From an uncultured Alphaproteobacteria bacterium (GTDB lineage: Bacteria; Pseudomonadota; Alphaproteobacteria; UBA11222): a stretch of DNA of 64,000 bases. Positions 1 to 64,000 of the stretch are shown piece after piece. The notes under the pieces are model-generated. The model did no database searches. It saw only the letters and a list, made by a program, of their open reading frames with translations, and had not been told where the DNA came from. The position numbers were made by a program, and so were the translations under genes. The stretch lies in contig CAMYID010000018.1 in assembly GCA_947258435.1 (NCBI GenBank), positions 62,001 to 126,000 on the forward strand, in the 5' to 3' direction. Each line of letters opens with the position of its first letter. Positions within the stretch are counted from its first letter, which is position 1.

Positions 1-726
1 GCCACCCTCTGCAAACGGATCAACGCCATGGGTCGCACCAAGCTGCATGGCGAGGTCGCGTTTTTCGGGCACAGGGTCAACCGCGATGATCTGGCTTGCA
101 CCATTGATGCGCGCGCCCTGGATAATCGAGAGCCCGACGCCACCGCAACCAACGACCGCAACGGTTGAACCTTTATGCACATTTGCGGTATTGACCGCCG
201 CACCCACGCCCGTGGTTACGCCGCAACCGACAAGACAAACCGTATCAAGCGGCGCATTATCGCCGATCCTGACCGCCGATCCTGCCTGGATTACCGAACG
301 TTCGGAAAAAGTACCAAGCGCGCCCATATGAAAGACCGGCGTGCCATTCCTGCTAAACCGCGTGCTGCCGTCAAGCATCCGGCCGGTCGCCATCAGCTTG
401 CCCATCTGGCTGCACATGAAGGGTTTGTCCTCCTCGCACATGACGCATTTGCCACAACTTGGGGTCAGCACCGCAATCACATGGTCGCCGGGCTTGAGAT
501 CGGTGACCCCGGGCCCCACCTCCTCGATGATGCCGGCCCCTTCATGTCCGAGTACCATCGGCGTACGGCCACCCATCACCCCGTGCAGAATGGAATAGTC
601 GCTGTGGCAAATGCCACTTGCGCTGTATTTGATAAGAACCTCACCCTCCTTGGGGCCTTCAAGATCCAGTTCCTCGATGACCAGAGGCTTGTTCGCCTCA
701 TACATCACTGCCGCTTTCGTTTTCAT
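1..726 (-). CDS. Zinc-dependent alcohol dehydrogenase, partial (3' end outside window)
   Basis: Medium-chain dehydrogenase that would oxidise an alcohol with NAD(P). The N-terminal 242 codons are visible; the gene runs off the left edge. The catalytic zinc site shows as CHSDYS near residue 40 and GHE near residue 61, and the four-cysteine structural zinc lobe follows (CGKCVMC...C, residues ~91-105). A GGAGG ribosome site lies 7 nt before the ATG at 726. The protein is clearly a paralogue of the next gene upstream (759-1859), which ends only 32 bp away, so the two are a tandem duplication, probably co-transcribed. Substrate unknown. Confidence 0.9.
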   Translation of the reverse strand, partial: MKTKAAVMYEANKPLVIEELDLEGPKEGEVLIKYSASGICHSDYSILHGVMGGRTPMVLGHEGAGIIEEVGPGVTDLKPGDHVIAVLTPSCGKCVMCEEDKPFMCSQMGKLMATGRMLDGSTRFSRNGTPVFHMGALGTFSERSVIQAGSAVRIGDNAPLDTVCLVGCGVTTGVGAAVNTANVHKGSTVAVVGCGGVGLSIIQGARINGASQIIAVDPVPEKRDLAMQLGATHGVDPFAEGG

Positions 727-758
727 TGAATTTCCTCCCCCTGCATCGTCGCGCAGGA

Positions 759-1859
759 TCAATCGAACATGATGACCGAGCGCGCGCCTTCGCCACGGCT
801 CATTTCCTCGAACGCCTGATTGACATCTTCGAGGCGGATGCGTTTTGTGATCATCTCGTCGAGTTTCAATTCGCCATCCATATACCAGTCAACAAACAAG
901 GGCAGATCGCGCGTCGGCCGGGACGAGCCATAGACCGAACCGCGCAACTCCTTCTCCGCAAACAGATTGGCGACAGGCAATTCATATTTTTCCCGCAGAT
1001 TGGGCACGCCGACGATAATCGCCTCCCCCGTCGGGCGCAGGATCGAATAGGCATCGTCGATCGTCTTCATCGAACCAAGCGCCTCGAAAGCAAAATGCAC
1101 GCCCTTGCCGGTAATTTCCTTCACTGTCTTCTTCAGATCCTCATTGAACGGATCGATAGTGTGTGTCGCACCAAGCGACATTGCCAGTTCGCGCTTTTCG
1201 GGCACCGGGTCAACCGCGATCAGCGGGTTCGCCCCCTTGATGCGCGCGCCCTGCAGGATGGACAGCCCGACACCGCCGCAACCGATTACCGCGACACTGT
1301 CGCCGGATTGGATATCAGCGGTATTGACCGCCGCACCGGTACCCGTTGTCACGCCACAGCCGATCAGGCAGCAGCTTTCAAGCGGCGCATCGTCGCGCAC
1401 TTTGACCGCACAGCCCGCCGGGATCACCATCTTTTCGGCAAATGAGCCGATCGCGAGCAGCTGATAAACGGTTTCATCACCATTCTTGAGCCGGGTCGTC
1501 CCATCCATCATGCACGACCCGCCCGAGGCCTTGGACATATCCATGCAGAGATATTCGCGCTCCTCAAGGCACATGGGGCATTTGCCGCAGCTCGGCGACA
1601 GGGAGACCACCACATGGTCACCGGGCTTCACATTGGTGACACCTGGGCCCACCTCCTCGACAATGCCGGCCCCCTCATGACCAAGCACCGCAGGCATCGG
1701 TGTACGCAGAATGCCGTGCAGCACCGAATAATCGCTGTGGCAGATACCGCTCGCCACAGTTTTGATCAGCACCTCATTTTCCTTGGGTGGTGCGATATCG
1801 ATTTCCTCGACGGTCATCGGCCCGCCGACCTCACGCATTACGGCTGCCTTGATTTTCAT
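759..1859 (-). CDS. Zinc-dependent alcohol dehydrogenase
   Basis: Complete 366-residue medium-chain zinc alcohol dehydrogenase. Catalytic zinc ligands: C40, H61 with E62, and C168. Structural zinc cysteines: C91, C94, C97, C105. The Rossmann glycine motif GCGGVG is at 193-198, followed by an Asp (VDP) that favours NAD over NADP. Family members of this shape oxidise primary or aryl alcohols or S-(hydroxymethyl) thiols; the sequence does not show which. A GGGAGG site precedes the ATG. It is first of a two-gene tandem with the paralogue at 1-726. Confidence 0.92.
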   Translation of the reverse strand: MKIKAAVMREVGGPMTVEEIDIAPPKENEVLIKTVASGICHSDYSVLHGILRTPMPAVLGHEGAGIVEEVGPGVTNVKPGDHVVVSLSPSCGKCPMCLEEREYLCMDMSKASGGSCMMDGTTRLKNGDETVYQLLAIGSFAEKMVIPAGCAVKVRDDAPLESCCLIGCGVTTGTGAAVNTADIQSGDSVAVIGCGGVGLSILQGARIKGANPLIAVDPVPEKRELAMSLGATHTIDPFNEDLKKTVKEITGKGVHFAFEALGSMKTIDDAYSILRPTGEAIIVGVPNLREKYELPVANLFAEKELRGSVYGSSRPTRDLPLFVDWYMDGELKLDEMITKRIRLEDVNQAFEEMSRGEGARSVIMFD

Positions 1860-2161
1860 GATGCTGGTCCTCCCTCCCCCCGGGCATGCGCAAATGCCGC
1901 CCGCTATTGTTGGTTATGTTGCCATCATTATGAAGAGCCGCAAACGCCCATGCAATATCGCGCGCGCTGATCGGGGCTTTTCTTTCGGGCAATTGTGATC
2001 ACCCCGGAAACGCCGTCACTCCGGGAAATCATCACCAAAGAAAAAGGCGCCCCCTCCTATCGCGGCAGGGGCGCCTTCGTCTCAATTCACTTGTTCACAG
2101 CCGATGCGGTATCCGCACCCGATGCGGGAGCAGACAAACCGCACCGGGCAGTTCGCTCCGC
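1860..2161. other. Intergenic region upstream of the ADH pair
   Basis: About 300 bp without a credible gene. It holds the terminator of the upstream deacylase (2044-2077) and must contain the promoter of the ADH pair. I see no confident -35/-10 pair or operator. Confidence 0.5.
2044..2077 (-). terminator. Rho-independent terminator of the deacylase gene
   Basis: Perfect 10-bp inverted repeat, AAGGCGCCCC (2044-2053) and GGGGCGCCTT (2068-2077), with a 14-nt loop. Read on the minus strand it is followed by a run of T (plus-strand A at 2041-2045), and it lies 85 bp past the stop codon at 2162. Confidence 0.85.
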
Positions 2162-3856
2162 CTAGGCGGCGGCACCGTTACGCAGCAACCGGCCCGGCAG
2201 CTTCTGCGCCGCGGGGTCGATCTGATCGACATTATCCTCGCGCAGCAGCGTACCATTCACGACGACCGCATCGATACCCGCAGCCTCCGAAATCAGGCGG
2301 TCCTCACCCGCCGGCAGGTCATAGACCCGCTTGAGCGAGCTGGCCCCCACCTTGTCGAGATCGATCACCACCACATCGGCGGGGCGACCTTCGGCCAAGA
2401 GACCACGATCGGTAATCCCGAATACTTCCGCCGGACGCGAAGTCAGCATACGGATCGCTTCCTCGACTGTCAGCACGCCCTTTTCGCGCACCCAGCGGCC
2501 AAGCAGATAGGTGGAGAAACAGGCATCGCAAAGCTGGCTTGCATGCGCGCCCGCATCCGACAGGCCCAGCACCGTTTCAGGATGCTTGAGCAGTTCTTCC
2601 ACCGCTTCTTCATCGGCATTTGCAACCGGCATCCGGAAGCGGGTTTCAAGATCGTTGGCAAGCGCGAGATCAAGCGCAAGATCAACCACATCCATGCCGC
2701 GTTCATCCGCCACATCCTGGATCGTCCGTTCCTCGACCGAGGTGTCGCTCGGGCAATAGGAAATCGTTGCCACCGGGAAGGCGCTGCCGAGATTATTGCC
2801 CGGCTTGGCGAGCATTTCGCGGAAGCTGTCGCGGAATTCCCTGGAGGCGTAAATTTCCTTCCGCTCGGGAATTTCCGCGCGCGAAATGACATTGAACGCC
2901 TTGGCGCTTTCAAACAGGAAAGGCGCCTTGAAATTGAATTCAAAATTCAGCGGACGGCAGGTCACCTGCGGCACCACGTCATGGCCGCTCGCAATCAGCT
3001 CTTCGGAACGGCGCAGCTGATCCTTATAGGAACCCGGCCCCGCGATCTGCGCCCCGGCAAGCAGCGCGGTCCAGCTGATCCGCCGGCCCGTCTTCTCGGT
3101 GATTTCGGCAAACTGGTCATAGGACAGTCCCTTGCCGATGGTAATCTGGATCATGCCTTTCTGGGCCTCGCCAAGCGCGCCCATCAGCTCCATCACCTCG
3201 TCATGGCTTGCCACCCGGCTTGGCACCGGTTTGCCGCGAAATCCCACATGGGTACGCGCCTTGGAAGTTGCAAAACCGATCGCACCCGCGTCAATTGCTT
3301 CGGCCACAAGCCGGCGCATTTCCGCAATCTCTTCCGGCGTCGCCTCACGCTCGGTCGCGTCCTCGCCCATCACATAAAGCCGCAGCGGCGTATGGCCGAA
3401 CAGCACACCGATATTGATCGCGGTGCCGCCTTTCTCAATCGCATCAAGATATTCGGGGAATGTTTCAAACCCCCATTCCTCGCCAAGTCCGGTTTTCAGC
3501 GCCTCAACGCTCATCCCTTCCACGCTTTCCAGCGTTTCGGCGATCAGCAGCCGGTGATCCTTGCGGGTCGGCGCGATACCAAAGCCGCAATTGCCGACCA
3601 CGACTGTCGTCACACCATGCCAGGGAGAGATGCTGAGCATCTTGTCCCACATGATCTGCGCATCGTAATGGGTGTGAATATCGACAAAGCCCGGCGACAC
3701 GACCTTGCCCGCCGCATCGATTGTCTTGGCCGCTTTGCCGGGCGCGGATCCCAACGCCACGATCCTGCCGTCCTTAATACCGACATCGCCGGCATAACCG
3801 GCTTTGCCCGATCCGTCGACGATTGTGCCGCCGGTGATCTTGATATCGTAGTCCAT
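2162..3856 (-). CDS. N-acyl-D-amino-acid deacylase family amidohydrolase
   Basis: Cytoplasmic metal-dependent hydrolase of the amidohydrolase superfamily, 564 residues, the usual size for D-aminoacylases, which release D-amino acids from N-acyl forms. Visible features are the N-terminal beta-sandwich start (IKITGGTIVDGSG), the HTH metal motif at H61-H63 (FVDIHTHYD), the Cys typical of the binuclear zinc site at C90 (VVGNCGFG), and a late LSDAGAH motif with the metal-binding Asp. It is followed by its own terminator. It lies downstream of a second amidohydrolase (4029-5159), perhaps part of the same catabolic group. Exact substrate not determined. Confidence 0.87.
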   Translation of the reverse strand: MDYDIKITGGTIVDGSGKAGYAGDVGIKDGRIVALGSAPGKAAKTIDAAGKVVSPGFVDIHTHYDAQIMWDKMLSISPWHGVTTVVVGNCGFGIAPTRKDHRLLIAETLESVEGMSVEALKTGLGEEWGFETFPEYLDAIEKGGTAINIGVLFGHTPLRLYVMGEDATEREATPEEIAEMRRLVAEAIDAGAIGFATSKARTHVGFRGKPVPSRVASHDEVMELMGALGEAQKGMIQITIGKGLSYDQFAEITEKTGRRISWTALLAGAQIAGPGSYKDQLRRSEELIASGHDVVPQVTCRPLNFEFNFKAPFLFESAKAFNVISRAEIPERKEIYASREFRDSFREMLAKPGNNLGSAFPVATISYCPSDTSVEERTIQDVADERGMDVVDLALDLALANDLETRFRMPVANADEEAVEELLKHPETVLGLSDAGAHASQLCDACFSTYLLGRWVREKGVLTVEEAIRMLTSRPAEVFGITDRGLLAEGRPADVVVIDLDKVGASSLKRVYDLPAGEDRLISEAAGIDAVVVNGTLLREDNVDQIDPAAQKLPGRLLRNGAAA

Positions 3857-3988
3857 GTCCCTCTCCCACCAAATTGGCTTTATTATTCCGGGCGTTCCGG
3901 CGTTTGCCGCCAGCTTGTGCGCTTATACCCTTATGCGCTTTTGCTCTTATATCCAGCCACCCGCATTTCCGCGAAGCGCGGATCGGAA

Positions 3989-4016
3989 ATCGGCGCGTCG
4001 TTACCAACGCGCCGAT
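3989..4016 (-). terminator. Terminator-like hairpin after the amidohydrolase gene
   Basis: Perfect 10-bp inverted repeat ATCGGCGCGT / ACGCGCCGAT with an 8-nt loop, 13 bp past the stop of the 4029-5159 gene. The T tract on the minus strand is short (ATTTCC), so termination may be weak and allow read-through into the deacylase. Confidence 0.55.
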
Positions 4017-4028
4017 ACAGTTTCCCGC

Positions 4029-5159
4029 TTATTCAGCCGCCATGGCAAGCGGTTCTTCCTTGACCGGCAGATTATAGAGCTTTTTGACATTGTCATGGCA
4101 GACTATGTTGCGCTCATCCTCTGTCAATTCGGCCGCATGCTCGGCCAGGATTTCCTGCGACCAGGGCCAGGTTGAATCGCTGTGCGGGAAGTCGTTGGCC
4201 CACATCAGCCGTTCGATATTCAGCATATCCTTCACCTTGAAGGCGACCCAGTCATCCTGGAAGGTCAGATAGATATTCTCTTTGAAATATTCGCTGGGCA
4301 GCTTCTCAAGCTCCTGTCCCTTCATCCAGAAGCGATGCCGCTTATAGGCATGATCGGCGCGATACATGAAATGAGGTGCCCAGCCCGCATCGGCTTCCAC
4401 GCAGCAGATCTTCAGCCTGGGATGGCGCTGGAACACACCGGAAAAGATCAGCATGCCCATAATATCCTGACAGCCACGGATGATCGACTGGAAGCTGTTG
4501 ATCCGCGGACCGCGATGCTGCTCAATGCCGTTCGCCTTGATCGTCAGAATATGGAAGGACAAAGGCATCTCAAGCGCGATTGCCGCTTCCCAGAACGGGT
4601 CATAGATCGGGTCATCATAGTCGGCCACCCCGGGATTGCCCGGCATCATTACGCCGACAAAACCCATTTTCTTGACTTCCTCAAGCTCCCTGATGCCTTC
4701 CTCAACACTGCGCAGGGCAATCTGGCCCAGCCCGAACAGGCGGTTCGGCGCGTCGGCGACAAAAGTTTGCAGCCAACGGTTGTAAGCGTCAAAGCAGGCC
4801 TTCTTGTAATCCATATCTTCCAGGTTACAGAGCATCATACCAACGGTGGGATAGATGATTTCCGCTGCAATCCCGTCACGATCCTGATCGGCCGCGCGCG
4901 CCTTGCCATCCCAGCCACTGCGCCACAGATCATCAAACTTGATGCCGCGCCCTTTCAGGTCAGCCGGGTCCTTGCCTGCCGCCGCGGCCAGCCCGACATT
5001 GATCGGCCGTTTCACTCCCTCAACCTCAAAAGCGCTGCCGCCGGCCCCGTCATCGATCATGCGCGGTGCGCGGTCCTTGAATTTCGGATCGATAAAATCG
5101 ACATAGCAATGTGGCGGCTCGGTAATATGCGAGTCCGATGAAATCATTTTTTTCAGCAT
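4029..5159 (-). CDS. Amidohydrolase-2 family metal-dependent hydrolase
   Basis: TIM-barrel hydrolase or decarboxylase of the amidohydrolase-2 (ACMSD-like) group, 376 residues. The D-x-H metal motif is at the N-terminus (SSDSHITEP, D9 and H11). Further candidate ligands are the His in FHIL, the His in RHPRLKICCVEADAG, and the Asp in WANDFPHSDST, which is the characteristic C-terminal motif. No signal peptide is seen. Members act on aromatic or cyclic acids; the substrate here is unknown. It is transcribed away from the DapC-like gene across a 440-bp divergent region and toward the deacylase, which may be co-expressed. Confidence 0.88.
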   Translation of the reverse strand: MLKKMISSDSHITEPPHCYVDFIDPKFKDRAPRMIDDGAGGSAFEVEGVKRPINVGLAAAAGKDPADLKGRGIKFDDLWRSGWDGKARAADQDRDGIAAEIIYPTVGMMLCNLEDMDYKKACFDAYNRWLQTFVADAPNRLFGLGQIALRSVEEGIRELEEVKKMGFVGVMMPGNPGVADYDDPIYDPFWEAAIALEMPLSFHILTIKANGIEQHRGPRINSFQSIIRGCQDIMGMLIFSGVFQRHPRLKICCVEADAGWAPHFMYRADHAYKRHRFWMKGQELEKLPSEYFKENIYLTFQDDWVAFKVKDMLNIERLMWANDFPHSDSTWPWSQEILAEHAAELTEDERNIVCHDNVKKLYNLPVKEEPLAMAAE

Positions 5160-5602
5160 GCGCGTCTCTCCCGACTTGCGCGCCGGCCCGAAACCGGCAC
5201 GGTGCGACTTTGTTGTTATGCCAGTCCGGCGCAGGCATAGCTGCCACCGACCTCACCAAATTGACTGACTAATTTCTCATCATAGATTCAAACGCGCATA
5301 ACCGCCTCGTGCAAGCAGAAAATGAGTCTTTCTGCGGTTTTTAGCTTTTTGCCAACAAACTGCCGCTTCTGCAAAGTGCCAGAAACACACCCCGCCCCAG
5401 ACATTGCCGGAAAGGCGGAAACCAGACCGGAAAGGCACGCCAAACCAGCAATTTTCCTACGATTCTTGCGCTTTTTGGGTATGCGCCATATGGTGCAGAT
5501 GTTTGTTATTTGTTCTGCGAATCACAGGATTGGCCCGCAGAACACCGCCGCCATCGCGCCAGGGTGGCACTGCTTTAATCGGCCGCAGAACGGCATGACT
5601 AC
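5160..5602. other. Divergent intergenic region
   Basis: 443 bp between two divergently transcribed genes with no convincing coding sequence. It should carry the promoters of both neighbours. The only distinct element I see is the near-palindrome at 5482-5497, listed separately. Confidence 0.5.
5482..5497. promoter_or_regulatory. Near-palindrome TGCGCCATATGGTGCA
   Basis: Sixteen bases with one mismatched pair around CCATATGG, 105 bp before the DapC-like start. The core CCATATGGTGCA also occurs in the perfect 20-bp palindrome at 59453-59472 upstream of the DsbA-like gene. This suggests a shared DNA-binding regulator, but CCATATGG is also an easily arising palindrome. Confidence 0.3.
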
Positions 5603-6814
5603 ATGTTGAATTCGAACCTTGACGTCTTACCGGAAAACGCTTTCCCCCGGCTTGCAGCGCTGATTGAGGGTTTGACCCCCGCGCACGCCCCGATTCCCTT
5701 GTCATTGGGGGAACCCGGCCATCCGATGCCCGACTTTGTCGGCGATATCCTGCAGGCCCACCAAGGCGATTACTCGAAATATCCACCGATTAACGGCACA
5801 GCGGAATTTCGCGCAGCCGCCGCCGGCTGGCTCAACCGGCGATTCGGGCTGGGGCCCTGCCCGGTTGACCCCGAAGGCGGGGTACTGCCACTCAACGGCA
5901 CACGTGAGGGGTTGTTTTCCATCGCCTTCATCGTCACCCCGCCACGCAAGGCGGGCAGACAGCCCGCCATCCTGATGCCGAACCCTTTCTATCAATGCTA
6001 TGCGGGTGCCGCGGCAGCCGCCGGGGCGGAGGCAGTTTATCTCGATGCGCCGGCGCAGACGGGTTTTCTGCCCGACCTCGATAAGCTGACGCCGGAACTG
6101 CTTGAACGCACCGCCCTGTTCTATCTCTGCTCCCCGGCGAATCCGCAAGGCGCGGTAGCCGGGCTTGACTATCTGCAAAGGCTCATCGCGCTGGCGCGGG
6201 AGTATGATTTCGTCGTCGCATTCGATGAATGCTATTCGGAAATCTATCTCGATACGCCACCTCCCGGCGGATTGCAGGCTGCCCGGATGATGGCGGAAAA
6301 GCCCGGCGGGATGGCGGAGCCCTTCGCCAATCTGCTCGTGTTCAACTCCCTGTCCAAGCGGTCCAATCTTGCCGGGCTGCGCAGCGGGCTGATCGCAGGC
6401 GACCCGGGGCTGCTTGCAAAGTTCCGGCAGTTCCGGGCCTATATCGGGCCGACCAATCCGCTGCCCTCCGACGCAGTTGCAACCGCCGCCTGGTCCGATG
6501 AGGCGCATGTAGTCGCCAATCGTGCCCTCTATCACGAGAAATTCGCGATTGCGGAGGAAATTCTGGCCGGGCATTTTGACTATTATACCCCGGCGGGCGG
6601 GTTTTTCCTGTGGCTCAATGTCGGCGATAGCGAGGCGGCGGCGAAAAAGCTCTGGCAGGCGGGAGGCGTAAAAGTCCTGCCCGGCAAATATCTTTCGCGC
6701 ACACAGCCGGATGGCAGCAATCCCGGCGAGAAATATATCCGTGTCGCGCTGGTAGGTGAGCGCGACAGTATCGCAGAGGGTTTGCGCCGCATCCGCGATG
6801 TGCTGAGCGGATAG
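5603..6814 (+). CDS. dapC: Aminotransferase class I/II, succinyldiaminopimelate transaminase-like
   Basis: PLP-dependent aminotransferase of 403 residues. The Schiff-base lysine is K252 in NSLSKRSNLAGLRSG, which is the DapC-type signature. The PLP-anchoring Asp and Tyr are in VAFDECYSEIY (~206-215) and the Asn is in CSPANPQG (~176-183). DapC converts N-succinyl-2-amino-6-oxopimelate to N-succinyl-diaminopimelate for lysine and peptidoglycan synthesis. It ends 37 bp before ftsK and is probably co-transcribed with it. Assignment as DapC rests on the motif context; another fold-I aminotransferase specificity is possible. Confidence 0.8.
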   Translation: MLNSNLDVLPENAFPRLAALIEGLTPAHAPIPLSLGEPGHPMPDFVGDILQAHQGDYSKYPPINGTAEFRAAAAGWLNRRFGLGPCPVDPEGGVLPLNGTREGLFSIAFIVTPPRKAGRQPAILMPNPFYQCYAGAAAAAGAEAVYLDAPAQTGFLPDLDKLTPELLERTALFYLCSPANPQGAVAGLDYLQRLIALAREYDFVVAFDECYSEIYLDTPPPGGLQAARMMAEKPGGMAEPFANLLVFNSLSKRSNLAGLRSGLIAGDPGLLAKFRQFRAYIGPTNPLPSDAVATAAWSDEAHVVANRALYHEKFAIAEEILAGHFDYYTPAGGFFLWLNVGDSEAAAKKLWQAGGVKVLPGKYLSRTQPDGSNPGEKYIRVALVGERDSIAEGLRRIRDVLSG

Positions 6815-6851
6815 CGGCGGGACGCGCAGGCAAGGCCGGGGAGACGCAGCA

Positions 6852-9254
6852 ATGGCAGGATTACAAGGCGCCGGTGCAGATACGCCACGGACCCTGCTGC
6901 CCGAAGGGGTACGGAATTTTCTGATTGTTCTGGCCATCCGGCTGGCCGCGCTTGTCCTGTTGGCCTGCGCCGCGGCAATGGCGGTTGCCTTACTGAGTTA
7001 TACGCCCGATGATCCGAGCCTGAATGTGGCAAGTACTGCACCGGTTGCCAATCTGCTTGGCCTGCGGGGCGCGCATTTTGCCGATTTCAGCCTGCAATGG
7101 CTTGGCCTGGCAAGCGCCCTTGTCATAGCGTGCCCGGCCAGCTGGGGCTACCGGATATTCCGTGAGCTGAAGTTGCGCCGCTGGTACTGGCGCCTGCTGT
7201 GTCTTGTCGCTGCCCTGCCTTTTGTCGCAATGCTGCTGGCCGGGGCCGGACCGGCAGCGAGCTGGCCACTGCAAACCGGTATGGGGGGGCTGATCGGCGA
7301 TCAGCTTCATGACGGGGCAGGCCGTATCCTGCGGGAATTGCCCTGGCAATTGCCCGGTTGGGCGATCAGTGCCATTCCCGCATTCGCGTCAGCCGCCATC
7401 GCACTGCCACTGACACTTTACGCGCTTGGCATTCGCTGGTCGGAATGGCGCAGTTTTTACGGTGCCGGCTATGGTCTGGCACGCCGGACAGGGGCCGTTA
7501 TCTGGCAAGCCGCACTGATTGCCGGACAATGGCTGCTGCATCGGTTGCGGGGCGGGCAAGAAGACAGCGTTGAGACGGGCCCCGCCACCGAAAGCGGGAC
7601 ACCGAGAACCACCCCGCGCAGCCGCGCAAGGCCGGATCCGGAAACGCAGGCGCCGGCAAAACGCATCACCCGAAAGAAACAGAAACCCGCGACCGGCAAG
7701 CGCGGACAGGCGGCGGATCAAGCCGCACTCGATCTGGGCCGGGTCGGCGAATATCAGTTGCCGCCACTGTCTCTGCTCGCAGCCCCCAGGAAGCGTGCGG
7801 AAACCCGTGGCGCAAGCGACGATGCGCTGGAACAGAACGCCAAACTGCTTGAAACCGTGTTACAGGATTTCGGCATCAAGGGGGAAATTCTCAAGGTTCA
7901 TCCCGGCCCCGTCGTCACGCTCTACGAACTTGAACCCGCGCCGGGCATCAAATCGTCGCGCGTCATCGGGCTGGCGGACGATATCGCGCGTTCGATGAGT
8001 GCGATTTCGGCACGCGTTGCGGTTATTCCCGGGCGCAACGCCATCGGTATCGAACTGCCCAACACCCATCGCGAAACGGTCTTTCTGCGCGAATTGCTGG
8101 CCTCGGATGCTTATGAAAAAACCTCCGCCCGGCTGACACTGGCGCTTGGCAAGGATATTGGCGGCGAACCGGTGATTGCCGATCTCACCGCCATGCCGCA
8201 TCTGCTGATCGCCGGCACGACGGGCTCGGGCAAGTCGGTTGCGATCAACACCATGATCCTGTCGCTGCTCTACCGGCTGCCGCCCAGCCAGTGCAAATTC
8301 ATCATGATCGACCCGAAAATGCTGGAACTTTCGGTCTATGACGATATTCCGCACCTGCTCAGCCCGGTGGTGACCGATCCGGGCAAGGCGGTGGTAGCCT
8401 TGAAATGGGCGGTGCGGGAAATGGAGGACCGCTACCGCAAGATGTCGCGACTTGGGGTGCGCTCCATCACCGCCTACAACGACCGCGTCACAAAAGTGCA
8501 GGAAAAGGGCGAAGTCCTCAAGCGAACCGTCCAGACCGGATTTGACGCGGATACTGGCCAACCGATCATTGAAGAACAGGAAATGGATCTCGACCCCTTG
8601 CCGCTGATCGTGATCATCGTCGATGAGATGGCGGATCTGATGATGGTGGCGGGCAAGGATATCGAAGGCGCGGTGCAAAGGCTTGCGCAGATGGCCCGCG
8701 CCGCGGGGCTGCATCTCATCATGGCGACGCAACGCCCAAGCGTTGATGTTATCACCGGCACGATCAAGGCCAACTTCCCCACGCGGATCAGTTTTCAGGT
8801 GACCTCGAAAATCGACAGCCGCACCATCCTTGGCGAACAGGGAGCGGAACAACTGCTTGGCCAGGGGGACATGCTGCATATGGCAGGCGGCGGGCGGGTC
8901 ACCCGTGTCCATGGCCCCTTTGTCAGCGATGACGAGGTGGAGCAGGCGGTTGCTTTCCTTAAAACACAAGGCGCACCGGAATATCTTGAAGAGGTTACCG
9001 AGGAACAGGACGGCGACATTACACCCGATATGATGGGGTTTGCAGGCGGCGGCGGAAATGAGGATTCCGCGCTTTACGACCGCGCTGTTGCCATGGTCGC
9101 GCAGCAGGGCCGCGCCTCAACCAGCCTGATACAGCGGCATCTGCGCATCGGCTATAACCGTGCGGCACGCATTATGGAACAGATGGAAGAACAGGGGGTT
9201 GTCAGCCCCCCCAACCATGCCGGCAAACGCGACGTGCTGATCGGCGATCACTGA
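6852..9254 (+). CDS. ftsK: DNA translocase FtsK
   Basis: Septum-anchored DNA pump that coordinates chromosome dimer resolution with division. The 800-residue protein has four N-terminal membrane segments (roughly residues 18-45, 75-95, 110-130, 160-190). A basic, Pro/Thr-rich linker shorter than in enterics follows, then the RecA-like motor with Walker A AGTTGSGKS (~452-460) and Walker B LIVIIVDEMADL. A C-terminal winged-helix gamma domain reads the polarity sequence (TSLIQRHLRIGYNRAARIMEQME). The length is normal for an alphaproteobacterial FtsK. It follows the DapC-like gene closely. Confidence 0.97.
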   Translation: MAGLQGAGADTPRTLLPEGVRNFLIVLAIRLAALVLLACAAAMAVALLSYTPDDPSLNVASTAPVANLLGLRGAHFADFSLQWLGLASALVIACPASWGYRIFRELKLRRWYWRLLCLVAALPFVAMLLAGAGPAASWPLQTGMGGLIGDQLHDGAGRILRELPWQLPGWAISAIPAFASAAIALPLTLYALGIRWSEWRSFYGAGYGLARRTGAVIWQAALIAGQWLLHRLRGGQEDSVETGPATESGTPRTTPRSRARPDPETQAPAKRITRKKQKPATGKRGQAADQAALDLGRVGEYQLPPLSLLAAPRKRAETRGASDDALEQNAKLLETVLQDFGIKGEILKVHPGPVVTLYELEPAPGIKSSRVIGLADDIARSMSAISARVAVIPGRNAIGIELPNTHRETVFLRELLASDAYEKTSARLTLALGKDIGGEPVIADLTAMPHLLIAGTTGSGKSVAINTMILSLLYRLPPSQCKFIMIDPKMLELSVYDDIPHLLSPVVTDPGKAVVALKWAVREMEDRYRKMSRLGVRSITAYNDRVTKVQEKGEVLKRTVQTGFDADTGQPIIEEQEMDLDPLPLIVIIVDEMADLMMVAGKDIEGAVQRLAQMARAAGLHLIMATQRPSVDVITGTIKANFPTRISFQVTSKIDSRTILGEQGAEQLLGQGDMLHMAGGGRVTRVHGPFVSDDEVEQAVAFLKTQGAPEYLEEVTEEQDGDITPDMMGFAGGGGNEDSALYDRAVAMVAQQGRASTSLIQRHLRIGYNRAARIMEQMEEQGVVSPPNHAGKRDVLIGDH

Positions 9255-9312
9255 ACAGCGCGACCCGGCCGGAACAACAGATCAGAACCGGCATGGTGAA
9301 ACTGTGTGGGCC

Positions 9313-9765
9313 TCACCCCTGCAGCTGCACCCGATCGCCAATCGCCACATGACCTGCCTGCGCCACGCGGCAGGTAACCCCGGCGCGCCAGTCGAGGGCC
9401 AGCGCTTTCCGCAACCCTTCATGGGCGGCATCCATGAAATGGCATGGCTCGCATTCATCGGTAATAACAAGCTCCACCGTACCGATCTTGAGCCTTGCAC
9501 CTACCCGGCCTTCAAGATCAAGCCCGCGGACGAACAGATTGGCGCGGCGCGTGGTCCAGGGCAGATCCGTGTCCACCGCCTCACACGCTGCCTGCCAGCC
9601 CTCCCGGGTGAGCACCGTGACCTGCCGGCCGGGGGACACACCCCGGAAATCGCCCTGCAATCCCGCCTCAACGCTGACCGCACAGTCAGACAACTCCTGC
9701 ATCGGCACACGCGGCTTGTCGCGCATGGCAATTGCCAACAGCTCACCTTGCATTTGCTCGCTCAT
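9313..9765 (-). CDS. MOSC domain-containing protein
   Basis: A 150-residue single-domain MOSC protein. The family binds or transfers sulfur on molybdenum cofactor or related substrates. The conserved cysteine region reads DECEPCHFMDAA in the second half. I chose the ATG at 9765 because AGAAGGGAAG lies 5 bp upstream. The same frame stays open further 5', but that part overlaps the SLC13 gene and looks unlike protein. It begins 17 bp after the SLC13 permease stop, so the two form an operon. It is convergent with ftsK. Confidence 0.85.
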   Translation of the reverse strand: MSEQMQGELLAIAMRDKPRVPMQELSDCAVSVEAGLQGDFRGVSPGRQVTVLTREGWQAACEAVDTDLPWTTRRANLFVRGLDLEGRVGARLKIGTVELVITDECEPCHFMDAAHEGLRKALALDWRAGVTCRVAQAGHVAIGDRVQLQG

Positions 9766-9782
9766 AACATCTTCCCTTCTGT

Positions 9783-11561
9783 CTATGCCGGCCAGACGAT
9801 CAGGATCAGCGGCACGGAAATCGCCACAATCAGAATTTCCAGCGGCAACCCCATACGCCAGTAATCTGTAAACTGATAACCACCGGGTCCCATCACAAGC
9901 GTATTGGACTGATGACCGATCGGCGTGAGGAACGCGCAGGACGCCCCCACCGCGACCGCCATCAGAAACGGATCCATACTGACGCCAAGTGCGCCTGCCA
10001 CCGCGACCGCTATCGGCGCCATGACAACGGCGGTCGCGGCATTGTTGATCACATCGGACAGGAACATCGTCACGACAAGAATCAACCCCAACACGACGGC
10101 GAGCGGCAACCCCGAGGTCCATTGCACAAGCGCCTGCGCCACAAGCAAGGTCGTACCGGTATTTTCAAGCGCCTGACCGACAGGGATCATTGCGCCCAGC
10201 AAAACAATAACAGGCCAGTCAACATTGTCATACAATTCCCGCACCGAAAGAATTCCGCTCACGGTAAAGACAATAATCGCACCGACAAACGCAACCGGCA
10301 GCGACACGACGCCCCCTATACCCGCCGCAAGTGCGCCGATGAAGATCAACGCCGCCAGCCCGATACGCCGGCTGTTCGCGAGGCTGATATCGCGATGCGC
10401 AAGCGGCAGAAGCTCCAGATCCAGCAATGTATCGGCCATAAGATCCTGGCGCATTTGCAGCAGCAGGATATCGCCGACCTGAAACTGCTGCCGACGAAGC
10501 CGCTCCCGCAACGGAGCACCGCGGCGCGACAAGGCGATCACCGCGCCGCGTTCCCCGACCCGGCGCGCCAAAGCGGCAACCTCGCGTCCGACGAGCCAGC
10601 TTTTATGCGGCACCAGCGCTTCGACCAGCCTGTTGGTGTCCGATGTCAGTAATTCAGCAGTACCCCCCGATTCGGTAACAAGGTCGATGTCATGTTCTTC
10701 GATCAGCTTCTTCAATGCGTCCGTATCGGCGCGCAGAATGATGACATCCCCCTCTTCGATCACATGATCTTGCGGCAGGAAAACCGCGCCGCTTGCCCCG
10801 CGTGCGCGGCCGATAATTTCCACATCGCCATCGCGAAAAGCCTCAACCTCCCGCACTGTCTTGCCGATCAGCGAACTCTCCTCGGGTACGCGTGTTTCGG
10901 TAAGGTAATCATCGGTTTCAAAAAGCTGACCGGGCACATTGGCCGCGCGGCGCGCTTTCGGGATCAACCGCCAGCCCAGCAGGGCAATGAACACAAGCCC
11001 CCCGATCGCGACCGCAATGCCGACGGGCGAGAAGTCAAACATGCCGAACGGCGCGCCACTGACCGACTGGCGATAGCTCGCGATGATCACATTTGGCGGC
11101 GTGCCGATCATTGTGGTCATACCGCCCAATATGCTGCCAAAGGCCAGCGGCATAAGCAAAATAGCGGGCGAACGCTGCTGTTCCGAGGCGGTGACAAGCG
11201 CGACCGGTAACATAAGCGCCAAAGCGCCGACATTATTCATAAAGGCGGATGCCACTGTCACCACCAGCATCAGCGACAGAATATGCAGGAACTGGTTTGT
11301 CGTAAAACGCCGGATATATGTCGCGACCAGATCGACGACACCGGAATTGCGAAGTGCGGCTGACAGGATCAGGACGGCCGCAACGGTGATAACCGCCGGA
11401 TGGCCAAACCCCGCAAACACCTGATCGGCAGGAACAAGATCAGCAACCGCGCATGCGAACAGGGCAAGCGCGGCGACAATGTCATAACGCAGCCGCCCCC
11501 AGATAAAAAACCCGAGCGTCACCCCCATTATCGCGACAATTATGATCTGATCGGGTGTCAA
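9783..11561 (-). CDS. SLC13-family permease with RCK_C (TrkA-C) domains
   Basis: Inner-membrane transporter of 592 residues with about a dozen hydrophobic segments split by a cytosolic region (~200-370) containing two TrkA-C-like domains (RVPEESSLIGKTVREVEAF... and ALVPHKSWLVGREVAAL...). This architecture is typical of SLC13/DASS-type proteins annotated as sulfate, thiosulfate or dicarboxylate carriers. Each half has the GTPPN/GHQSNTLVMGPGGY-type loop of the ion-transporter superfamily. The neighbours, mercaptopyruvate sulfurtransferase, cysteine synthase and MOSC, make a sulfur anion plausible, but this is inference. No substrate motif is decisive. Confidence 0.85.
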   Translation of the reverse strand: MTPDQIIIVAIMGVTLGFFIWGRLRYDIVAALALFACAVADLVPADQVFAGFGHPAVITVAAVLILSAALRNSGVVDLVATYIRRFTTNQFLHILSLMLVVTVASAFMNNVGALALMLPVALVTASEQQRSPAILLMPLAFGSILGGMTTMIGTPPNVIIASYRQSVSGAPFGMFDFSPVGIAVAIGGLVFIALLGWRLIPKARRAANVPGQLFETDDYLTETRVPEESSLIGKTVREVEAFRDGDVEIIGRARGASGAVFLPQDHVIEEGDVIILRADTDALKKLIEEHDIDLVTESGGTAELLTSDTNRLVEALVPHKSWLVGREVAALARRVGERGAVIALSRRGAPLRERLRRQQFQVGDILLLQMRQDLMADTLLDLELLPLAHRDISLANSRRIGLAALIFIGALAAGIGGVVSLPVAFVGAIIVFTVSGILSVRELYDNVDWPVIVLLGAMIPVGQALENTGTTLLVAQALVQWTSGLPLAVVLGLILVVTMFLSDVINNAATAVVMAPIAVAVAGALGVSMDPFLMAVAVGASCAFLTPIGHQSNTLVMGPGGYQFTDYWRMGLPLEILIVAISVPLILIVWPA

Positions 11562-11641
11562 AGAACCCCTCCCTCATTTCCCGCGCGGCATATCGTCTGT
11601 GCTGAATGCGCGCCCCTGTGGCGTATGCGATCGCGACCCGC

Positions 11642-12193
11642 TCAATCGGCCTGGCCAAGACGCACAATCCCCCAATCATCCAGCGGCACGATTTCCGCCT
11701 CTTCCTGCGCGAAGGGAACAAAGCCCATTTGCTGATAAAGCGGCAAGGCCCGCGGATGATCCAGCGTGCAGGTCTGCACGTGAAATCTCTCCGGACCGCG
11801 CCGCCAGACGATGTCAATCGCCTGTGCCAACAGAAACCGCCCCAGCCCTTTGCCGATGAAGTCCCCGATAATCCCGAAATAGCTTAACTCCACCGCCGGC
11901 ATGTCCCGGAAGTCGAGCTCGAAATAGCCGGCCGGAACACCCCCGACATAGGCGACATAAATCTCTATCTGCGGATCGCAAAGCAGCGCGGCAAGTTCGG
12001 CATCGGACATATGCTTGCGGTGTACCCAGTGATAGTCGCGCCCGACCATGTGATAAAGATAGCGGTAGAAAGGCACAGACGGTATTTCCGCCCGCAACAA
12101 GGCATGGCTTTCAAAAGCGGGCGGCCGCACATACAGCGCCGGTCGCTCATACATTTCAAGAAACGTAACCGTTGTCGCAAGCGGCGCGCTCAT
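11642..12193 (-). CDS. GNAT family N-acetyltransferase
   Basis: A 183-residue acetyl-CoA-dependent acetyltransferase. The acetyl-CoA pyrophosphate loop appears as IGDFIGKGLGRFLL (~122-135), preceded by the strand AVELSYFGI. The C-terminal strand-helix LDHPRALPLYQQMGFVPF is typical of GNAT folds. The acceptor substrate is unknown. It lies 24 bp downstream of the sulfurtransferase gene and is probably in one transcript with it. Confidence 0.88.
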   Translation of the reverse strand: MSAPLATTVTFLEMYERPALYVRPPAFESHALLRAEIPSVPFYRYLYHMVGRDYHWVHRKHMSDAELAALLCDPQIEIYVAYVGGVPAGYFELDFRDMPAVELSYFGIIGDFIGKGLGRFLLAQAIDIVWRRGPERFHVQTCTLDHPRALPLYQQMGFVPFAQEEAEIVPLDDWGIVRLGQAD

Positions 12194-12217
12194 CCGACTT
12201 GCCCGATTCCGGCTCGC

Positions 12218-13066
12218 TTACTGGGCAATCGGCAGGTCAGTGCGCGCACCCCATTCGGCCCATGACCCGTCATAGAGCGCCAGCGATCTAAACCCGACCC
12301 GCTGCAACGCAAGCAGGCCGATTGCCGCGGTTACACCCGAGCCGCAACTGGTGACCACCGGACGCGCAGGATCGATTCCGGCTTCGGCCACAATCGCCTG
12401 CAATTCCTCGACCGGGCGCATGGTGCCGTCAGCAGCCAGCAGGCTTGTATAGGGCAGATTGATCGCACCGGGAATATGGCCGGGCCGGATGCCGGGGCGC
12501 GGTTCGGGCTCTTTTCCGTGAAAACGCGCCGCCCCGCGCATATCCACCACCTGCTCTTCACGGCTGTGCAGATTCCTTGTCATCTGCGTGATATCGCGCA
12601 CCACAAAATTATTCAGCCGCGCGCTGAAATGCCGTTCGCGCGGAAGCGGCGGCAGATCCTCTACCGGCAGCCCTTCGGCGCGCCATTTCGGGAAACCGCC
12701 ATCCAGAACAGCGACATCCTCATGCCCCATCGCACGAAACATCCACCAGACGCGTGCGGCACTGAACATCCCCAGACCGTCATACACGATGATCCGGTTA
12801 CCATCACCAAGCCCCAGGCGGCGAACCCGGCTTGAGAACTTTTCCTGTGACGGCAGCATATGCGGATGCGGCGAATCCGTGTCGCAGATTTCATCGATAT
12901 CGAAATATACCGCACCGGGAATATGCGCTGCCATATACTCGGCTTTCGCATCGCGCCCCATATCCGGCAAATACCAGGAGGCATCGACAAGCTGTACATC
13001 CGGAGCCTGCAGATGTTCAGCCAGCCAATGGGTGCTTACCAGGGTATCGGGATCGTCAGCGGACAT
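12218..13066 (-). CDS. sseA: 3-mercaptopyruvate sulfurtransferase
   Basis: Two-domain rhodanese of 282 residues that moves sulfur from 3-mercaptopyruvate to thiol acceptors or cyanide. The catalytic loop is CGSGVTA near residue 240, the mercaptopyruvate-type sequence rather than the thiosulfate-type CRKGVTA. The N-terminal domain has the inactive rhodanese features (IPGAVYFDID, IIVYDGLGMFSAARVWW). Cytoplasmic, no signal peptide. It follows the cysteine synthase gene by 140 bp on the same strand, consistent with cysteine metabolism. Confidence 0.93.
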   Translation of the reverse strand: MSADDPDTLVSTHWLAEHLQAPDVQLVDASWYLPDMGRDAKAEYMAAHIPGAVYFDIDEICDTDSPHPHMLPSQEKFSSRVRRLGLGDGNRIIVYDGLGMFSAARVWWMFRAMGHEDVAVLDGGFPKWRAEGLPVEDLPPLPRERHFSARLNNFVVRDITQMTRNLHSREEQVVDMRGAARFHGKEPEPRPGIRPGHIPGAINLPYTSLLAADGTMRPVEELQAIVAEAGIDPARPVVTSCGSGVTAAIGLLALQRVGFRSLALYDGSWAEWGARTDLPIAQ

Positions 13067-13206
13067 CTTTCACCGTTATTTTTGGAGTTGAAACGCATCA
13101 TCTGTCAGAAAGGTGCCGTCTCGCCGGGGCAAAATCAAGACCAAGCCACAGCTTTGAATCCGACTTTCCCGGCAAGCGGGCGCATGTCTTGCAGGCAGCG
13201 CCGAAC

Positions 13207-14205
13207 CTACAGCCAATCAGGAACGGGTAACTGCCGGGCACGCAGAAATTCAGGATTGAAGAGTTTGCTTTGATAACGGGTGCCGAAATCGCACAGGATC
13301 GTCACGATCCGGTGACCGGGACCAAGCTGTTTGGCAAGCGCGACCGCACCCGCTACATTGACACCCGTCGATCCCCCCATACACAGCCCTTCATGGCGCA
13401 GCAGGTCGAACACCGTCTGCACCGCGTCCGTATCGGGGACATGAAAGCCTTCATCGACCGGCGCACCTTCCAGATTGGCGGTGACGCGCCCTTGCCCGAT
13501 CCCTTCGGTGATCGAATCGCCTTCCGCCTTCAACTCCCCCGTCTTCACCCAGCTATAAATCGCAGACCCGGACGGATCGGCGCAGGCGGTGACGACATTC
13601 GCATTGCGTTCCTTCAGGGCCATGGAAATGCCCGCCAGCGTGCCGCCCGTGCCAACCGCACAGACAAAACCATCCACCTTTCCGTCGGTCTGATCCCAGA
13701 TTTCAGGGCCTGTCCCCTCGATATGGGCCTGCCTGTTCGCGACATTGTCAAACTGATTGGCCCAGATTGCACCGGCCGGTTCCGTGGCATTCAGCTCTTC
13801 CGCAAGACGGCCGGAATATTTTACGTAGTTATTGGGATCTTTGTAGGGGACGGCGGGCACCTCAACCAGTTCCGCACCGGTCAGGCGAATCATGTCCTTT
13901 TTTTCCTGGGACTGGGTTTCGGGGATCACAATGACCGTCCGGAAGCCCATCGCATTGCCGACAAGCGCCAGACCAATGCCGGTATTGCCTGCGGTTCCCT
14001 CAACAATCACCCCGCCCGGCCTCAGTTCGCCGCGGGCGATAGCATCGCGAATAATAAACAGGGCGGCACGATCCTTGACCGACTGGCCGGGATTCATGAA
14101 CTCCGCCTTGCCAAGAATTTCACAGCCCGTCTCTTCTGACGCTTTACGCAACCGTATCAATGGTGTGTTGCCGATTGCGTCGGGCAAACCGTTGCAAATT
14201 CCCAT
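13207..14205 (-). CDS. cysK: Cysteine synthase A family protein
   Basis: PLP-dependent O-acetylserine sulfhydrylase-type enzyme, 332 residues. The PLP lysine is K44 in NPGQSVKDRAA. The substrate loop EGTAGNTGIG (~80-89) and the phosphate loop GTGGT (VCAVGTGGTLAG) are present. It differs somewhat from enteric CysK, so cystathionine beta-synthase-like activity cannot be excluded. A small hairpin (CAGTCG/CGACTG, plus-strand 14232-14250) sits in its 5' leader, about 27 nt before the start. Confidence 0.9.
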   Translation of the reverse strand: MGICNGLPDAIGNTPLIRLRKASEETGCEILGKAEFMNPGQSVKDRAALFIIRDAIARGELRPGGVIVEGTAGNTGIGLALVGNAMGFRTVIVIPETQSQEKKDMIRLTGAELVEVPAVPYKDPNNYVKYSGRLAEELNATEPAGAIWANQFDNVANRQAHIEGTGPEIWDQTDGKVDGFVCAVGTGGTLAGISMALKERNANVVTACADPSGSAIYSWVKTGELKAEGDSITEGIGQGRVTANLEGAPVDEGFHVPDTDAVQTVFDLLRHEGLCMGGSTGVNVAGAVALAKQLGPGHRIVTILCDFGTRYQSKLFNPEFLRARQLPVPDWL

Positions 14206-14353
14206 TATGAACTTTCGAAAAGTTTGTCTGTCAGTCGTTTTTTCCGACTGTATTTACCAACCGTCACGGGCGCAAGCATCCGGCAAAAAAGTTCGGCCCT
14301 GCAACAGGGGTGAAAAGGGGAGCGGGGGCGACAAGAGGAACAGGGACGACAGG

Positions 14354-15001
14354 TCAGGCCGCAGGTCCGCGCAGCCTGTCATGATTAAGGGCCAGCCATT
14401 GCAGCACAAAACCAAGCGTCACATTTGTCACCCGCCCCTCGGTCAACGCCGCAAGCGCTGCAACACGCGGACAGGTAAATACGCGGATATCCTCATCTTC
14501 TGATGCAAGGCCATGGATGCCGCCTGCATCCTTGCTATCGACAATCCCGCAAAAATAATGGATCTGCTCCGTTGTGGCACCGGGGCTTTGATAGAAAGTG
14601 CCGATACTGTGCAATTGCCGCAAAGTACAGCCAGCCTCTTCCTCGGCTTCGCGGCGGGCAACATCCTGAGGGGCCTCCCCGCTTTCGATCCGTCCGGCAA
14701 CGGTTTCCACAAGCCAGGGACTGCCCGTTTCCGGTGTATGCGCAAATGCGCCCGCGCGAAACTGCTCGATCAGCACAACCGTATCGCGGACAGGATCGTA
14801 AGGCAGCACAACCACCGCATCGCCGGTGACAAATACCTCGCGCGAAATAGATGGCGACCAGCCACCCGCATAAAGCCGGTGCCGCAGCGAGAAAGTCTGG
14901 ACAGCGAAATAGCCCTCAAACGGCGTTTTCTGTGCCAGGAGCTCGACATCGTGCGCCGTAAGCGGGGGCACGAACCGATCATCGCCGGATGATTTCGTCA
15001 T
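14354..15001 (-). CDS. NUDIX hydrolase, ADP-ribose pyrophosphatase type
   Basis: Hydrolyses ADP-ribose or related nucleoside diphosphate derivatives. The 215-residue protein carries an intact Nudix box starting at GRIESGE and ending REAEEEAG (residues ~103-124). The flanking sequence (VVLPYDPVRDTVVLIEQFRAGAF, then a Pro in FYQSPGATTEQ about 15 residues after the box) is typical of the NudF/ADPRase subgroup. It is divergent from the ChrR-like gene. The region before it contains the short direct repeat CGTTTCAGGATCCC (twice, ~15046-15074). Confidence 0.88.
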   Translation of the reverse strand: MTKSSGDDRFVPPLTAHDVELLAQKTPFEGYFAVQTFSLRHRLYAGGWSPSISREVFVTGDAVVVLPYDPVRDTVVLIEQFRAGAFAHTPETGSPWLVETVAGRIESGEAPQDVARREAEEEAGCTLRQLHSIGTFYQSPGATTEQIHYFCGIVDSKDAGGIHGLASEDEDIRVFTCPRVAALAALTEGRVTNVTLGFVLQWLALNHDRLRGPAA

Positions 15002-15111
15002 GCCCGGCTCCGCGGCTTGGGATAACGGCGCACAACATCCCCGGCCGTTTCAGGATCCCCAGGCGTTTCAGGATCCCAGGCCATTTCAGACAACTGCGAC
15101 AGCATAAGGAC

Positions 15112-15139
15112 TGATCCAATTTCGCCGGCAACGCGTATC
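15112..15139 (+). promoter_or_regulatory. Putative ECF11-type (RpoE/ChrR) promoter
   Basis: TGATCC (15112-15117), 16 bp, then CGTATC (15134-15139). The same arrangement, TGATCC-N16-CGTAAC, occurs on the minus strand at 23010-23037 before the converging operon. It resembles the -35/-10 pair I recall for ECF11 sigma factors such as Rhodobacter RpoE. The predicted transcript start is near 15147, just ahead of the ChrR-like gene. Confidence 0.65.
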
Positions 15140-15230
15140 CACAACATAATGCAAGGGATCGCATGCATTTACGTGGCTGGCAACAGCTAAACCGTAACCA
15201 TATTGCATCAGAAGGATGCATCAGCAGGCA

Positions 15231-15245
15231 GCATCTGACAGATGC
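15231..15245. promoter_or_regulatory. Palindrome GCATCTGACAGATGC with TGCATC repeats upstream
   Basis: Perfect 7-1-7 palindrome 20 bp before the ATG at 15265. Just upstream, TGCATCAG occurs twice, 13 bp apart. The cluster looks like operator DNA, or the region could be translated if the alternative start at 15163 is used. Confidence 0.35.
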
Positions 15246-15264
15246 AACAGAAAGCGGATTAAGG

Positions 15265-15966
15265 ATGGTTGACACTGAATGGTTGCTTGACTGGTCAAGC
15301 GGTGCATTAAAGCCGGGGTTTCGCCCTCTGATCGACGGCTATCTGTCGCTCAATCCCGAAGCACGGGAAGCCGCTGCCCTGTTCGACCGGCTGGGCGGCA
15401 GCCTTTTGGCGGAAGCGGATCCGGCGCCGCTGTCGCCTGGAGCCACGGGAAATGTCCATGCCCTGCTCGATCAGGCGCCGGGCACGGAATCTCCGGAAAG
15501 GCAATCCTCCCATGTCAATCAGACAATTACCGGACAACCAGCAGGTAACAGGCAGACAGCGGGCGATGCATTTGCGGCCCTGCCCGAGGCCATGCATGCC
15601 TGCCTGACAGGGCGCGAACGCACATTGCGCTGGTTCAGCCCGTCGCCCTGGTTTTCGATACGCCGGTTGCTGCCGCGCGGACAAGCTGCGGCAGGACCCG
15701 GCGGCTTTCTCATCCGCGTCGCGGCAGGACACAGCATCCCCTCCCACAGCCATGGCGGCACTGAAATGACGCTGGTTCTGCAAGGCGGTTATTCGGACTG
15801 CACCGGCCAGGCAAAAAGGGGGGATCTGATCATTCACGATCCATCAATCAATCACCAGCCGATCGCCGACCCCGGTGAGAGCTGTATTGTCGCAACGGCC
15901 TTTGAAGGCCCGCTCAGACTGACCGGCCGGTTTGGCAGGATCATACAACCGTTTTTCGGTTTCTAG
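15265..15966 (+). CDS. ChrR-like cupin anti-sigma factor with degenerate N-terminal zinc site
   Basis: A 233-residue relative of ChrR, the zinc anti-sigma factor that releases RpoE under singlet oxygen. The C-terminal cupin keeps its metal set: H, H and E in SHSHGGTEMTLV and H in NHQPIAD. The N-terminal anti-sigma domain is recognisable (LLDWSSGALKPG...GYLSLNPEARE...LGGSLL), but where ChrR has H-L-x-x-C-x-x-C this has Y, N and A, so all visible zinc ligands there are lost. An alternative start at 15163 has a better ribosome site (AAGGGA) and would add 34 residues. I prefer 15265 because it matches the ChrR N-terminus. No sigma factor gene is adjacent. Confidence 0.8.
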   Translation: MVDTEWLLDWSSGALKPGFRPLIDGYLSLNPEAREAAALFDRLGGSLLAEADPAPLSPGATGNVHALLDQAPGTESPERQSSHVNQTITGQPAGNRQTAGDAFAALPEAMHACLTGRERTLRWFSPSPWFSIRRLLPRGQAAAGPGGFLIRVAAGHSIPSHSHGGTEMTLVLQGGYSDCTGQAKRGDLIIHDPSINHQPIADPGESCIVATAFEGPLRLTGRFGRIIQPFFGF

Positions 15967-15974
15967 GGGGCGCT

Positions 15975-16640
15975 ATGCGGTCGGGGGGCATATTTGCAAC
16001 ATTCGTTGCATTGGTCGTAATCACAATCTGGTTGCAACCGGCCATGGCAACGCCGCGCGGCGCCTCACATGAAGAATACAGCTATACGATTTTCCGCAAC
16101 GGTAAGCAGCTTGGCACGCAGCATGTCAAAATTGCGCGCGAGGACGACACTGCCATTGCCACGATCCGTATCGAGATGGTCTATCGTCTCGGCTTTATAA
16201 AGCTTTATGATTATCTGCATGAAAGCCGCGAGGAATGGCGCGGCGGTTTACTGACAAGCCTTGACAGCCATACCACTGAAAATGACGAAACCCGCTTCGT
16301 TCGCGTTGCCAGGCATGAAGACAGTCTTGCCATTGACGGCAGCGGCGGCAGACACAGCCCGGAAAACAGTGTTTTTCCAACGACATACTGGAATATCGGC
16401 CTGCTTGAACAGCAGACGCTTTTTAATACCGAAGACGGTGCGCTTGTTCATGTCACATCGGAAGAGCTGGGCGAAACCTTGTTGACCCTGAACGGCCAGG
16501 AAGTCCGTGCACAGCATTATCGGATTTCGGGCGATCTTGATATCGAACTCTGGTACAGCAGGGAAGGTACCTGGCTTCAATCACGATTTTTTATTGACGA
16601 TGCTGAAATAATTTTTCGACTGCAATCCCTTTCATCCTGA
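15975..16640 (+). CDS. DUF6134-like exported protein
   Basis: A 221-residue protein with an N-terminal signal peptide (hydrophobic core ~8-20, cleavage near AMA-TP). It resembles the DUF6134 group of periplasmic beta-rich proteins (EYSYTIFRNGKQLGTQHV..., later YHLESREEW-type and ELWYSREGTWLQSRF segments). Function is unknown. It starts 9 bp after the ChrR-like gene and is certainly in the same operon. The location suggests a role in envelope or lipid stress, but this is inference from context only. Confidence 0.75.
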   Translation: MRSGGIFATFVALVVITIWLQPAMATPRGASHEEYSYTIFRNGKQLGTQHVKIAREDDTAIATIRIEMVYRLGFIKLYDYLHESREEWRGGLLTSLDSHTTENDETRFVRVARHEDSLAIDGSGGRHSPENSVFPTTYWNIGLLEQQTLFNTEDGALVHVTSEELGETLLTLNGQEVRAQHYRISGDLDIELWYSREGTWLQSRFFIDDAEIIFRLQSLSS

Positions 16641-16680
16641 CCTGATTTCAACAATAAAGAGCGCGTAACGCGACATAACA

Positions 16681-17199
16681 ATGCTTTCACCCCGCGAAAA
16701 TATTCCCCTGCTTCCTATCGAAACAGGCGATGAGGCGATCAGTTCCCTTACGGATAAAAGATTGCGCGCCATAGCCGCAAGTTACCGCGATTGGGCCCGG
16801 GACAAGCCAATTGCGGCGCGCTCAGACATTGTCCCACGGAAAATCCCGCGACTGCTTCCCTATATTCTCCTGTTCGACCGGGTCACACAGCACGGCAGAA
16901 CCGGTTTCAGCACCAGGTTATGTGGCAGCGAAATCGTCGATATGCTGCGCTTTGATGCAACAGGGCAGTTTATCGGGGCCGATGCGCCGAAGGACGATAT
17001 AAGCTTCCGTATTGCCCGCACACTGAATATCGTGATCGAAACACGCGCGCCCGTTCGCGCAAGCGGCAATCTGCAACTGGCCGGGCGTGAGTTTGTGCGT
17101 TTTGAAGCGATCTTTTTCCCCCTTTCGGAAGATGGCGAAACGATTGAGAAAATCATCGGCGGCGTTGTCCGAAGCCCGGTAAGCTGGGATCAGAAATGA
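16681..17199 (+). CDS. PAS_5-type (DUF1457) PAS domain protein
   Basis: A 172-residue single PAS-like domain protein of the alphaproteobacterial PAS_5 type. The N-terminal pattern ARSDIVPRKIPRLLPYILLFD is characteristic, followed by the FSTRLCGSEIVDMLRFDATGQFIG segment. No output domain is attached, so it may sense a small ligand or redox state and act through a partner. It overlaps the following SDR gene by 4 bp (ATGA), which implies translational coupling. Confidence 0.75.
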   Translation: MLSPRENIPLLPIETGDEAISSLTDKRLRAIAASYRDWARDKPIAARSDIVPRKIPRLLPYILLFDRVTQHGRTGFSTRLCGSEIVDMLRFDATGQFIGADAPKDDISFRIARTLNIVIETRAPVRASGNLQLAGREFVRFEAIFFPLSEDGETIEKIIGGVVRSPVSWDQK

Positions 17200-17972
17200 C
17201 AGACACGAAAACAGGCCATTGCATCTGGATAACAGGTGCAAGCTCTGGAATCGGCAAGGCGGTGGCACTTGCCTATGCGCAGGCGGGATATACTATCGCC
17301 GCAAGTGCGCGCTCGCAGGACGCCCTTGAGACACTGGCGGCCGACGCATCAGACATGGCCGGTACAATCGTACCGGTGCCACTTGACGTCACCGATAAGG
17401 ATGCGGCCGAAGCCGCGGTCGAACAGATCGAGCGCATAATCGCGCCGATATCGACCGCGATCCTGAATGCGGGCATCTATTTACCGGTCGATCCTTCGGC
17501 GGAATTCGACCCTGCCCCCTATCTCAACAGCATGGCTGTCAACTATCACGGCACGATCCACTGCCTGCTGCCGGTTACACAACGCATGCTGTCGCGGCGG
17601 TCCGGTCATCTTGTGATCCTGTCCTCGGTCACCGGCTATGGCGGTCTGCCCACATCCGCGGCCTATGGCCCCACCAAGGCAGCACTGATAAATCTGGCGG
17701 AATCGATTAAATTCGATCTCGATCCCCATGGAATCAGGACCAGCATCGTCTGCCCCGGATTTGTCGATACGCCCGCGACCGAATCCAACGCCTTTCCGAT
17801 GCCGTTTCTTGTGCCAACCGCGGCGGCCGCACAACGCATCGTCGACGGTATTTCGGCGGGAAAGTTCGAAATCACCTTCCCGCGCCGTTTCACCTTCGCA
17901 CTGAAATTTCTCAATATGCTGCCTTACAGGCTGTATTTCCCGATCGTCAGGCGGATGACGGGCCGGGGCTGA
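17196..17972 (+). CDS. Short-chain dehydrogenase/reductase
   Basis: NAD(P)-dependent classical SDR of 258 residues. The nucleotide motif is TGASSGIG (13-20), the NAG motif is at 91-93, and the catalytic set is S143/S144, Y157 and K161 (YGPTK). No basic residue stands out to fix the cofactor. A hydrophobic C-terminus (LKFLNMLPYRLYFPIVRRMTG) suggests membrane association, as in lipid-acting SDRs. Last gene of the chrR-like operon; its 3' end overlaps the convergent MFS gene by 26 bp. Confidence 0.9.
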   Translation: MTDTKTGHCIWITGASSGIGKAVALAYAQAGYTIAASARSQDALETLAADASDMAGTIVPVPLDVTDKDAAEAAVEQIERIIAPISTAILNAGIYLPVDPSAEFDPAPYLNSMAVNYHGTIHCLLPVTQRMLSRRSGHLVILSSVTGYGGLPTSAAYGPTKAALINLAESIKFDLDPHGIRTSIVCPGFVDTPATESNAFPMPFLVPTAAAAQRIVDGISAGKFEITFPRRFTFALKFLNMLPYRLYFPIVRRMTGRG

Positions 17973-19347
17973 TTTCCCCGCCCGCACCAGACGCGGTTTC
18001 TGCCCGCGCGGCGATCTGATCGCGCAACGCCTGTTGCGCCGCCGCATCGATCGGAAAATTCCAGATCAGCATCACCGAAACGAGCTTGAAGCCAACAGGC
18101 ACAAGGCCGTAAAGCAGGCTCAGCCCCAGCAATGCCGTCGGGCCATTGCTGTCCGATTGCGCATCGAAGCCGAGCAGGCCAAGCACCGGGAAAGCCAGCC
18201 CGACCGCACCCGCAAGCGACAATTTTGTCGCAACACCCCATAAGGCAAAATAAAAGCCGGTCCGTTGCGCCCCGCTTTCGGCCGTATCCGCATCCACGAC
18301 ATCGGCCTGCATCGAGGCGGGCAGCACAATATCGGCGCCAAGGCTGATACCGCTCAGGATCGAAATCACAACAAAGGCCCAAAGATCCCCCGCCCCCAGG
18401 AACGGCACCCACAAAAACACCCCGCACGCCCACAGCAGCGACACAGCCCAGACCCGATGCTTGGTATATCTGTCCGCAAGCTTGAGCCAGAAAGGCACCG
18501 CAATCACCCCGGCCCCGAAATAGGCAAACAGAATTGCGCCCTGCGCATTGCCGCTTTCCAGCACATGGGTTGCAAACAGCAGGAACAATGTCGCGGGCAG
18601 GCTGTTTGCCATCCCGTTCAGCAGAAATGCGATAATGAGCGCACGGAACGGCCTGTTACGCCAGATTATCGCAAGCCCCGTACGCCAGTCCTGATGCGCG
18701 AAATGCACGGCCGGCGGCTCCGGCACCATCCGCAACGCAAGTAATGTCCCCACAGGCAGTAAAATCGCGGCAAACAGGAATATCCCGACAAGCGGGACCT
18801 CCGCTCCCGTCAGCCCCGCAACGATCAGCAATCCCGGCATGCCGGTTGCGCACAAGGTGCCGATCACCGTCAGCGCCTCGCGCCATGCGACGATATGGGA
18901 GCGCTCGTTATAATCGGTGGACAGCTCCGCCCCCCAGGCATTATGGGGCAGGCTGATTGCCGTCCATGCCAGATAAAGCGCAACGCTCCAGAAAAACAGA
19001 TAAGCGCCCCCCGCATCATCGGGCGGCAGGCACAACATGAAAGCCGTTACAAGCGCCGCAGCCGTGCCGCCCGCAATCCACGGCTTGCGCCGCCCCCAGC
19101 GCGTCTCCCACCGGTCCGACAGCAGCCCGATCACCGGATCCGACACCGCATCGAGAATCCGCGCGACCAGCAGCAAGACGCCGATCAGTGCCAGATCGAC
19201 CCCAAGCTCCTGCGCGTAATAGGGCGGAATATAAATGTAAACCGGCACCGTCAGCGCGGCGAGCGGCAGTGCCGGCAAGCCATAGGCGAAATAATGTCGT
19301 GTACCGATCTTGCCGATCCGGCCCGGTGACAGCAGCCTAGTACGCAT
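17947..19347 (-). CDS. MFS transporter, GPH/MelB-like
   Basis: Twelve-segment inner-membrane carrier of 466 residues. The loop after the second segment reads DPVIGLLSDRWETRWGRRKPWI, the signature of the glycoside-pentoside-hexuronide (MelB) group. I start it at the ATG 19347, 23 bp after the upstream methyltransferase stop. The frame stays open 36 codons further, but that would lie inside the methyltransferase gene. Similar carriers accompany the Cfa-like/FAD/DUF1365 set in other Proteobacteria, perhaps acting on lipids rather than sugars. Last gene of its operon. Confidence 0.87.
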   Translation of the reverse strand: MRTRLLSPGRIGKIGTRHYFAYGLPALPLAALTVPVYIYIPPYYAQELGVDLALIGVLLLVARILDAVSDPVIGLLSDRWETRWGRRKPWIAGGTAAALVTAFMLCLPPDDAGGAYLFFWSVALYLAWTAISLPHNAWGAELSTDYNERSHIVAWREALTVIGTLCATGMPGLLIVAGLTGAEVPLVGIFLFAAILLPVGTLLALRMVPEPPAVHFAHQDWRTGLAIIWRNRPFRALIIAFLLNGMANSLPATLFLLFATHVLESGNAQGAILFAYFGAGVIAVPFWLKLADRYTKHRVWAVSLLWACGVFLWVPFLGAGDLWAFVVISILSGISLGADIVLPASMQADVVDADTAESGAQRTGFYFALWGVATKLSLAGAVGLAFPVLGLLGFDAQSDSNGPTALLGLSLLYGLVPVGFKLVSVMLIWNFPIDAAAQQALRDQIAARAETASGAGGEISPGPSSA

Positions 19348-19370
19348 CAGCCACCCGACACATTCTGTGA

Positions 19371-20648
19371 TCAGCTGCGCGCAAGGCAGATCTGGGTGAC
19401 ATCGGTATTGCCGGAGCGAAACCCGCCTTCGCAATAGGCGAGATAGTAAGTCCACAGCCTGCGGAAGCGTTCATCGAAACCCTGTTCGCTGATTTGCGGC
19501 CAGCGTTCGCTAAACCGTTGCCGCCATTGCAGCAGGGTTTCCGCATAATCACGGCCAAATGTCACCGCATCGCGCCATTGCAGGCCCGCGCGCGCCACCT
19601 GCTCGCGCAGTGCGGTACCGCTTGGCAGCATGCCGCCGGGAAAGATGTAGCGCTGAATAAAGTCGCTGCCCTTGCGATAGGAATCGAACTGGTCATCCGC
19701 GATAGTGATGATCTGCAGCCCCGCTGTCCCGCCCGGTGCCAGCCTGTCCCGCAATTTACCGAAAAACACCGGCCAGTATTGTTCGCCGACAGCCTCGAAC
19801 ATTTCGATGGAGGCGACATTGTCATATTGCTCGGCCACGTCGCGATAATCCTGCAAGCGGATATCGACCTTGTCGTTCAACCCCTTTTCGAACATACGAT
19901 GCCGGGCGAAATCGAACTGCTCGGTACTGATTGTAATGCCGGTAACCCTGCAGCCGATTTCAGATGCCGCAAATTCCGCAAATCCGCCCCATCCGCTGCC
20001 GACCTCAAGTACATGGCTGCCCGGCCGCAACCCCATGGTTTCAGCAAGCGCGCGATATTTGTTCTGCTGCGCCTGGGCAAGCGGCTCCCCTTCCGATGCG
20101 AATTTGGCGGACGAGTATGTCATCGTCTCGTCAAGCCATTCGGTGTAAAATGCATTCCCCAGATCATAGTGATGATGGATGTTCCTGCGCGCGCCACGCC
20201 GGCTGTTGCGGCGGAAAATATTGTGCCGCAGCCCCTCCAGGAGACGAACCCAGAGCTTGCCGCGCATCTGCTCGCCGATAGCGGCGTTATTGTGGGCGAC
20301 AACCGTGATCAGCATCCCCAGATCCGGGCTGTCCCACCAGCCTTCCAGATAGGCCTCGGCAAAGCCGATCCCACCGCCGATCAGAAGCCGTTTGGCAAAT
20401 CGCTGATCGCGAACGACCAGAATACCCAGCCCGTCTCCCTCATCCCCCTCAAAACACAGCTTGCGCCCGTCCGGCAGCTGGATCAGCAACTTTCCCCAAC
20501 GCATATTCGTCAGGATCATCAGTGCCGCCCGAACCCAGGGCGTAATCCCCGGCAGCCGGCTGATTTCACCTGCTGACAGGTGCAATGCGTCATCTGAAAG
20601 CTGATTTTCCGCAGGCATTGCCGCCTGCGTGTCTGTTTCACTTATCAT
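19371..20648 (-). CDS. Cyclopropane-fatty-acid-synthase-like SAM methyltransferase, altered active site
   Basis: SAM-dependent methyltransferase of 425 residues related to Cfa. The SAM loop is VLEVGSGWGG (~213-222). Compared with E. coli Cfa, the bicarbonate-binding residues have changed: the Cys of YSCAY is Ser (TYSSAKF), the His of LLHTIG is Ile (QIITIA), and the MFEHVG motif reads MFEAVG, with the Glu kept. The enzyme may methylate an unsaturated acyl chain without ring closure, as UfaM-type enzymes do. It overlaps the DUF1365 gene by 4 bp, so it is translationally coupled. Confidence 0.85.
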   Translation of the reverse strand: MISETDTQAAMPAENQLSDDALHLSAGEISRLPGITPWVRAALMILTNMRWGKLLIQLPDGRKLCFEGDEGDGLGILVVRDQRFAKRLLIGGGIGFAEAYLEGWWDSPDLGMLITVVAHNNAAIGEQMRGKLWVRLLEGLRHNIFRRNSRRGARRNIHHHYDLGNAFYTEWLDETMTYSSAKFASEGEPLAQAQQNKYRALAETMGLRPGSHVLEVGSGWGGFAEFAASEIGCRVTGITISTEQFDFARHRMFEKGLNDKVDIRLQDYRDVAEQYDNVASIEMFEAVGEQYWPVFFGKLRDRLAPGGTAGLQIITIADDQFDSYRKGSDFIQRYIFPGGMLPSGTALREQVARAGLQWRDAVTFGRDYAETLLQWRQRFSERWPQISEQGFDERFRRLWTYYLAYCEGGFRSGNTDVTQICLARS

Positions 20649-21574
20649 CTGCCAGCCACCTGTTCTGATTTCCGCTCCGACCGTCCCGCAGCCAAACTGT
20701 CCCGGGAATAAAATGTCGCGCCTTTACGCCACAACCGCAGCGCCTCGAAATGAATAGCCGCGAAAACCTTCAACGTCATCAGCGGATAACGGAAAAAGGC
20801 CAGCGCCAGCGTCCGATCGCGCAGCATGCGCCTTTGGCCCGTCAGCGTTGCGATCAGCAGCTCTTCATCCCCCTCATCGGTTGCGGTTTCGCGGATCATC
20901 ACTGACAATTTCTCCCCCGGCACCCGCAGCCGGAAGCGATAGCGCATTGCCATCCCGATAAAGGGGGAAACGTAAAAATCCTTTTCCTGCCTGTGGGTGT
21001 GCACAGCGCTTGTCTGTGCCTGTGCCTGGGTCTGTGCCTGGGTCTGTGCCGGGGTCTGTATCTGCGTCTGCGTCCGCGCCGCGGCAACGCCGTCTTCAGC
21101 ATCTGTATCCGGCGCCGGCACCGCACCCCTCGCCCCCTGACCATCGCCGATGGGAATCACATAAGGATGTTTATCGCCAAATGTGTTGCGCACTTCGTAA
21201 ATCAGCGCCCGCAACGCACCCGATTCGGTGAAGCAGAAAAACACTGTCAGCGGGTTGAACACAAAGCCAAGCACCCGCGGAAAGCATAACATGAAGTAAC
21301 GCCCATCAGGGGGTTCCAGCCCGGCATCCGCAAGCTCGGCCCTCACCCAGTCGCGCAGACAATCATCGGTGCGCGCACCATGATCCCTGTCATGCAGGCT
21401 GAACAAGTTAAACCGGTTATGGGAAAAAAAGCGCAGCTTCTTGCCGAACTCGTCCAGCCGGTCGATATCGAGCAGCAGGGAAAAGACGCGATAGACAAAG
21501 CGATGCCGGAACGGCCGCAGCCGCGCATGCATCACATGGCCGAAATAGACCGCTGATTCTGGTGTACTGTTCAT
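20645..21574 (-). CDS. DUF1365 domain protein with Gln/Thr repeat insert
   Basis: A 309-residue DUF1365 protein (HARLRPFRHRFVYRVFSLLLDID, FGFVFNPLTVFFCF, MRYRFRLRVPGEKLSVMI). The family occurs beside Cfa-like methyltransferases and FAD oxidoreductases and is implicated in modified fatty acid synthesis. Between residues ~165 and ~205 there is an unusual insert rich in alternating Thr-Gln and Ala-Gln, encoded by a ~12-bp repeat. The start at 21574 overlaps the upstream FAD gene stop by 4 bp (ATGA). Confidence 0.87.
   Translation of the reverse strand: MNSTPESAVYFGHVMHARLRPFRHRFVYRVFSLLLDIDRLDEFGKKLRFFSHNRFNLFSLHDRDHGARTDDCLRDWVRAELADAGLEPPDGRYFMLCFPRVLGFVFNPLTVFFCFTESGALRALIYEVRNTFGDKHPYVIPIGDGQGARGAVPAPDTDAEDGVAAARTQTQIQTPAQTQAQTQAQAQTSAVHTHRQEKDFYVSPFIGMAMRYRFRLRVPGEKLSVMIRETATDEGDEELLIATLTGQRRMLRDRTLALAFFRYPLMTLKVFAAIHFEALRLWRKGATFYSRDSLAAGRSERKSEQVAGR
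21011..21078. repeat. Degenerate ~12-bp tandem repeat inside the DUF1365 gene
   Basis: Plus-strand unit close to TCTGTGCCTGGG, repeated with variation about five times, encoding the Thr/Gln/Ala-Gln stretch on the minus strand. Being in multiples of three it keeps the frame. It is likely to vary in length between strains. Confidence 0.7.
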
Positions 21575-22866
21575 TCCGCCGCGACTTTGTAGTTGCTGGC
21601 CACAGGGCGTTCCCACGGGCAGATCGCACCAAGCTTTTCAGCCACCTCGATACCCGACCGCAGCCCGTCTTCATGGAAGCCGTGCGCCGTCCACGCCCCG
21701 CAATACCATACACCGCCCCGCCCTTGAATGGCAGGCAGCGCACGCTGCGCGCGCAAGGTCTTCATATCATATTGCACATGATCATATTCGAGAGTTGCAA
21801 AGGTCAATTCCGGTTTCGGCGGCACCGGCGGATTGAGCGTCACAAAAACCGGTTTTCGCGGGTCGATATTCTGCAACCGGTTCATCCAGTAGGTCACCGC
21901 AACCGTTGCATCGTCCCGCGCGCCGCTGGCCGACAGATAGTTCCAGCTTGCCCAGATCCCGCGCCGCCGGGGCATCAGAACGGGATCGCGGTGAACATAG
22001 GCAAGATTGGGCGCATAGCTGATCGCACCGAGAATTTCCCGCTCCTCCGCATCGGGGGCCGCAAGCATCCTGCATGCCTGATCCCCATGGACAGCGAGGA
22101 TAAGCTGATCAAACTGTTCCGTCCCGCCAAGGGCATCATGCACGGCGACACCCCCGTCATGCCGGCTGACCCGAACGACCGGACAGCCCAGTCGCAACGC
22201 CTCGGGAAACAGTGCCGTCAGCCGCTTGACATATTCACGGCTGCCACCGGCCACAGTGCGCCAGCGGGGCCGGTCCCGCGACAAAAGAAAGTGATTCTCG
22301 CAGAATGTGATGAAGCTTTGCGCGGGAAAATCCAGCATACCGCGCATCGAAGTCGACCAGATTGCACCGCCCATAGGCAGCAGATAATGCTGCTGAAACG
22401 CCTGTGTATAACGCTGCGCCGCAAGATAGTCGCCCAATGTCAGCCCTTCCAGCACACCGGCGGCAAGATCGGCGGGGGCCTGCTTGTTAAAGCGCAGAAT
22501 ATCGCGCAGCATACGCAGAAATGATGGGCGCACAAGATTACGCCTCTGGGCGAAAACAGTATTGAGATTGTCGCCCGCCCATTCCACCGCGCCACCGCCG
22601 ACGCTGACCGCGAAACTCATATCGCTGGCGACATTGGGCACCTCAAGCGCTGAAAACAGCGCCGTCAGATTCGGGTAATTTGCTTCATTATAAACAATAA
22701 AGCCGGTATCGACCGGCAAGGTCTCGCCGTCATAGTCAAGATCGATGGTGTTGGAATGACCGCCTGGACGAGGCTCTGCCTCATATAGGACAATTTCATG
22801 CTGCCGATGCAGCATCCATGCCGCACCTAGCCCGGAAATCCCCGAGCCGATAATGGCAATCCGCAT
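21571..22866 (-). CDS. FAD-dependent (amine oxidase-like) oxidoreductase
   Basis: Flavoprotein of 431 residues. The N-terminal dinucleotide motif is IIGSGISGLGAAWML (4-18), with the acidic ribose-binding EAEPRPGGHS at ~33-42. The C-terminal FAD motif is GVWYCGAWTAHGFHEDGLRSG. It belongs to the NAD(P)/FAD amine oxidase-like group regularly linked to DUF1365 and Cfa-like genes, probably acting on acyl chains as a desaturase or oxidase. First gene of the minus-strand operon, downstream of the ECF11-like promoter at 23010-23037. Confidence 0.88.
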   Translation of the reverse strand: MRIAIIGSGISGLGAAWMLHRQHEIVLYEAEPRPGGHSNTIDLDYDGETLPVDTGFIVYNEANYPNLTALFSALEVPNVASDMSFAVSVGGGAVEWAGDNLNTVFAQRRNLVRPSFLRMLRDILRFNKQAPADLAAGVLEGLTLGDYLAAQRYTQAFQQHYLLPMGGAIWSTSMRGMLDFPAQSFITFCENHFLLSRDRPRWRTVAGGSREYVKRLTALFPEALRLGCPVVRVSRHDGGVAVHDALGGTEQFDQLILAVHGDQACRMLAAPDAEEREILGAISYAPNLAYVHRDPVLMPRRRGIWASWNYLSASGARDDATVAVTYWMNRLQNIDPRKPVFVTLNPPVPPKPELTFATLEYDHVQYDMKTLRAQRALPAIQGRGGVWYCGAWTAHGFHEDGLRSGIEVAEKLGAICPWERPVASNYKVAAE

Positions 22867-23218
22867 ATAACCCCTCTAGTTCCCCGCAACGCCGCCCGCC
22901 GCGATGCTATGTGATTCAAGGACGCAATCCAACCCGACACCCCGATTGACGTCATCGCAGCCTGTGCCGGCCCGGAGGCACCTGCAGCAGCAGGGGCAAA
23001 GTCTGTCAGGTTACGCAATCCACCCGCATTTGGATCACAGTGTTACGCGATCGCAAAGTAGCGTCTGCTACTGCAACTGAGATTTGGAAAAGATTTGCCG
23101 AAAGCTGTTACAGGACTTGCAAATTCCCTTTGCACCGACATTATTAGCGGACAGGGAAATTATACTGAAGTCGCCGTTAACACATCCCACAAGACAACAA
23201 AATCGATCGGAACAGACC
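22867..23218. other. Divergent intergenic region between the FAD gene and the PagL-like gene
   Basis: About 350 bp with no credible gene. It carries the ECF11-like promoter for the minus operon (23010-23037) and a TGACGTCA octamer at 22947-22954. It must also hold the PagL promoter, for which I see no clear -35/-10. Confidence 0.5.
23010..23037 (-). promoter_or_regulatory. Putative ECF11-type promoter of the FAD/DUF1365/Cfa-like/MFS operon
   Basis: On the minus strand: TGATCC (plus 23032-23037), 16 bp, CGTAAC (plus 23010-23015). It has the same hexamers and spacing as 15112-15139. The predicted start is ~8 bp further, leaving a leader of about 135 nt before the ATG at 22866. Confidence 0.62.
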
Positions 23219-23821
23219 ATGTCGCCGCGTACTCTGTTTGGCTGTTTGCATCCCGCTGCTTTTTTCGCCGGTATTTTTGCTGTTTTCTGCTTTCAGCCCG
23301 CCGCCGCGATCGAATGGTCAAAGCTTGCCCCGGAACGGGTTTCCGCCCATGAAATCAGAATAGGTGTTGCCGCCCACGATGTTGGCGCATTCGGCGCGCA
23401 GGAAGAAGATGGCGAGGATTTCAGCGGCGAACTGCGCTTTGCCCTGCCGCGCTGGGGCTGGGTTGATTTTCTGCAGCATCCGCGCGCAAAGCTGGGGGCA
23501 AACGTCAATAACAGCGCCAATACCAGCGCGGCCTATGCCGGATTAAGCTGGCATTGGCCGCTTGGCCGGCACGTCTTTGTCGGCTTTGACTTCGGGTTGG
23601 CCGCGCATGATGGCGAAACCAGCACCATTCGCACGGACAGAAAGGAACTGGGCACCCGCATCCTGTTCCGCGAAGCGCTTGAGCTGGGCGTGCTTATCCA
23701 GGACAAATACACCCTGTCGCTCAGGCTTGATCATATTTCAAACGGCCATATCATACCGGGCGGCAGCGGCAGCAATGAAGGGCTCGATACATTCGGCATC
23801 ATGTATGGCATGCGGTTCTGA
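23219..23821 (+). CDS. pagL: Lipid A 3-O-deacylase (PagL)-like outer-membrane protein
   Basis: Outer-membrane beta-barrel hydrolase that removes the 3-O-linked acyl chain of lipid A. From the ATG at 23219 it is 200 residues with a signal peptide (hydrophobic ~13-25, cleavage near AAA-IEW). The PagL catalytic set is intact: H172 and S174 in LDHISNGH and E187 in NEGLD. The C-terminus ends in Phe after alternating residues (GIMYGMRF), as in barrels. The frame is open another 45 codons upstream, but these lack signal-peptide character. Confidence 0.85.
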   Translation: MSPRTLFGCLHPAAFFAGIFAVFCFQPAAAIEWSKLAPERVSAHEIRIGVAAHDVGAFGAQEEDGEDFSGELRFALPRWGWVDFLQHPRAKLGANVNNSANTSAAYAGLSWHWPLGRHVFVGFDFGLAAHDGETSTIRTDRKELGTRILFREALELGVLIQDKYTLSLRLDHISNGHIIPGGSGSNEGLDTFGIMYGMRF

Positions 23822-23936
23822 TCTGCGCCGCGCAACGATTTCATCCGCCCGGATGGCGCGCAGGACTTCCCGGTGTCGCGCAGGATTGATGCACGAAAAC
23901 CTGCTGCACTTTTCAGGGACACCCGACAGGAATATT

Positions 23937-24012
<76 letters not shown>

Positions 24013-24198
24013 TAACGCGTGTCACCGGCTGTTCCGGTGCGCCGCGCCCTTTTAGGGGGAGTGCGCGCACCCTGTCAAGCGCGCCCATTGCACAAATCGG
24101 CGCTGCCGCCCGTTCGCACCCCTAATGCATAGCCAAACCCTTGCCGCACCGCAAACGCTGGTATACCACTTTGGCAAAGAAATTAAGGGGATTGCCGC

Positions 24199-26049
24199 GT
24201 GAGCAGCACCAGCCAGGATCAGAACGCCGAAACGCAAAGCGCGGCAACCGACAGACCGCCCAGCCGGGATATTCGACCGCTGCGCGCTTTATGGCCCTAT
24301 GTCAGCCAGTACCGGAAACTGGTGATCGGTACCCTGGTCGCCCTGATCGCCGCCTCAGCCGCGACACTGACTATTCCGGTTGCGGTACGGCAGATGATCG
24401 ATCTGGGCTTCAGCGGCGATCGCGCAGCGCTGGTGCATCAGTATTTCGGCGCGCTGATGGGTGTTGCGATCATACTGGCCCTTGCCACCGCAGCACGGTT
24501 CTTTTTCGTATCCTGGCTGGGCGAGCGGGTCGTCGCGGATCTGCGCCGCGATGTTTACAGCCACATGATCGCGATGAGCCCGGAGTTTTTTGAAACGACC
24601 CGCACAGGCGAAGTCCTGTCGCGTCTGACGACAGATACCACCCTTATCCAGAATGTCGTGGGATCGGGCGCCTCCATTGCGCTGCGCAACAGCTTTCTGC
24701 TGATCGGCGGTCTGACGATGCTGGTGATCACAAGCCCGAAGCTGACCGGGCTTGTGCTTGTATTCGTACCGCTTGTCGTTGCGCCGATCATCCTGCTTGG
24801 GCGGCGGGTACGCGGGCTGTCGCGCGACAGTCAGGACAGAATTGCCGATTCAAGCGCGATCGCCGGCGAAACGCTGGATGCGGTGACAACCGTGCAGGCC
24901 TTTACTCAGGAAACCACCGAACAGCAGCATTTTACCAAAGCTGTGGAGCATGCTTTTGATGTCGCCATGCGCCGCATCACCGCCCGCGCGACGATGACCG
25001 CACTTGTCATCACGCTGGTTTTCGGCGCGGTCGTCGGCGTGCTGTGGATCGGCGCATCGGCCGTGCTGAGCGGCAGCATGACGGGGGGCACGCTCGGTCA
25101 GTTTGTGCTGTATGCCGTATTTGTGGCTGGGGCAGTGGGGGCGCTTAGTGAGGTATGGGGCGAGTTGCAGCGCGCCGCCGGGGCGACGGAGCGGCTGGTG
25201 GAGCTACTCAATGCGCGTTCAACGATTGCAACCGTCAGCGACCCGGTTCCGCTGCCCGCCGAGGCGCGCGGGGCAACAAGTTTCAGCAAGGTAAGCTTTG
25301 CCTATCCCTCGCGCCCGGAAGAGCTTGTCATCGACGGGCTCGATCTGCAGATCGAACCGGGTGAAACGGTAGCGCTTGTCGGCCCCTCAGGCGCGGGCAA
25401 AAGCACGATCTTCCAGCTGTTGCTGCGCTTTTACGATCCCGTATCGGGCAGCATCACCGTTGACGGAGTCGATATTACCCGCGCCGCGCCAGCCGATATC
25501 CGCGCCCGCATGGCCATCGTGCCGCAGGAAACGGTCATATTCTCGGCAAATGCGCGGGAAAATATTCGTTACGGTCGCCCCGACGCAAGCGATGCGGAAG
25601 TCTGGGCGGCGGCGGAAGCGGCGCAGGCTGTCGAATTTATCGAGAAACTGCCCGAAGGGCTTGATACCTTCCTGGGGGAGAAAGGTGTCCGGCTGTCCGG
25701 CGGCCAGAGGCAGCGCATCGCCATTGCCCGTGCGATCCTGCGCGATCCCGCCTTGCTGCTGCTTGATGAGGCGACAAGCGCGCTGGACGCGGAAAGCGAA
25801 TTGCTTGTTCAGCGCGGGCTCGACCGGCTGATCGCGAACCGCACAACATTGGTCATCGCCCACAGGCTTGCTACAGTATTGAATGCGGACCGCATCATTG
25901 TCATGGAAGGCGGCAAGATCGTCGCGACCGGCACCCATGACGAGTTGATTGTCCAGGACGGCCTTTACGCCCGGCTGGCGCAGTTGCAGTTTGGCGAAGC
26001 CAATGGCGCGCGGTCTGACACACTGTCTGTTCAGGCAGCAAACGGCTAA
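24199..26049 (+). CDS. ABC exporter, fused permease and ATPase (MsbA/LmrA-like)
   Basis: Inner-membrane half-transporter of 616 residues with six membrane segments (~37-330) followed by an ATPase domain. Walker A is GPSGAGKST (~394-402), the signature is LSGGQRQR (~498-505), Walker B is LLLLDEA and the switch His is in IAHRLAT. It starts at GTG after AAGGGG. Families of this type export lipids, peptides or drugs; none can be chosen here. Strand and spacing suggest co-transcription with the PON-like gene 32 bp downstream. Confidence 0.93.
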
Positions 26050-26081
26050 GCGGCGGCCGATTTCTTTCGGGGGAGGGACAT

Positions 26082-27152
26082 ATGCGGAAATTTCTGATAT
26101 GGACAGGCGGCCTGTTGGCGGTCCTGCTGCTTGTCTGCAGCTTCCTTGTCATCCGTTTTCTGGTCGGCAGCAATTATTTCACGACGCTCGAACCGCATTT
26201 TGCCGGCAGTTGCCAGATGATGCCCGGCGTTGTGGGGGCAGAAGATCTCGACATCGATGCGACGACCGGCACGCTTTATCTTTCCGCGCTCGACCGGCGG
26301 CATGCCGCCGATGACCCGCTGATCAATGGCGCACTTTACCGGATGGATCTGAACGACCCCGCGGCGCGCCCGCAGCTTATCTGGGGCGGGGCCGAACCTG
26401 GCGATTTCCGCCCGCATGGCATCAGCCTGCTGCCACAGCCGGACGGATTGCGGATTTTCGTTATCAATCATCCAAGCGACGGCAGCCATACGGTCGAGAT
26501 TTTCGACGTTACGGAAGATGGCCTCACCCATCGCGAAACGATCGCCGATCCGCTGATCACAAGTCCCAACGATCTGGCGGCCATCGGACCGCGCCGCTTT
26601 TATGTCGGCAACGATCTGGCCAACCCGCCCGGCGTGATGCAGTTGCTTGAAATCCTTCTGCCACGCGCGCAGACCGATCTCATCTATTATGACGGTGAAC
26701 AGGGGCATGTTGCCGCCGACGGCCTTGCCTTTACCAACGGCGTTGCGGTAGCCCGGGATACGCACCGTCTTTATCTGGCGGAAATGACCGGCAAGGCGCT
26801 GCGCATTTTTGACTATGACCCCGAAAACGGAGCCCTGACACAACGCGACCAGGTCCATCTTGAGACATTCATGGACAATATCAATATCGATGCGATGGGT
26901 AATCTCTGGATCGGTGCGCATCCCAAATTCGTCGATGTCATGCGGCATAGTTTCGATGCAACGGTCACCGCCCCCTCGCAGGTTTTGCGCGTGTCGCTCA
27001 ATCCCGAGGGCGGCGGCAAGGTTGATGAAATTCTCTTGTCTGAAAACGGCATGATTTCCGCCGTCTCCGCCGCTGCAGCCTATCGCGACAAGCTGGTGCT
27101 TGGCCCGATTTTCGACGATCATTTCACGATCTGCACCCTGTCTTCCTCGTAA
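26082..27152 (+). CDS. Paraoxonase/arylesterase-like lactonase, membrane anchored
   Basis: Six-bladed beta-propeller hydrolase of 356 residues resembling PON1 and arylesterase. An N-terminal anchor (~5-28) is followed by the calcium ligands in order: GAEDLDID (Glu-Asp), SPNDLA (Asn-Asp), NGVAV (Asn) and DNINID (Asp-Asn). The catalytic His equivalents are in PHGIS and NHPS. PON-type enzymes hydrolyse lactones, including acyl-homoserine lactones, and aryl esters. It probably sits on the periplasmic side of the membrane. Confidence 0.88.
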   Translation: MRKFLIWTGGLLAVLLLVCSFLVIRFLVGSNYFTTLEPHFAGSCQMMPGVVGAEDLDIDATTGTLYLSALDRRHAADDPLINGALYRMDLNDPAARPQLIWGGAEPGDFRPHGISLLPQPDGLRIFVINHPSDGSHTVEIFDVTEDGLTHRETIADPLITSPNDLAAIGPRRFYVGNDLANPPGVMQLLEILLPRAQTDLIYYDGEQGHVAADGLAFTNGVAVARDTHRLYLAEMTGKALRIFDYDPENGALTQRDQVHLETFMDNINIDAMGNLWIGAHPKFVDVMRHSFDATVTAPSQVLRVSLNPEGGGKVDEILLSENGMISAVSAAAAYRDKLVLGPIFDDHFTICTLSSS

Positions 27153-27208
27153 AGCGAGGCGCGGCGCGCGCGATTGCGGTGTCCGGACCGTATCGGTTAA
27201 AAGCCTGC

Positions 27209-28258
27209 TCAGCGGTCAGTCAGCTTGAGTTCAATCCGGCGGTTACGCCGGCGGGCAATTTCATCCTCGCCCTTGTCAAGCGGCTGAAACTCACCAAAAC
27301 CCGCCGCGGCAAGCCGTTCGCTCGGCACCCCTTCGGCGACCAGAAACTTGACGACGGAAATCGCCCGCGCAGCCGATAATTCCCAGTTGGACCCAAAGCG
27401 CGCATTATTGATCGGCACATCGTCTGTGTGCCCGTCGACCCGTAAAATCCATTGAATATCATCGGGAATTCTGGCGGCAACCGACAGCAATGCGCGCGCA
27501 ACCTTGCGCAGCTCTTCCTGCCCGTCCGCCCCGATTTCCGCAGCTCCCGTCGCAAACAGAATTTCCGACTGGAAAATAAACCTGTCGCCTGACACCTGAA
27601 TACCCGGCAGCGCCCCCAATACCTGCCGCAACCGGCCGAAAAACTCCGAGCGGTAGCCCGCCAGCTCCTCGACCTTGGCAGCCAATGCCTGATTAAGCCG
27701 GCTGCTCAGTTCCGCAATGACAATCTTGTTTTTCTCATCCGCTGCTTCGGCAATCTGCAATGCACTCTCGATCCGCGCCAACTGCCCGCGCAGGGCGACG
27801 ATCTGCTGATTGAGCAACGCGATTTCCGCACGCGCGGAAGCGGAAATTTCAGCCTCCATATCCGCGCGCTGCCGCGCCGTTGCCAGCGCATTGCCCAGTT
27901 CCAAAATCTGAACCCTGCGCGCGGCGAGATCCTGCTCTGCCTGCCAGAACGTCTGGGTCAGCTGATCGAACTCGGCCGTCTTGTTCTGCAATGCCGCCGA
28001 CAATTGCGCCACCTCATTGCCCAATGCCTGCCTTTCAGCCTTCTCAAGTGCCAGCAGATCCGCAAGCTCGGACGCGCGGCGGTTGAGATCACGCAATGCC
28101 TCATCACGCCCCGACAAGGCTTCGGACAAATAGAATTGCGCCACGATAAAGACGGACAGGACAAAAATCACCACCAACAGCAATGTCGCCAGCGCATCGA
28201 CAAAGCCGGGCCAGTAATCGGCCCCCAGACGCCGCGTGCGCAGACCCCGGGCCGCCAT
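27209..28258 (-). CDS. MotB/OmpA-like peptidoglycan-binding protein
   Basis: A 349-residue protein with one N-terminal membrane segment (~18-42, WPGFVDALATLLLVVIFVLSVFIVAQFY, with the Asp typical of MotB/TolR). A long periplasmic coiled coil (~50-200) and a C-terminal OmpA domain follow (VDGHTDDVPIN...LSAARAISVVKFL...GFGEFQPL...RRRNRRIEL). It pairs with the MotA-like protein, which stops 4 bp upstream. It is likely the peptidoglycan-anchored stator half of a proton-driven complex of unknown output; no flagellar genes are near. Confidence 0.88.
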   Translation of the reverse strand: MAARGLRTRRLGADYWPGFVDALATLLLVVIFVLSVFIVAQFYLSEALSGRDEALRDLNRRASELADLLALEKAERQALGNEVAQLSAALQNKTAEFDQLTQTFWQAEQDLAARRVQILELGNALATARQRADMEAEISASARAEIALLNQQIVALRGQLARIESALQIAEAADEKNKIVIAELSSRLNQALAAKVEELAGYRSEFFGRLRQVLGALPGIQVSGDRFIFQSEILFATGAAEIGADGQEELRKVARALLSVAARIPDDIQWILRVDGHTDDVPINNARFGSNWELSAARAISVVKFLVAEGVPSERLAAAGFGEFQPLDKGEDEIARRRNRRIELKLTDR

Positions 28259-28262
28259 GTGA

Positions 28263-29492
28263 CTAACCCCCCTGCCGCTCGTGGGTCAGGGTCGAAATCG
28301 TGCGGGTCAGCAATTTGATTTCCGCACGCAACTCATTGATGCCCCGTTCACGTCCTTCCGCACTTTCTTCAAGCAGACGCAGCAGATGCACATCGATATT
28401 CCGCAGATGCTGCTGACTTGCCGCGTCAAGCGCACTTTCCATACCGGTCTGCCGTTCGACAAGCGCCTCAAGCAGGGGCCGCAGATCCTGCCGCCCTTCC
28501 GCAAGCCGGCGCAGAATTGCATGCTCGGCTTCCAGCCTGTCGGTCAAACCGGCAAGCTGCTCGGACAGCCTGATCAAGGCCGTGTTGCCCGCCGTCCTGC
28601 TATCCTCATTCCGCGCGACGATCTTCTGAAGCTGCTCCACGGTATCGGCTGTCTGTTCCACAAGCGCGGTCAGATAGGCCGGCGCGCCATGATCGACTTC
28701 GCCGAACGCCGCCCCCGGCGTGGTCAGTTGCGTCTGACCCGACAGCCATTCCTCCAGCTCATTGTAGAAGCGGTTCTGCGCCTGTGCCGCGGAGAGATCG
28801 AGAAACCCCAGAACGAGCGAGCCGCCAAGGCCGAAAAGCGACGATGAAAAGGCGGTCCCCATACCCTCAAGCGGCGCTTCGAGCCCGCGCTTGAGCGCTG
28901 CAAATATCTCCGCCCCGCCAGTACCGCCATCGACAGACAGGCTCTGGATCGTGGCCCCGATCGAACCAATCGTCCCAAGCAGCCCCCAAAAGGTACCGAG
29001 CAACCCCAGGAATACGAGCAATCCGATCATATAACGCGAAATATCACGCGACTCGTCCAGACGCGTGAAAACGGAATCGAGAATCGATCGCGTCGATACC
29101 GCGGACAAGGCCATCTTGCCCTGCTGCTCGCGCAGCATAACAGCCATCGGCGCCAGCAGAGTGGGCGGTTCCTGCGCGATGCGCAGTCCCCCTTCATTGC
29201 TGCGCTGGAACTGCTCAAGCCAGCGCACTTCGGGGCCAAGCATCAGAACCTGACGGAAGGTATAGATGATGCCGATCATCAACACTCCGCCGATTAACCC
29301 GTTCAGCGCCGGATTGGCCATAAATGCATCCCGCAAAGGCAGCACAAGTGCTGCTCCCAACATCAGGACAAGCGCAAGAAAACCAACCATGCGCAACAAA
29401 AAACGGCGCTGAGGCGATATAATTGGTATCGCCTTCAGCGCCTGCTTTTCATCCGGTTCGGGCACCCGGTGTTCGTCCTCAATATCCGCCAT
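28263..29492 (-). CDS. MotA/TolQ/ExbB-like proton channel protein
   Basis: A 409-residue inner-membrane protein. Segments lie at ~33-52, ~64-82, ~155-180 and ~218-240, and the MotA/TolQ core reads GLLVFLGLLGTFWGLLGTIGSIG and GMGTAFSSSLFGLGGSLVLGFLD. A long helical cytoplasmic tail follows (~255-409), longer than in TolQ. With the following MotB-like gene it forms a two-gene stator unit. This pair is widespread in Alphaproteobacteria outside flagellar loci; its work is not known to me. Confidence 0.87.
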   Translation of the reverse strand: MADIEDEHRVPEPDEKQALKAIPIISPQRRFLLRMVGFLALVLMLGAALVLPLRDAFMANPALNGLIGGVLMIGIIYTFRQVLMLGPEVRWLEQFQRSNEGGLRIAQEPPTLLAPMAVMLREQQGKMALSAVSTRSILDSVFTRLDESRDISRYMIGLLVFLGLLGTFWGLLGTIGSIGATIQSLSVDGGTGGAEIFAALKRGLEAPLEGMGTAFSSSLFGLGGSLVLGFLDLSAAQAQNRFYNELEEWLSGQTQLTTPGAAFGEVDHGAPAYLTALVEQTADTVEQLQKIVARNEDSRTAGNTALIRLSEQLAGLTDRLEAEHAILRRLAEGRQDLRPLLEALVERQTGMESALDAASQQHLRNIDVHLLRLLEESAEGRERGINELRAEIKLLTRTISTLTHERQGG

Positions 29493-29552
29493 CAGGGAAG
29501 ATCCGTACTCAGCGCGCCAAAGCGGTTCAGGCTGTTGGCCAGTACCGGCAGC

Positions 29553-30686
29553 TTAGGGAACAAGCGGGACGAAATCCACCCGCTCGGTCGGCCCGCCATC
29601 CTTTACCGGGCCCAGTGCGCGGACGTCGATCCGCGTCGGCGCAATCCCCTGCTCAATCAGATAGGCACGTACCGCAAGCGCGCGCTTCAGCGAGAGGCGG
29701 CGCGCAGCCGCCCCCTCTTCTTCCCGCATGGCATAGGCGCGCAATTGCAATCTTGTTTCGCCACCTGACAATGACAGCGCCAGCTGTGTCAAAGTATCCT
29801 GCGCACCCTGCGACAACAGGGCGCTGTTCTCCTCGAACATCACACTGCCGCGCGACGGGGGCAGCGCCGCTATCTGTTGCGCCGCCTCATTGGCGACACG
29901 CTGCGGCGCGGGATCGACGGTCGCGGTCGCGGCCGGCGCGGGGGGCGGCGCGGGTGCAACAATTTTATCTGCACTGAAATCACGCGCCACATCAGCGGTA
30001 ACCGGCGGCGGTGGCGCCATTGGCACCGGGGGCGCGGGCACCAGCTTCTGCGGCTTGCTGGCTGCATCCATACTCGGCTCAAGCCTGGACGGCCCGGACG
30101 ATTCCGCAGTCTCCACCGGCACGGGCGAGGGGGCCGGCACCAGCTTAGGCGGTGGCGGCGGCGCATCCAGCGATGCAGGCGGCATTACCCCTGCTACAGG
30201 CGGGGGCGGCGGGGGGATACGGTCGGGCAAAGCAGGCGCAGCAGCGCTGCCTGCAGGCGATGGCTGAGTTGCGATGGGCGCCGGCGGTGCGGCAGGCGTT
30301 GAGAGTGTGGCAGGCGCCGCCGATCCCGAGGGCGGTGTTGCAATGGCCACCTGGCCGGCCGGTGCGGTTGGCTTGGGTGCCGGCGGCGGTGTCGCTACAA
30401 CTGGCCCGGCCGCATCGCGCGGCCCCGCAGTGGACGGTTCACGCAGCCGCACCGTGCCTGCTCCACCAGCGGACGGTTGCCGAATATCGGGATAGCGCAA
30501 TCCGCCGGATCTGCCGCCATAAGGCGCACCAATCGCATCCAGCGCACCCCAATCCACCTCGACAGCAGGTTCGCTTTCCTGGCCAATAACAAGGGTCTCC
30601 TGCGCGTGAGCGGTACCCAGGCACAGCGCCAGCAGCGGTGCCATTGCCAGCCCGCCGCCTGCATTCTTCAAAATCTTCTTTTTCAT
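29553..30686 (-). CDS. OmpA-family protein with long Pro/Ala-rich linker
   Basis: A 377-residue exported protein. A signal peptide ends near AHA-QE (~residue 28), then comes a ~200-residue region extremely rich in Pro and Ala, then a compact OmpA-like domain (GSVMFEENSALLSQGAQDTLTQLA...LSLKRALAVRAYLIEQGI...ALGP). The linker could span the periplasm. It lies 60 bp upstream of the MotA-like gene and would be the third part of the stator locus. The PG-binding Asp/Arg pattern of OmpA is only partly kept. Confidence 0.82.
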   Translation of the reverse strand: MKKKILKNAGGGLAMAPLLALCLGTAHAQETLVIGQESEPAVEVDWGALDAIGAPYGGRSGGLRYPDIRQPSAGGAGTVRLREPSTAGPRDAAGPVVATPPPAPKPTAPAGQVAIATPPSGSAAPATLSTPAAPPAPIATQPSPAGSAAAPALPDRIPPPPPPVAGVMPPASLDAPPPPPKLVPAPSPVPVETAESSGPSRLEPSMDAASKPQKLVPAPPVPMAPPPPVTADVARDFSADKIVAPAPPPAPAATATVDPAPQRVANEAAQQIAALPPSRGSVMFEENSALLSQGAQDTLTQLALSLSGGETRLQLRAYAMREEEGAAARRLSLKRALAVRAYLIEQGIAPTRIDVRALGPVKDGGPTERVDFVPLVP

Positions 30687-30880
30687 AACGGTTCTGAATT
30701 CACAATCTGAATTTATATAATTAAAAACTTCTATCCTTATGGACAGGCGAGAATATTTGCCCCAAAGAGGCGGGAAAATTGCTGAGTCTGAAAAAATTCA
30801 ACTTGATTTATACCGCTTTAACATAGCTTGCCGGCGGCAAATGAACAAGCGGTGTGGGCAATAGAATTCAGCCACGGCCA

Positions 30881-31687
30881 TCAGCCCGGCGAGGGAGTCA
30901 TTGCCTCTTTGAGGAGTTTGGCGAGCGGTGCCTGCAAGCCGTCATTTGTCGCCAGTACACTGCCTGAACGCAGCATATCAGCCCCGCCGTCGCATTCACT
31001 GACAAACCCGCCTGCCTCACGCACAATGACGATGCCCGCCGCAATATCCCAGGGCTGCAATCCGGTTTCCCAGAAGCCGTCAAAACGCCCCGCCGCGACA
31101 TAGGCAAGATCAAGCGCTGCGGCACCGAAACGGCGCACACCCGCGACCTGCGGCATGATCTGCGCCATTTCGCGCAGGAATATGTCATAGCCGGACCGTC
31201 CATGAAACGGAATGCCCGTGGCCAGTACGGCTTCCTGCATTGAACGGCGGCCCGATACGCGCAAACGCCGGTTATTGAGGAACGCGCCCTGGCCCTTTTC
31301 CCCGACAAAGCAATCATCTGTGACCGGGTTGTAGATCACACCGGCAACAAGCTCCCCGGCCCGCTCAAGCCCGATGGAAATCGCAAAATGCGGCAGCCCG
31401 TGCATGAAATTCAGCGTTCCGTCGAGCGGATCGATAATCCACCGGTTGCGCGAATCCTCGCCCTGGGTCAGCCCGCTTTCTTCCGCCAGGATACCGAATG
31501 CGGGCCGTGCCCGCTGCAGCTCCGCGATCAGTATCTTTTCCGCCCGCAAATCCGCATTGGTGACGAAGTCGGCCGGCCCCTTGCGCGATACCTGCAACTG
31601 TTCAACCTCACCAAAATCGCGCACCAGGCTGCGCGCGGCTTTGCGGGCGGCCCCGACCATGACGTTAATTATTGCAGAATTGGCCAT
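30881..31687 (-). CDS. suhB: Inositol-1-monophosphatase family protein
   Basis: Mg-dependent phosphatase of 268 residues. Metal ligands sit in ILAEESG, IIDPLDGTLNF (the family signature, ~86-96) and the C-terminal WDIAAGIVIVREAGG. SuhB hydrolyses inositol phosphate in vitro and takes part in rRNA antitermination in enterics. Downstream of efp on the same strand with a 103-bp gap, so possibly a separate transcript. Confidence 0.93.
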   Translation of the reverse strand: MANSAIINVMVGAARKAARSLVRDFGEVEQLQVSRKGPADFVTNADLRAEKILIAELQRARPAFGILAEESGLTQGEDSRNRWIIDPLDGTLNFMHGLPHFAISIGLERAGELVAGVIYNPVTDDCFVGEKGQGAFLNNRRLRVSGRRSMQEAVLATGIPFHGRSGYDIFLREMAQIMPQVAGVRRFGAAALDLAYVAAGRFDGFWETGLQPWDIAAGIVIVREAGGFVSECDGGADMLRSGSVLATNDGLQAPLAKLLKEAMTPSPG

Positions 31688-31790
31688 CAGCTATCACAAA
31701 TCCTCACCAGACCCACGCACCACAACGGGCGCGGCTCCCCACTCAAACCGAAACGCACGAAAACCGCGCAAGCGATGCACGTCGATCGCC

Positions 31791-32354
31791 TCAATCCGCG
31801 CGCTTGACGTAAGTTACCTCTTCCGTATCGACAATGATCTTGTCGCCGACCGCGCAAAAGGGCGGCACCATGACGCGCAACCCGTTGTCGAGCATGGCGG
31901 GCTTGTAGGAGGCCGCCGCCGTCTGCCCTTTGACGGTAGGCTCGGTTTCGGTGATCTCCAGCGTGACATGCTGCGGCAGCTGCACGCCGAGCGAACGCCC
32001 CTCATAGGATTCAACCGTCACTTCCATACCATCCTGCAGGAATGCGACCCGTTCCCCCAGCAAATCCTGATCGATATCGATCTGCTCGAAACTTTCCTGA
32101 TCCATGAAGGTCAGCTTATCGCCATCGGCATACAGAAACTGATAATCCTTCTGGTCAAGACGTACCCGTTCGACCGATTCCGAGGCACGAAAGCGCTCAT
32201 TCAGTTTCGTACCGTCCAGCAGGTTGCGCAGCTCGACCTGCGCGAAGGCACCGCCTTTGCCCGGTTTCACGTGATTCGTCTTAACCGCAACCCACAATGA
32301 GTCCTTATGCTGAATGACATTGCCTGGACGAATTTCATTACCGTTGATCTTCAT
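31791..32354 (-). CDS. efp: Translation elongation factor P
   Basis: Rescues ribosomes stalled at polyproline. The 187-residue protein has the three beta-domains: the KOW-like N-terminus with the tip loop KPGKGGAF (modifiable residue K33), the OB domain ([25 protein letters not shown]) and the C-terminal OB domain ([17 protein letters not shown]). K33 at the tip implies beta-lysylation by EpmA rather than rhamnosylation. The Pro-rich OmpA-like protein nearby is the kind of product that needs EF-P. Confidence 0.96.
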
Positions 32355-32530
32355 GGGGTTCCTAAAACTATTGCGATTCTGCCAGATATTCGGGAACGCC
32401 GCCCCGGCCGCCGATCCTGCGGCAGGCAGCGCCGGAACCTATCAGCTTGCCCGGCACTATACAATATTGCCGCGAATGGCTGAGCAATTCACTCAACTGA
32501 CCCGCAACCGCCGGCGCAACCGGGCGGTGG

Positions 32531-33109
32531 CTATCCCCGCGCGTCGAGAAAATCATCCGCGGTCAGCAGCGGGTCGAGGGTAATTCCCTGCCCCGACAGC
32601 ATATCCGCCGCACCCTCGAGACGATCGACAATCGTGATCGCATGCGCGACCTGCGCACCTTCCGCGCGCAACACCCTGACGGCATCAAGCAGGGATCCGC
32701 CGGTGGTCGTCACATCCTCCACCATCAGAATATTCCTGCCGCGCAATGTCTCGCCGGGGGGCACGCCTTCAATCCGCTGCTGCGTGCCGTGACCTTTTGC
32801 CTGTTTGCGGATAATCAGCGCGGGCAATGCCGCGCCCCGCCCATGGCTTTTCACCGCAACGCTGCAGGCGATCGGCACCGCTCCCATTTCAAGCCCGCCG
32901 ACATAATCGACCGCAAGCCCGCCCGCGCGATCCAGAATCAGCTCCGCAATCGCATCCGCCCCCGCCGGGTCAAGCATGCTGGGCTTCATGTTGAAATAGA
33001 AATTGCTCTTCCTGCCCGATGCCAATGTCATTTCCTTCCCTGTCGCGAAGGATTTTTCGGCAATGATCGCGTGCAATGTCTTACGTAAGGCCACAAGGTT
33101 CCCGTTCAT
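32531..33109 (-). CDS. pyrE: Orotate phosphoribosyltransferase
   Basis: Joins orotate to PRPP in pyrimidine synthesis. At 192 residues it is of usual length. The PRPP-binding loop is ILMVEDVTTTGGSLLDAV (~131-148), and the flexible catalytic loop is IIRKQAKGHGTQQRIEG (~98-114). The N-terminal SGRKSNFYFNMKPSML segment is conserved. It follows the APH-like kinase by 42 bp on the same strand. Confidence 0.94.
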   Translation of the reverse strand: MNGNLVALRKTLHAIIAEKSFATGKEMTLASGRKSNFYFNMKPSMLDPAGADAIAELILDRAGGLAVDYVGGLEMGAVPIACSVAVKSHGRGAALPALIIRKQAKGHGTQQRIEGVPPGETLRGRNILMVEDVTTTGGSLLDAVRVLRAEGAQVAHAITIVDRLEGAADMLSGQGITLDPLLTADDFLDARG

Positions 33110-33151
33110 TTTCGTTCATCATATCCGCCGGTCTGCCGCCCGGCATGTGCG

Positions 33152-34225
33152 TCAGGCGACAGCCCCGGCCTTCTGCGCGTAAAGCCAGGCGGCTTCTGCC
33201 AATGGCCGCACCCGCGATGACATTTCAATTGCCTGCTCGCTTGCCGCCGTACCGTCGCGCACGCGGCCACGAATACCCTGCAGGATGCCCGCAAGCCGGA
33301 AAAAGTTATAGGCGAAATAGAAATCGAGATTGGTAATCTCATCACGCCCGGTCCGCGCGCAATAGGCGGCGGCATATTCCGCCTCGGTCGGAATACCCAT
33401 GGCCTTGAGCTCGGCTTCCGGTGTCACGCCAAGGGCGGAATCCGGATTACGCCACTGCATCAGGTGATAGGTGAAATCGCCAAGCGGATGGCCAAGCGTC
33501 GCCAGTTCCCAGTCGAGCACGGCGACAATATGCGGTTCGGTCGGATGCAGCACCGCATTATCGAGCCGGAAATCCCCATGCACGAGCGAGACGGAGTCAT
33601 CGTCGGGAATATTGCCAGGCAACCAGTCGATCAGCCGGTTCATCTCGACAATTTCCTCGGTCTCCGATGCCTGATACTGCTTGGTCCAGCGTGAAATCTG
33701 CCGCGCGAAATAATTTCCCGGCTTGCCGAACTCCTCAAGCCCGATGGCTTTGTAATCGACCATGTGAAGGTCTGCCATGAAAGCGAGCTGGGAATCGAAG
33801 ATCTGCCGACGCTCATCCACCGTGACACCAGGGACAAGCGGTTCCCAGATAACGCGACCGGCGACAAAATCCATGACATAGAAGATCGTGCCGATGATAT
33901 TTTCATCCTCACACAGACAAAATGTCTGCGGCACCGGCACATTCGTCCTGTTCAGCGCCGTGATAACCTGATATTCGCGGTCTACCGCATGCGCCGACTT
34001 CAGCAGCGTTCCAGGCGGTTTGCGGCGCAACACATAGGAACGCTCAGGCGTCACCAGCTTATAGGTCGGATTGGACTGGCCGCCCTTGAATTCCTCCACC
34101 TGCATCGGGCCGGCGAACCCGTCAATATGAGCGGCGAGATAGTCATAAAGCGCCGTTTCATCAAAGCGATGACTTTCGGCAACCTGTTTGGTGCCCGAAA
34201 ATTGTTCCTGCCTGTCTTCCGCCAT
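33152..34225 (-). CDS. Phosphotransferase (APH) family protein
   Basis: Kinase-like protein of 357 residues of the aminoglycoside phosphotransferase fold. It has the N-lobe FKGGQSNPTYKL...YVLRRKPPG, the Brenner motif SLVHGDFRLDNAVLH (~215-229) and the DFG-equivalent VLDWELATLGHP. This subgroup is like the N-terminal domain of eukaryotic ACAD10/11, linked to hydroxy-acyl-CoA catabolism, not drug resistance. Neighbours are nucleotide genes, so context does not help. Cytoplasmic. Confidence 0.87.
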   Translation of the reverse strand: MAEDRQEQFSGTKQVAESHRFDETALYDYLAAHIDGFAGPMQVEEFKGGQSNPTYKLVTPERSYVLRRKPPGTLLKSAHAVDREYQVITALNRTNVPVPQTFCLCEDENIIGTIFYVMDFVAGRVIWEPLVPGVTVDERRQIFDSQLAFMADLHMVDYKAIGLEEFGKPGNYFARQISRWTKQYQASETEEIVEMNRLIDWLPGNIPDDDSVSLVHGDFRLDNAVLHPTEPHIVAVLDWELATLGHPLGDFTYHLMQWRNPDSALGVTPEAELKAMGIPTEAEYAAAYCARTGRDEITNLDFYFAYNFFRLAGILQGIRGRVRDGTAASEQAIEMSSRVRPLAEAAWLYAQKAGAVA

Positions 34226-34297
34226 GTGCCCAACTCTGTTCTGATTAGTGTCGTTGCGGTCGCCGGCAAAGGCCGCGTCCCGATCCCTCCGGCTATT

Positions 34298-35578
34298 TTA
34301 GCCCTTTGTGCGTTCGCGTGCCAGCGCGCGCCACGCAATATCGCGCCGGCAGAATCCGCCCGGCCAGTCGATCAGATCGACCGCCCGGTAAGCCCGCTCC
34401 ACCGCTTGCGAAACGGTCGCACCGGTCGCCGTGACATTCAGCACGCGTCCGCCATTGGCGTGGATCTCACCGTGACTTCCGGCTGTGCCCGCATGAAAAA
34501 TCTGCACCCCCTCGACCCCGGCAGCGGCATCCAGCCCACCAATCACCTCGCCCTTGGCATAAGAACCGGGATAGCCCTCGGCCGCCATTACAACGGTCAC
34601 CGCGCACGCCTCGGACCAGTGCAGCGCGACCCGGTCAAGCCCGCCTTTCGCCGACGCAATCAGCGCGGGCAGCAGATCGCTTTGCAGCCGCATCATCAGC
34701 ACCTGACATTCGGGATCGCCGAACCGGACATTATATTCGATCAGTTGCGGGCCTTTCCCGGTGATCATAAGCCCCGCAAACAGCACCCCCCTGAACGGGG
34801 TGCCGTCCGCCGCCATGGCCGCAACGGTGGGCTTTATAATATCTTCCATCACGCGGTCGCACATTGCGGCATCCATGACAGGCGCGGGCGAGTAGGCCCC
34901 CATGCCCCCGGTATTGGGGCCGCTGTCGCCTTCGCCCACCCGCTTGTGATCCTGCGCCGCGATCAGAGGCAGCACATTTTCCCCGTCGACAAGCGCGAAG
35001 AAGCTCGCTTCCTCGCCCTCGAGAAATTCCTCGATGACAAGTTCGGCACCCGCACTGCCGAACTGACCGCCCAGAATATTGTCGACCGCTGTTTCCGCCT
35101 CGGCCACGGTGGCGGCGATGATCACCCCTTTACCCGCCGCCAGACCGTCTGCCTTCACAACAATGGGGGCGCCGGTTTCGCGGATGAACGCCTTGGCGGG
35201 CGCGGCATCGGTGAAACGGCGATAGGCCGCGGTCGGAATAGACGCGCGCGCGCACAGATCCTTGGTAAACCCTTTGGAGCCTTCAAGCCGCGCTGCCGCA
35301 GCGGAAGGGCCGAAGGCGGCGATCCCGCGCTCTGCGAGATAATCCACAAGCCCCGCGACAAGCGGCGCTTCAGGCCCCACAATAACAAATCCTATATCGC
35401 GCTCACGCACGATGGCCTCGACCTGCGCGAAATCGGTGCCGTCGGCATCCAGCCGCAAATCGTCCGCGATCCCGCCATTTCCCGGCGCGCAATAGACCCG
35501 TGACACATGCGGTGAGCGTGACAATGCCCAGGCCAGCGCATGTTCGCGCCCCCCCGAACCGATAATCAGTAGATTCAT
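34298..35578 (-). CDS. purD: Phosphoribosylamine-glycine ligase
   Basis: ATP-grasp enzyme of purine synthesis joining glycine to phosphoribosylamine. It has 426 residues from the ATG at 35578, which has GGGAGAG upstream; a GTG four codons earlier is less likely. Visible motifs are [17 protein letters not shown] at the N-terminus, the ATP-grasp stretch ([19 protein letters not shown]), [17 protein letters not shown] and [16 protein letters not shown]. Placed in a loose purine group with purK and purE. Confidence 0.96.
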
Positions 35579-35675
35579 ACTCTCTCCCACCTGCCGCGCC
35601 TGCTGCTGCCATTCAGTCCCGCAAAATCCGGCATGACACCGGATCCCGCGCTTCTATCACGCGCAGGTGAAAAGA

Positions 35676-36350
35676 TTAAGCCGGGAAAGGCGGCGGATTG
35701 GCGAGATGCCCGGTCTTTCGATAAAGCCGGCAGCCCCGCGCGCTCCGGACTGTCTGCCGCGATCCGCAGGGAAGCCGCAACCAGTCGCCTGCCCGATATT
35801 TCCCGCTGTCGTCTGAAAAGCCGCCTGTCAGCACGAAATATTCCACACCGCCCGGAAACGCCGCTTCGGGCAATTCCTCACCGGGCGCAAGCTCAAGCAA
35901 TGTGACCTGCTCATCGGAGCTCTCATGCAGCAGATAGCCCCCCGCCGCAGCTCCGACAGGCCCTAACGCATCCGTATCGTTGAGGTTAAGCCGCACATAT
36001 TGCCGATCATCAGCCGGCATCTGCCATAATTTGACAAAGATCACGCAGCCCGCCTCGCTATGGGGGATATGCCGCGAGCCGACGGGGTTTCGCACATAGC
36101 TGCCTTCAGGATAGTCCCCCCTCTCATCGCTGAAAACGCCTGACAGAACGATAAACTCCTCCCCGCCCTCATGGCGATGGGCGCTGAACCGGCTGCCCGG
36201 CGCATAGCGCACAAGACTTGTCGCGCGGGCCACCTCATCCCCGTCCCGTTCCAGCATCCGGCGCTCAACCCCCGCCATGGGCGACGCCACCCAGGGCAGA
36301 TCCTGTGAACGGACATGGGCACGTTTTGTCAGATCCGCATGGCGCTTCAT
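35676..36350 (-). CDS. ChrR-type bicupin protein
   Basis: A 224-residue protein made of two ChrR-like cupin units and no anti-sigma domain. The first unit carries a full metal set (SAHRHEGGEEFIVLSG and H in SRHIPHSE). The second (LLELAPGEELPEAAFPGGVEYFVLTGGFSDD) has lost the His pair, so it probably does not bind metal. It may be a small-molecule or peroxide-responsive cupin, or an enzyme such as an acetylacetone-cleaving type dioxygenase; no evidence decides. It lies between purK and purD, same strand. Confidence 0.8.
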   Translation of the reverse strand: MKRHADLTKRAHVRSQDLPWVASPMAGVERRMLERDGDEVARATSLVRYAPGSRFSAHRHEGGEEFIVLSGVFSDERGDYPEGSYVRNPVGSRHIPHSEAGCVIFVKLWQMPADDRQYVRLNLNDTDALGPVGAAAGGYLLHESSDEQVTLLELAPGEELPEAAFPGGVEYFVLTGGFSDDSGKYRAGDWLRLPCGSRQTVRSARGCRLYRKTGHLANPPPFPA

Positions 36351-36496
36351 CGCTGTCTTCTTCCAAAAGGGCTGAACTGAAACAGGATCGCCCGCCGAAA
36401 AATTTCCGACCGGCTTTCACATGGCCTGAAACTGGTGCATATCAACAGATAGTGGGCCCGCAAACCCGACAAGCGCAAGGGCGGATGGCACGCTTT

Positions 36497-37588
36497 TCAG
36501 CGCCCGGTGGATAAAGCACCAAGTGGGAAGATTTCGGTCACATGGCCCATTTTCCGGCCCGGTCGCGCCGCGCCCTTACCGTAAAGATGCAAGGCGGCAG
36601 TGCGATCGCCGATAAGCGTCGCCCAGTCCTCGGCCTCTTCGCCGATCAGATTACGCATCCGCGCATCCGAATGACGGCGCGCCGCGCCAAGGGGCCAGCC
36701 GCAAATCGCACGGATATGCTGCTCGAACTGGCTGACGAGACAGGCATCGATCGTCCAATGGCCCGAATTATGAACCCGGGGCGCAATCTCATTAACGATC
36801 AGCTGGCCACCAGGACACACAAACATCTCGACCGCCAGCACACCGACATAGTTGAGTGCGGTCGCCACCGTCTTTGCGATTGTCTGCGCCTGATCCGCCG
36901 TCGCCTTCTCAATTGCCGCCGGGACAGTTGAGAGATCGAGAATGTGATTGCGATGTTCGTTCTCGGCCACGTCATAACAGGCGAGTTCGCCGGAAATCGC
37001 GCGGGCCACGATCACCGAAACTTCCCGCTCGAAACCCACAAACCCCTCAAGAATGGCCGGTGCCTGACCAATCGCGAGCCACGCCTCGTCACATTGCGCC
37101 CCATCACGCAGCATGAACTGTCCCTTGCCATCATATCCAAGGGTGCGCGTCTTCAGCACTGCAGGCAGACCGATAACATCTACCGCCGCGGCCATGTCGG
37201 CCTGGGTATCGACCGCTGCAAAAGGCGCGGTTTCAATACCGATCGATTGCAGAAACCGTTTTTCGCGCAGTCGGTCCTGCGCCACCCCCAACGCGTCGAT
37301 CCCGGGCCAAAGCGGCGCACGCCGCGCCAGCCGCTTTACCGTCGCAAGGGGGATATTCTCAAACTCATAGGTGACGAGCGCCACCGCATCGGCGAACTTG
37401 TCGAGCATGGCGCGATCATCATAATCCGCAACGGTGACAGCATGGGCAACCTGCGCCGCCGGGCTTTCATCTTCCGGGCAATAGATATGCGCCTTCAGCC
37501 CAAGGCGCGCCGCAGCCAGCGCCAGCATCCGCCCCAACTGGCCGCCCCCCAGAATCCCGATTTCCATCCCCGGCGCGATCACGGTCAT
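36497..37588 (-). CDS. purK: 5-(carboxyamino)imidazole ribonucleotide synthase
   Basis: ATP-grasp enzyme making N5-CAIR from AIR and bicarbonate in purine synthesis. At 363 residues it is of usual length. The N-terminus is IGILGGGQLGRMLALAAARLGLKAHIYCP and the middle has VLKTRTLGYDGKGQF, the PurK signature. EIAPRVHNSGHWTIDAC is the conserved C-terminal motif. It begins 12 bp after purE. Confidence 0.96.
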   Translation of the reverse strand: MTVIAPGMEIGILGGGQLGRMLALAAARLGLKAHIYCPEDESPAAQVAHAVTVADYDDRAMLDKFADAVALVTYEFENIPLATVKRLARRAPLWPGIDALGVAQDRLREKRFLQSIGIETAPFAAVDTQADMAAAVDVIGLPAVLKTRTLGYDGKGQFMLRDGAQCDEAWLAIGQAPAILEGFVGFEREVSVIVARAISGELACYDVAENEHRNHILDLSTVPAAIEKATADQAQTIAKTVATALNYVGVLAVEMFVCPGGQLIVNEIAPRVHNSGHWTIDACLVSQFEQHIRAICGWPLGAARRHSDARMRNLIGEEAEDWATLIGDRTAALHLYGKGAARPGRKMGHVTEIFPLGALSTGR

Positions 37589-37600
37589 CTCATCGCAAAC

Positions 37601-38092
37601 TCAGTCCTGCGGCTGCACGGCAACGGCATCTGTCTGGGCCTGCCGCCAGGCCGTCAGCCGGTCCGCCAGCGCATCATCATGCAGCGCCAGAATCGCAGCG
37701 GCAAGCAACCCGGCATTGGTCGCACCCGGCGTGCCGATCGCCAGCGTACCGACAGGCACGCCCGGCGGCATCTGCACGATTGACAGCAGACTGTCCTGAC
37801 CGCTCAGCGCCTTGCTCTGAACAGGAACGCCCAGGACCGGCAAAGGCGTCATTGCCGCAGCCATGCCCGGCAGATGCGCCGCCCCGCCCGCACCCGCGAT
37901 GATCAGATGCAATCCGCGCTCTTTGGCGGTTCCTGCATAGTCGTAAAGCCGATCCGGCGTCCGATGGGCCGAAACGATCCGCGCCTCATAGGGCACCTCA
38001 AGCGCGTCAAGGATCTGCGCAGCATGCTGCATGGTGGGCCAGTCCGACTGGCTGCCCATGATAATTCCGACAAGTGGCTTGGCATCGCTCAT
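37601..38092 (-). CDS. purE: N5-CAIR mutase
   Basis: Converts N5-CAIR to CAIR. The 163-residue protein has the class I signature [14 protein letters not shown] at residues ~8-21, [13 protein letters not shown], and [11 protein letters not shown] with the catalytic-site His. I use the ATG at 38092 (GGGA 9 nt upstream); another ATG five codons earlier is possible. First gene of the purE-purK pair. Confidence 0.95.
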
Positions 38093-38229
38093 GCGTTTCG
38101 TTCCCATCCTGATCGACAGACCGAAAAAAGCGGGGATTATAAGTATACTGCGGCCAGCCGCAAGTAATGATCTGCCGGCAGGTGATGGACCGGATGAATG
38201 ATCGTAAAAGCTGTGTTAGGGTGTTTCCT

Positions 38230-38245
38230 CTAATTTATAAATTAG
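38230..38245. promoter_or_regulatory. AT-rich palindrome CTAATTTATAAATTAG
   Basis: Perfect 16-bp palindrome in the 210-bp divergent region between purE and the GGDEF gene, 58 bp before the latter. The surrounding DNA is markedly AT-richer than elsewhere. It could be an operator or part of a promoter; no regulator is identified. Confidence 0.35.
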
Positions 38246-38302
38246 TAAGTTATTGCTATATAAATATATGTTTGACGCAATTCTTGTGTCGGAAAGGCCA
38301 TT

Positions 38303-39028
38303 ATGAAGATCGGCGAAACAAAACCGGTTCGCGATACCCAGCCTGTACGTTCAGGTTCGTCCCGCACGCAAAAGACCGAAGGCACAGCCCAGGGTCGTGT
38401 TATCAGTGACAACACGACGATCATGGGAATTCCTGAATCGGAACTGACCCCCAAGGTCCACGACGCGATTATGACCCTGATGCAGGAACTTGACCGGTTC
38501 CGGCAGGAACTTGACGTCGCCAGGAAACGCATCGCCCAACTGGAAACCATCGCGGATCAGGATACCCTGACCGGCATTCTGAACCGGCGCGGCTTCATCG
38601 GCGCGATGAACCGCATCAAATCCTATGCCGACCGTTACGACACACCCGCAAGCCTTGTCTATTTCGACCTTAATAAATTCAAGCCTGTCAACGATCTGTA
38701 TGGCCATGCGGCAGGTGACGAAGTCCTGCGCCGCATTGCGCAACTGCTGTCGCAAAACACCCGCGATTCAGATGTGGTTGGCCGGCTGGGCGGTGATGAA
38801 TTCGGTGTCATTCTCGCCAATAGCGATCTGCCCACCGCCGAAGCAAAAGCCAGACAACTAGCCGAGGCGATCAGCGCCGAAAGCTATAATTTTGACGGCA
38901 AGACCGAACATGTGCATGCCGCATTCGGCGTTTACACCTTCGTCAAGGGCGAAGGGCTTGATGAAACGCTGGCCAAGGCAGACAAGAAGATGTATGCCGC
39001 AAAGCAGGCATCAAAAAGCAGCCGCTGA
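38303..39028 (+). CDS. GGDEF diguanylate cyclase, single domain
   Basis: A 241-residue cytoplasmic protein that should make cyclic di-GMP. The active motif GGDEF is intact at 163-167, and the product-inhibition site RxxD (R154-D157) lies exactly five residues before it. The N-terminus is disordered (~1-45) and then forms a short coiled coil (~50-85), which probably dimerises the enzyme. No sensory domain or membrane segment is present. Confidence 0.93.
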   Translation: MKIGETKPVRDTQPVRSGSSRTQKTEGTAQGRVISDNTTIMGIPESELTPKVHDAIMTLMQELDRFRQELDVARKRIAQLETIADQDTLTGILNRRGFIGAMNRIKSYADRYDTPASLVYFDLNKFKPVNDLYGHAAGDEVLRRIAQLLSQNTRDSDVVGRLGGDEFGVILANSDLPTAEAKARQLAEAISAESYNFDGKTEHVHAAFGVYTFVKGEGLDETLAKADKKMYAAKQASKSSR

Positions 39029-39163
39029 GCTGACCGGCTGACGCTGCCAAAAAAAGCATTGCGGCCATATACCATCGTGGCGACATACCAACGCGACACG
39101 ATGCCCTGGCCCTCACCCGGCGGCCGCAGATCGCCTGGAACCCTGAAACTGATCGCTGCTGCC

Positions 39164-39505
39164 ATGTCTGATCCGGTTTATTTGTGCAGGCTGGAGGAAT
39201 TGCCCGAAAGCGGCACGAAAGGCTTTCTGCTGGGAAGCGGGGCGGACAGGCTCGATCTGTTCGTGGTCTGGCGCGCGGGCGTTTTACGCGGCTATCTTAA
39301 CGACTGCCCGCACGCGCATACGCCACTTGAAACACGCCCCGACAGATTTCTCGACCGGGACGAAACCTATCTGCTTTGCACGACCCATGGCGCGCGTTTT
39401 ACCATCGACGACGGCACCTGCATCTCCGGCCCCTGTCGGGGGAAATCGCTGACACCCCTTCCGGTCACAATTGCGGATGGCAAGATCTTCCTGCTGCGGG
39501 ATTAA
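39164..39505 (+). CDS. Rieske [2Fe-2S] protein
   Basis: Soluble ferredoxin-like Rieske domain of 113 residues. Cluster ligands are in CPHAHTPLE (Cys-x-His) and CTTHGARF (Cys-x2-His). A Pro-rich C-terminal strand LTPLPVTIADGKIFLL completes the fold. It is likely an electron carrier or a nitrite-reductase small-subunit-like protein; the partner enzyme is not next to it. The start at 39164 has a poor ribosome site; an in-frame ATG at 39101 is an alternative. Confidence 0.8.
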   Translation: MSDPVYLCRLEELPESGTKGFLLGSGADRLDLFVVWRAGVLRGYLNDCPHAHTPLETRPDRFLDRDETYLLCTTHGARFTIDDGTCISGPCRGKSLTPLPVTIADGKIFLLRD

Positions 39506-39729
39506 ACAGCCCGCAGGCAACCCGCATTCACAATCAACCTGCCGGCACGAATATCGGTCCGAAAATTTTCCAACCATCGCCGCGACGCCGGAACGGCCGT
39601 TGCTACCGGTGCCGCAAATGTGAAGCATCGTGAACAGCGCGAAAAAAGCATTTCCCGCACAAGGCACCTACCTGATGACTACCGCATGCTGACGGCGGAC
39701 ATGGATCAGAACGACAAATGGAGTTGAAA

Positions 39730-39930
39730 ATGAAGAAGGTGCGATTAGCGACGGTAAGTCTGGCTGTTTTCGCAGGGTTGGGCGGCACGGCAATGGCGGG
39801 GGGCGGACATAACGAACGCCAGGACGCCTTTGTCGAGGTACAACAGCTCAAACAGCAAAAAGCCGCGAAGCAGGAGGCGCGACTTGCCGCGCTTGAAGAA
39901 AAAGTCTCCGAAATTTCCGCGCAACGGTAG
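39730..39930 (+). CDS. Small exported coiled-coil protein, unknown
   Basis: A 66-residue protein starting at the ATG with GGAG 6 nt before it (a start four codons earlier is possible). It has a clear signal peptide (MKKVRLATVSLAVFAGLGGTAMA) with cleavage after AMA, then a short hydrophilic chain with heptad character (EVQQLKQQKAAKQEARLAALEEKVSEI). The mature form is about 43 residues. I do not recognise the family. A strong terminator follows at once (39949-39983), so it is a one-gene transcript. Confidence 0.65.
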   Translation: MKKVRLATVSLAVFAGLGGTAMAGGGHNERQDAFVEVQQLKQQKAAKQEARLAALEEKVSEISAQR

Positions 39931-39948
39931 TTCAATCTGAATTGGCAA

Positions 39949-39983
39949 CCGGCCCGGCAAGGCGCAACCGCCGGCCGGGCCGG
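39949..39983 (+). terminator. Rho-independent terminator
   Basis: Perfect 10-bp GC stem CCGGCCCGGC / GCCGGGCCGG with a 15-nt loop, followed by CTTTAATT, 18 bp past the stop of the small exported protein gene. Outer GAATT/AATTC bases can extend it. Confidence 0.8.
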
Positions 39984-40110
39984 CTTTAATTCAAGGCGTA
40001 AAACCGAACCGGGCGGCATCTTCGCCAAGAAACACCTGACCCGTCGATTTTCTGTCACAGTCATCCCCTAATATGGAGCTGTACCTAATATAGGTCTGCG
40101 GGAGGGCGAG

Positions 40111-42084
40111 GTGACGACCAACAGAAGGATGACTGGGATGGCACAGAGAAATTCGACAAGAGCTTCGGGCCAAACGGAAAAAACATCTGTCACTTGCGCA
40201 ACACGCCCACTCATGGCGGACATCATTGCGCAGCGAATTAGCCGCCGGCAGGCACTGGGGGGCATTGCCGCCTCCAGCATACTAAGCCTGACCACGACGA
40301 AGCCGGCTTTCGGGCAGGCGCGCTCCAGCCTGAATTTCACCGAAATCGCCCATGGCTATGACACAGATTTCCATGTGCCCGAAGAACATAAGCCGCAAAT
40401 TCTGATCCGTTGGGGCGATCCGCTTTTCCCCGATGCACCGGCGTTCGATCCGCTGCGCCAGACGGCCAGCGCACAATCCCGGCAGTTTGGCTACAATAAC
40501 GATTTCGTTGCCTTTCTGCCCCTGCCGCATCCGACCGGGCGCGCCGATCATGGGCTGCTTTGCGTCAACCACGAATTCACCAACGCCAACCTGATGTTTC
40601 CCGATATCGGAAATGACCAGGACCGGGCGATGCTGAGCGCCGAGCAGGTCAATACCGAAATGGCGGCCCATGGCCATTCAATCGTCGAGGTCAGGCAACG
40701 CGGCGGCAATTGGGAAACGGTCCTGGACAGCCCCTTTAACCGGCGCATCACAGCCCTTGAAACGGAGATGAATATGACCGGCCCGGCGGCGGGTCATGCG
40801 CGCCTGAAAACGGCAGCGGACCCTGAAGGCCGCAAGGTCATTGGTACACTGAATAATTGTGCGGGCGGCGTGACCCCCTGGGGAACCGTGCTGATCGCGG
40901 AGGAGAATTTCCACGCCTATTTCGCCGGCGATCCCGATAAAACGGCCCAGGCTGAGAACCACAAGAAATATGGCATGCGGGGCAAGCCGCGCTTTCAGTG
41001 GGGCCGGTTTCACGAGCGCTTCGATCTGGAGAAAACTCCCAACGAGCCGAACCGGTTTGGATGGATTGTCGAAGTCGACCCATATAATCCACGCCACATT
41101 CCGCAGAAGCACACCGCACTTGGCCGCTTCAAACATGAAGGGGCAACCACCGCGATTGCGCCCGATGGCCGCGTCGTCGTCTATAGCGGTGATGATGAGC
41201 GGTTTGAATATCTCTACCGCTTTATCAGCGACGGCCGCTATGACAGCGAAAAAAGATCGCAGAATATGCGGCTGCTGCAATCCGGCACATTGTCGGTTGC
41301 CCGCTTTAACGAAGACGGAAGCTTGCAGTGGCTGCCCCTTGTCTGGGGGGAAGGCCCGCTTACACCCGAAAACGGCTTTGCAAGCCAGGCCGACATTCTG
41401 ATCGAGACGCGGCGCGCCGCCGATCTGCTTGGCGCAACACCGATGGACCGGCCCGAGGATGTGGAAACAAACCCGGTTTCAGGCTCGGTCTTCCTGATGC
41501 TGACCAACAATACCAGACGCCAGGCTGACGCCACCCATCCGGCCAATCCGCGAGCACGGAACCGCCACGGCCATATTCTGGAACTGATTCCGCCAGGCGG
41601 GGCGGGCCGGGGCGCCGATCATGCCGCGGCAACATATCAGTGGGAAATTCTGCTGATGGCGGGCAATCCCGACGAAACGGCGGATGGCGCGCGCTATCAT
41701 GCGGGAATTTCGCCCCATGGCTGGCTGTCCAATCCCGATAATTGCGCCTTCGATCATCGCGGCAGATTATGGATTGCAACTGACGGCGCACCCAAGTCAG
41801 GCTTTGCAGACGGTCTATGGGCCTGCGATGTGGAGGGGCCCGGCCGGGCGCTGACCAGGCACTTCCTGCGCACTCCGCGCGGGGCCGAACTGTGCGGGCC
41901 CTGTTTCACCCCCGATGATCGCAGCCTGTTTGTGGCGGTGCAGCATCCGGGGGCGGAAGCCGGATCGGACTTTCACAACCCCAGCACCCGCTGGCCCGAC
42001 TTCAGCCCGGAGATGCCGCCGCGGCCGGCAATCGTTGCGGTCACCGCCGGCGGACAGCCGATCGGCAACCCGCATATCGGATAA
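40111..42084 (+). CDS. phoX: PhoX-family alkaline phosphatase
   Basis: Exported calcium/iron phosphomonoesterase-type protein (DUF839) of 657 residues. The Tat signal is RISRRQALGGIAASSIL at ~43-59, after the ~40-residue N-terminal extension usual for PhoX. The mature part has PhoX features such as CVNHEFTNANLMFPD, GTLNNCAGGVTPWGTVLIAEENFHAYF, YSGDDERFEYLYRF and PDNCAFDHRGRLWIATDG. It starts at GTG after GGAGGGCGAG. Its stop codon lies in the first copy of a 17-bp triple repeat. Confidence 0.92.
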   Translation: MTTNRRMTGMAQRNSTRASGQTEKTSVTCATRPLMADIIAQRISRRQALGGIAASSILSLTTTKPAFGQARSSLNFTEIAHGYDTDFHVPEEHKPQILIRWGDPLFPDAPAFDPLRQTASAQSRQFGYNNDFVAFLPLPHPTGRADHGLLCVNHEFTNANLMFPDIGNDQDRAMLSAEQVNTEMAAHGHSIVEVRQRGGNWETVLDSPFNRRITALETEMNMTGPAAGHARLKTAADPEGRKVIGTLNNCAGGVTPWGTVLIAEENFHAYFAGDPDKTAQAENHKKYGMRGKPRFQWGRFHERFDLEKTPNEPNRFGWIVEVDPYNPRHIPQKHTALGRFKHEGATTAIAPDGRVVVYSGDDERFEYLYRFISDGRYDSEKRSQNMRLLQSGTLSVARFNEDGSLQWLPLVWGEGPLTPENGFASQADILIETRRAADLLGATPMDRPEDVETNPVSGSVFLMLTNNTRRQADATHPANPRARNRHGHILELIPPGGAGRGADHAAATYQWEILLMAGNPDETADGARYHAGISPHGWLSNPDNCAFDHRGRLWIATDGAPKSGFADGLWACDVEGPGRALTRHFLRTPRGAELCGPCFTPDDRSLFVAVQHPGAEAGSDFHNPSTRWPDFSPEMPPRPAIVAVTAGGQPIGNPHIG

Positions 42085-42120
42085 GGCCGCATATCGGATA
42101 AGGCCGCATATCGGATAAGG
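42070..42120. repeat. Three perfect copies of a 17-bp tandem repeat at the phoX stop codon
   Basis: Unit CCGCATATCGGATAAGG at 42070-42086, 42087-42103 and 42104-42120, followed by a partial CCGCA. Copy one contains the last codons and TAA of phoX; the others are in the 3' untranslated region. Confidence 0.95.
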
Positions 42121-42208
42121 CCGCAGGCAGGGAGGAAATGGCGGACCTGATTGAGCCCCAGGCCCGCGGACGGCCACGCGCCGCAAGGCAAAGCCCCCGG
42201 CGCGGGCC

Positions 42209-42256
42209 TTGACATCTGTCGCATACAGCCAATATTCAAATAATTACTTGAATATT
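42209..42256 (+). promoter_or_regulatory. Promoter and ArsR/SmtB-type operator of the zinc sensor-exporter operon
   Basis: The -35 hexamer TTGACA is at 42209-42214, with a weak -10 (AATATT, 42231-42236) 16 bp on. The -10 is buried in the inverted repeat AATATTCAA (42231-42239) / TTGAATATT (42248-42256) with an 8-bp centre. The AT-rich TTCAA/TTGAA pattern is typical of SmtB/CzrA operators. Bound repressor would block the polymerase directly. Confidence 0.75.
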
Positions 42257-42270
42257 TGAAAGCTGACTGA

Positions 42271-42591
42271 TTGCAGACGACAGAAGTACCGCGCCTGACC
42301 ACCGACCAGATCGGAAACCTGGCTGAGATGTGTAAGGTCATGGGCGATCCGACGCGGCTGCGGATCCTGCTAAGCTGCCTGGATTTCCCGCACAGCGTGG
42401 GCGAAATCGCGCAGCGTCTGGGGATTTCCGACGCCCTTGCCAGCCATCATTTACGTAATCTCAAGGCGGCGCGTCTAGTAAGGGGTGAACGACGCGGCCA
42501 GCGGGTTTTCCATATCGCCGCCGACGCCCATGTCCGCAGTTTCGTGCTCGATATGTGCGACCATGTCACGGAGGTGCGCGACGATGGCTGA
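42271..42591 (+). CDS. ArsR/SmtB-family zinc-responsive repressor
   Basis: A 106-residue winged-helix repressor. The recognition helix region is SVGEIAQRLGISDALASHHLRNLKAA (~42-67). The alpha-5 zinc-sensing set known from SmtB and CzrA is present: D85, H87 and, ten residues on, H98 and E101 (DAH...DHVTE). The canonical alpha-3 Cys site is absent. The start is a TTG; no in-frame ATG before M20 fits. It overlaps the CDF exporter by 8 bp and is led by its own operator. Confidence 0.88.
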   Translation: MQTTEVPRLTTDQIGNLAEMCKVMGDPTRLRILLSCLDFPHSVGEIAQRLGISDALASHHLRNLKAARLVRGERRGQRVFHIAADAHVRSFVLDMCDHVTEVRDDG

Positions 42592-43558
42592 TCAGCTGCC
42601 CCCCTCAGATCGGGAAATGCCGGCCGCCAGTTCCGGGCCTTCACATTCGCATGATCCTCACCCTCATCACGGTCATCATCTGCATCTGAACCCCGAGGGC
42701 GGGCCGGAAAATCAACGGCGCGTCCTGTTCGCCATGCTGCTCACCGGCGGGTTCATGTTTGCCGAAGTGATTGGCGGGCTGCTGTCAGGGTCGCTTGCGC
42801 TGCTGGCGGATGCGGGGCACATGCTGACCGACAGCGCGGCACTGGCGCTGGCATGGCTGGCTTTTCAGATTGCGCGACGCCCCGCCGATGCGCGCCGGTC
42901 ATTCGGCTATCGCCGTTTCGAAGTGCTTGCTGCCTTCGCCAACGGGCTGGCCCTGTTCGCCATCGTCGCCTGGATCCTTTTCGAGGCCGTACAGCGGCTG
43001 ACGAATCCGGTGGAGATTCACGGTGCGCCGATGCTCGGGGTGGCGGCGGTCGGGCTTGTCGTAAACATCATCGCATTGAAGATTCTGCATCAGGATCATA
43101 CGGAAAATATCAATATCCGTGGCGCGCGCATGCATGTGCTGAGCGATCTGCTTGGTTCTGTCGCCGCCATCGCCGCGGCGCTTGTCATTCTCGCAACAGG
43201 GTGGACGCCGATCGATCCGTTATTATCGATGCTTGTTGCAGTGCTTATTATGCGCGGTGCCTGGAAGCTGCTGCAACAGTCAACGCATATCCTGCTTGAG
43301 GGCACCCCGGATGATATCAACCGCGAGGCGGTGCGCCGGCATCTGACCGAAACCATGCCGGAGCTGATCGATGTGCATCACATTCATGCCTGGTCGTTGA
43401 GCGACAGCCAGACGGTGATGACCCTGCATGCGCAGATCCCGGAACAGTCCGATCAGGCGGCCCTGCTGAAACGCATGAAATCGGTGCTCGCACAGCGTTT
43501 CAATGTGAGCCATGCGACAATACAGCTCGAGCCCTGCGGCTGCCCGGACCGACATTGA
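42584..43558 (+). CDS. Cation diffusion facilitator (zinc exporter, CzcD/ZitB-like)
   Basis: Inner-membrane metal/proton antiporter of 324 residues. It has a His-rich N-terminus (HSHDPHPHHGHHLHL, ~20-34) and six membrane segments, with the zinc site HMLTD in segment 2 and HVLSD in segment 5. The C-terminal cytosolic metal domain contains VHHIHAW. It starts inside the arsR gene (8-bp overlap, GGAGG upstream), so sensor and exporter are translationally coupled. Zinc is the likely ion from the sensor residues. Confidence 0.93.
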   Translation: MADQLPPSDREMPAASSGPSHSHDPHPHHGHHLHLNPEGGPENQRRVLFAMLLTGGFMFAEVIGGLLSGSLALLADAGHMLTDSAALALAWLAFQIARRPADARRSFGYRRFEVLAAFANGLALFAIVAWILFEAVQRLTNPVEIHGAPMLGVAAVGLVVNIIALKILHQDHTENINIRGARMHVLSDLLGSVAAIAAALVILATGWTPIDPLLSMLVAVLIMRGAWKLLQQSTHILLEGTPDDINREAVRRHLTETMPELIDVHHIHAWSLSDSQTVMTLHAQIPEQSDQAALLKRMKSVLAQRFNVSHATIQLEPCGCPDRH

Positions 43559-43691
43559 TGCTGGCAGCCGCAACAGGGTTCGCGTACCATCAGGCAGCCG
43601 GGCAGCCGGGCAGGATGGCCAGCGGAGCAGGATGAATAACAGGCTGTGATAAGTTCGCCCATCACGCCGACTTGAGGCAGGAGTGCAGCAA

Positions 43692-43994
43692 ATGGCCGCA
43701 AACAGCAGATTTTCGAAAGGGGGCAGCAGCGCGTTCCTCAAGACATTGAAGACGCAGCGCAGCAGCCGGGACTCCCTTGACCGGGCCATACCGATCCTTG
43801 CGGATCTGCAAAGCGGCGACACAAAGACAGACGAGCTGCAGAAGAAATATCCGCTGGCGGAAAGGGTCGTGGCCGGGCTGGTAGCCGACGGGCTTGTCAC
43901 CTTTTGCGATATTGGCGGCGAGCAGGGTGTCCGCCTGACCGAAAATGGTAAGGAATTCGTCAAGCGCGGCGCCCGCATTTCATCGAAATTCTAG
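43692..43994 (+). CDS. Hypothetical protein, winged-helix-like
   Basis: A 100-residue protein I do not recognise. The ATG at 43692 has AGGAG 8 nt upstream. The N-terminus is basic. The segment DELQKKYPLAERVVAGLVADGLVTFCDIGGEQGVRLTENGKEFVKRG looks like a winged helix with its beta-wing, so DNA binding is possible. It lies 70 bp before the next unknown gene on the same strand. Confidence 0.6.
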   Translation: MAANSRFSKGGSSAFLKTLKTQRSSRDSLDRAIPILADLQSGDTKTDELQKKYPLAERVVAGLVADGLVTFCDIGGEQGVRLTENGKEFVKRGARISSKF

Positions 43995-44064
43995 GTATTC
44001 CGCGCATCGGTCGGCAGGGGAGATATCGCAAACACCGGCCAAAGCGCGGCATAAGGGGGAAATC

Positions 44065-45063
44065 ATGGAGATCGTCTGGCTGGGTGTGCCGTTATGGGGA
44101 TATGTGGTTGTCGGGCTGCTTGGCGCGCTTGTGGGCATCGCGGAGCTGATTTCGCGCTATCCTGATTCGCCGCTACGCGCGGTAGCGACCCCGCCAGGTA
44201 TATTCTACGCCAGCATCAATCTGTTGGCGGCGATTGCCGCGCTGGTGATCGGCGCGGTGCTGTCCGACACCAGACCTGTCCCCCATCTCACACCTCACGG
44301 CGAGGTGATGATCTTCCTGACAGAGGATCTGCTGCTGCTGCTTGCAACAGCGGGCTTCGGTGCGCTTGCCTTCCTGCGCACCAAGCTGATCACATTGCGC
44401 GTTGGCGATGCGGATATCGGGGTCGGGCCGAGCTTCATCCTCGATACCCTGCTGCATGCCGCCGATCGCGCGGTGGATCGCGCCCGCGCCGAACCCCGCG
44501 CGCAGCTTATCAGCGATATTATGGCGCCGGTATCCTTTGAAGAAGCAAAACTGGTTCTGCCGACTTACTGCTTTGCGATCATGCAGAATGTCTCGGTCGA
44601 GGAGCAGCAGAAGGTCGCCCTGGAAATCGAGGCGCTGTCCGGCGTCGATATGCCAGACCGGGTCAAGGCGCTTAATCTCGGCTTGCTGCTGCTCAATATT
44701 GTGGGCGCGCATGTGTTGCGGATCGCGGTCCAGAATCTTGAACAGGAGTTTGCCGCTGCCGGGCGCGTGCTGGAATCGGTCGAGCAGGAAATGGAGGGGA
44801 TCGATTTCGACATTGCGATTGTCAATCTTACTCCCCTTTGCGCGGAACTTGCAGACATGCCCGAGGAACAGCAGATCGAGGTGGAATATGAAGTGCAGCG
44901 CATGAAAGCCCTGTCACTGACCGATCAGACGCGGCGCTATCTTTACGGCCTGTTCCTGATCAAGACCTTCGGCGCGGATATCGTCTCAAAGGCGATCAAG
45001 GCGATCCGCGACGACATCTCCCTATCCACTGCGGCACGGCCATTACCGCCCCGGCAGGGGTGA
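44065..45063 (+). CDS. Hypothetical membrane protein
   Basis: A 332-residue protein starting at an ATG 4 nt after AAGGGGGA. There are three hydrophobic segments at ~8-28, ~48-70 and ~88-103, then a long, mostly helical soluble region without recognisable catalytic motifs (MAPVSFEEAKLVLPTYCFAIMQNVSVEEQQKVALEIEALS...). I do not know the family. The soluble part could be a scaffold or a sensor. Confidence 0.65.
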   Translation: MEIVWLGVPLWGYVVVGLLGALVGIAELISRYPDSPLRAVATPPGIFYASINLLAAIAALVIGAVLSDTRPVPHLTPHGEVMIFLTEDLLLLLATAGFGALAFLRTKLITLRVGDADIGVGPSFILDTLLHAADRAVDRARAEPRAQLISDIMAPVSFEEAKLVLPTYCFAIMQNVSVEEQQKVALEIEALSGVDMPDRVKALNLGLLLLNIVGAHVLRIAVQNLEQEFAAAGRVLESVEQEMEGIDFDIAIVNLTPLCAELADMPEEQQIEVEYEVQRMKALSLTDQTRRYLYGLFLIKTFGADIVSKAIKAIRDDISLSTAARPLPPRQG

Positions 45064-45134
45064 TTTTGCTGTTCGCTACTCCCCTGTCTACGCTAGGCTG
45101 AGCCCGACAATGATAAACAAAGGGATAGGCGGAA

Positions 45135-45554
45135 ATGGCCAAAGGCAAGAAGTTTTCTCCGGTGCCGACACCGGAAACCCAGCATTACTGGGACGGGGCG
45201 AAGCGCGGCGAATTGCTGATCCAGCAATGCGATGATTGCAGCACCCATTATTTTCCGCCCCGCCCTTTCTGCCCGAATTGCGGCTCACGTAATGTCAAGG
45301 TGAAGAAGGCCAGCGGCAAGGCCACGCTTTACAGCTATGTGATCAGCCACATGCTGCGCCCCGGGCAGGAAGACCCCTTTGCCATCGCGGTCGTCGAGCT
45401 TGAGGAAGGCCCGCGCATGATGACTAATATCGTCGATTGCCCGCAAACACCCGAAGCGCTGCTGCTCGATATGCCGCTTGAGGTCACGTTTGAGGAATGG
45501 GATGAAACGATCACCCTGCCGAAATTCAAACCCGCGGGAGGGGCAACATCATGA
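45135..45554 (+). CDS. DUF35 zinc-ribbon/OB-fold protein (thiolase partner)
   Basis: A 139-residue acyl-CoA-binding partner protein. The zinc ribbon has two CxxC pairs (CDDC and CPNC, ~31-50) and then an OB-fold (KATLYSYVISHMLRP...PFAIAVVELEEGPRMMTNIVD). Such proteins form complexes with thiolase-like enzymes, for example ChsH2 domains with the Ltp2 aldolase. It overlaps the thiolase gene by 4 bp, strongly implying a complex. Confidence 0.9.
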   Translation: MAKGKKFSPVPTPETQHYWDGAKRGELLIQQCDDCSTHYFPPRPFCPNCGSRNVKVKKASGKATLYSYVISHMLRPGQEDPFAIAVVELEEGPRMMTNIVDCPQTPEALLLDMPLEVTFEEWDETITLPKFKPAGGATS

Positions 45555-46696
45555 AACCGAAAAGCATAGCGATTGTCGGCGCCGCCGAAACCACCAAACT
45601 CGGTGTCGTACCGGAAATGTCGGAACTGATGCTGCACGCGGATGCCGCGCTCAACGCCATGGCCGATGCAGGCCTTGGCCCTTCCGATATTGACGGGGTG
45701 GCAACGGCGGGCCCCTGGCCGACCGACGTCGCCCACTATCTCGGCATCACCCCAAGCTGGGTCGACGGGACCATGGTCGGCGGCTGCTCCTTCATGCTGC
45801 ATGTCCGCCATGCCGCGGCGGCAATCAATGAAGGGCTTTGCAATACCGTTCTTGTAACCCATGGGGAAAGCGGGCGCTCACGTGTCGGCGCGCGCGGTTT
45901 TGGCGGCGGTGGCGCCACATCCCTTGTCGGCCAGTTCGAGCAGCCTTACGGCATCATGGGGCCGACCACCATGTTCACCATTCCGGCCCTGCGTTATTGC
46001 AAGGAATATGACGTCGGGATCGAAAAACTTGCCAATGTCGCTGTCGTGCAGCGCGAATGGGCGCATCAGAACCCGCGCGCCAGCCTGCAGGATCTCACCA
46101 GCCTCGATGAGGTGATGAATGCACGCATGATCGCCTGGCCATTCACCAAGCCGATGTGCTGTCTTGTCACCGATGGCGGCGGTGCGCTGATCCTGACCCG
46201 CGCGGACCGTGCACGGGATTTCCCGCAAAAGCCCACCTATATCCTTGGCACCGGCGAAAGCGTTGAAACGCCGCTGGTCAGCCAGATGGAGGATTTCACC
46301 ACATCCAGGGCGTTCCGCGTATCGGGGCAGAAGGCCTTCGCGGAATCAGGCGTTTCCCATGCCGATGTCGATCATCTGATGATCTATGACGCCTTTGCGC
46401 ACCTGCCGATTTACGGGCTTGAGGATCTGGGCTTCTGCGAACGCGGCGAGGGCGCGGATTTCATCTGGGAACGGAATACCGCCCCGGGTGGCAAGCTGCC
46501 GGTCAATACAAATGGCGGCGGGCTGAGTTACATGCATTCAGGCATGTATGGCATGTACGCCCTTCAGGAAGGCGTGCGGCAAATCCGCGGCGTCGCGCCC
46601 GCGCAGATATCCGATGTGAAAATTTCCGTCGTGCATGGCGTGGGCGGCATGTTCGGGGCGAGCGGGACGATCATCCTGGGCAATGAAGCCCCCTGA
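45551..46696 (+). CDS. Thiolase-superfamily protein (lipid-transfer/SCP2-type)
   Basis: A 381-residue thiolase-fold enzyme. The nucleophile-position Cys is in VGGCSFMLHV (~82-91). The C-terminal HGVGGMFGASGTIIL carries the active-site His and the oxyanion glycines, and the NEAF-like position reads YDAFAHLP. Together with the DUF35 partner it may be an acyl-CoA thiolase or a retro-aldolase of side-chain degradation. No acyl-CoA dehydrogenase genes are beside it, so the pathway is open. Confidence 0.87.
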   Translation: MKPKSIAIVGAAETTKLGVVPEMSELMLHADAALNAMADAGLGPSDIDGVATAGPWPTDVAHYLGITPSWVDGTMVGGCSFMLHVRHAAAAINEGLCNTVLVTHGESGRSRVGARGFGGGGATSLVGQFEQPYGIMGPTTMFTIPALRYCKEYDVGIEKLANVAVVQREWAHQNPRASLQDLTSLDEVMNARMIAWPFTKPMCCLVTDGGGALILTRADRARDFPQKPTYILGTGESVETPLVSQMEDFTTSRAFRVSGQKAFAESGVSHADVDHLMIYDAFAHLPIYGLEDLGFCERGEGADFIWERNTAPGGKLPVNTNGGGLSYMHSGMYGMYALQEGVRQIRGVAPAQISDVKISVVHGVGGMFGASGTIILGNEAP

Positions 46697-46720
46697 CCCG
46701 GCGATGGCGATCGGGTCGCG

Positions 46721-48205
46721 CTATGTGCCGACCAGCGAAAGGCTGGCAAACAGCGTTGCCCGGTCAGGCCCCGCCTTGCGATCAGCCACCGCGCGATTGC
46801 GGCGCGGGCCGCGCGCCCAGATGCGCAGAATACGCCCGACAATGACCGGGTCACGCAGGGCGATGCGCGGATCTTCGAGCATGTGAAACCCGCGCATCAA
46901 CGCCCGGAACACGGTGATATCGGCACGCGAGGCGGGCCCGATTGCCTGCTCGAGGATATGTCGCCTGACGCGCGCGCGGAACCGTGGCTGATAGTCAGGG
47001 TCACGGGCGCGTTCAGCGCGACGGATCGCCTGTGCATCCTGTTTGAGCATAATGTCGTAATAGGGGCGGATCTCCCGCATCTGCGCTGTATAGTAGGCTT
47101 GCGCACGCGCGGCCGGGTCCGCAATCTCTGCAATGATCCCGGCAAGCAAATGCCCCTGCAAAAACCCCGCTGAGCAACCGCGCCCGTAAAGCGGATTGGT
47201 GCGGATAACCGAATCGCCGACCGCAAAGAAGTTGCGCACCACCGGGCGCGGCCCGCGCATGTAATGCCGCCACAGACTGTCGAGCCGGCCCATGGCAAAG
47301 ACCTTTCCCCCGGGTTCGGCGCGCCCGGGATCGATCCACGGGCGAACACCGGGCAGTTCCGCGCAGACCGCATCAAAGCCCTTCCCCGCGCGCACCAGCG
47401 CACGCAGCCCTTCCTCGATTTCGGGCACAGCCAGCGTTACCGAAAACCAGCCATTATCGGCGCGGAACACACCGAATTTCAGATAGCCCAGATCCCCCAC
47501 CGACGGCGCCGCGCCGCGGGGCGGCTCTGTCATGCCGGGGCGTAACCTGTAATGGCGGGTAAAATACACAATACCGGCAGGTGCGCTTTCCTCGGCGATC
47601 CGCGCACCGGCCTTGCGCAGCAATCCGGGAAAGGGCGAGGTCCGCCCCGAAGCATCGACAACAAAATCCGCGTGCAATTCCTGCTTTTTCCCCTCACCGA
47701 GCCGCACCCCCTGAATGTCGGGAATTGCACTGTCAGGAGTCAGAACGAGACCCTGAACCCGGCAGTCCGGCACGATCTTTATACCCGGCTGCGCTGCCGC
47801 AAAACGGCGCATGGCAAGCTCAAGCGTTACCCGGCGACTTGAAATCAACGTAAAATCATCATCTGCGGCAAGCGGGCTGTAACCGGCAAGAAGCTGCGGC
47901 GGCAAACCGGTTGAAAATGGCAGTTTTCGCGCACCTGTCCGCAGCATGTCATCCAGCAGTTCGGGATAATGATCGCGCAGCAGAATATAAAGCCGCGCAA
48001 GGAACACATGTGAATGGCGCAGCTGTGCCACGCCGCGGCGCGGCCATTCAGCAAAGGCGCGGTCAGGATCGTCAGTGGCTGGTGCCTGATCCCGGTCAAT
48101 CACCGTCACGCTGACGCCGTGGCTGGCAAGCGCGATGGCGGTGCCCAGCCCGGCAATTCCCGCGCCGACAATAATTCCCGTTTCCGGTTGGGCATCCTTC
48201 TGCAA
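46721..48205 (-). CDS. FAD-dependent monooxygenase/oxidoreductase
   Basis: Flavoprotein of about 494 residues. The dinucleotide motif GIIVGAGIAGLGTAIAL lies at the N-terminus, the middle has FVVDASGRTSPFPGLLR, and the second FAD motif is FFAVGDSVIRTNPLYGRGCSAGFLQGHLL. It resembles phenol-hydroxylase or halogenase-type monooxygenases without a clear substrate. I start it at a TTG with AAGGGGG 6 nt upstream (48205); a GTG nine codons earlier lacks such a site. Convergent with the thiolase gene (24 bp apart). Confidence 0.83.
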   Translation of the reverse strand: MQKDAQPETGIIVGAGIAGLGTAIALASHGVSVTVIDRDQAPATDDPDRAFAEWPRRGVAQLRHSHVFLARLYILLRDHYPELLDDMLRTGARKLPFSTGLPPQLLAGYSPLAADDDFTLISSRRVTLELAMRRFAAAQPGIKIVPDCRVQGLVLTPDSAIPDIQGVRLGEGKKQELHADFVVDASGRTSPFPGLLRKAGARIAEESAPAGIVYFTRHYRLRPGMTEPPRGAAPSVGDLGYLKFGVFRADNGWFSVTLAVPEIEEGLRALVRAGKGFDAVCAELPGVRPWIDPGRAEPGGKVFAMGRLDSLWRHYMRGPRPVVRNFFAVGDSVIRTNPLYGRGCSAGFLQGHLLAGIIAEIADPAARAQAYYTAQMREIRPYYDIMLKQDAQAIRRAERARDPDYQPRFRARVRRHILEQAIGPASRADITVFRALMRGFHMLEDPRIALRDPVIVGRILRIWARGPRRNRAVADRKAGPDRATLFASLSLVGT

Positions 48206-48299
48206 TTGCTGCCCCCTTACGCCTGCAACCACATATGAGTGCGGTTCAACTGAACCAGCAAACCCAGCTTACAGGGATGACGCGTAAAAACCAGTGCCC

Positions 48300-49025
48300 T
48301 CAATCGCCCCGGCGCGGAAACAGGGCAGCACGCAGCCATTTGACGAAATTATTGTCGGCGGTGGCAAGGCGGTCAAATTCGGCGTCACGGCGCGCATATT
48401 CCGCAGGTGACAATTCGAACAATGTGTCGCGTGTGACACGGGTCTGGTCGGGGTTGAGCTCCTTGACGAGCCGGGCGGGATTGCCCGCGACAATCGCATT
48501 TGCAGGCACATCGTCCACAACAACCGCCCGCGCGCCGATGATCGCATTATCGCCGATCGTCACCCCTTTCCCAACAAAGGCGCTATCCCCCAGCCATACA
48601 TTATTCCCGATCACCACCGGGCTTGTCGCCCCGACCGCCTGGGTCCGGTCATACAGATCGTGCCAGTCGGCATCGGTGACATAGACGCCATGGGCGAACA
48701 TACAGCCATTTCCGATCTGGATTGCGGTTGCAGATGAGATACGCACCGCGGGGCAGATCAGACAGTCATCACCGATCGAGATATGACCGTTCGTCTGTTC
48801 GCCGCGCCATACGCTGAGCTGAACGCGCCCGTCCCGCGCCGAGACGATATGCAGGTTGTTGCCTGCCACCACCGGACCGCCATGAACCCACACATACCAG
48901 GGCTTGAAGAATTTGTAGCCTGGCCCCAGCGTATCGAAATCCGGTTCACGAAAATGCCGCGCCCACCAGGCTGCAAAGGCCATAAAACCGCGTTTGACCC
49001 AGAAGGGCCTGTGATCGTACCGCAT
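48300..49025 (-). CDS. Hexapeptide-repeat (LbH) acyltransferase
   Basis: A 241-residue left-handed beta-helix protein. Hexapeptide repeats run from ~85 to ~185 (ISIGDDCLICPAVRISSATAIQIGNGCMFAHGVYV, then VVIGNNVWLGDSAFVGKGVTIGDNAIIGARAVV). The GNPARLVKEL end motif is typical of O-acetyltransferases of the maltose/chloramphenicol acetyltransferase type. The catalytic His is probably in FAHGVYV or DADWHD. Acceptor unknown. Confidence 0.87.
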   Translation of the reverse strand: MRYDHRPFWVKRGFMAFAAWWARHFREPDFDTLGPGYKFFKPWYVWVHGGPVVAGNNLHIVSARDGRVQLSVWRGEQTNGHISIGDDCLICPAVRISSATAIQIGNGCMFAHGVYVTDADWHDLYDRTQAVGATSPVVIGNNVWLGDSAFVGKGVTIGDNAIIGARAVVVDDVPANAIVAGNPARLVKELNPDQTRVTRDTLFELSPAEYARRDAEFDRLATADNNFVKWLRAALFPRRGD

Positions 49026-49268
49026 CAGTTCCCATCTTCCGCCCCGGGCGCTAAAGGGCGCTATCCGACAGGCTGTCTTTCACGGGTCCAGGCGCAAGTG
49101 ACTATGCCCGGGGATGCACGGTCGCCTCTTGCGAAACCCCCGAATTCATCAAACTCACTACTCAAATTCAGTACATTGGATGCTCCTGGGCGCGCACCGG
49201 CCACTTATGTAGCCCAATTCGGCACAGCACACCAGGCCCGAAGGCAACCCGGGCATGCCAACGCCAAG

Positions 49269-49826
49269 TCAGGCTTCCAGTGCCACCTGCGCATGGCGGC
49301 GTTCGGCGCCGTTATATTCGCTGTCGACCCTGCGCCGCCGGCAAGGCCCGAAATAGCTGGGCGAGCGTACGAACGAACGCGGCTTGTTGATGATCGCCAT
49401 AAGGCGGGTGAACATCGCCTTGGCCGATACCGGTTTCGCCAGAAATTCGGTGGCACCCGCATCGCGCGCTTCGACTACATGATATTTGTCCGAATAGCTG
49501 GTCAGAAAGATGATCGGTACATAAGGATTGGGGCTGTCACTGGCAGTCCGCACCAGCTGCGTGAATTCGACCCCGTCAATGCCGGGCATCTCCCAATCGA
49601 CAATGACGATATCGGGACGGTGCGATCGCATTGCCTCAAACCCGTCCGCGCCATCGCTTGCCTCGTAGATATATTCGACACCCAATGCCTGCAGGATGCC
49701 TGATACAATGCGCCGCATATTAACGTGATCGTCGATCACCAGCACGCTGATCGCTTCAAGTCCGGTATTTGCCACTCTTGCCCCGGGCTGCGTTGCCGCA
49801 ACCTCCCTCGCCATCATGCACCCCAT
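49269..49826 (-). CDS. Single-domain response regulator (CheY-like)
   Basis: A 185-residue receiver. The acidic pocket is D32-D33, the phosphorylated Asp is D77 in IVIVDWEMPG, and the switch Lys is in FLAKPVS. A C-terminal basic tail (SPSYFGPCRRRR...NGAERR) is common to a set of alphaproteobacterial stand-alone receivers. It has no output domain. A partner kinase is not encoded nearby. Possible DivK- or CheY-like signalling. Confidence 0.9.
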   Translation of the reverse strand: MGCMMAREVAATQPGARVANTGLEAISVLVIDDHVNMRRIVSGILQALGVEYIYEASDGADGFEAMRSHRPDIVIVDWEMPGIDGVEFTQLVRTASDSPNPYVPIIFLTSYSDKYHVVEARDAGATEFLAKPVSAKAMFTRLMAIINKPRSFVRSPSYFGPCRRRRVDSEYNGAERRHAQVALEA

Positions 49827-49903
49827 ACGTTCCGGCGGCCAGACGCCATGGACATTAGCGCATAAAGTGCATAATAACGAGTTAACTATCGTAATACGTG
49901 CTA

Positions 49904-50524
49904 TCAGGAAATTTTGGCACGACCCCAGTAATTGAAGCCGAAGACCCGCGGGGTGCCGGGCAGATACATGCTGTCGGCCTGCTCGAGCGTAAATCCCGCC
50001 CCCTCGATCAATGTAAATATCCGGCGGTTAAGATTGCATCCGCCGCCGATCTTCTTCCATACCGGATTGATCCGGTTCTGCCATTTCATAACCCCCGCAT
50101 CCGGGGCCTCGCCATGCTCGCAGAACAGCAACCGGCCACCGGGCCTGAGCACCCGCCGCATGCCTTCAAGCGCTGTCTCCGCATCGGGGATCGTGCATAG
50201 GGTGAAAGTCGTCACCACCGTATCGACACTGTTATCCTCAAGCGGGATTTCCTCGCCCGGCAGGTCGATAAACTCGAACGGAAAACGAAGTTGCCCCACA
50301 CGCTCTGCGGCAATCTGCCGCATTTCGGGGGCGGGTTCGAGCCCGAACAGATGCGTCACCCGCGCTGCATCATAATGCGGCAGGTTAAGCCCCGAGCCGA
50401 TACCGATCTCCAGAACCCGGCCTTCTGCCTGCGGCACAACCTTTTCACGCTGCCGCCGGGTCGGCTTTGTGCCGCATGCGCTGTCGATCAGTTTTGGTAA
50501 AACCCGTCTTTCGTAGAAGCCCAT
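49904..50524 (-). CDS. Class I SAM-dependent methyltransferase
   Basis: A 206-residue methyltransferase. Motif I is VLEIGIGSGLNLPHY (~38-52), the acidic SAM-ribose position is in LFGLEPAPEM, and motif VLRPGGRLLFCEHGEAPD is in place. It resembles the UbiE/Methyltransf_11 type with phosphatidylethanolamine methyltransferase-like spacing. I start it at the ATG 50524 (GGGAGG 7 nt upstream). It is divergent from cfa by 128 bp, so a lipid substrate is conceivable. Confidence 0.87.
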   Translation of the reverse strand: MGFYERRVLPKLIDSACGTKPTRRQREKVVPQAEGRVLEIGIGSGLNLPHYDAARVTHLFGLEPAPEMRQIAAERVGQLRFPFEFIDLPGEEIPLEDNSVDTVVTTFTLCTIPDAETALEGMRRVLRPGGRLLFCEHGEAPDAGVMKWQNRINPVWKKIGGGCNLNRRIFTLIEGAGFTLEQADSMYLPGTPRVFGFNYWGRAKIS

Positions 50525-50652
50525 CTCTGCACCCTCCCATTCGTGGCCATTATTAGAAATTAACTTCCGCCACTTGCAAAGCACGGAATTTGCTTTCTAC
50601 TCTTAGCAGCTAGTCAGCGTGCTGTATCTGGTATGTAAGGGGGAGCCGATCA

Positions 50653-51897
50653 ATGTTTCCGCTGTCGCATCTGCTCAAGCGTTTCGTGCAGTCGGGTTGT
50701 CTGTATGTCATCGACCCCGATGGGAAGCGTCATGTCTTCAAAGGATCCGAACCCGGACCCGAGGTCACAATGCGTTTGCATGACCGCGCCCTGGTCTGGC
50801 GGCTTGTCCTCAACACCGAGCTTGCCGCGGGGGAGGCCTATATGGACGGCAGCCTGACCTTCGATGAGGGGGGCATTGCCGAACTTCTGCAGCTGTTTGC
50901 GCGCAATCGCTACCATCTGGCCGCCCACCCGGTGCAGGTGCAGATGAAAAAGCTGCGCCTTGCCCTGCACCGTTTCAGCCAGCGGCGTATCAACCGGCAG
51001 AAAGCGCAAAAGAATGTCGCGCATCATTATGATCTGAACCGTGCGCTTTATGAGATGTTCCTCGATCAGGACATGCAATATTCCTGCGCCTACTTCACCG
51101 GCCCCGATGACACGCTGGAGCAGGCGCAGTTGCAGAAGAAGCGCCATATCGCGGCCAAGCTGCAACTGGCGGACGGGCAGCGCATTCTCGATATCGGTTG
51201 CGGCTGGGGCGGCATGGCGCTTTTTCTTGCACAATGCGCCGATGTCGAGGTGCTGGGCGTCACCCTGTCGACCGAACAGCTGGCGCTGGCGCGGCAGCGG
51301 GCGGAGGCAGCAGGACTGAGTGAGCGGGTTACATTCGAACTGAAGGACTATCGGGAAATCGAGGGGACTTTCGACCGGATTGTCTCTGTCGGGATGTTCG
51401 AACATGTCGGCACCGCGAATTACTGGGATTTCTTTGCGCAGCTCAATCGCCTGCTCGATCAGGACGGGGTGGCGCTGCTGCATTCTATCGGCCATATGAG
51501 CCCACCCGGCACAGCAAGCCCCTGGCTGGATAAATATATCTTTCCCGGCGGCTATGCACCGGCGCTTTCGGAAGTGCTGACAGCGGTGGAACCCAATCAG
51601 TTATGGGTTACGGACATCGAGGTCCTGCGCGTCCACTATGCAAGAACGCTGGAAGAATGGAACCGGCGCTTTCAGGCAAACCGCGCCCGCATTGCCGAAA
51701 TTTACGATGAGCGCTTCTGCAGAATGTGGGAATTTTATCTGATCAGCTGCGCCCAGATGTTCCGTACCGGCGCGCAAATGGTGTTTCAGATGCAACTGGC
51801 CCACAAGCGCGATGCGGTGCCGCTGACACGGAACTATATGTTTGAAAACGAACAGCAATTGGCAGAGCAGGCCGAAACCGCCACTGCGGCGGAATAG
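50653..51897 (+). CDS. cfa: Cyclopropane-fatty-acyl-phospholipid synthase
   Basis: SAM-dependent enzyme of 414 residues that turns cis double bonds of membrane phospholipids into cyclopropanes. The active site is canonical: C145 in MQYSCAYF, MFEHVG with the Glu and His, and LLHSIG with the bicarbonate His. The SAM loop is ILDIGCGWGG (~178-187), and KYIFPGGYAP is the conserved lipid-side segment. This contrasts with the altered homologue at 19371-20648, so the two should differ in product. Confidence 0.93.
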   Translation: MFPLSHLLKRFVQSGCLYVIDPDGKRHVFKGSEPGPEVTMRLHDRALVWRLVLNTELAAGEAYMDGSLTFDEGGIAELLQLFARNRYHLAAHPVQVQMKKLRLALHRFSQRRINRQKAQKNVAHHYDLNRALYEMFLDQDMQYSCAYFTGPDDTLEQAQLQKKRHIAAKLQLADGQRILDIGCGWGGMALFLAQCADVEVLGVTLSTEQLALARQRAEAAGLSERVTFELKDYREIEGTFDRIVSVGMFEHVGTANYWDFFAQLNRLLDQDGVALLHSIGHMSPPGTASPWLDKYIFPGGYAPALSEVLTAVEPNQLWVTDIEVLRVHYARTLEEWNRRFQANRARIAEIYDERFCRMWEFYLISCAQMFRTGAQMVFQMQLAHKRDAVPLTRNYMFENEQQLAEQAETATAAE

Positions 51898-52004
51898 GCG
51901 ACACAAACCTGACTGCTGCTACGCCAGCTTTGCCTGCCCGCCAGGCCCCGGCTTGTTGGTCGACCAAGCCCCTGTGCCTTGCCGGCCCACGATTATCAGA
52001 AAAG

Positions 52005-52026
52005 GCACAGCGCAGACCGGCTGTGC
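52005..52026 (-). terminator. Terminator of the F0 operon, possibly bidirectional
   Basis: Stem GCACAGC / GCTGTGC with an 8-nt loop. Read on the minus strand it is followed by CTTTTCT (good for atpF). Read on the plus strand it is followed by AATATCGTTTTT (weaker, for cfa). An upstream CTGTGCCTT (51972-51980) can compete for AAGGCACAG (52002-52010). Confidence 0.7.
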
Positions 52027-52049
52027 AATATCGTTTTTGTGAATTGCGA

Positions 52050-52541
52050 TCAGTGAAGCTTGCCGCCGATATCGGCGATGCTGCGATCGACCAGCGTGCG
52101 CGCCCTGTCCGCAGACAAATTCTCGGCGATTACCTTGCGCGAGGCAGCAATTGCAACATCGACCGCCAACGCCCGGACTTCCTGAACCGCCTGCGCTTCA
52201 GCCTGCGCGATTTTTTCTTCCACCATGGCGGTGCGGCGCGCAACGGTTTCTTCCATATTGGCCTTCATCTCGGCTGCAAGCTGCTCTGCCTCGCGCTGTG
52301 CGCGCTCGACGATTTCCTGTGCTTCCTGCTCCGCATTCGCGGTACGCCGCTGATAGCTGGCAAGCAATGCCTGCGCTTCCTCGCGCAGCAACCGCGCCGC
52401 CTCAAGCTCATCGGCAATTTCCTTACTGCGTGCATCCAGCACCCCGCCGACCTTGCCCGGCACCTTCAGATACAGCACCAGAGCGACAAACAGGAAAGTT
52501 GCGATCGCTACCCATGTCGCGGGATCGTAAAGAAAGTCCAT
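52050..52541 (-). CDS. atpF: F0F1 ATP synthase subunit b
   Basis: Stator stalk subunit, 163 residues from ATG 52541 (GAGGA 9 nt upstream; starts 2-3 codons earlier are possible). One N-terminal membrane segment (~8-27) is followed by a continuous charged helix. Last gene of the F0 operon, downstream of the related subunit b'. The two b-type genes side by side are typical of Alphaproteobacteria. Confidence 0.95.
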   Translation of the reverse strand: MDFLYDPATWVAIATFLFVALVLYLKVPGKVGGVLDARSKEIADELEAARLLREEAQALLASYQRRTANAEQEAQEIVERAQREAEQLAAEMKANMEETVARRTAMVEEKIAQAEAQAVQEVRALAVDVAIAASRKVIAENLSADRARTLVDRSIADIGGKLH

Positions 52542-52602
52542 GCTCATCAATCCTCAGCTCTTCGATCAGCGCCCCTGCATCCGCAGAACGTGATTGCCTG
52601 CA

Positions 52603-53091
52603 TCATCCCGCCCGCAATTCGGCATCGACCGCAGATGTAACCGTATCGCCATCCGCCGTATCGCCAAGCAGCTTGCCGATAATCGCAGCCGCCGCATCGG
52701 ATGCAACACTGCGAACGCTTTTCATCGCCTCAGCCTTCGTCGCGGCGATCCGCTCCTCCGCCTCGGCCATGCGGGCATCGAGCGCCTGCTGCAAACTCTC
52801 TGTATGACGTTCCACATCAGCGGTCAGCGTCGCCCGGGTCTGCGCGGCGATTTCAAGCGCCTTGCCACGCGCATCCGCGAGCGCGGCCTCATAATCCTTC
52901 AGCGCATCCTCGGCTTCCTGTTTCAGCCGGGCGGCATCGTCAAGATCATCGGCGATTTTGTCGCGGCGTTGTTCGAGCACCGTCGCAATGCGTGGCAACG
53001 CACCGCGCGCAAGCGTCAGATACAACAATCCAAATGTGATTACGAGCCAGACAATCTGTGGCGCGAAATCCTCGATGACCAATTGAGGCAT
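52603..53091 (-). CDS. atpF': F0F1 ATP synthase subunit b'
   Basis: Second stator subunit, 162 residues. It has an N-terminal membrane segment (~11-30, IVWLVITFGLLYLTLARGALPRI) and a long helical stalk. It forms a heterodimer with subunit b and lies between atpE and atpF on the same strand. Confidence 0.95.
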   Translation of the reverse strand: MPQLVIEDFAPQIVWLVITFGLLYLTLARGALPRIATVLEQRRDKIADDLDDAARLKQEAEDALKDYEAALADARGKALEIAAQTRATLTADVERHTESLQQALDARMAEAEERIAATKAEAMKSVRSVASDAAAAIIGKLLGDTADGDTVTSAVDAELRAG

Positions 53092-53201
53092 GACCAGATT
53101 TCTCTAACTTTTCAGTTCAGCATACATCCGACGGCTGAAAATGCCGTCGGATAAACTGTCATTGCGCCCCGCCGCAACGGCGAGGCGCGAACCCGGCTGT
53201 G

Positions 53202-53441
53202 TCAGACCACGAACAGCAGGATAAGGGCAACAACCAGGCCGAACAGGCCGGTCGCTTCCGCCAGGGCAAAGCCCAGAAGCAGGTTCGGGAACTGCTGCTG
53301 CGCGGCAGACGGGTTCCGCAATGCGCCGGACAGATAGTTGCCGAAGATGTGACCGATACCGACACCTGCGCCGGCAAGTGCGATGGCCGCCAGGCCAGCA
53401 CCGATATATTTACCCAAAAGCGCTGCGGCTTCTGCTTCCAT
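53202..53441 (-). CDS. atpE: F0F1 ATP synthase subunit c
   Basis: Proteolipid of the rotor ring, 79 residues with two membrane helices. The proton-carrying carboxylate is E62 in [11 protein letters not shown], and the polar loop is RNPSA at 42-46. The glycine-rich first helix ([17 protein letters not shown]) fits a proton-type ring. Confidence 0.97.
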
Positions 53442-53586
53442 TTGACCAGCTCCTTCTGTGAATTTTCGCTGTGAGACTCAATGAATTGTTATGCGTTCAA
53501 TCTTTCCGGCCGATCGCGGCGCCAGAGGGCACCATGATTTGCCATTTCATCCGCTCTGTTCGTTATGTTCGGTCCTATCCGTTAGC

Positions 53587-54339
53587 TCAGTGCAGATGCA
53601 GCGCGTCATTCAGATAAATACAGGTCAGCACCGCAAACACATAGGCCTGCAGGAACGCGACAAGCACTTCCAGTCCGACAAACGCGACGGAGAAGGCCAG
53701 CGGCAGCCAGCCTCCCCAGATTCCCAGCATGACGATAAATCCGCCAAACACCTTCAGCATGGTATGACCGGCCATCATATTGGCAAACAGACGCACAGAC
53801 AGGCTGATCGGCCGGCTGAGATAGGAGATCACCTCGATCACCACGATCAGCGGCAGCAGCGCGGCAGGCACGCCATGCGGTACGAACAGCCGCAGATAGC
53901 CAACCCCATGCTTGATAAAACCAAGAATTGTAACGCCGATAAATATCGCCAGCGCCAAAGCAAAGGTCACGATGATGTGGCTTGTGACGGTAAAGGTATA
54001 AGGCACCATACCGATCATGTTGCAGAACAGCACGAACATGAACAATGTGAAGACAAAGGGGAAGAATTTCTGCCCCTCCGGCCCCACCGTGTCGCGCATC
54101 ATATTGGCAACGAATTCATAGCTCAGCTCGACCACCGATTGCAGCCGCCCCGGGATCATCGCGCGATGCCGCATGCCCATGGTCAGAAACAGCACGATCA
54201 GGCCGGTCGCAATCACCATAAACAGACTGGAATTGGTGAAGGAAACATCGAAACCCGCCAAATCCATCGGGATATAGCGCTGAATTTCAAACTGCTCCAT
54301 CGGGCTGTGACTGAACGGATCGTGTTGATCTGCGGCCAA
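53587..54339 (-). CDS. atpB: F0F1 ATP synthase subunit a
   Basis: Membrane channel subunit of 250 residues if started at the TTG 54339, which has GGGAG 6 nt before it and gives the usual alphaproteobacterial N-terminus ([15 protein letters not shown]). A frame open 21 codons further up would add an unlikely Cys/Pro-rich stretch. The essential Arg is in [14 protein letters not shown]. Membrane helices at ~28-48, 85-110, 115-135, 145-170 and the C-terminal pair are present. Confidence 0.93.
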
Positions 54340-54421
54340 AACCGTCTCCCTCGCACTTTCACTCTCGGTTGCGGCCGGATGACAACACCCCCCCGCGGGC
54401 ATGAAATACCCGAACCGCGTT

Positions 54422-54772
54422 TCACTTTTCCGGATCAGCGGCGGTCTTGTCCGCCAACTCCTGATCCGCCTCTGCCGCTGCTGCGGCGTTCATCTGATTG
54501 GCTGTCCGAACGACATTCATAATGCCGGCCGCCACCCCCAGAAAGAAGAACAGCAGCAACAACCAGGGCGATGTTCCCAACCACCGGTCAAGAAGCCAGC
54601 CCAAAACCCCCCCGACCGCCACGGCCGCAACCAGATCCGTGCTCAGCCGGATCGCGACGCCCATCGCATTACCTTTTCGCGCATCCGGCGCGACAGGTGT
54701 TATGGCGCGACGCGCAGCCGCGAGGCGGGCATCGAAATCACTTTGCGGTCTTGAATGCTGATCGTCGTCCAT
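54422..54772 (-). CDS. atpI: AtpZ/AtpI family ATP synthase assembly protein
   Basis: A 116-residue membrane protein with two hydrophobic segments ([26 protein letters not shown] and [20 protein letters not shown]). AtpI proteins help assemble the c-ring. First gene of the F0 operon. Start taken at ATG 54772; a GTG seven codons earlier is an alternative. Confidence 0.88.
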
Positions 54773-55159
54773 GGCCCTATCCGCCACTGTCACCCGACAT
54801 TAGGCAAGTTACAAATACCGCCTCGCACCCGCGATCACCACGTTCAATATACGCGGATTTCAGACCGGATGAAGACTTTGCGCCCCACCTGAAAGAGCCA
54901 GCAAACTACCCCGCAAGATTGCGGCGGCCCCGATTCCGGAAACCGCCAGCGATCGGGGCGCACATTAGTGGGGGGTCAGGTAGGTGTCAACGGAAGAATC
55001 ATCGCACAAATAGCTCAATCCCGGCAGCCTTTCCCCACACCGCCATGGCCGCATCCGGCATATGAGGAGCAAGCCCCGAATGCGGTCGCGCTGATATCCG
55101 CTAATCATTTGAAAATGAATGAAAAATTTGCTGCACCCGACGGTGCCCAAAACGTTGAG
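54773..55159. other. Intergenic region upstream of the F0 operon
   Basis: 387 bp between the smc stop and atpI. It should hold the F0 operon promoter. It contains a 7-bp inverted repeat CCCCGAT (54928-54934) / ATCGGGG (54952-54958) without a T tract, so not a convincing terminator. I see no gene. Confidence 0.5.
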
Positions 55160-58100
55160 CTATCCGACCGCGCGTAATTTTTCGGCCCGCTCCAGATCGA
55201 CCGAAACAAGCTGGCTGACCCCCTTTTCAGCCATGGTCACGCCGAACAGACGATCCATATGCGACATGGTAATCGAATTATGTGTAATGACCAGAAAACG
55301 GGTTTCCGTGCTGCGCGTCATTTCCTGCAGAAGATTGCAGAATCGTTCGACATTCGCATCGTCAAGCGGCGCGTCCACCTCGTCCAGCACGCAGATCGGC
55401 GAGGGGTTGGTCAGGAATACCGCAAATATCAGCGCCATTGCAGTAAGTGCCTGCTCACCCCCCGATAACAGGCTCATCGACTGCAGCCGCTTACCCGGTG
55501 GGCTTGCCAGAATTTCGAGCCCCGCCTCAAGCGGATCATCGGATTCGACAAGTTCAAGCCGCGCATGCCCGCCGCCGAACAGATGTGTAAACAAACGCGT
55601 GAAATGCACATTCACGCTTTCAAAGGCTTCAAGCAGCCTTTCGCGCCCCTCGCGGTTAAGGCTTGCAATCGCCTGCCGCAACCGCGCAATCGCGGCTTCG
55701 AGATCCTCACGCTCGCGGATCATGCCATCAAGCTGCGCGCGCAGCTCCTCTGCCTCTTCATCGGCGCGCAGATTGACTGCCCCCATATTCTCGCGCTCCC
55801 GCCGCAAACGGGCCAGATCCTGTTCGACCTTTTCGAGTGTTGGCAGGCTATCGGGATCCTTTACCTCTGCAAGCGCCAGTGTATCGCCCGGCGCACAGTT
55901 GAGCCGATCTGCGATCTGCGCCGCCAGATCCTCGGCACGTTCAGCCGCGTTCTGGCCCGCCGCATGGCACCGCGCCCGTTCCTCACGCCGGTTACTCAGA
56001 TCCTCCTGCGCGTCGCGCACTTCCCTGTCGCAATCGGCAAGCGCCGATTCCGCCTGCTGCAACGCATCGGCGGCCACGCGGCGGCGCGCCTCAGCCTGCG
56101 CAATCTGATCAAGCAGGGCCGCGATCTGGGATTTCAGCGCGTCGGGCTGTGCCTGCAGATGCGCCAGCTCCTCTGTCAGCTCCGCGATACGCTCACGCAA
56201 AACAGCTGATTGCCTGTCCGCATCCTGTTGCCGCGTCCGCCAGGCCTGCATCTCCGTGCCGATCGCGCTCAACCGTTCGGCGCGCGCGCGCGCATTGCGC
56301 TCATAACCCTCCAGCGCACCCTGCGCCTGCGTCAGTTGCGACCGGCGCTCGGTCAGGGTGGCGCGGGCCTCGTCAACCGCTTGTTGGGGCACCGCTTCTG
56401 ACTCAAGCTCAGCGGCCGCCTGCTGGGCTGCGGCGAACTCTATCTCCGCCTCAGCCAGCTCCTGCGCAAGCCGCTCACGCGCCCCGGCAAGACTGTCGCG
56501 CTTGGCCGACAAGGCTGCCGATGCCCGCTCCGCTTTGGCCTGCGCATCAAGCGCGCGGCTCAACGCCTCCTCGGCCGCTCTTGCCGATTTGCGTGCCGTC
56601 ATTTCCGCCTGCTGCAACTGCTGCACCTGTGCCGCCGCCTCTTTATGCCCGGCCTCGGCACGGGCCGCAGTTTTCGCCGCCGCATCGAACTGATCGCGCA
56701 GCTCCCCGTGGCGATTACGCATTTCAAGCCGTTTCGCCGCCGCCGTTGGCGCTTCCGCCGCCGCGGTAAATCCGTCCCAGCGCCACAAATCGCCCTGCAG
56801 GCTGACAAGCCTTTGCCCCGGTAACAGAGCGGGCTGCAATACCGGCCCCAATGCCGGCTCGATGATCCCGACCTGCGACAACCGTGCCGCAAGCTCTTCC
56901 GCTCCGGATACAAATTTGCCAAGCGCGGTCACGCCATCGGGCAATGCAGGTAGCGGCGTCTGCAATGAAACAAGTTTCCAGAAGGCAGGCGCCGCCTGAT
57001 CGGTCGGATAATTCAGATCATCCCCAAGTGCGGCCCCCAATGCGGTTTCATAACCCGGTGCCACCTGCAACGCATCGACAAGCGGCGGCCATAAATCCTC
57101 CTCATCGCTGTAAAGCAGTTTTGCAAGCGCCTTTTCCTCCGCCTGCAGACGCCCGGCGATCTCGCGTGCCTCATGAAACGCCTCACGCGCCGCAAGCTCA
57201 TCCTTCTGCGCCAGACCGTACCGCTCTTCAAGCTCAGTCAGATTAGCGCGCGCCGCGTTAAGCCCGCTTTTTGCCGCCTCTGCCGCATCGATACTCACCT
57301 GAACATCGGCAATCCCGGCAAGCTCGGTCTCCGCTTCCTGCTGCTCGCGGCTTGTCCGGTCTACCTGCTGCCGCAATTGCTGCGCGCGTTTCTCCGCCTG
57401 CGTCAGTTCACGCTTCAGGCTTTCCCCTGTCGCACGAATTTCCGCCAAACGCCGATTGGCCTGATCGAGGGTTCCCTCGGCCTGCGCGACAGCGCTTTCG
57501 GCCACCGCAAGCTGCTGCCGCAATTCACCATCGGTGCCGCTCTGTTCTTCCGCTGCGGCATTCAGGGTTGCCTGTTCTTCCACCAGCCGGGCATGCGCGG
57601 TCTCCGAATCGGCCAGCAGGCGCGCCTCGCGCGCCGCATCCTGTTCAGCCTGGCGCAGTGCCTGCGCGACGCGTTCTGTCTGCTGGGCCAGCCGGCTTTC
57701 CTCTGCCGCCAGCCCGTCACGCGCCACCGTCAGCCTGTGCAGCGCGGCGGCGGCCTCCGCCTCGTCCTTGCGCAGGGGCGGCACCGCTTCACCTGCTCTA
57801 AGCTGCGCGTTGGAAGCGGCTGCATTGCGGGCTGCCGCTGTATTAACCTGCGTTTCCGCCGCCTCCAGCATATCGGCGGCGCGCGCAACCGTCTCGCTCA
57901 CCTCCTGCCAGCGCAGATAAAAAAGCAGCGCTTCGGTGCGCTGGATATGGCCCGATAGATTGCGGTAGCGCGAGGCCTGCCGGGCCTGCCGCTTGAGGGC
58001 GGCAAGCTGCCCCTCTATCTGGGCCATGATATCGTCAAGCCGGGTCAGATTGGTTTCCGCCGCGCGCAGCCGCAACTCCGCCTCATGCCGCCGCGAATGC

Positions 58101-58618
58101 AGCCCGCCGATTCCCGCCGCCTCCTCAAGGATGGCGCGCCTGTCCGCGGGCTTTGCATCGATCAGCGCGCCGATGCGCCCCTGCCGGACCAGCGCAGTAC
58201 TATGCGGGCCGCTTGCCGCATCGGCAAATAGCAGTGAGACGTCACGCGCGCGGGTTTCACGGCCATTGATCCGGTAAACCGATCCCGCCTCCCGCTCGAT
58301 CCGGCGGCTGATCTCCAGATCATCCTGATCGTTGAAGGCAGCGGGCGCACGGCGCAAGCTGTTGTCGACCTGCAAGGCGACCTCGGCCATGTTGCGCGAG
58401 GGGCGGCTTGCGGTCCCGGCAAAGATCACGTCATCCATGCCCTTGGCGCGCATTTTCTTGGCCGAGCCTTCGCCCATCACCCAGCCAAGCGCTTCCACCA
58501 GATTGGATTTGCCGCAGCCATTAGGCCCCACGACCCCGGTCAGCCCCGGCTCGATCAGCAATTCGGTCGGTTCGACAAAGGACTTGAATCCGGTAATACG
58601 CAGCCGTGTAAAAAGCAC
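55160..58618 (-). CDS. smc: Chromosome segregation ATPase SMC
   Basis: Condensin subunit of 1152 residues. The N-terminal head has Walker A GPNGCGKSN (31-39) and the Q-loop region. A first long coiled coil (~170-490) leads to the hinge (~500-640), and a second coil (~640-1000) returns. The C-terminal head has the signature LLSGGEQALTAMALIFA and Walker B CVLDEVDAPLDD. It starts at a GTG. It lies 62 bp downstream of the DsbA-like gene, an order conserved in Alphaproteobacteria. Confidence 0.97.
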   Translation of the reverse strand: MLFTRLRITGFKSFVEPTELLIEPGLTGVVGPNGCGKSNLVEALGWVMGEGSAKKMRAKGMDDVIFAGTASRPSRNMAEVALQVDNSLRRAPAAFNDQDDLEISRRIEREAGSVYRINGRETRARDVSLLFADAASGPHSTALVRQGRIGALIDAKPADRRAILEEAAGIGGLHSRRHEAELRLRAAETNLTRLDDIMAQIEGQLAALKRQARQASRYRNLSGHIQRTEALLFYLRWQEVSETVARAADMLEAAETQVNTAAARNAAASNAQLRAGEAVPPLRKDEAEAAAALHRLTVARDGLAAEESRLAQQTERVAQALRQAEQDAAREARLLADSETAHARLVEEQATLNAAAEEQSGTDGELRQQLAVAESAVAQAEGTLDQANRRLAEIRATGESLKRELTQAEKRAQQLRQQVDRTSREQQEAETELAGIADVQVSIDAAEAAKSGLNAARANLTELEERYGLAQKDELAAREAFHEAREIAGRLQAEEKALAKLLYSDEEDLWPPLVDALQVAPGYETALGAALGDDLNYPTDQAAPAFWKLVSLQTPLPALPDGVTALGKFVSGAEELAARLSQVGIIEPALGPVLQPALLPGQRLVSLQGDLWRWDGFTAAAEAPTAAAKRLEMRNRHGELRDQFDAAAKTAARAEAGHKEAAAQVQQLQQAEMTARKSARAAEEALSRALDAQAKAERASAALSAKRDSLAGARERLAQELAEAEIEFAAAQQAAAELESEAVPQQAVDEARATLTERRSQLTQAQGALEGYERNARARAERLSAIGTEMQAWRTRQQDADRQSAVLRERIAELTEELAHLQAQPDALKSQIAALLDQIAQAEARRRVAADALQQAESALADCDREVRDAQEDLSNRREERARCHAAGQNAAERAEDLAAQIADRLNCAPGDTLALAEVKDPDSLPTLEKVEQDLARLRRERENMGAVNLRADEEAEELRAQLDGMIREREDLEAAIARLRQAIASLNREGRERLLEAFESVNVHFTRLFTHLFGGGHARLELVESDDPLEAGLEILASPPGKRLQSMSLLSGGEQALTAMALIFAVFLTNPSPICVLDEVDAPLDDANVERFCNLLQEMTRSTETRFLVITHNSITMSHMDRLFGVTMAEKGVSQLVSVDLERAEKLRAVG

Positions 58619-58680
58619 CCTGCCCGGTCCTCACATTTCAGCCAGCAAATCGATCTGCGGCGATAAAGGCGGCATCCCGT

Positions 58681-59394
58681 TCACCCCTCGCCAAGATAGG
58701 GGGCAAGGATCCTGTCGAAATCCGCGACCTCAAGCCCGCCTGAGTAAGTCTTGCCCGCGATCACAAAACTCGGCGTCGAGGTGATATCGAATTCATCCGC
58801 GCCCTTCATCCGGCTGGCAACGATCATTTCAGCCAGGGGTTCATTCGCCATGCAGGCCTGGAAAGCCGCTTCGCTCATCCCGCCAAGCCGCGCAATCCGC
58901 GACAACGCGGCGATGGGATCGGTGGCGGTTGCCCATTTGCCCTGCTGCATGAACAGAACATCGAGATAACCACGCACGCGCTCTTCCCCGGCGCAGCGCG
59001 CAAGCATGGATCCGCGCAATGCCAGCCCATCGAGCGGAAACTCCCGGAAAATAAAGCGAACCTTGCCTGTTTCCACATATTTCGCGCGCAGTTCAGGATA
59101 AATACTCAAATGAAAACTGGCGCAATGCGGGCAGGTCATCGAGGCATATTCGATGATGGTAACAGGCGCGTCCGCGGCGCCATCGACAATATCGCCCGCG
59201 AAATAACCGGCGGCATCAGCCGCTTGGTCCGCATCAGCCGCCTGGGCCATTTCGGCCACGGCATTGCTGTCGGCATCCGCCGTCTCCGCGCCGGCATTCG
59301 CCGAATCGCCAAAGCCCCACCAGGCCAGCCCCAGAAGTGCGACGATTGCCAGCCCGGCAACCCCCAAAAACTGCTTGTTATTGTGTATCATCAT
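58681..59394 (-). CDS. DsbA-family thiol-disulfide oxidoreductase, membrane anchored
   Basis: A 237-residue periplasmic thioredoxin-fold protein. An N-terminal signal anchor (~8-28) is followed by an Ala/Asp-rich linker and then the DsbA fold, with active site C88-P-H-C91 (SMTCPHCASFH) and the cis-Pro in DITSTPSFVIAGKTYSGG. It is of the Com1/BdbD type. I start it at ATG 59394; the adjoining ATG at 59391 is equally possible. Two operator-like elements lie upstream. Confidence 0.9.
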   Translation of the reverse strand: MMIHNNKQFLGVAGLAIVALLGLAWWGFGDSANAGAETADADSNAVAEMAQAADADQAADAAGYFAGDIVDGAADAPVTIIEYASMTCPHCASFHLSIYPELRAKYVETGKVRFIFREFPLDGLALRGSMLARCAGEERVRGYLDVLFMQQGKWATATDPIAALSRIARLGGMSEAAFQACMANEPLAEMIVASRMKGADEFDITSTPSFVIAGKTYSGGLEVADFDRILAPYLGEG

Positions 59395-59452
59395 TTCCAA
59401 ACCACAAGATATTGCGTGAGTATAGTCTTGCCATTCCCACTTACCAAGCGCA

Positions 59453-59472
59453 TTTGCACCATATGGTGCAAA
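59453..59472. promoter_or_regulatory. Perfect 20-bp palindrome upstream of the DsbA-like gene
   Basis: TTTGCACCATATGGTGCAAA, 59 bp before the start at 59394. Beside it, TGTCGCAT occurs three times (59474, 59506, 59516). The core matches the near-palindrome at 5482-5497. This is a good candidate for a repressor site. Confidence 0.45.
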
Positions 59473-59615
59473 CTGTCGCATTTATGATGCATATGGCTGC
59501 ATCAGTGTCGCATCTTGTCGCATTTTCAAGACACATCGGTGTGAGTGTTGCATGGAACTGTGGCGACAATCGGTTCGGCCGACCCACCCGACCGATTCGC
59601 CGCCGGCGCGCAGCA

Positions 59616-60137
59616 TTATTCCGGCGGCCCCCGCCGCTGCGCCTGCCGCGCCAGCACCCCCCGGCCCAGCCGGTCGAGCGCAGTGCGCAGCGCCGGATCG
59701 TCGGTCCCTGCCAGCATTTCCTCAAGCCTGCCCGCCGCCGCGGGCGGAAGTGCCGCAGCCTTGTCGGGCAGAGACTCATCCGCCTGTGGCAACGGCCCCT
59801 GCACAAGCCGCAGCCGCGCCACGGCGCGAAATCCGCATAACCTGTTGATGCGGCCGATCAACACCGGTTCGAGATGCTGCAACTCCAGAGCCGCCGCCCC
59901 CTCAACGCGGATAAGCAGCGTCCCCCCTTCCCCCTTGCCGCGCGGAAAGGACAATTTTTCAGGCAGACTGAGCCGCGCCAGCGCGTCGCCGACAATTTCG
60001 GTCCAGCCTGTCAGAATTTCCGAGGTAGCAAAACCGCGCTTGCCGAAGGATTTGCGCGCAATGGCATCGGTCAGCTCCGACAGGCGCAGGTTAAGCGCAC
60101 GCCGATCACCAGCCGACTGTCCGGTCTGTCTGCCCAC
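59616..60137 (-). CDS. DUF721 (DciA-like) protein
   Basis: A 173-residue DUF721 protein, the group that includes DciA, the helicase-loading factor. The core is LTDAIARKSFGKRGFATSEILTGWTEIVGDALARLSLPEKLSF followed by a KH-like strand pattern (LLIRVEGAAALELQHLEPVLIGRINRLCG). I start it at GTG 60137, which gives the usual short N-terminus. An ATG 27 codons earlier has no ribosome site. Divergent from mutY. Confidence 0.82.
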   Translation of the reverse strand: MGRQTGQSAGDRRALNLRLSELTDAIARKSFGKRGFATSEILTGWTEIVGDALARLSLPEKLSFPRGKGEGGTLLIRVEGAAALELQHLEPVLIGRINRLCGFRAVARLRLVQGPLPQADESLPDKAAALPPAAAGRLEEMLAGTDDPALRTALDRLGRGVLARQAQRRGPPE

Positions 60138-60283
60138 TGTTCCCGAACCTCGCTCCAGAAAAGCCCCTGTTCCGCCAACTATAGCGAGACCGACCCCAAC
60201 AGCGCTATAGAAAGGCATGCCCGATTTATCGCCGCGGGCGGAATCACCGCGCCGGTTTTCGCGATCAGAGGAGTTTTCAGCCC

Positions 60284-61354
60284 TTGCCCGATATGCGCAA
60301 GCTGCTTGACTGGTACGATGCCCACCGGCGCGACCTGCCCTGGCGCGTGAATGGCGGCGAGACGCCCGACCCCTACCGCGTCTGGTTGAGCGAGATCATG
60401 CTGCAGCAGACGACAGTCACAACCGTGCGCGACTATTTCGACAGGTTCCTGAGCCGCTGGCCAACCGTGCACGCGCTGGCGGCCGCGCCGCTTGAAGCGG
60501 TGCTGACCGAATGGGCCGGGCTTGGCTATTACGCGCGGGCGCGCAATCTGCATAAATGCGCCCGGATCGTCAGTACTGAACTCAACGGCCGGTTTCCCGC
60601 CACCCCGAAGGCCTTGCAGACACTGCCCGGGATCGGACCCTATACCGCCGCCGCCGTCGCGGCGATCGCGTTCGACAGGCCGGCCCCGGTCCTCGATGGT
60701 AATATCGAGCGGGTGAGCGCGCGGCTTTTCGCAATCGGCGAACCGCTGCCGCAGGCGCGCAAGATCCTGCGTCCGCTGGCCGGTCAGCTGATCGATAACC
60801 GGCGCCCCGGCGACACGGCGCAGGCGCTGATGGATCTGGGCGCGATGATCTGCATCCCGCGCACCCCGCGCTGCGGCGACTGCCCGCTGGCCGATGACTG
60901 CGCCGCGCACAATCAGGCCATCGCCGGCAGCCTGCCGCGCCGCCCCGCGCGCAAACAGACCCCCACACGCCGTGCGGCGGCCTTCTGGCTTGAGCGGGCC
61001 CATGACGGGGCGGTCTATTTCGAAACCCGCCCCGCGAAGGGACTGCTTGGCGGCATGCTGGGACTACCCTGCAGCCCATGGGAAAACAGCAGCCGCAACG
61101 GCAAGCCCGATGATCCCGAAGCAGTCAGCCATCACGCACCGGTCAGGGGCACATGGCAGAAGGTGCCCGGCGAGGTGAGCCATATTTTTACCCATTTCCG
61201 GCTCAGGCTCACCGTCTATAGATGCCGTCTGGAGACCGGTCTGCCCGATACCGGGCACTGGATCGTACCGGCGGCGTTCCCGCAACGCCCCCTGCCAACC
61301 CTGATGCGCAAGATTGCCGCGCATGTGCTGAACCCGGAGCATGATCCGCAATGA
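60284..61354 (+). CDS. mutY: A/G-specific adenine glycosylase
   Basis: Removes adenine mispaired with 8-oxoguanine. The 356-residue protein has the catalytic Glu in SEIMLQQT, the HhH motif LPGIGPYTAAAVAAIAFD with the catalytic Asp after it (VLDGNIERV), and the 4Fe-4S ligands C-x6-C-x2-C-x5-C (CIPRTPRCGDCPLADDC). A NUDIX-like C-terminal recognition domain ends it. Start is TTG with GAGGAG 10 nt upstream; the ATG three codons later is an alternative. Confidence 0.96.
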   Translation: MPDMRKLLDWYDAHRRDLPWRVNGGETPDPYRVWLSEIMLQQTTVTTVRDYFDRFLSRWPTVHALAAAPLEAVLTEWAGLGYYARARNLHKCARIVSTELNGRFPATPKALQTLPGIGPYTAAAVAAIAFDRPAPVLDGNIERVSARLFAIGEPLPQARKILRPLAGQLIDNRRPGDTAQALMDLGAMICIPRTPRCGDCPLADDCAAHNQAIAGSLPRRPARKQTPTRRAAAFWLERAHDGAVYFETRPAKGLLGGMLGLPCSPWENSSRNGKPDDPEAVSHHAPVRGTWQKVPGEVSHIFTHFRLRLTVYRCRLETGLPDTGHWIVPAAFPQRPLPTLMRKIAAHVLNPEHDPQ

Positions 61355-62154
61355 GCTATTATCTGTCGAAAATTCTCTGGTGGATCCTGCAGCCGGGCAA
61401 TTTTCTGGTGCTGCTGCTGGTCGCCACCGCATGCCTGCTCCGGACAGGCTGGCACCGGCTGGCACGCGGCATGATCGCTGCCATTGCGCTCGGCTGCACA
61501 CTGATACTGCTGCTGCCGGTTGGTGAATGGCTCATCACCCCGCTTGAGAACCGGTTTGCGCGCCCCGCCCTGCCGTCCCGCCTTGATGGCATTATCGTAT
61601 TGGGCGGCGGTTTCGAACTGCCAATTCTGAACAGCCGCGCACTGCCCGAGCTCAACGCGGCCGGCGATCGCTATACTGCCTTTGTGGCGCTGGCGCGGCA
61701 GCACCGGGAAGCAAAGCTCATCCTGAGCGATGGCGACCCGTCACTCTTCCTGAACAAGGGAACAGCACCCGAAGTCAAACAGCTTTTTTTCAGCGCGCTG
61801 GGACTGCCGCCCGACCGCATCATCTTTGAAAACCGGTCGCGCAATACCTATGAGAATGTGCTGAAAAGCAAATCGCTGACCAGGCCGCAAAGGGGGGAGA
61901 ACTGGGTGCTCATCACCTCCGCCGCGCATATGCCGCGCTCTGTCGGGCTGTTCCGCAAGGCAGGCTGGCCGATTCTTCCCTATCCCACCGATTACCGCGC
62001 ACCTCCCACACCCCAATTGGGGCGGTGGCCCGATTTTTCGCGCAATCTGCGCACCCTTGATCATGCAGTGAAGGAATGGGTCGGTCTTGCCGCCTATTAT
62101 GCGCTGGGCCGCACCGACAGCCTGTTCCCCGCCCCTGCCGCTGCGGCGCCCTAG
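61351..62154 (+). CDS. YdcF/ElyC (DUF218) family membrane protein
   Basis: A 267-residue protein with two N-terminal membrane segments (~17-32, ~38-58) and a DUF218 domain (DGIIVLGGGFEL..., LILSDGDPS, ENRSRNTYENVLKSKSL, WVLITSAAHMPRSVGLFRKAGW). ElyC is linked to peptidoglycan precursor handling at the inner membrane. It overlaps mutY by 4 bp. Confidence 0.9.
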   Translation: MSYYLSKILWWILQPGNFLVLLLVATACLLRTGWHRLARGMIAAIALGCTLILLLPVGEWLITPLENRFARPALPSRLDGIIVLGGGFELPILNSRALPELNAAGDRYTAFVALARQHREAKLILSDGDPSLFLNKGTAPEVKQLFFSALGLPPDRIIFENRSRNTYENVLKSKSLTRPQRGENWVLITSAAHMPRSVGLFRKAGWPILPYPTDYRAPPTPQLGRWPDFSRNLRTLDHAVKEWVGLAAYYALGRTDSLFPAPAAAAP

Positions 62155-62225
62155 GCTCCGGACCCATAAATGGGATTCCCATTTTGTTGCGATTGTGATT
62201 CAACGTTTCCGAAGGGAAATCGTTG

Positions 62226-62420
62226 ATGCGCGAACACTTTTTTTGGCTGACGGAAGAGCAGTTTGCGCGGATTGAGCCGCTTCTGCCCACCGATACACGA
62301 GACAGGCCGCGGGTCGATGACCGGCGGGTGATCTCAGGGATCATCCACGTCCTGAAGTCAGGGGGAGGGTGGGGGGAGGGTGGGGGGACGCTGGGGGGAC
62401 GCTGGGTGGATGCACCGCTG
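62226..62420 (+). pseudogene. IS5-type transposase fragment
   Basis: Starts MREHFFWLTEEQFARIEPLLP and continues to VDDRRVISGIIHVLKSGG, the N-terminal part of IS5-group transposases. Where intact relatives continue GRWVDAP, a G-rich duplication (62361-62406) interrupts the frame. RWVDAP reappears after it, and then similarity ends. The DDE catalytic part is missing. Confidence 0.75.
62361..62406 (+). repeat. G-rich tandem duplications, G-quadruplex-prone
   Basis: Runs of 5, 3, 6, 3, 6, 6 and 3 G separated by A, T or ACGCT. The unit GGGGGGACGCT is repeated and overlaps the transposase codons for Gly-Gly-Arg-Trp. Four closely spaced G runs within 62361-62387 satisfy a quadruplex pattern. Confidence 0.8.
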
Positions 62421-62714
62421 GTGGAAAAGGGGGGAGCGCACTCACGCAACAGGCCGCTCTTGTGGCAGTCGAACCACCAGGATACATGCCCTGACCGACC
62501 GCTTTTGCTGCCCCGCGCACCCGGCGGTTCGCGCCGTTCCCAAATTCGGCTCAAAACTCACCGAAGACAGGTAAAGGAACAGTCCCTATCCAACAATAGG
62601 GTAGGAATAAATAGAACACAGCAGAGCGACCAACTCACGGTCTGGCGGCAACCAAGGTCTACAAGAAAAGAGAAGGGGTTTGACAAATGGTGACAAAATT
62701 GTCACCATATACTG
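62421..62714. other. Remnant region between the IS fragment and the toxin gene
   Basis: About 290 bp. I see no intact gene; the frame continuing from the transposase is compositionally unlike protein. It ends with the toxin-antitoxin promoter/operator. Confidence 0.4.
62680..62708 (+). promoter_or_regulatory. Promoter and 22-bp palindromic operator of the toxin-antitoxin pair
   Basis: TTGACA at 62680-62685 is followed by a perfect palindrome at 62687-62708 with the arms ATGGTGACAAA / TTTGTCACCAT overlapping as one symmetric block. It ends 6 bp before the toxin ATG. An autorepressor of the HigA type would bind here. The -10 is unclear. Confidence 0.65.
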
Positions 62715-63065
62715 ATGGCAAGACCTACACGACCGATAGCATGGATCAAAAGAGCGAAGAAGGATTTTGAGAAATTTCCGCCGGCAGCGCAGCGCATCAT
62801 GGCCGAAGCGCTGACAATCGCGGCCGAGGGCCAAAAGCCTGATCTGGCCAAACCAATGACCGGACTCGGAAGCGGCGTGATGGAAATCGTGCTGCGCTAC
62901 CGGAAAGATGCCTACCGCACCATCTACGTGCGCGAGATTGCCGGGTCCTTATGGGTGGTGCACGCCTTCCAGAAGAAATCCAAGACCGGCATCAAGACCC
63001 CGAAACCCGAGGTCGATCTGATCCGCGAGCGGCTGAAACGTTTACGAAAGGAGCTATTACAATGA
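62715..63065 (+). CDS. RelE/HigB-like (phage Gp49-type) toxin
   Basis: A 116-residue predicted ribosome-dependent mRNA interferase. The RelE-like core is IAWIKRAKKDFEKFPPAAQRIMAEALTIAAEGQ, with MEIVLRYRKDAYRTIYVREIAGSLWVVHAFQKKSKTGIKTPKPEVDLIRERL giving the Gp49/HigB2 pattern. Toxin-first order and a 4-bp overlap with the antitoxin are typical of higBA. No clear ribosome site lies before the ATG. Confidence 0.87.
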   Translation: MARPTRPIAWIKRAKKDFEKFPPAAQRIMAEALTIAAEGQKPDLAKPMTGLGSGVMEIVLRYRKDAYRTIYVREIAGSLWVVHAFQKKSKTGIKTPKPEVDLIRERLKRLRKELLQ

Positions 63066-63388
63066 CACAGGAAGAATTCGAACTGGTACGGGGCAGCGGC
63101 AACGTCTTTGCCGATCTCGGCATGGAGGATGCCGACAATCAGCAACTCAAAGCCCTCTTGGCCGCCAAGATTATTGGTGTGCTCGATGAGCATGAGCTTT
63201 CGACCCGCGCCGCCGAACGGCTGACGGGCGTTAAGCACAGCGAGTTCGTACGCATCCGCAAGCCCTATCTCAAACGCTTCACCTCAGATCGGCTGATCGC
63301 CATCCTCAACAAGCTCGGCCAGCAGGTTACCGTTGAGGTCGATGTACGGCCGCGAGAGAAGGGGACCGGCGCACCGCAGCCGGGATAA
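63062..63388 (+). CDS. HigA-like XRE antitoxin
   Basis: A 108-residue antitoxin starting with ATG inside the toxin stop (ATGA). The helix-turn-helix is KIIGVLDEHELSTRAAERLTGVKHSEFVRIRKPYLKRF (~38-75), the HTH_37 type that partners Gp49 toxins. It should neutralise the toxin and repress at the palindrome 62687-62708. Confidence 0.87.
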   Translation: MTQEEFELVRGSGNVFADLGMEDADNQQLKALLAAKIIGVLDEHELSTRAAERLTGVKHSEFVRIRKPYLKRFTSDRLIAILNKLGQQVTVEVDVRPREKGTGAPQPG

Positions 63389-63644
63389 CGGTAATGCAGG
63401 CCTATAGCAGTTAATCCGTTGAGCTCGGGTTATCCGCGCTTTATGCTTGAATCGACCGTTCCGATGTAAAAATGCGCGAATAAATCAGTTAAATTCGAAT
63501 TATCCGCGCTTTTATCTACATATCCTAAATATTTCTCGCAAAAAAACGAGACTCTTGTCTTTAAAATCGCTTGAAATCACTAATTCAAATCACTAATTCA
63601 AAGATGTAACATTTCGTTACTTAACTTATATAAAGGAAAAATTT
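63389..63644. other. AT-rich intergenic region with direct repeats
   Basis: Sharp drop in GC. It contains two similar blocks, each CAGTTAA followed by TTATCCGCGCTTTAT (63408-63444) or TTATCCGCGCTTTTAT (63486-63515), and a 13-bp tandem pair. It may be regulatory for the gene that starts at 63645. Confidence 0.5.
63574..63599. repeat. 13-bp tandem repeat, two copies
   Basis: AAATCACTAATTC at 63574-63586 and again at 63587-63599, 46 bp upstream of the last gene. Confidence 0.85.
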
Positions 63645-64000
63645 ATGTCTAATAAATCTAAACTTCAGCGTGGAAGGCCTCGCGGCACCGGCAAGGACGA
63701 TTCGCCGCTTCTTCGGAAAATTGCGGTGCTGATGATTGATGATGATAGTCTGAAAATGACGACGGCGATTAAGCGCGTTCTGAACAACACGGAACTCAAG
63801 CCTGGTGAGATGCCGGCTACTGTAATTCGACGGCTACAGCATAAGTGGAAGGAGCATGGGCCGGCATTTCTGGCCAAAGAGCGGCAGCGGCGGACCAACT
63901 TGGCGGCAACGGCGATTAACCCTTCGGTCATTGGTGCTAATGGTGAAAATTCGAAACGGGCCGCGCAATTTATCAAAGAGCAGGAACAGAAAAGTAAAAT
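63645..64000 (+). CDS. Unknown protein with AT-hook-like N-terminus, partial
   Basis: Incomplete at the right edge; 118 codons are visible from ATG 63645, with AAAGGAAAA upstream. The N-terminus SKLQRGRPRGTGKDDSP contains an RGRPRG AT-hook-like core. Then a helical region (LLRKIAVLMIDDDSLKMTTAIKRVL) and a basic segment (VIRRLQHKWKEHG) follow. I do not recognise the family. A DNA-binding accessory protein is likely. The lower GC of the region and the neighbouring TA and IS remnants suggest transfer. Confidence 0.7.
   Translation, partial: MSNKSKLQRGRPRGTGKDDSPLLRKIAVLMIDDDSLKMTTAIKRVLNNTELKPGEMPATVIRRLQHKWKEHGPAFLAKERQRRTNLAATAINPSVIGANGENSKRAAQFIKEQEQKSK

Follow-up and report, generated by a model that had tools for sequence, protein, structure and literature searches.

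Known ECF11 regulons and the two convergent operons

In Rhodobacter sphaeroides, the ECF11 sigma factor RpoE (sigmaE) and its anti-sigma factor ChrR are encoded by co-transcribed, autoregulated genes. The anti-sigma domain (ASD) of this ChrR binds zinc, which is required for inhibition of the sigma factor; the role of the ASD zinc in the singlet-oxygen response has been called unknown (PMC6852236). The RpoE-dependent RSP_1091-1087 operon has its own ECF11 promoter and includes the genes for RSP_1091 (UfaD) and RSP_1090 (UfaO, a DUF1365 protein), which are needed for the formation of furan fatty acids and, under singlet oxygen, also for activation of RpoE and turnover of ChrR (PMC3818230, PMC7380195). 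Promoters of the form TGATCC-N16-CGTA, as well as targets of the cfa and SDR types, have been described for RpoE2-ChrR of Shewanella oneidensis and for PSPTO_1043 of Pseudomonas syringae (PMC4336711, PMC5507510). The sigma and chrR genes are again joined and autoregulated in these bacteria, and photolyase or glutathione peroxidase is found among the targets. In Rhodospirillum centenum, chrR (RC1_2981) is listed as a single gene with an upstream CRP-like site, TGTGATCCATTTTGCG, that contains TGATCC, but it has been reported only as repressed by the CRP-like regulator CgrA (PMC4681086).

The DNA analysed here (the window) is a 64,000-nucleotide stretch from an uncultured alphaproteobacterium, whose genome (G000) was compared with that of a sister species of the same genus (G001). 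An earlier note on the window had placed an ECF11-like promoter in the intergenic DNA before each of two converging operons, and had assigned all eight genes to one regulon driven by an rpoE located elsewhere. We found both elements at the positions given there, each upstream of the first gene of a four-gene operon, and annotated the locus as follows.

15112..15139, plus strand: ECF11-type promoter of the chrR operon, TGATCC-N16-CGTATC (exact match; kept in G001)
15265..15966, plus strand: chrR, anti-sigma factor with ASD and cupin domain (TIGR02451; Cupin_7; 2z2s_B, 2.7e-22; ligand table; predicted model)
15975..16640, plus strand: DUF6134 protein with a hydrophobic N-terminus (Pfam PF19630, 7.4e-45)
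16681..17199, plus strand: PAS_5 domain protein (Pfam PF07310, 1.7e-9)
17196..17972, plus strand: short-chain dehydrogenase/reductase, SDR (Pfam PF00106)
17947..19347, minus strand: MFS_2 (GPH-type) transporter, last gene of the lipid operon (Pfam PF13347, 4.5e-79)
19371..20648, minus strand: CFA/UfaM-type fatty-acid methyltransferase (Pfam CMAS PF02353, 1.2e-82)
20645..21616, minus strand: DUF1365 protein, UfaO-type (Pfam PF07103, 1.3e-78; UfaO carries DUF1365, PMC7380195)
21571..22866, minus strand: FAD amine-oxidase-type protein, UfaD-type, in the RSP_1091 position (Pfam PF01593; gene order as in PMC3818230 and PMC7380195)
23010..23037, minus strand: ECF11-type promoter of the lipid operon, TGATCC-N16-CGTAAC (exact match; kept in G001)

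The two elements, which lie in intergenic DNA 153 nt upstream of chrR and 171 nt upstream of the FAD gene, were the only exact matches to TGATCC-N16-CGTA in the window, where 0.05 would be expected; none of 100 shuffled sequences gave two. Both match the published ECF11 consensus (PMC5507510, PMC5036791, PMC4336711), and the target promoters of the candidate regulon all fit the form TGATCC-N16-CGTA taken from PMC5507510. A scan of the whole genome returned nine exact matches, where base composition would predict about 4.5, so that sequence alone was weak evidence and conservation was used to decide. G001 has the same eight genes, likewise arranged as converging operons in identical order, and both promoters occupy equivalent positions. 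Three promoters are shared by the two species (the third is described below); across them, 30/30 element bases were identical compared with 32/48 spacer bases (Fisher p = 1.3e-4). That the two window sites arose by chance was rejected on the basis of this preference for element over spacer together with the expectation of 0.05. The other exact TGATCC sites in the genome lie for the most part within coding sequence or abutting it, and apart from the third promoter none recurs in G001, so no further protein-coding targets were found genome-wide. One TGATCT site, TGATCTTGCCCTGCTGCCGGATCGTAT, is identical in both species (G000:C4:93336-93362 (-), G001:C123:11139-11165 (-)) and may be a mere coding-sequence match. 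Where the operons meet, their final genes share 26 bp at the 3′ ends (17947-17972).

The minus-strand operon contains the gene types of R. sphaeroides RSP_1091-1087, with families and order matching the Ufa module; its CMAS methyltransferase fits either UfaM or an ordinary Cfa. The operon probably directs formation of a protective membrane lipid of the furan type. The R. sphaeroides counterpart of the SDR in the plus-strand operon is possibly RSP_1087, and an SDR gene adjoins chrR also in G098, G072, G104 and G023. Overall the locus resembles the R. sphaeroides system in its ECF11 sigma factor, intact ChrR cupin ligands, promoter consensus, FAD, DUF1365 and CFA-type lipid genes, and in having a separate ECF11 promoter for each operon. 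It differs in that the sigma gene is unlinked and devoid of an ECF11 promoter, chrR is followed in its operon by DUF6134, PAS and SDR genes, and the zinc ligands of the ASD are missing. Photolyase or glutathione peroxidase genes were not found behind the conserved sites, in contrast to S. oneidensis and P. syringae. Two smaller features of the lipid operon were observed: a repetitive insert (TQTQIQTPAQTQAQTQAQAQT, 20993-21100) in the middle of the DUF1365 protein, shorter in G001 and flanked by the two blocks in which other homologues match, and a divergent PagL-type lipid A deacylase gene (23219-23821, plus strand), which shares upstream DNA with the operon and is its neighbour in G001 too.

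A sigma gene apart from its anti-sigma gene

The earlier note had described the locus as a module without its sigma factor. The sigma gene is indeed absent from the window, but the anti-sigma gene is present and had been overlooked, as the first gene of the plus-strand operon encodes ChrR (TIGR02451, 130.5 bits against a cut-off of 124.5), with R. sphaeroides ChrR as best sequence match in the PDB. This is the one full-length ChrR match in the genome; a second match, to a cupin protein (window 35676-36350), spans the cupin part only. Six proteins in the genome carry sigma region 2, and one of them is clearly ECF11 (G000:C7:70316-70906(-)). Its best PDB match was R. sphaeroides RpoE (2q1z, 1.7e-45; next sigma family 2.3e-16), and it is 40-54% identical to sigma factors adjoining chrR in other genomes. 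Because this gene lies on a different contig from the window, the placing of rpoE elsewhere was correct. The proposal of a single regulon, vulnerable to a genome lacking any ECF11 gene, gains support from the presence of this gene, the agreement of the motif with the published consensus and the RSP_1091-1087 gene types of the minus-strand operon.

The G001 sigma factor is 90% identical to that on C7 and is likewise encoded apart from chrR; neither gene has a chrR beside it, and no anti-sigma gene adjoins the C7 gene. No ECF11 motif was found within 350 nt upstream of the C7 gene. A candidate promoter there was rejected, since only GCGTAAC is conserved, the −35 element does not fit and the spacer contains an indel between the two species. 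Upstream of the orphan sigma gene, the two species share strongly conserved DNA around GCGTAACATAACCGCGAAATGTGCAAATTTCTAGGAAGCCGCGTGAAATC (L093:6880-7250 (-), L092:3390-3770 (-)); this stretch, without an ECF11 −35 element, may hold another control element.

The positions of chrR and sigma genes were compared in 116 genomes, the motif being sought within 350 nt upstream. Almost all genomes in which chrR matched strongly also had an ECF11 sigma gene, and the two genes were apart in eight: G000, G001, G023, G072, G075, G085, G098 and G104. The motif was present upstream of 23/28 joined operons and, among the separated genes, upstream of 7/8 chrR but 0/8 sigma genes; upstream of chrR in G023 there is a near-match, AAATCC-N16-CGTATA. 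With our genus counted once, the comparison becomes 0/7 for sigma against 6/7 for chrR (p = 0.005). Contig breaks in draft genomes could mimic a split, an artefact that is excluded for G000 and G001, where each of the two genes has other genes on both sides within its contig. The trees do not support one common origin of the split, since they do not group the split genomes and require at least three (sigma) and at least two (ChrR) changes on well-supported branches, many other branches being weak. Among the eight, the promoter is found with chrR in seven and with rpoE in none, a pattern that points to selection for negative feedback exerted by way of ChrR.

ChrR without ASD zinc ligands and the proposed regulon

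All four ASD zinc ligands (H6, H31, C35 and C38) are replaced, by M, Y, N and A, in the ChrR proteins of the window and of G001, so that by sequence the protein belongs to the ChrR family yet is not a zinc-binding (ZAS) anti-sigma factor. The cupin metal ligands H, H, E and H are intact, with H161, H163, E167 and H197 invariant. The predicted model of the window ChrR contains a confident four-helix ASD bundle (pLDDT ~88-96), and its best PDB matches were the ChrR chains of 2q1z and 2z2s (Foldseek, 3.3e-15 for 2q1z ChrR). ChrR is 65% identical between the window and G001, with the ASD kept. In such an ASD the helix bundle is presumably held by packing alone. Two or more of the four ligands are changed in 10 of the 36 ChrRs with an aligned ASD (window, G001, G023, G008, G044, G112, G033, G070, G075 and G109). 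The genes of several, in G112, G033, G070 and G109, lie directly behind their sigma genes, which indicates that zinc-free or zinc-poor ChrRs probably still function. Zinc loss is not caused by the split, as G072, G085, G098 and G104 are split and keep all four ligands. Among described proteins, the non-zinc class I anti-sigma factors RseA and RskA similarly have a helix-bundle ASD without a zinc-binding motif (PMC7406223), but they belong to other anti-sigma groups, whereas the window protein is a cupin-bearing member of the ChrR family. Zinc and non-zinc members are mixed within groups of class I anti-sigma factors, and in such mixed groups the motif has been taken to play a structural and not a sensory role (PMC7406223). 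The genus offers a natural test of what the ChrR ASD zinc is for.

We consider it highly likely that the two operons form the core of an ECF11 (RpoE-ChrR type) photo-oxidative or peroxide stress regulon in which the sigma gene has become separated from the anti-sigma gene. At rest, ChrR (15265-15966) would hold the C7 sigma factor (G000:C7:70316-70906) inactive. Under singlet-oxygen or lipid-peroxide stress the cupin domain would lead to loss of ChrR, and the freed sigma factor would transcribe both operons from TGATCC-N16-CGTA, yielding modified (furan-type) fatty acids and fresh ChrR. With no recognisable ECF11 promoter at the sigma gene, feedback would run through the brake only. The core regulon is already known from other bacteria; new here are the unlinked sigma gene without ECF11 autoregulation, the promoter-bearing anti-sigma operon, the zinc-less ASD and a possible sRNA. 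Observed are the promoters and their conservation, the gene identities, the split, the ligand loss and the joint absence of sigma and chrR genes from relatives, while sigma-ChrR binding, the signal, transcription from these sites and the sign of the feedback are inferred. The following counts against this reading: R. sphaeroides ChrR needs its ASD zinc (PMC6852236) and the window ChrR lacks the ligands, the genome total of motifs is only about twice that expected by chance, and the lipid operon is kept without an ECF11 sigma gene in related genomes. In four genomes of the same family (G002-G005), neither an ECF11 sigma gene nor chrR was found. G002, G004 and G005 keep the FAD, DUF1365, Cfa and MFS genes without a full motif upstream, the MFS gene of G002 being cut by a contig end; DUF1365 was not detected in G003. 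These assemblies are 64-97% complete, so absence from one genome alone means little, but all four agree.

The loss of all four ligands, the zinc requirement in R. sphaeroides and the unlinking of chrR would also fit a ChrR that no longer inhibits the sigma factor, having become a cupin sensor, an enzyme or a relic, with the sigma factor controlled through its own transcription or by another partner. We consider this unlikely, given an ASD that is predicted with high confidence to form the four-helix bundle of sigma-bound ChrR and is kept in G001, the zinc-poor ChrRs directly behind their sigma genes and the mixing of zinc and non-zinc proteins among class I anti-sigma factors. Still less probable, to the point of being hard to credit, is that the motifs are chance matches or that other promoters mainly drive the operons. 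The genome-wide count would leave room for this, but two matches in the window, their placement before the expected genes, the conservation of element over spacer and the loss of the motif together with the sigma gene all stand against it.

Within the stress-regulon reading, it is a reasonable, if not the favoured, possibility that the signal is lipid or organic peroxide, or some other oxidant, and not singlet oxygen, with the term photo-oxidative carried over from Rhodobacter. Neither a reaction-centre nor a rhodopsin gene was found in the genome; phototrophy is therefore improbable, and in practice the signal may consist of lipid peroxides. Organic hydroperoxides are also sensed by ChrR systems (PMC6852236), and in Shewanella, RpoE2 gives protection from paraquat and H2O2 (PMC4336711). 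However, UfaD- and UfaO-type genes are present, which R. sphaeroides needs for the singlet-oxygen branch and not for the organic-peroxide branch (PMC3818230), and ECF11 answers singlet oxygen in Caulobacter, itself a non-phototroph (PMC6852236).

A third conserved promoter and a candidate small RNA

The third conserved site, TGATCC-N16-CGTATC (G000:C4:218039-218014(-), conserved in G001), lies in a conserved island of ~160 bp (-32 to +132) within otherwise poorly aligning intergenic DNA. The island consists, in order, of the palindrome GTGATCACRATCAC, the promoter, two predicted hairpins and a stem followed by a T run, and looks like a small RNA gene, whose promoter joins those of the two operons in the regulon set.

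G000:C4:217906-218040 (L158 ~4905-5040), minus strand; G001:C163:4671-4806: candidate sRNA gene of ~100 nt, with conserved ECF11 promoter, hairpins and intrinsic terminator

The island was not found in G002-G005, and farther genomes gave only short, chance-like matches, so that only G000 and G001 were seen to carry it; a search of Rfam with the candidate returned chance-level matches only. The RpoE-dependent sRNA Pos19 of R. sphaeroides likewise has an ECF11 promoter and a narrow species range (PMC5036791). Pos19 is 219 nt long, and the candidate is set apart from it by its locus and its size, ending in a stem and T run. An ECF11-dependent sRNA, if true, would add a post-transcriptional arm to the response.

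Taken jointly, these features would describe a recurrent rewiring of ECF11 systems, in which rpoE moves away from the operon and is no longer autoregulated, whereas chrR keeps the promoter, so that feedback is purely negative and acts through the brake; in this genus, moreover, the brake would work without ASD zinc and the sigma factor would drive an undescribed sRNA. We hold the chances of this combined reading to be evenly balanced. The split genomes provide a natural test of which feedback the response needs, on the sigma factor or on the brake.

Just upstream of the sRNA promoter, the palindrome GTGATCACGATCAC (L158 ~5055-5070) has the look of a CRP-type site. Next to it is a gene of the Crp/Fnr type, named by inspection of its sequence (L158 4080-4832, plus strand). 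The FAD and sRNA promoters both read TGTGATCC, as does part of the CgrA site reported at chrR in R. centenum (PMC4681086). As a lead only, ECF11 promoters may be subject to competition from a protein of the CRP family.
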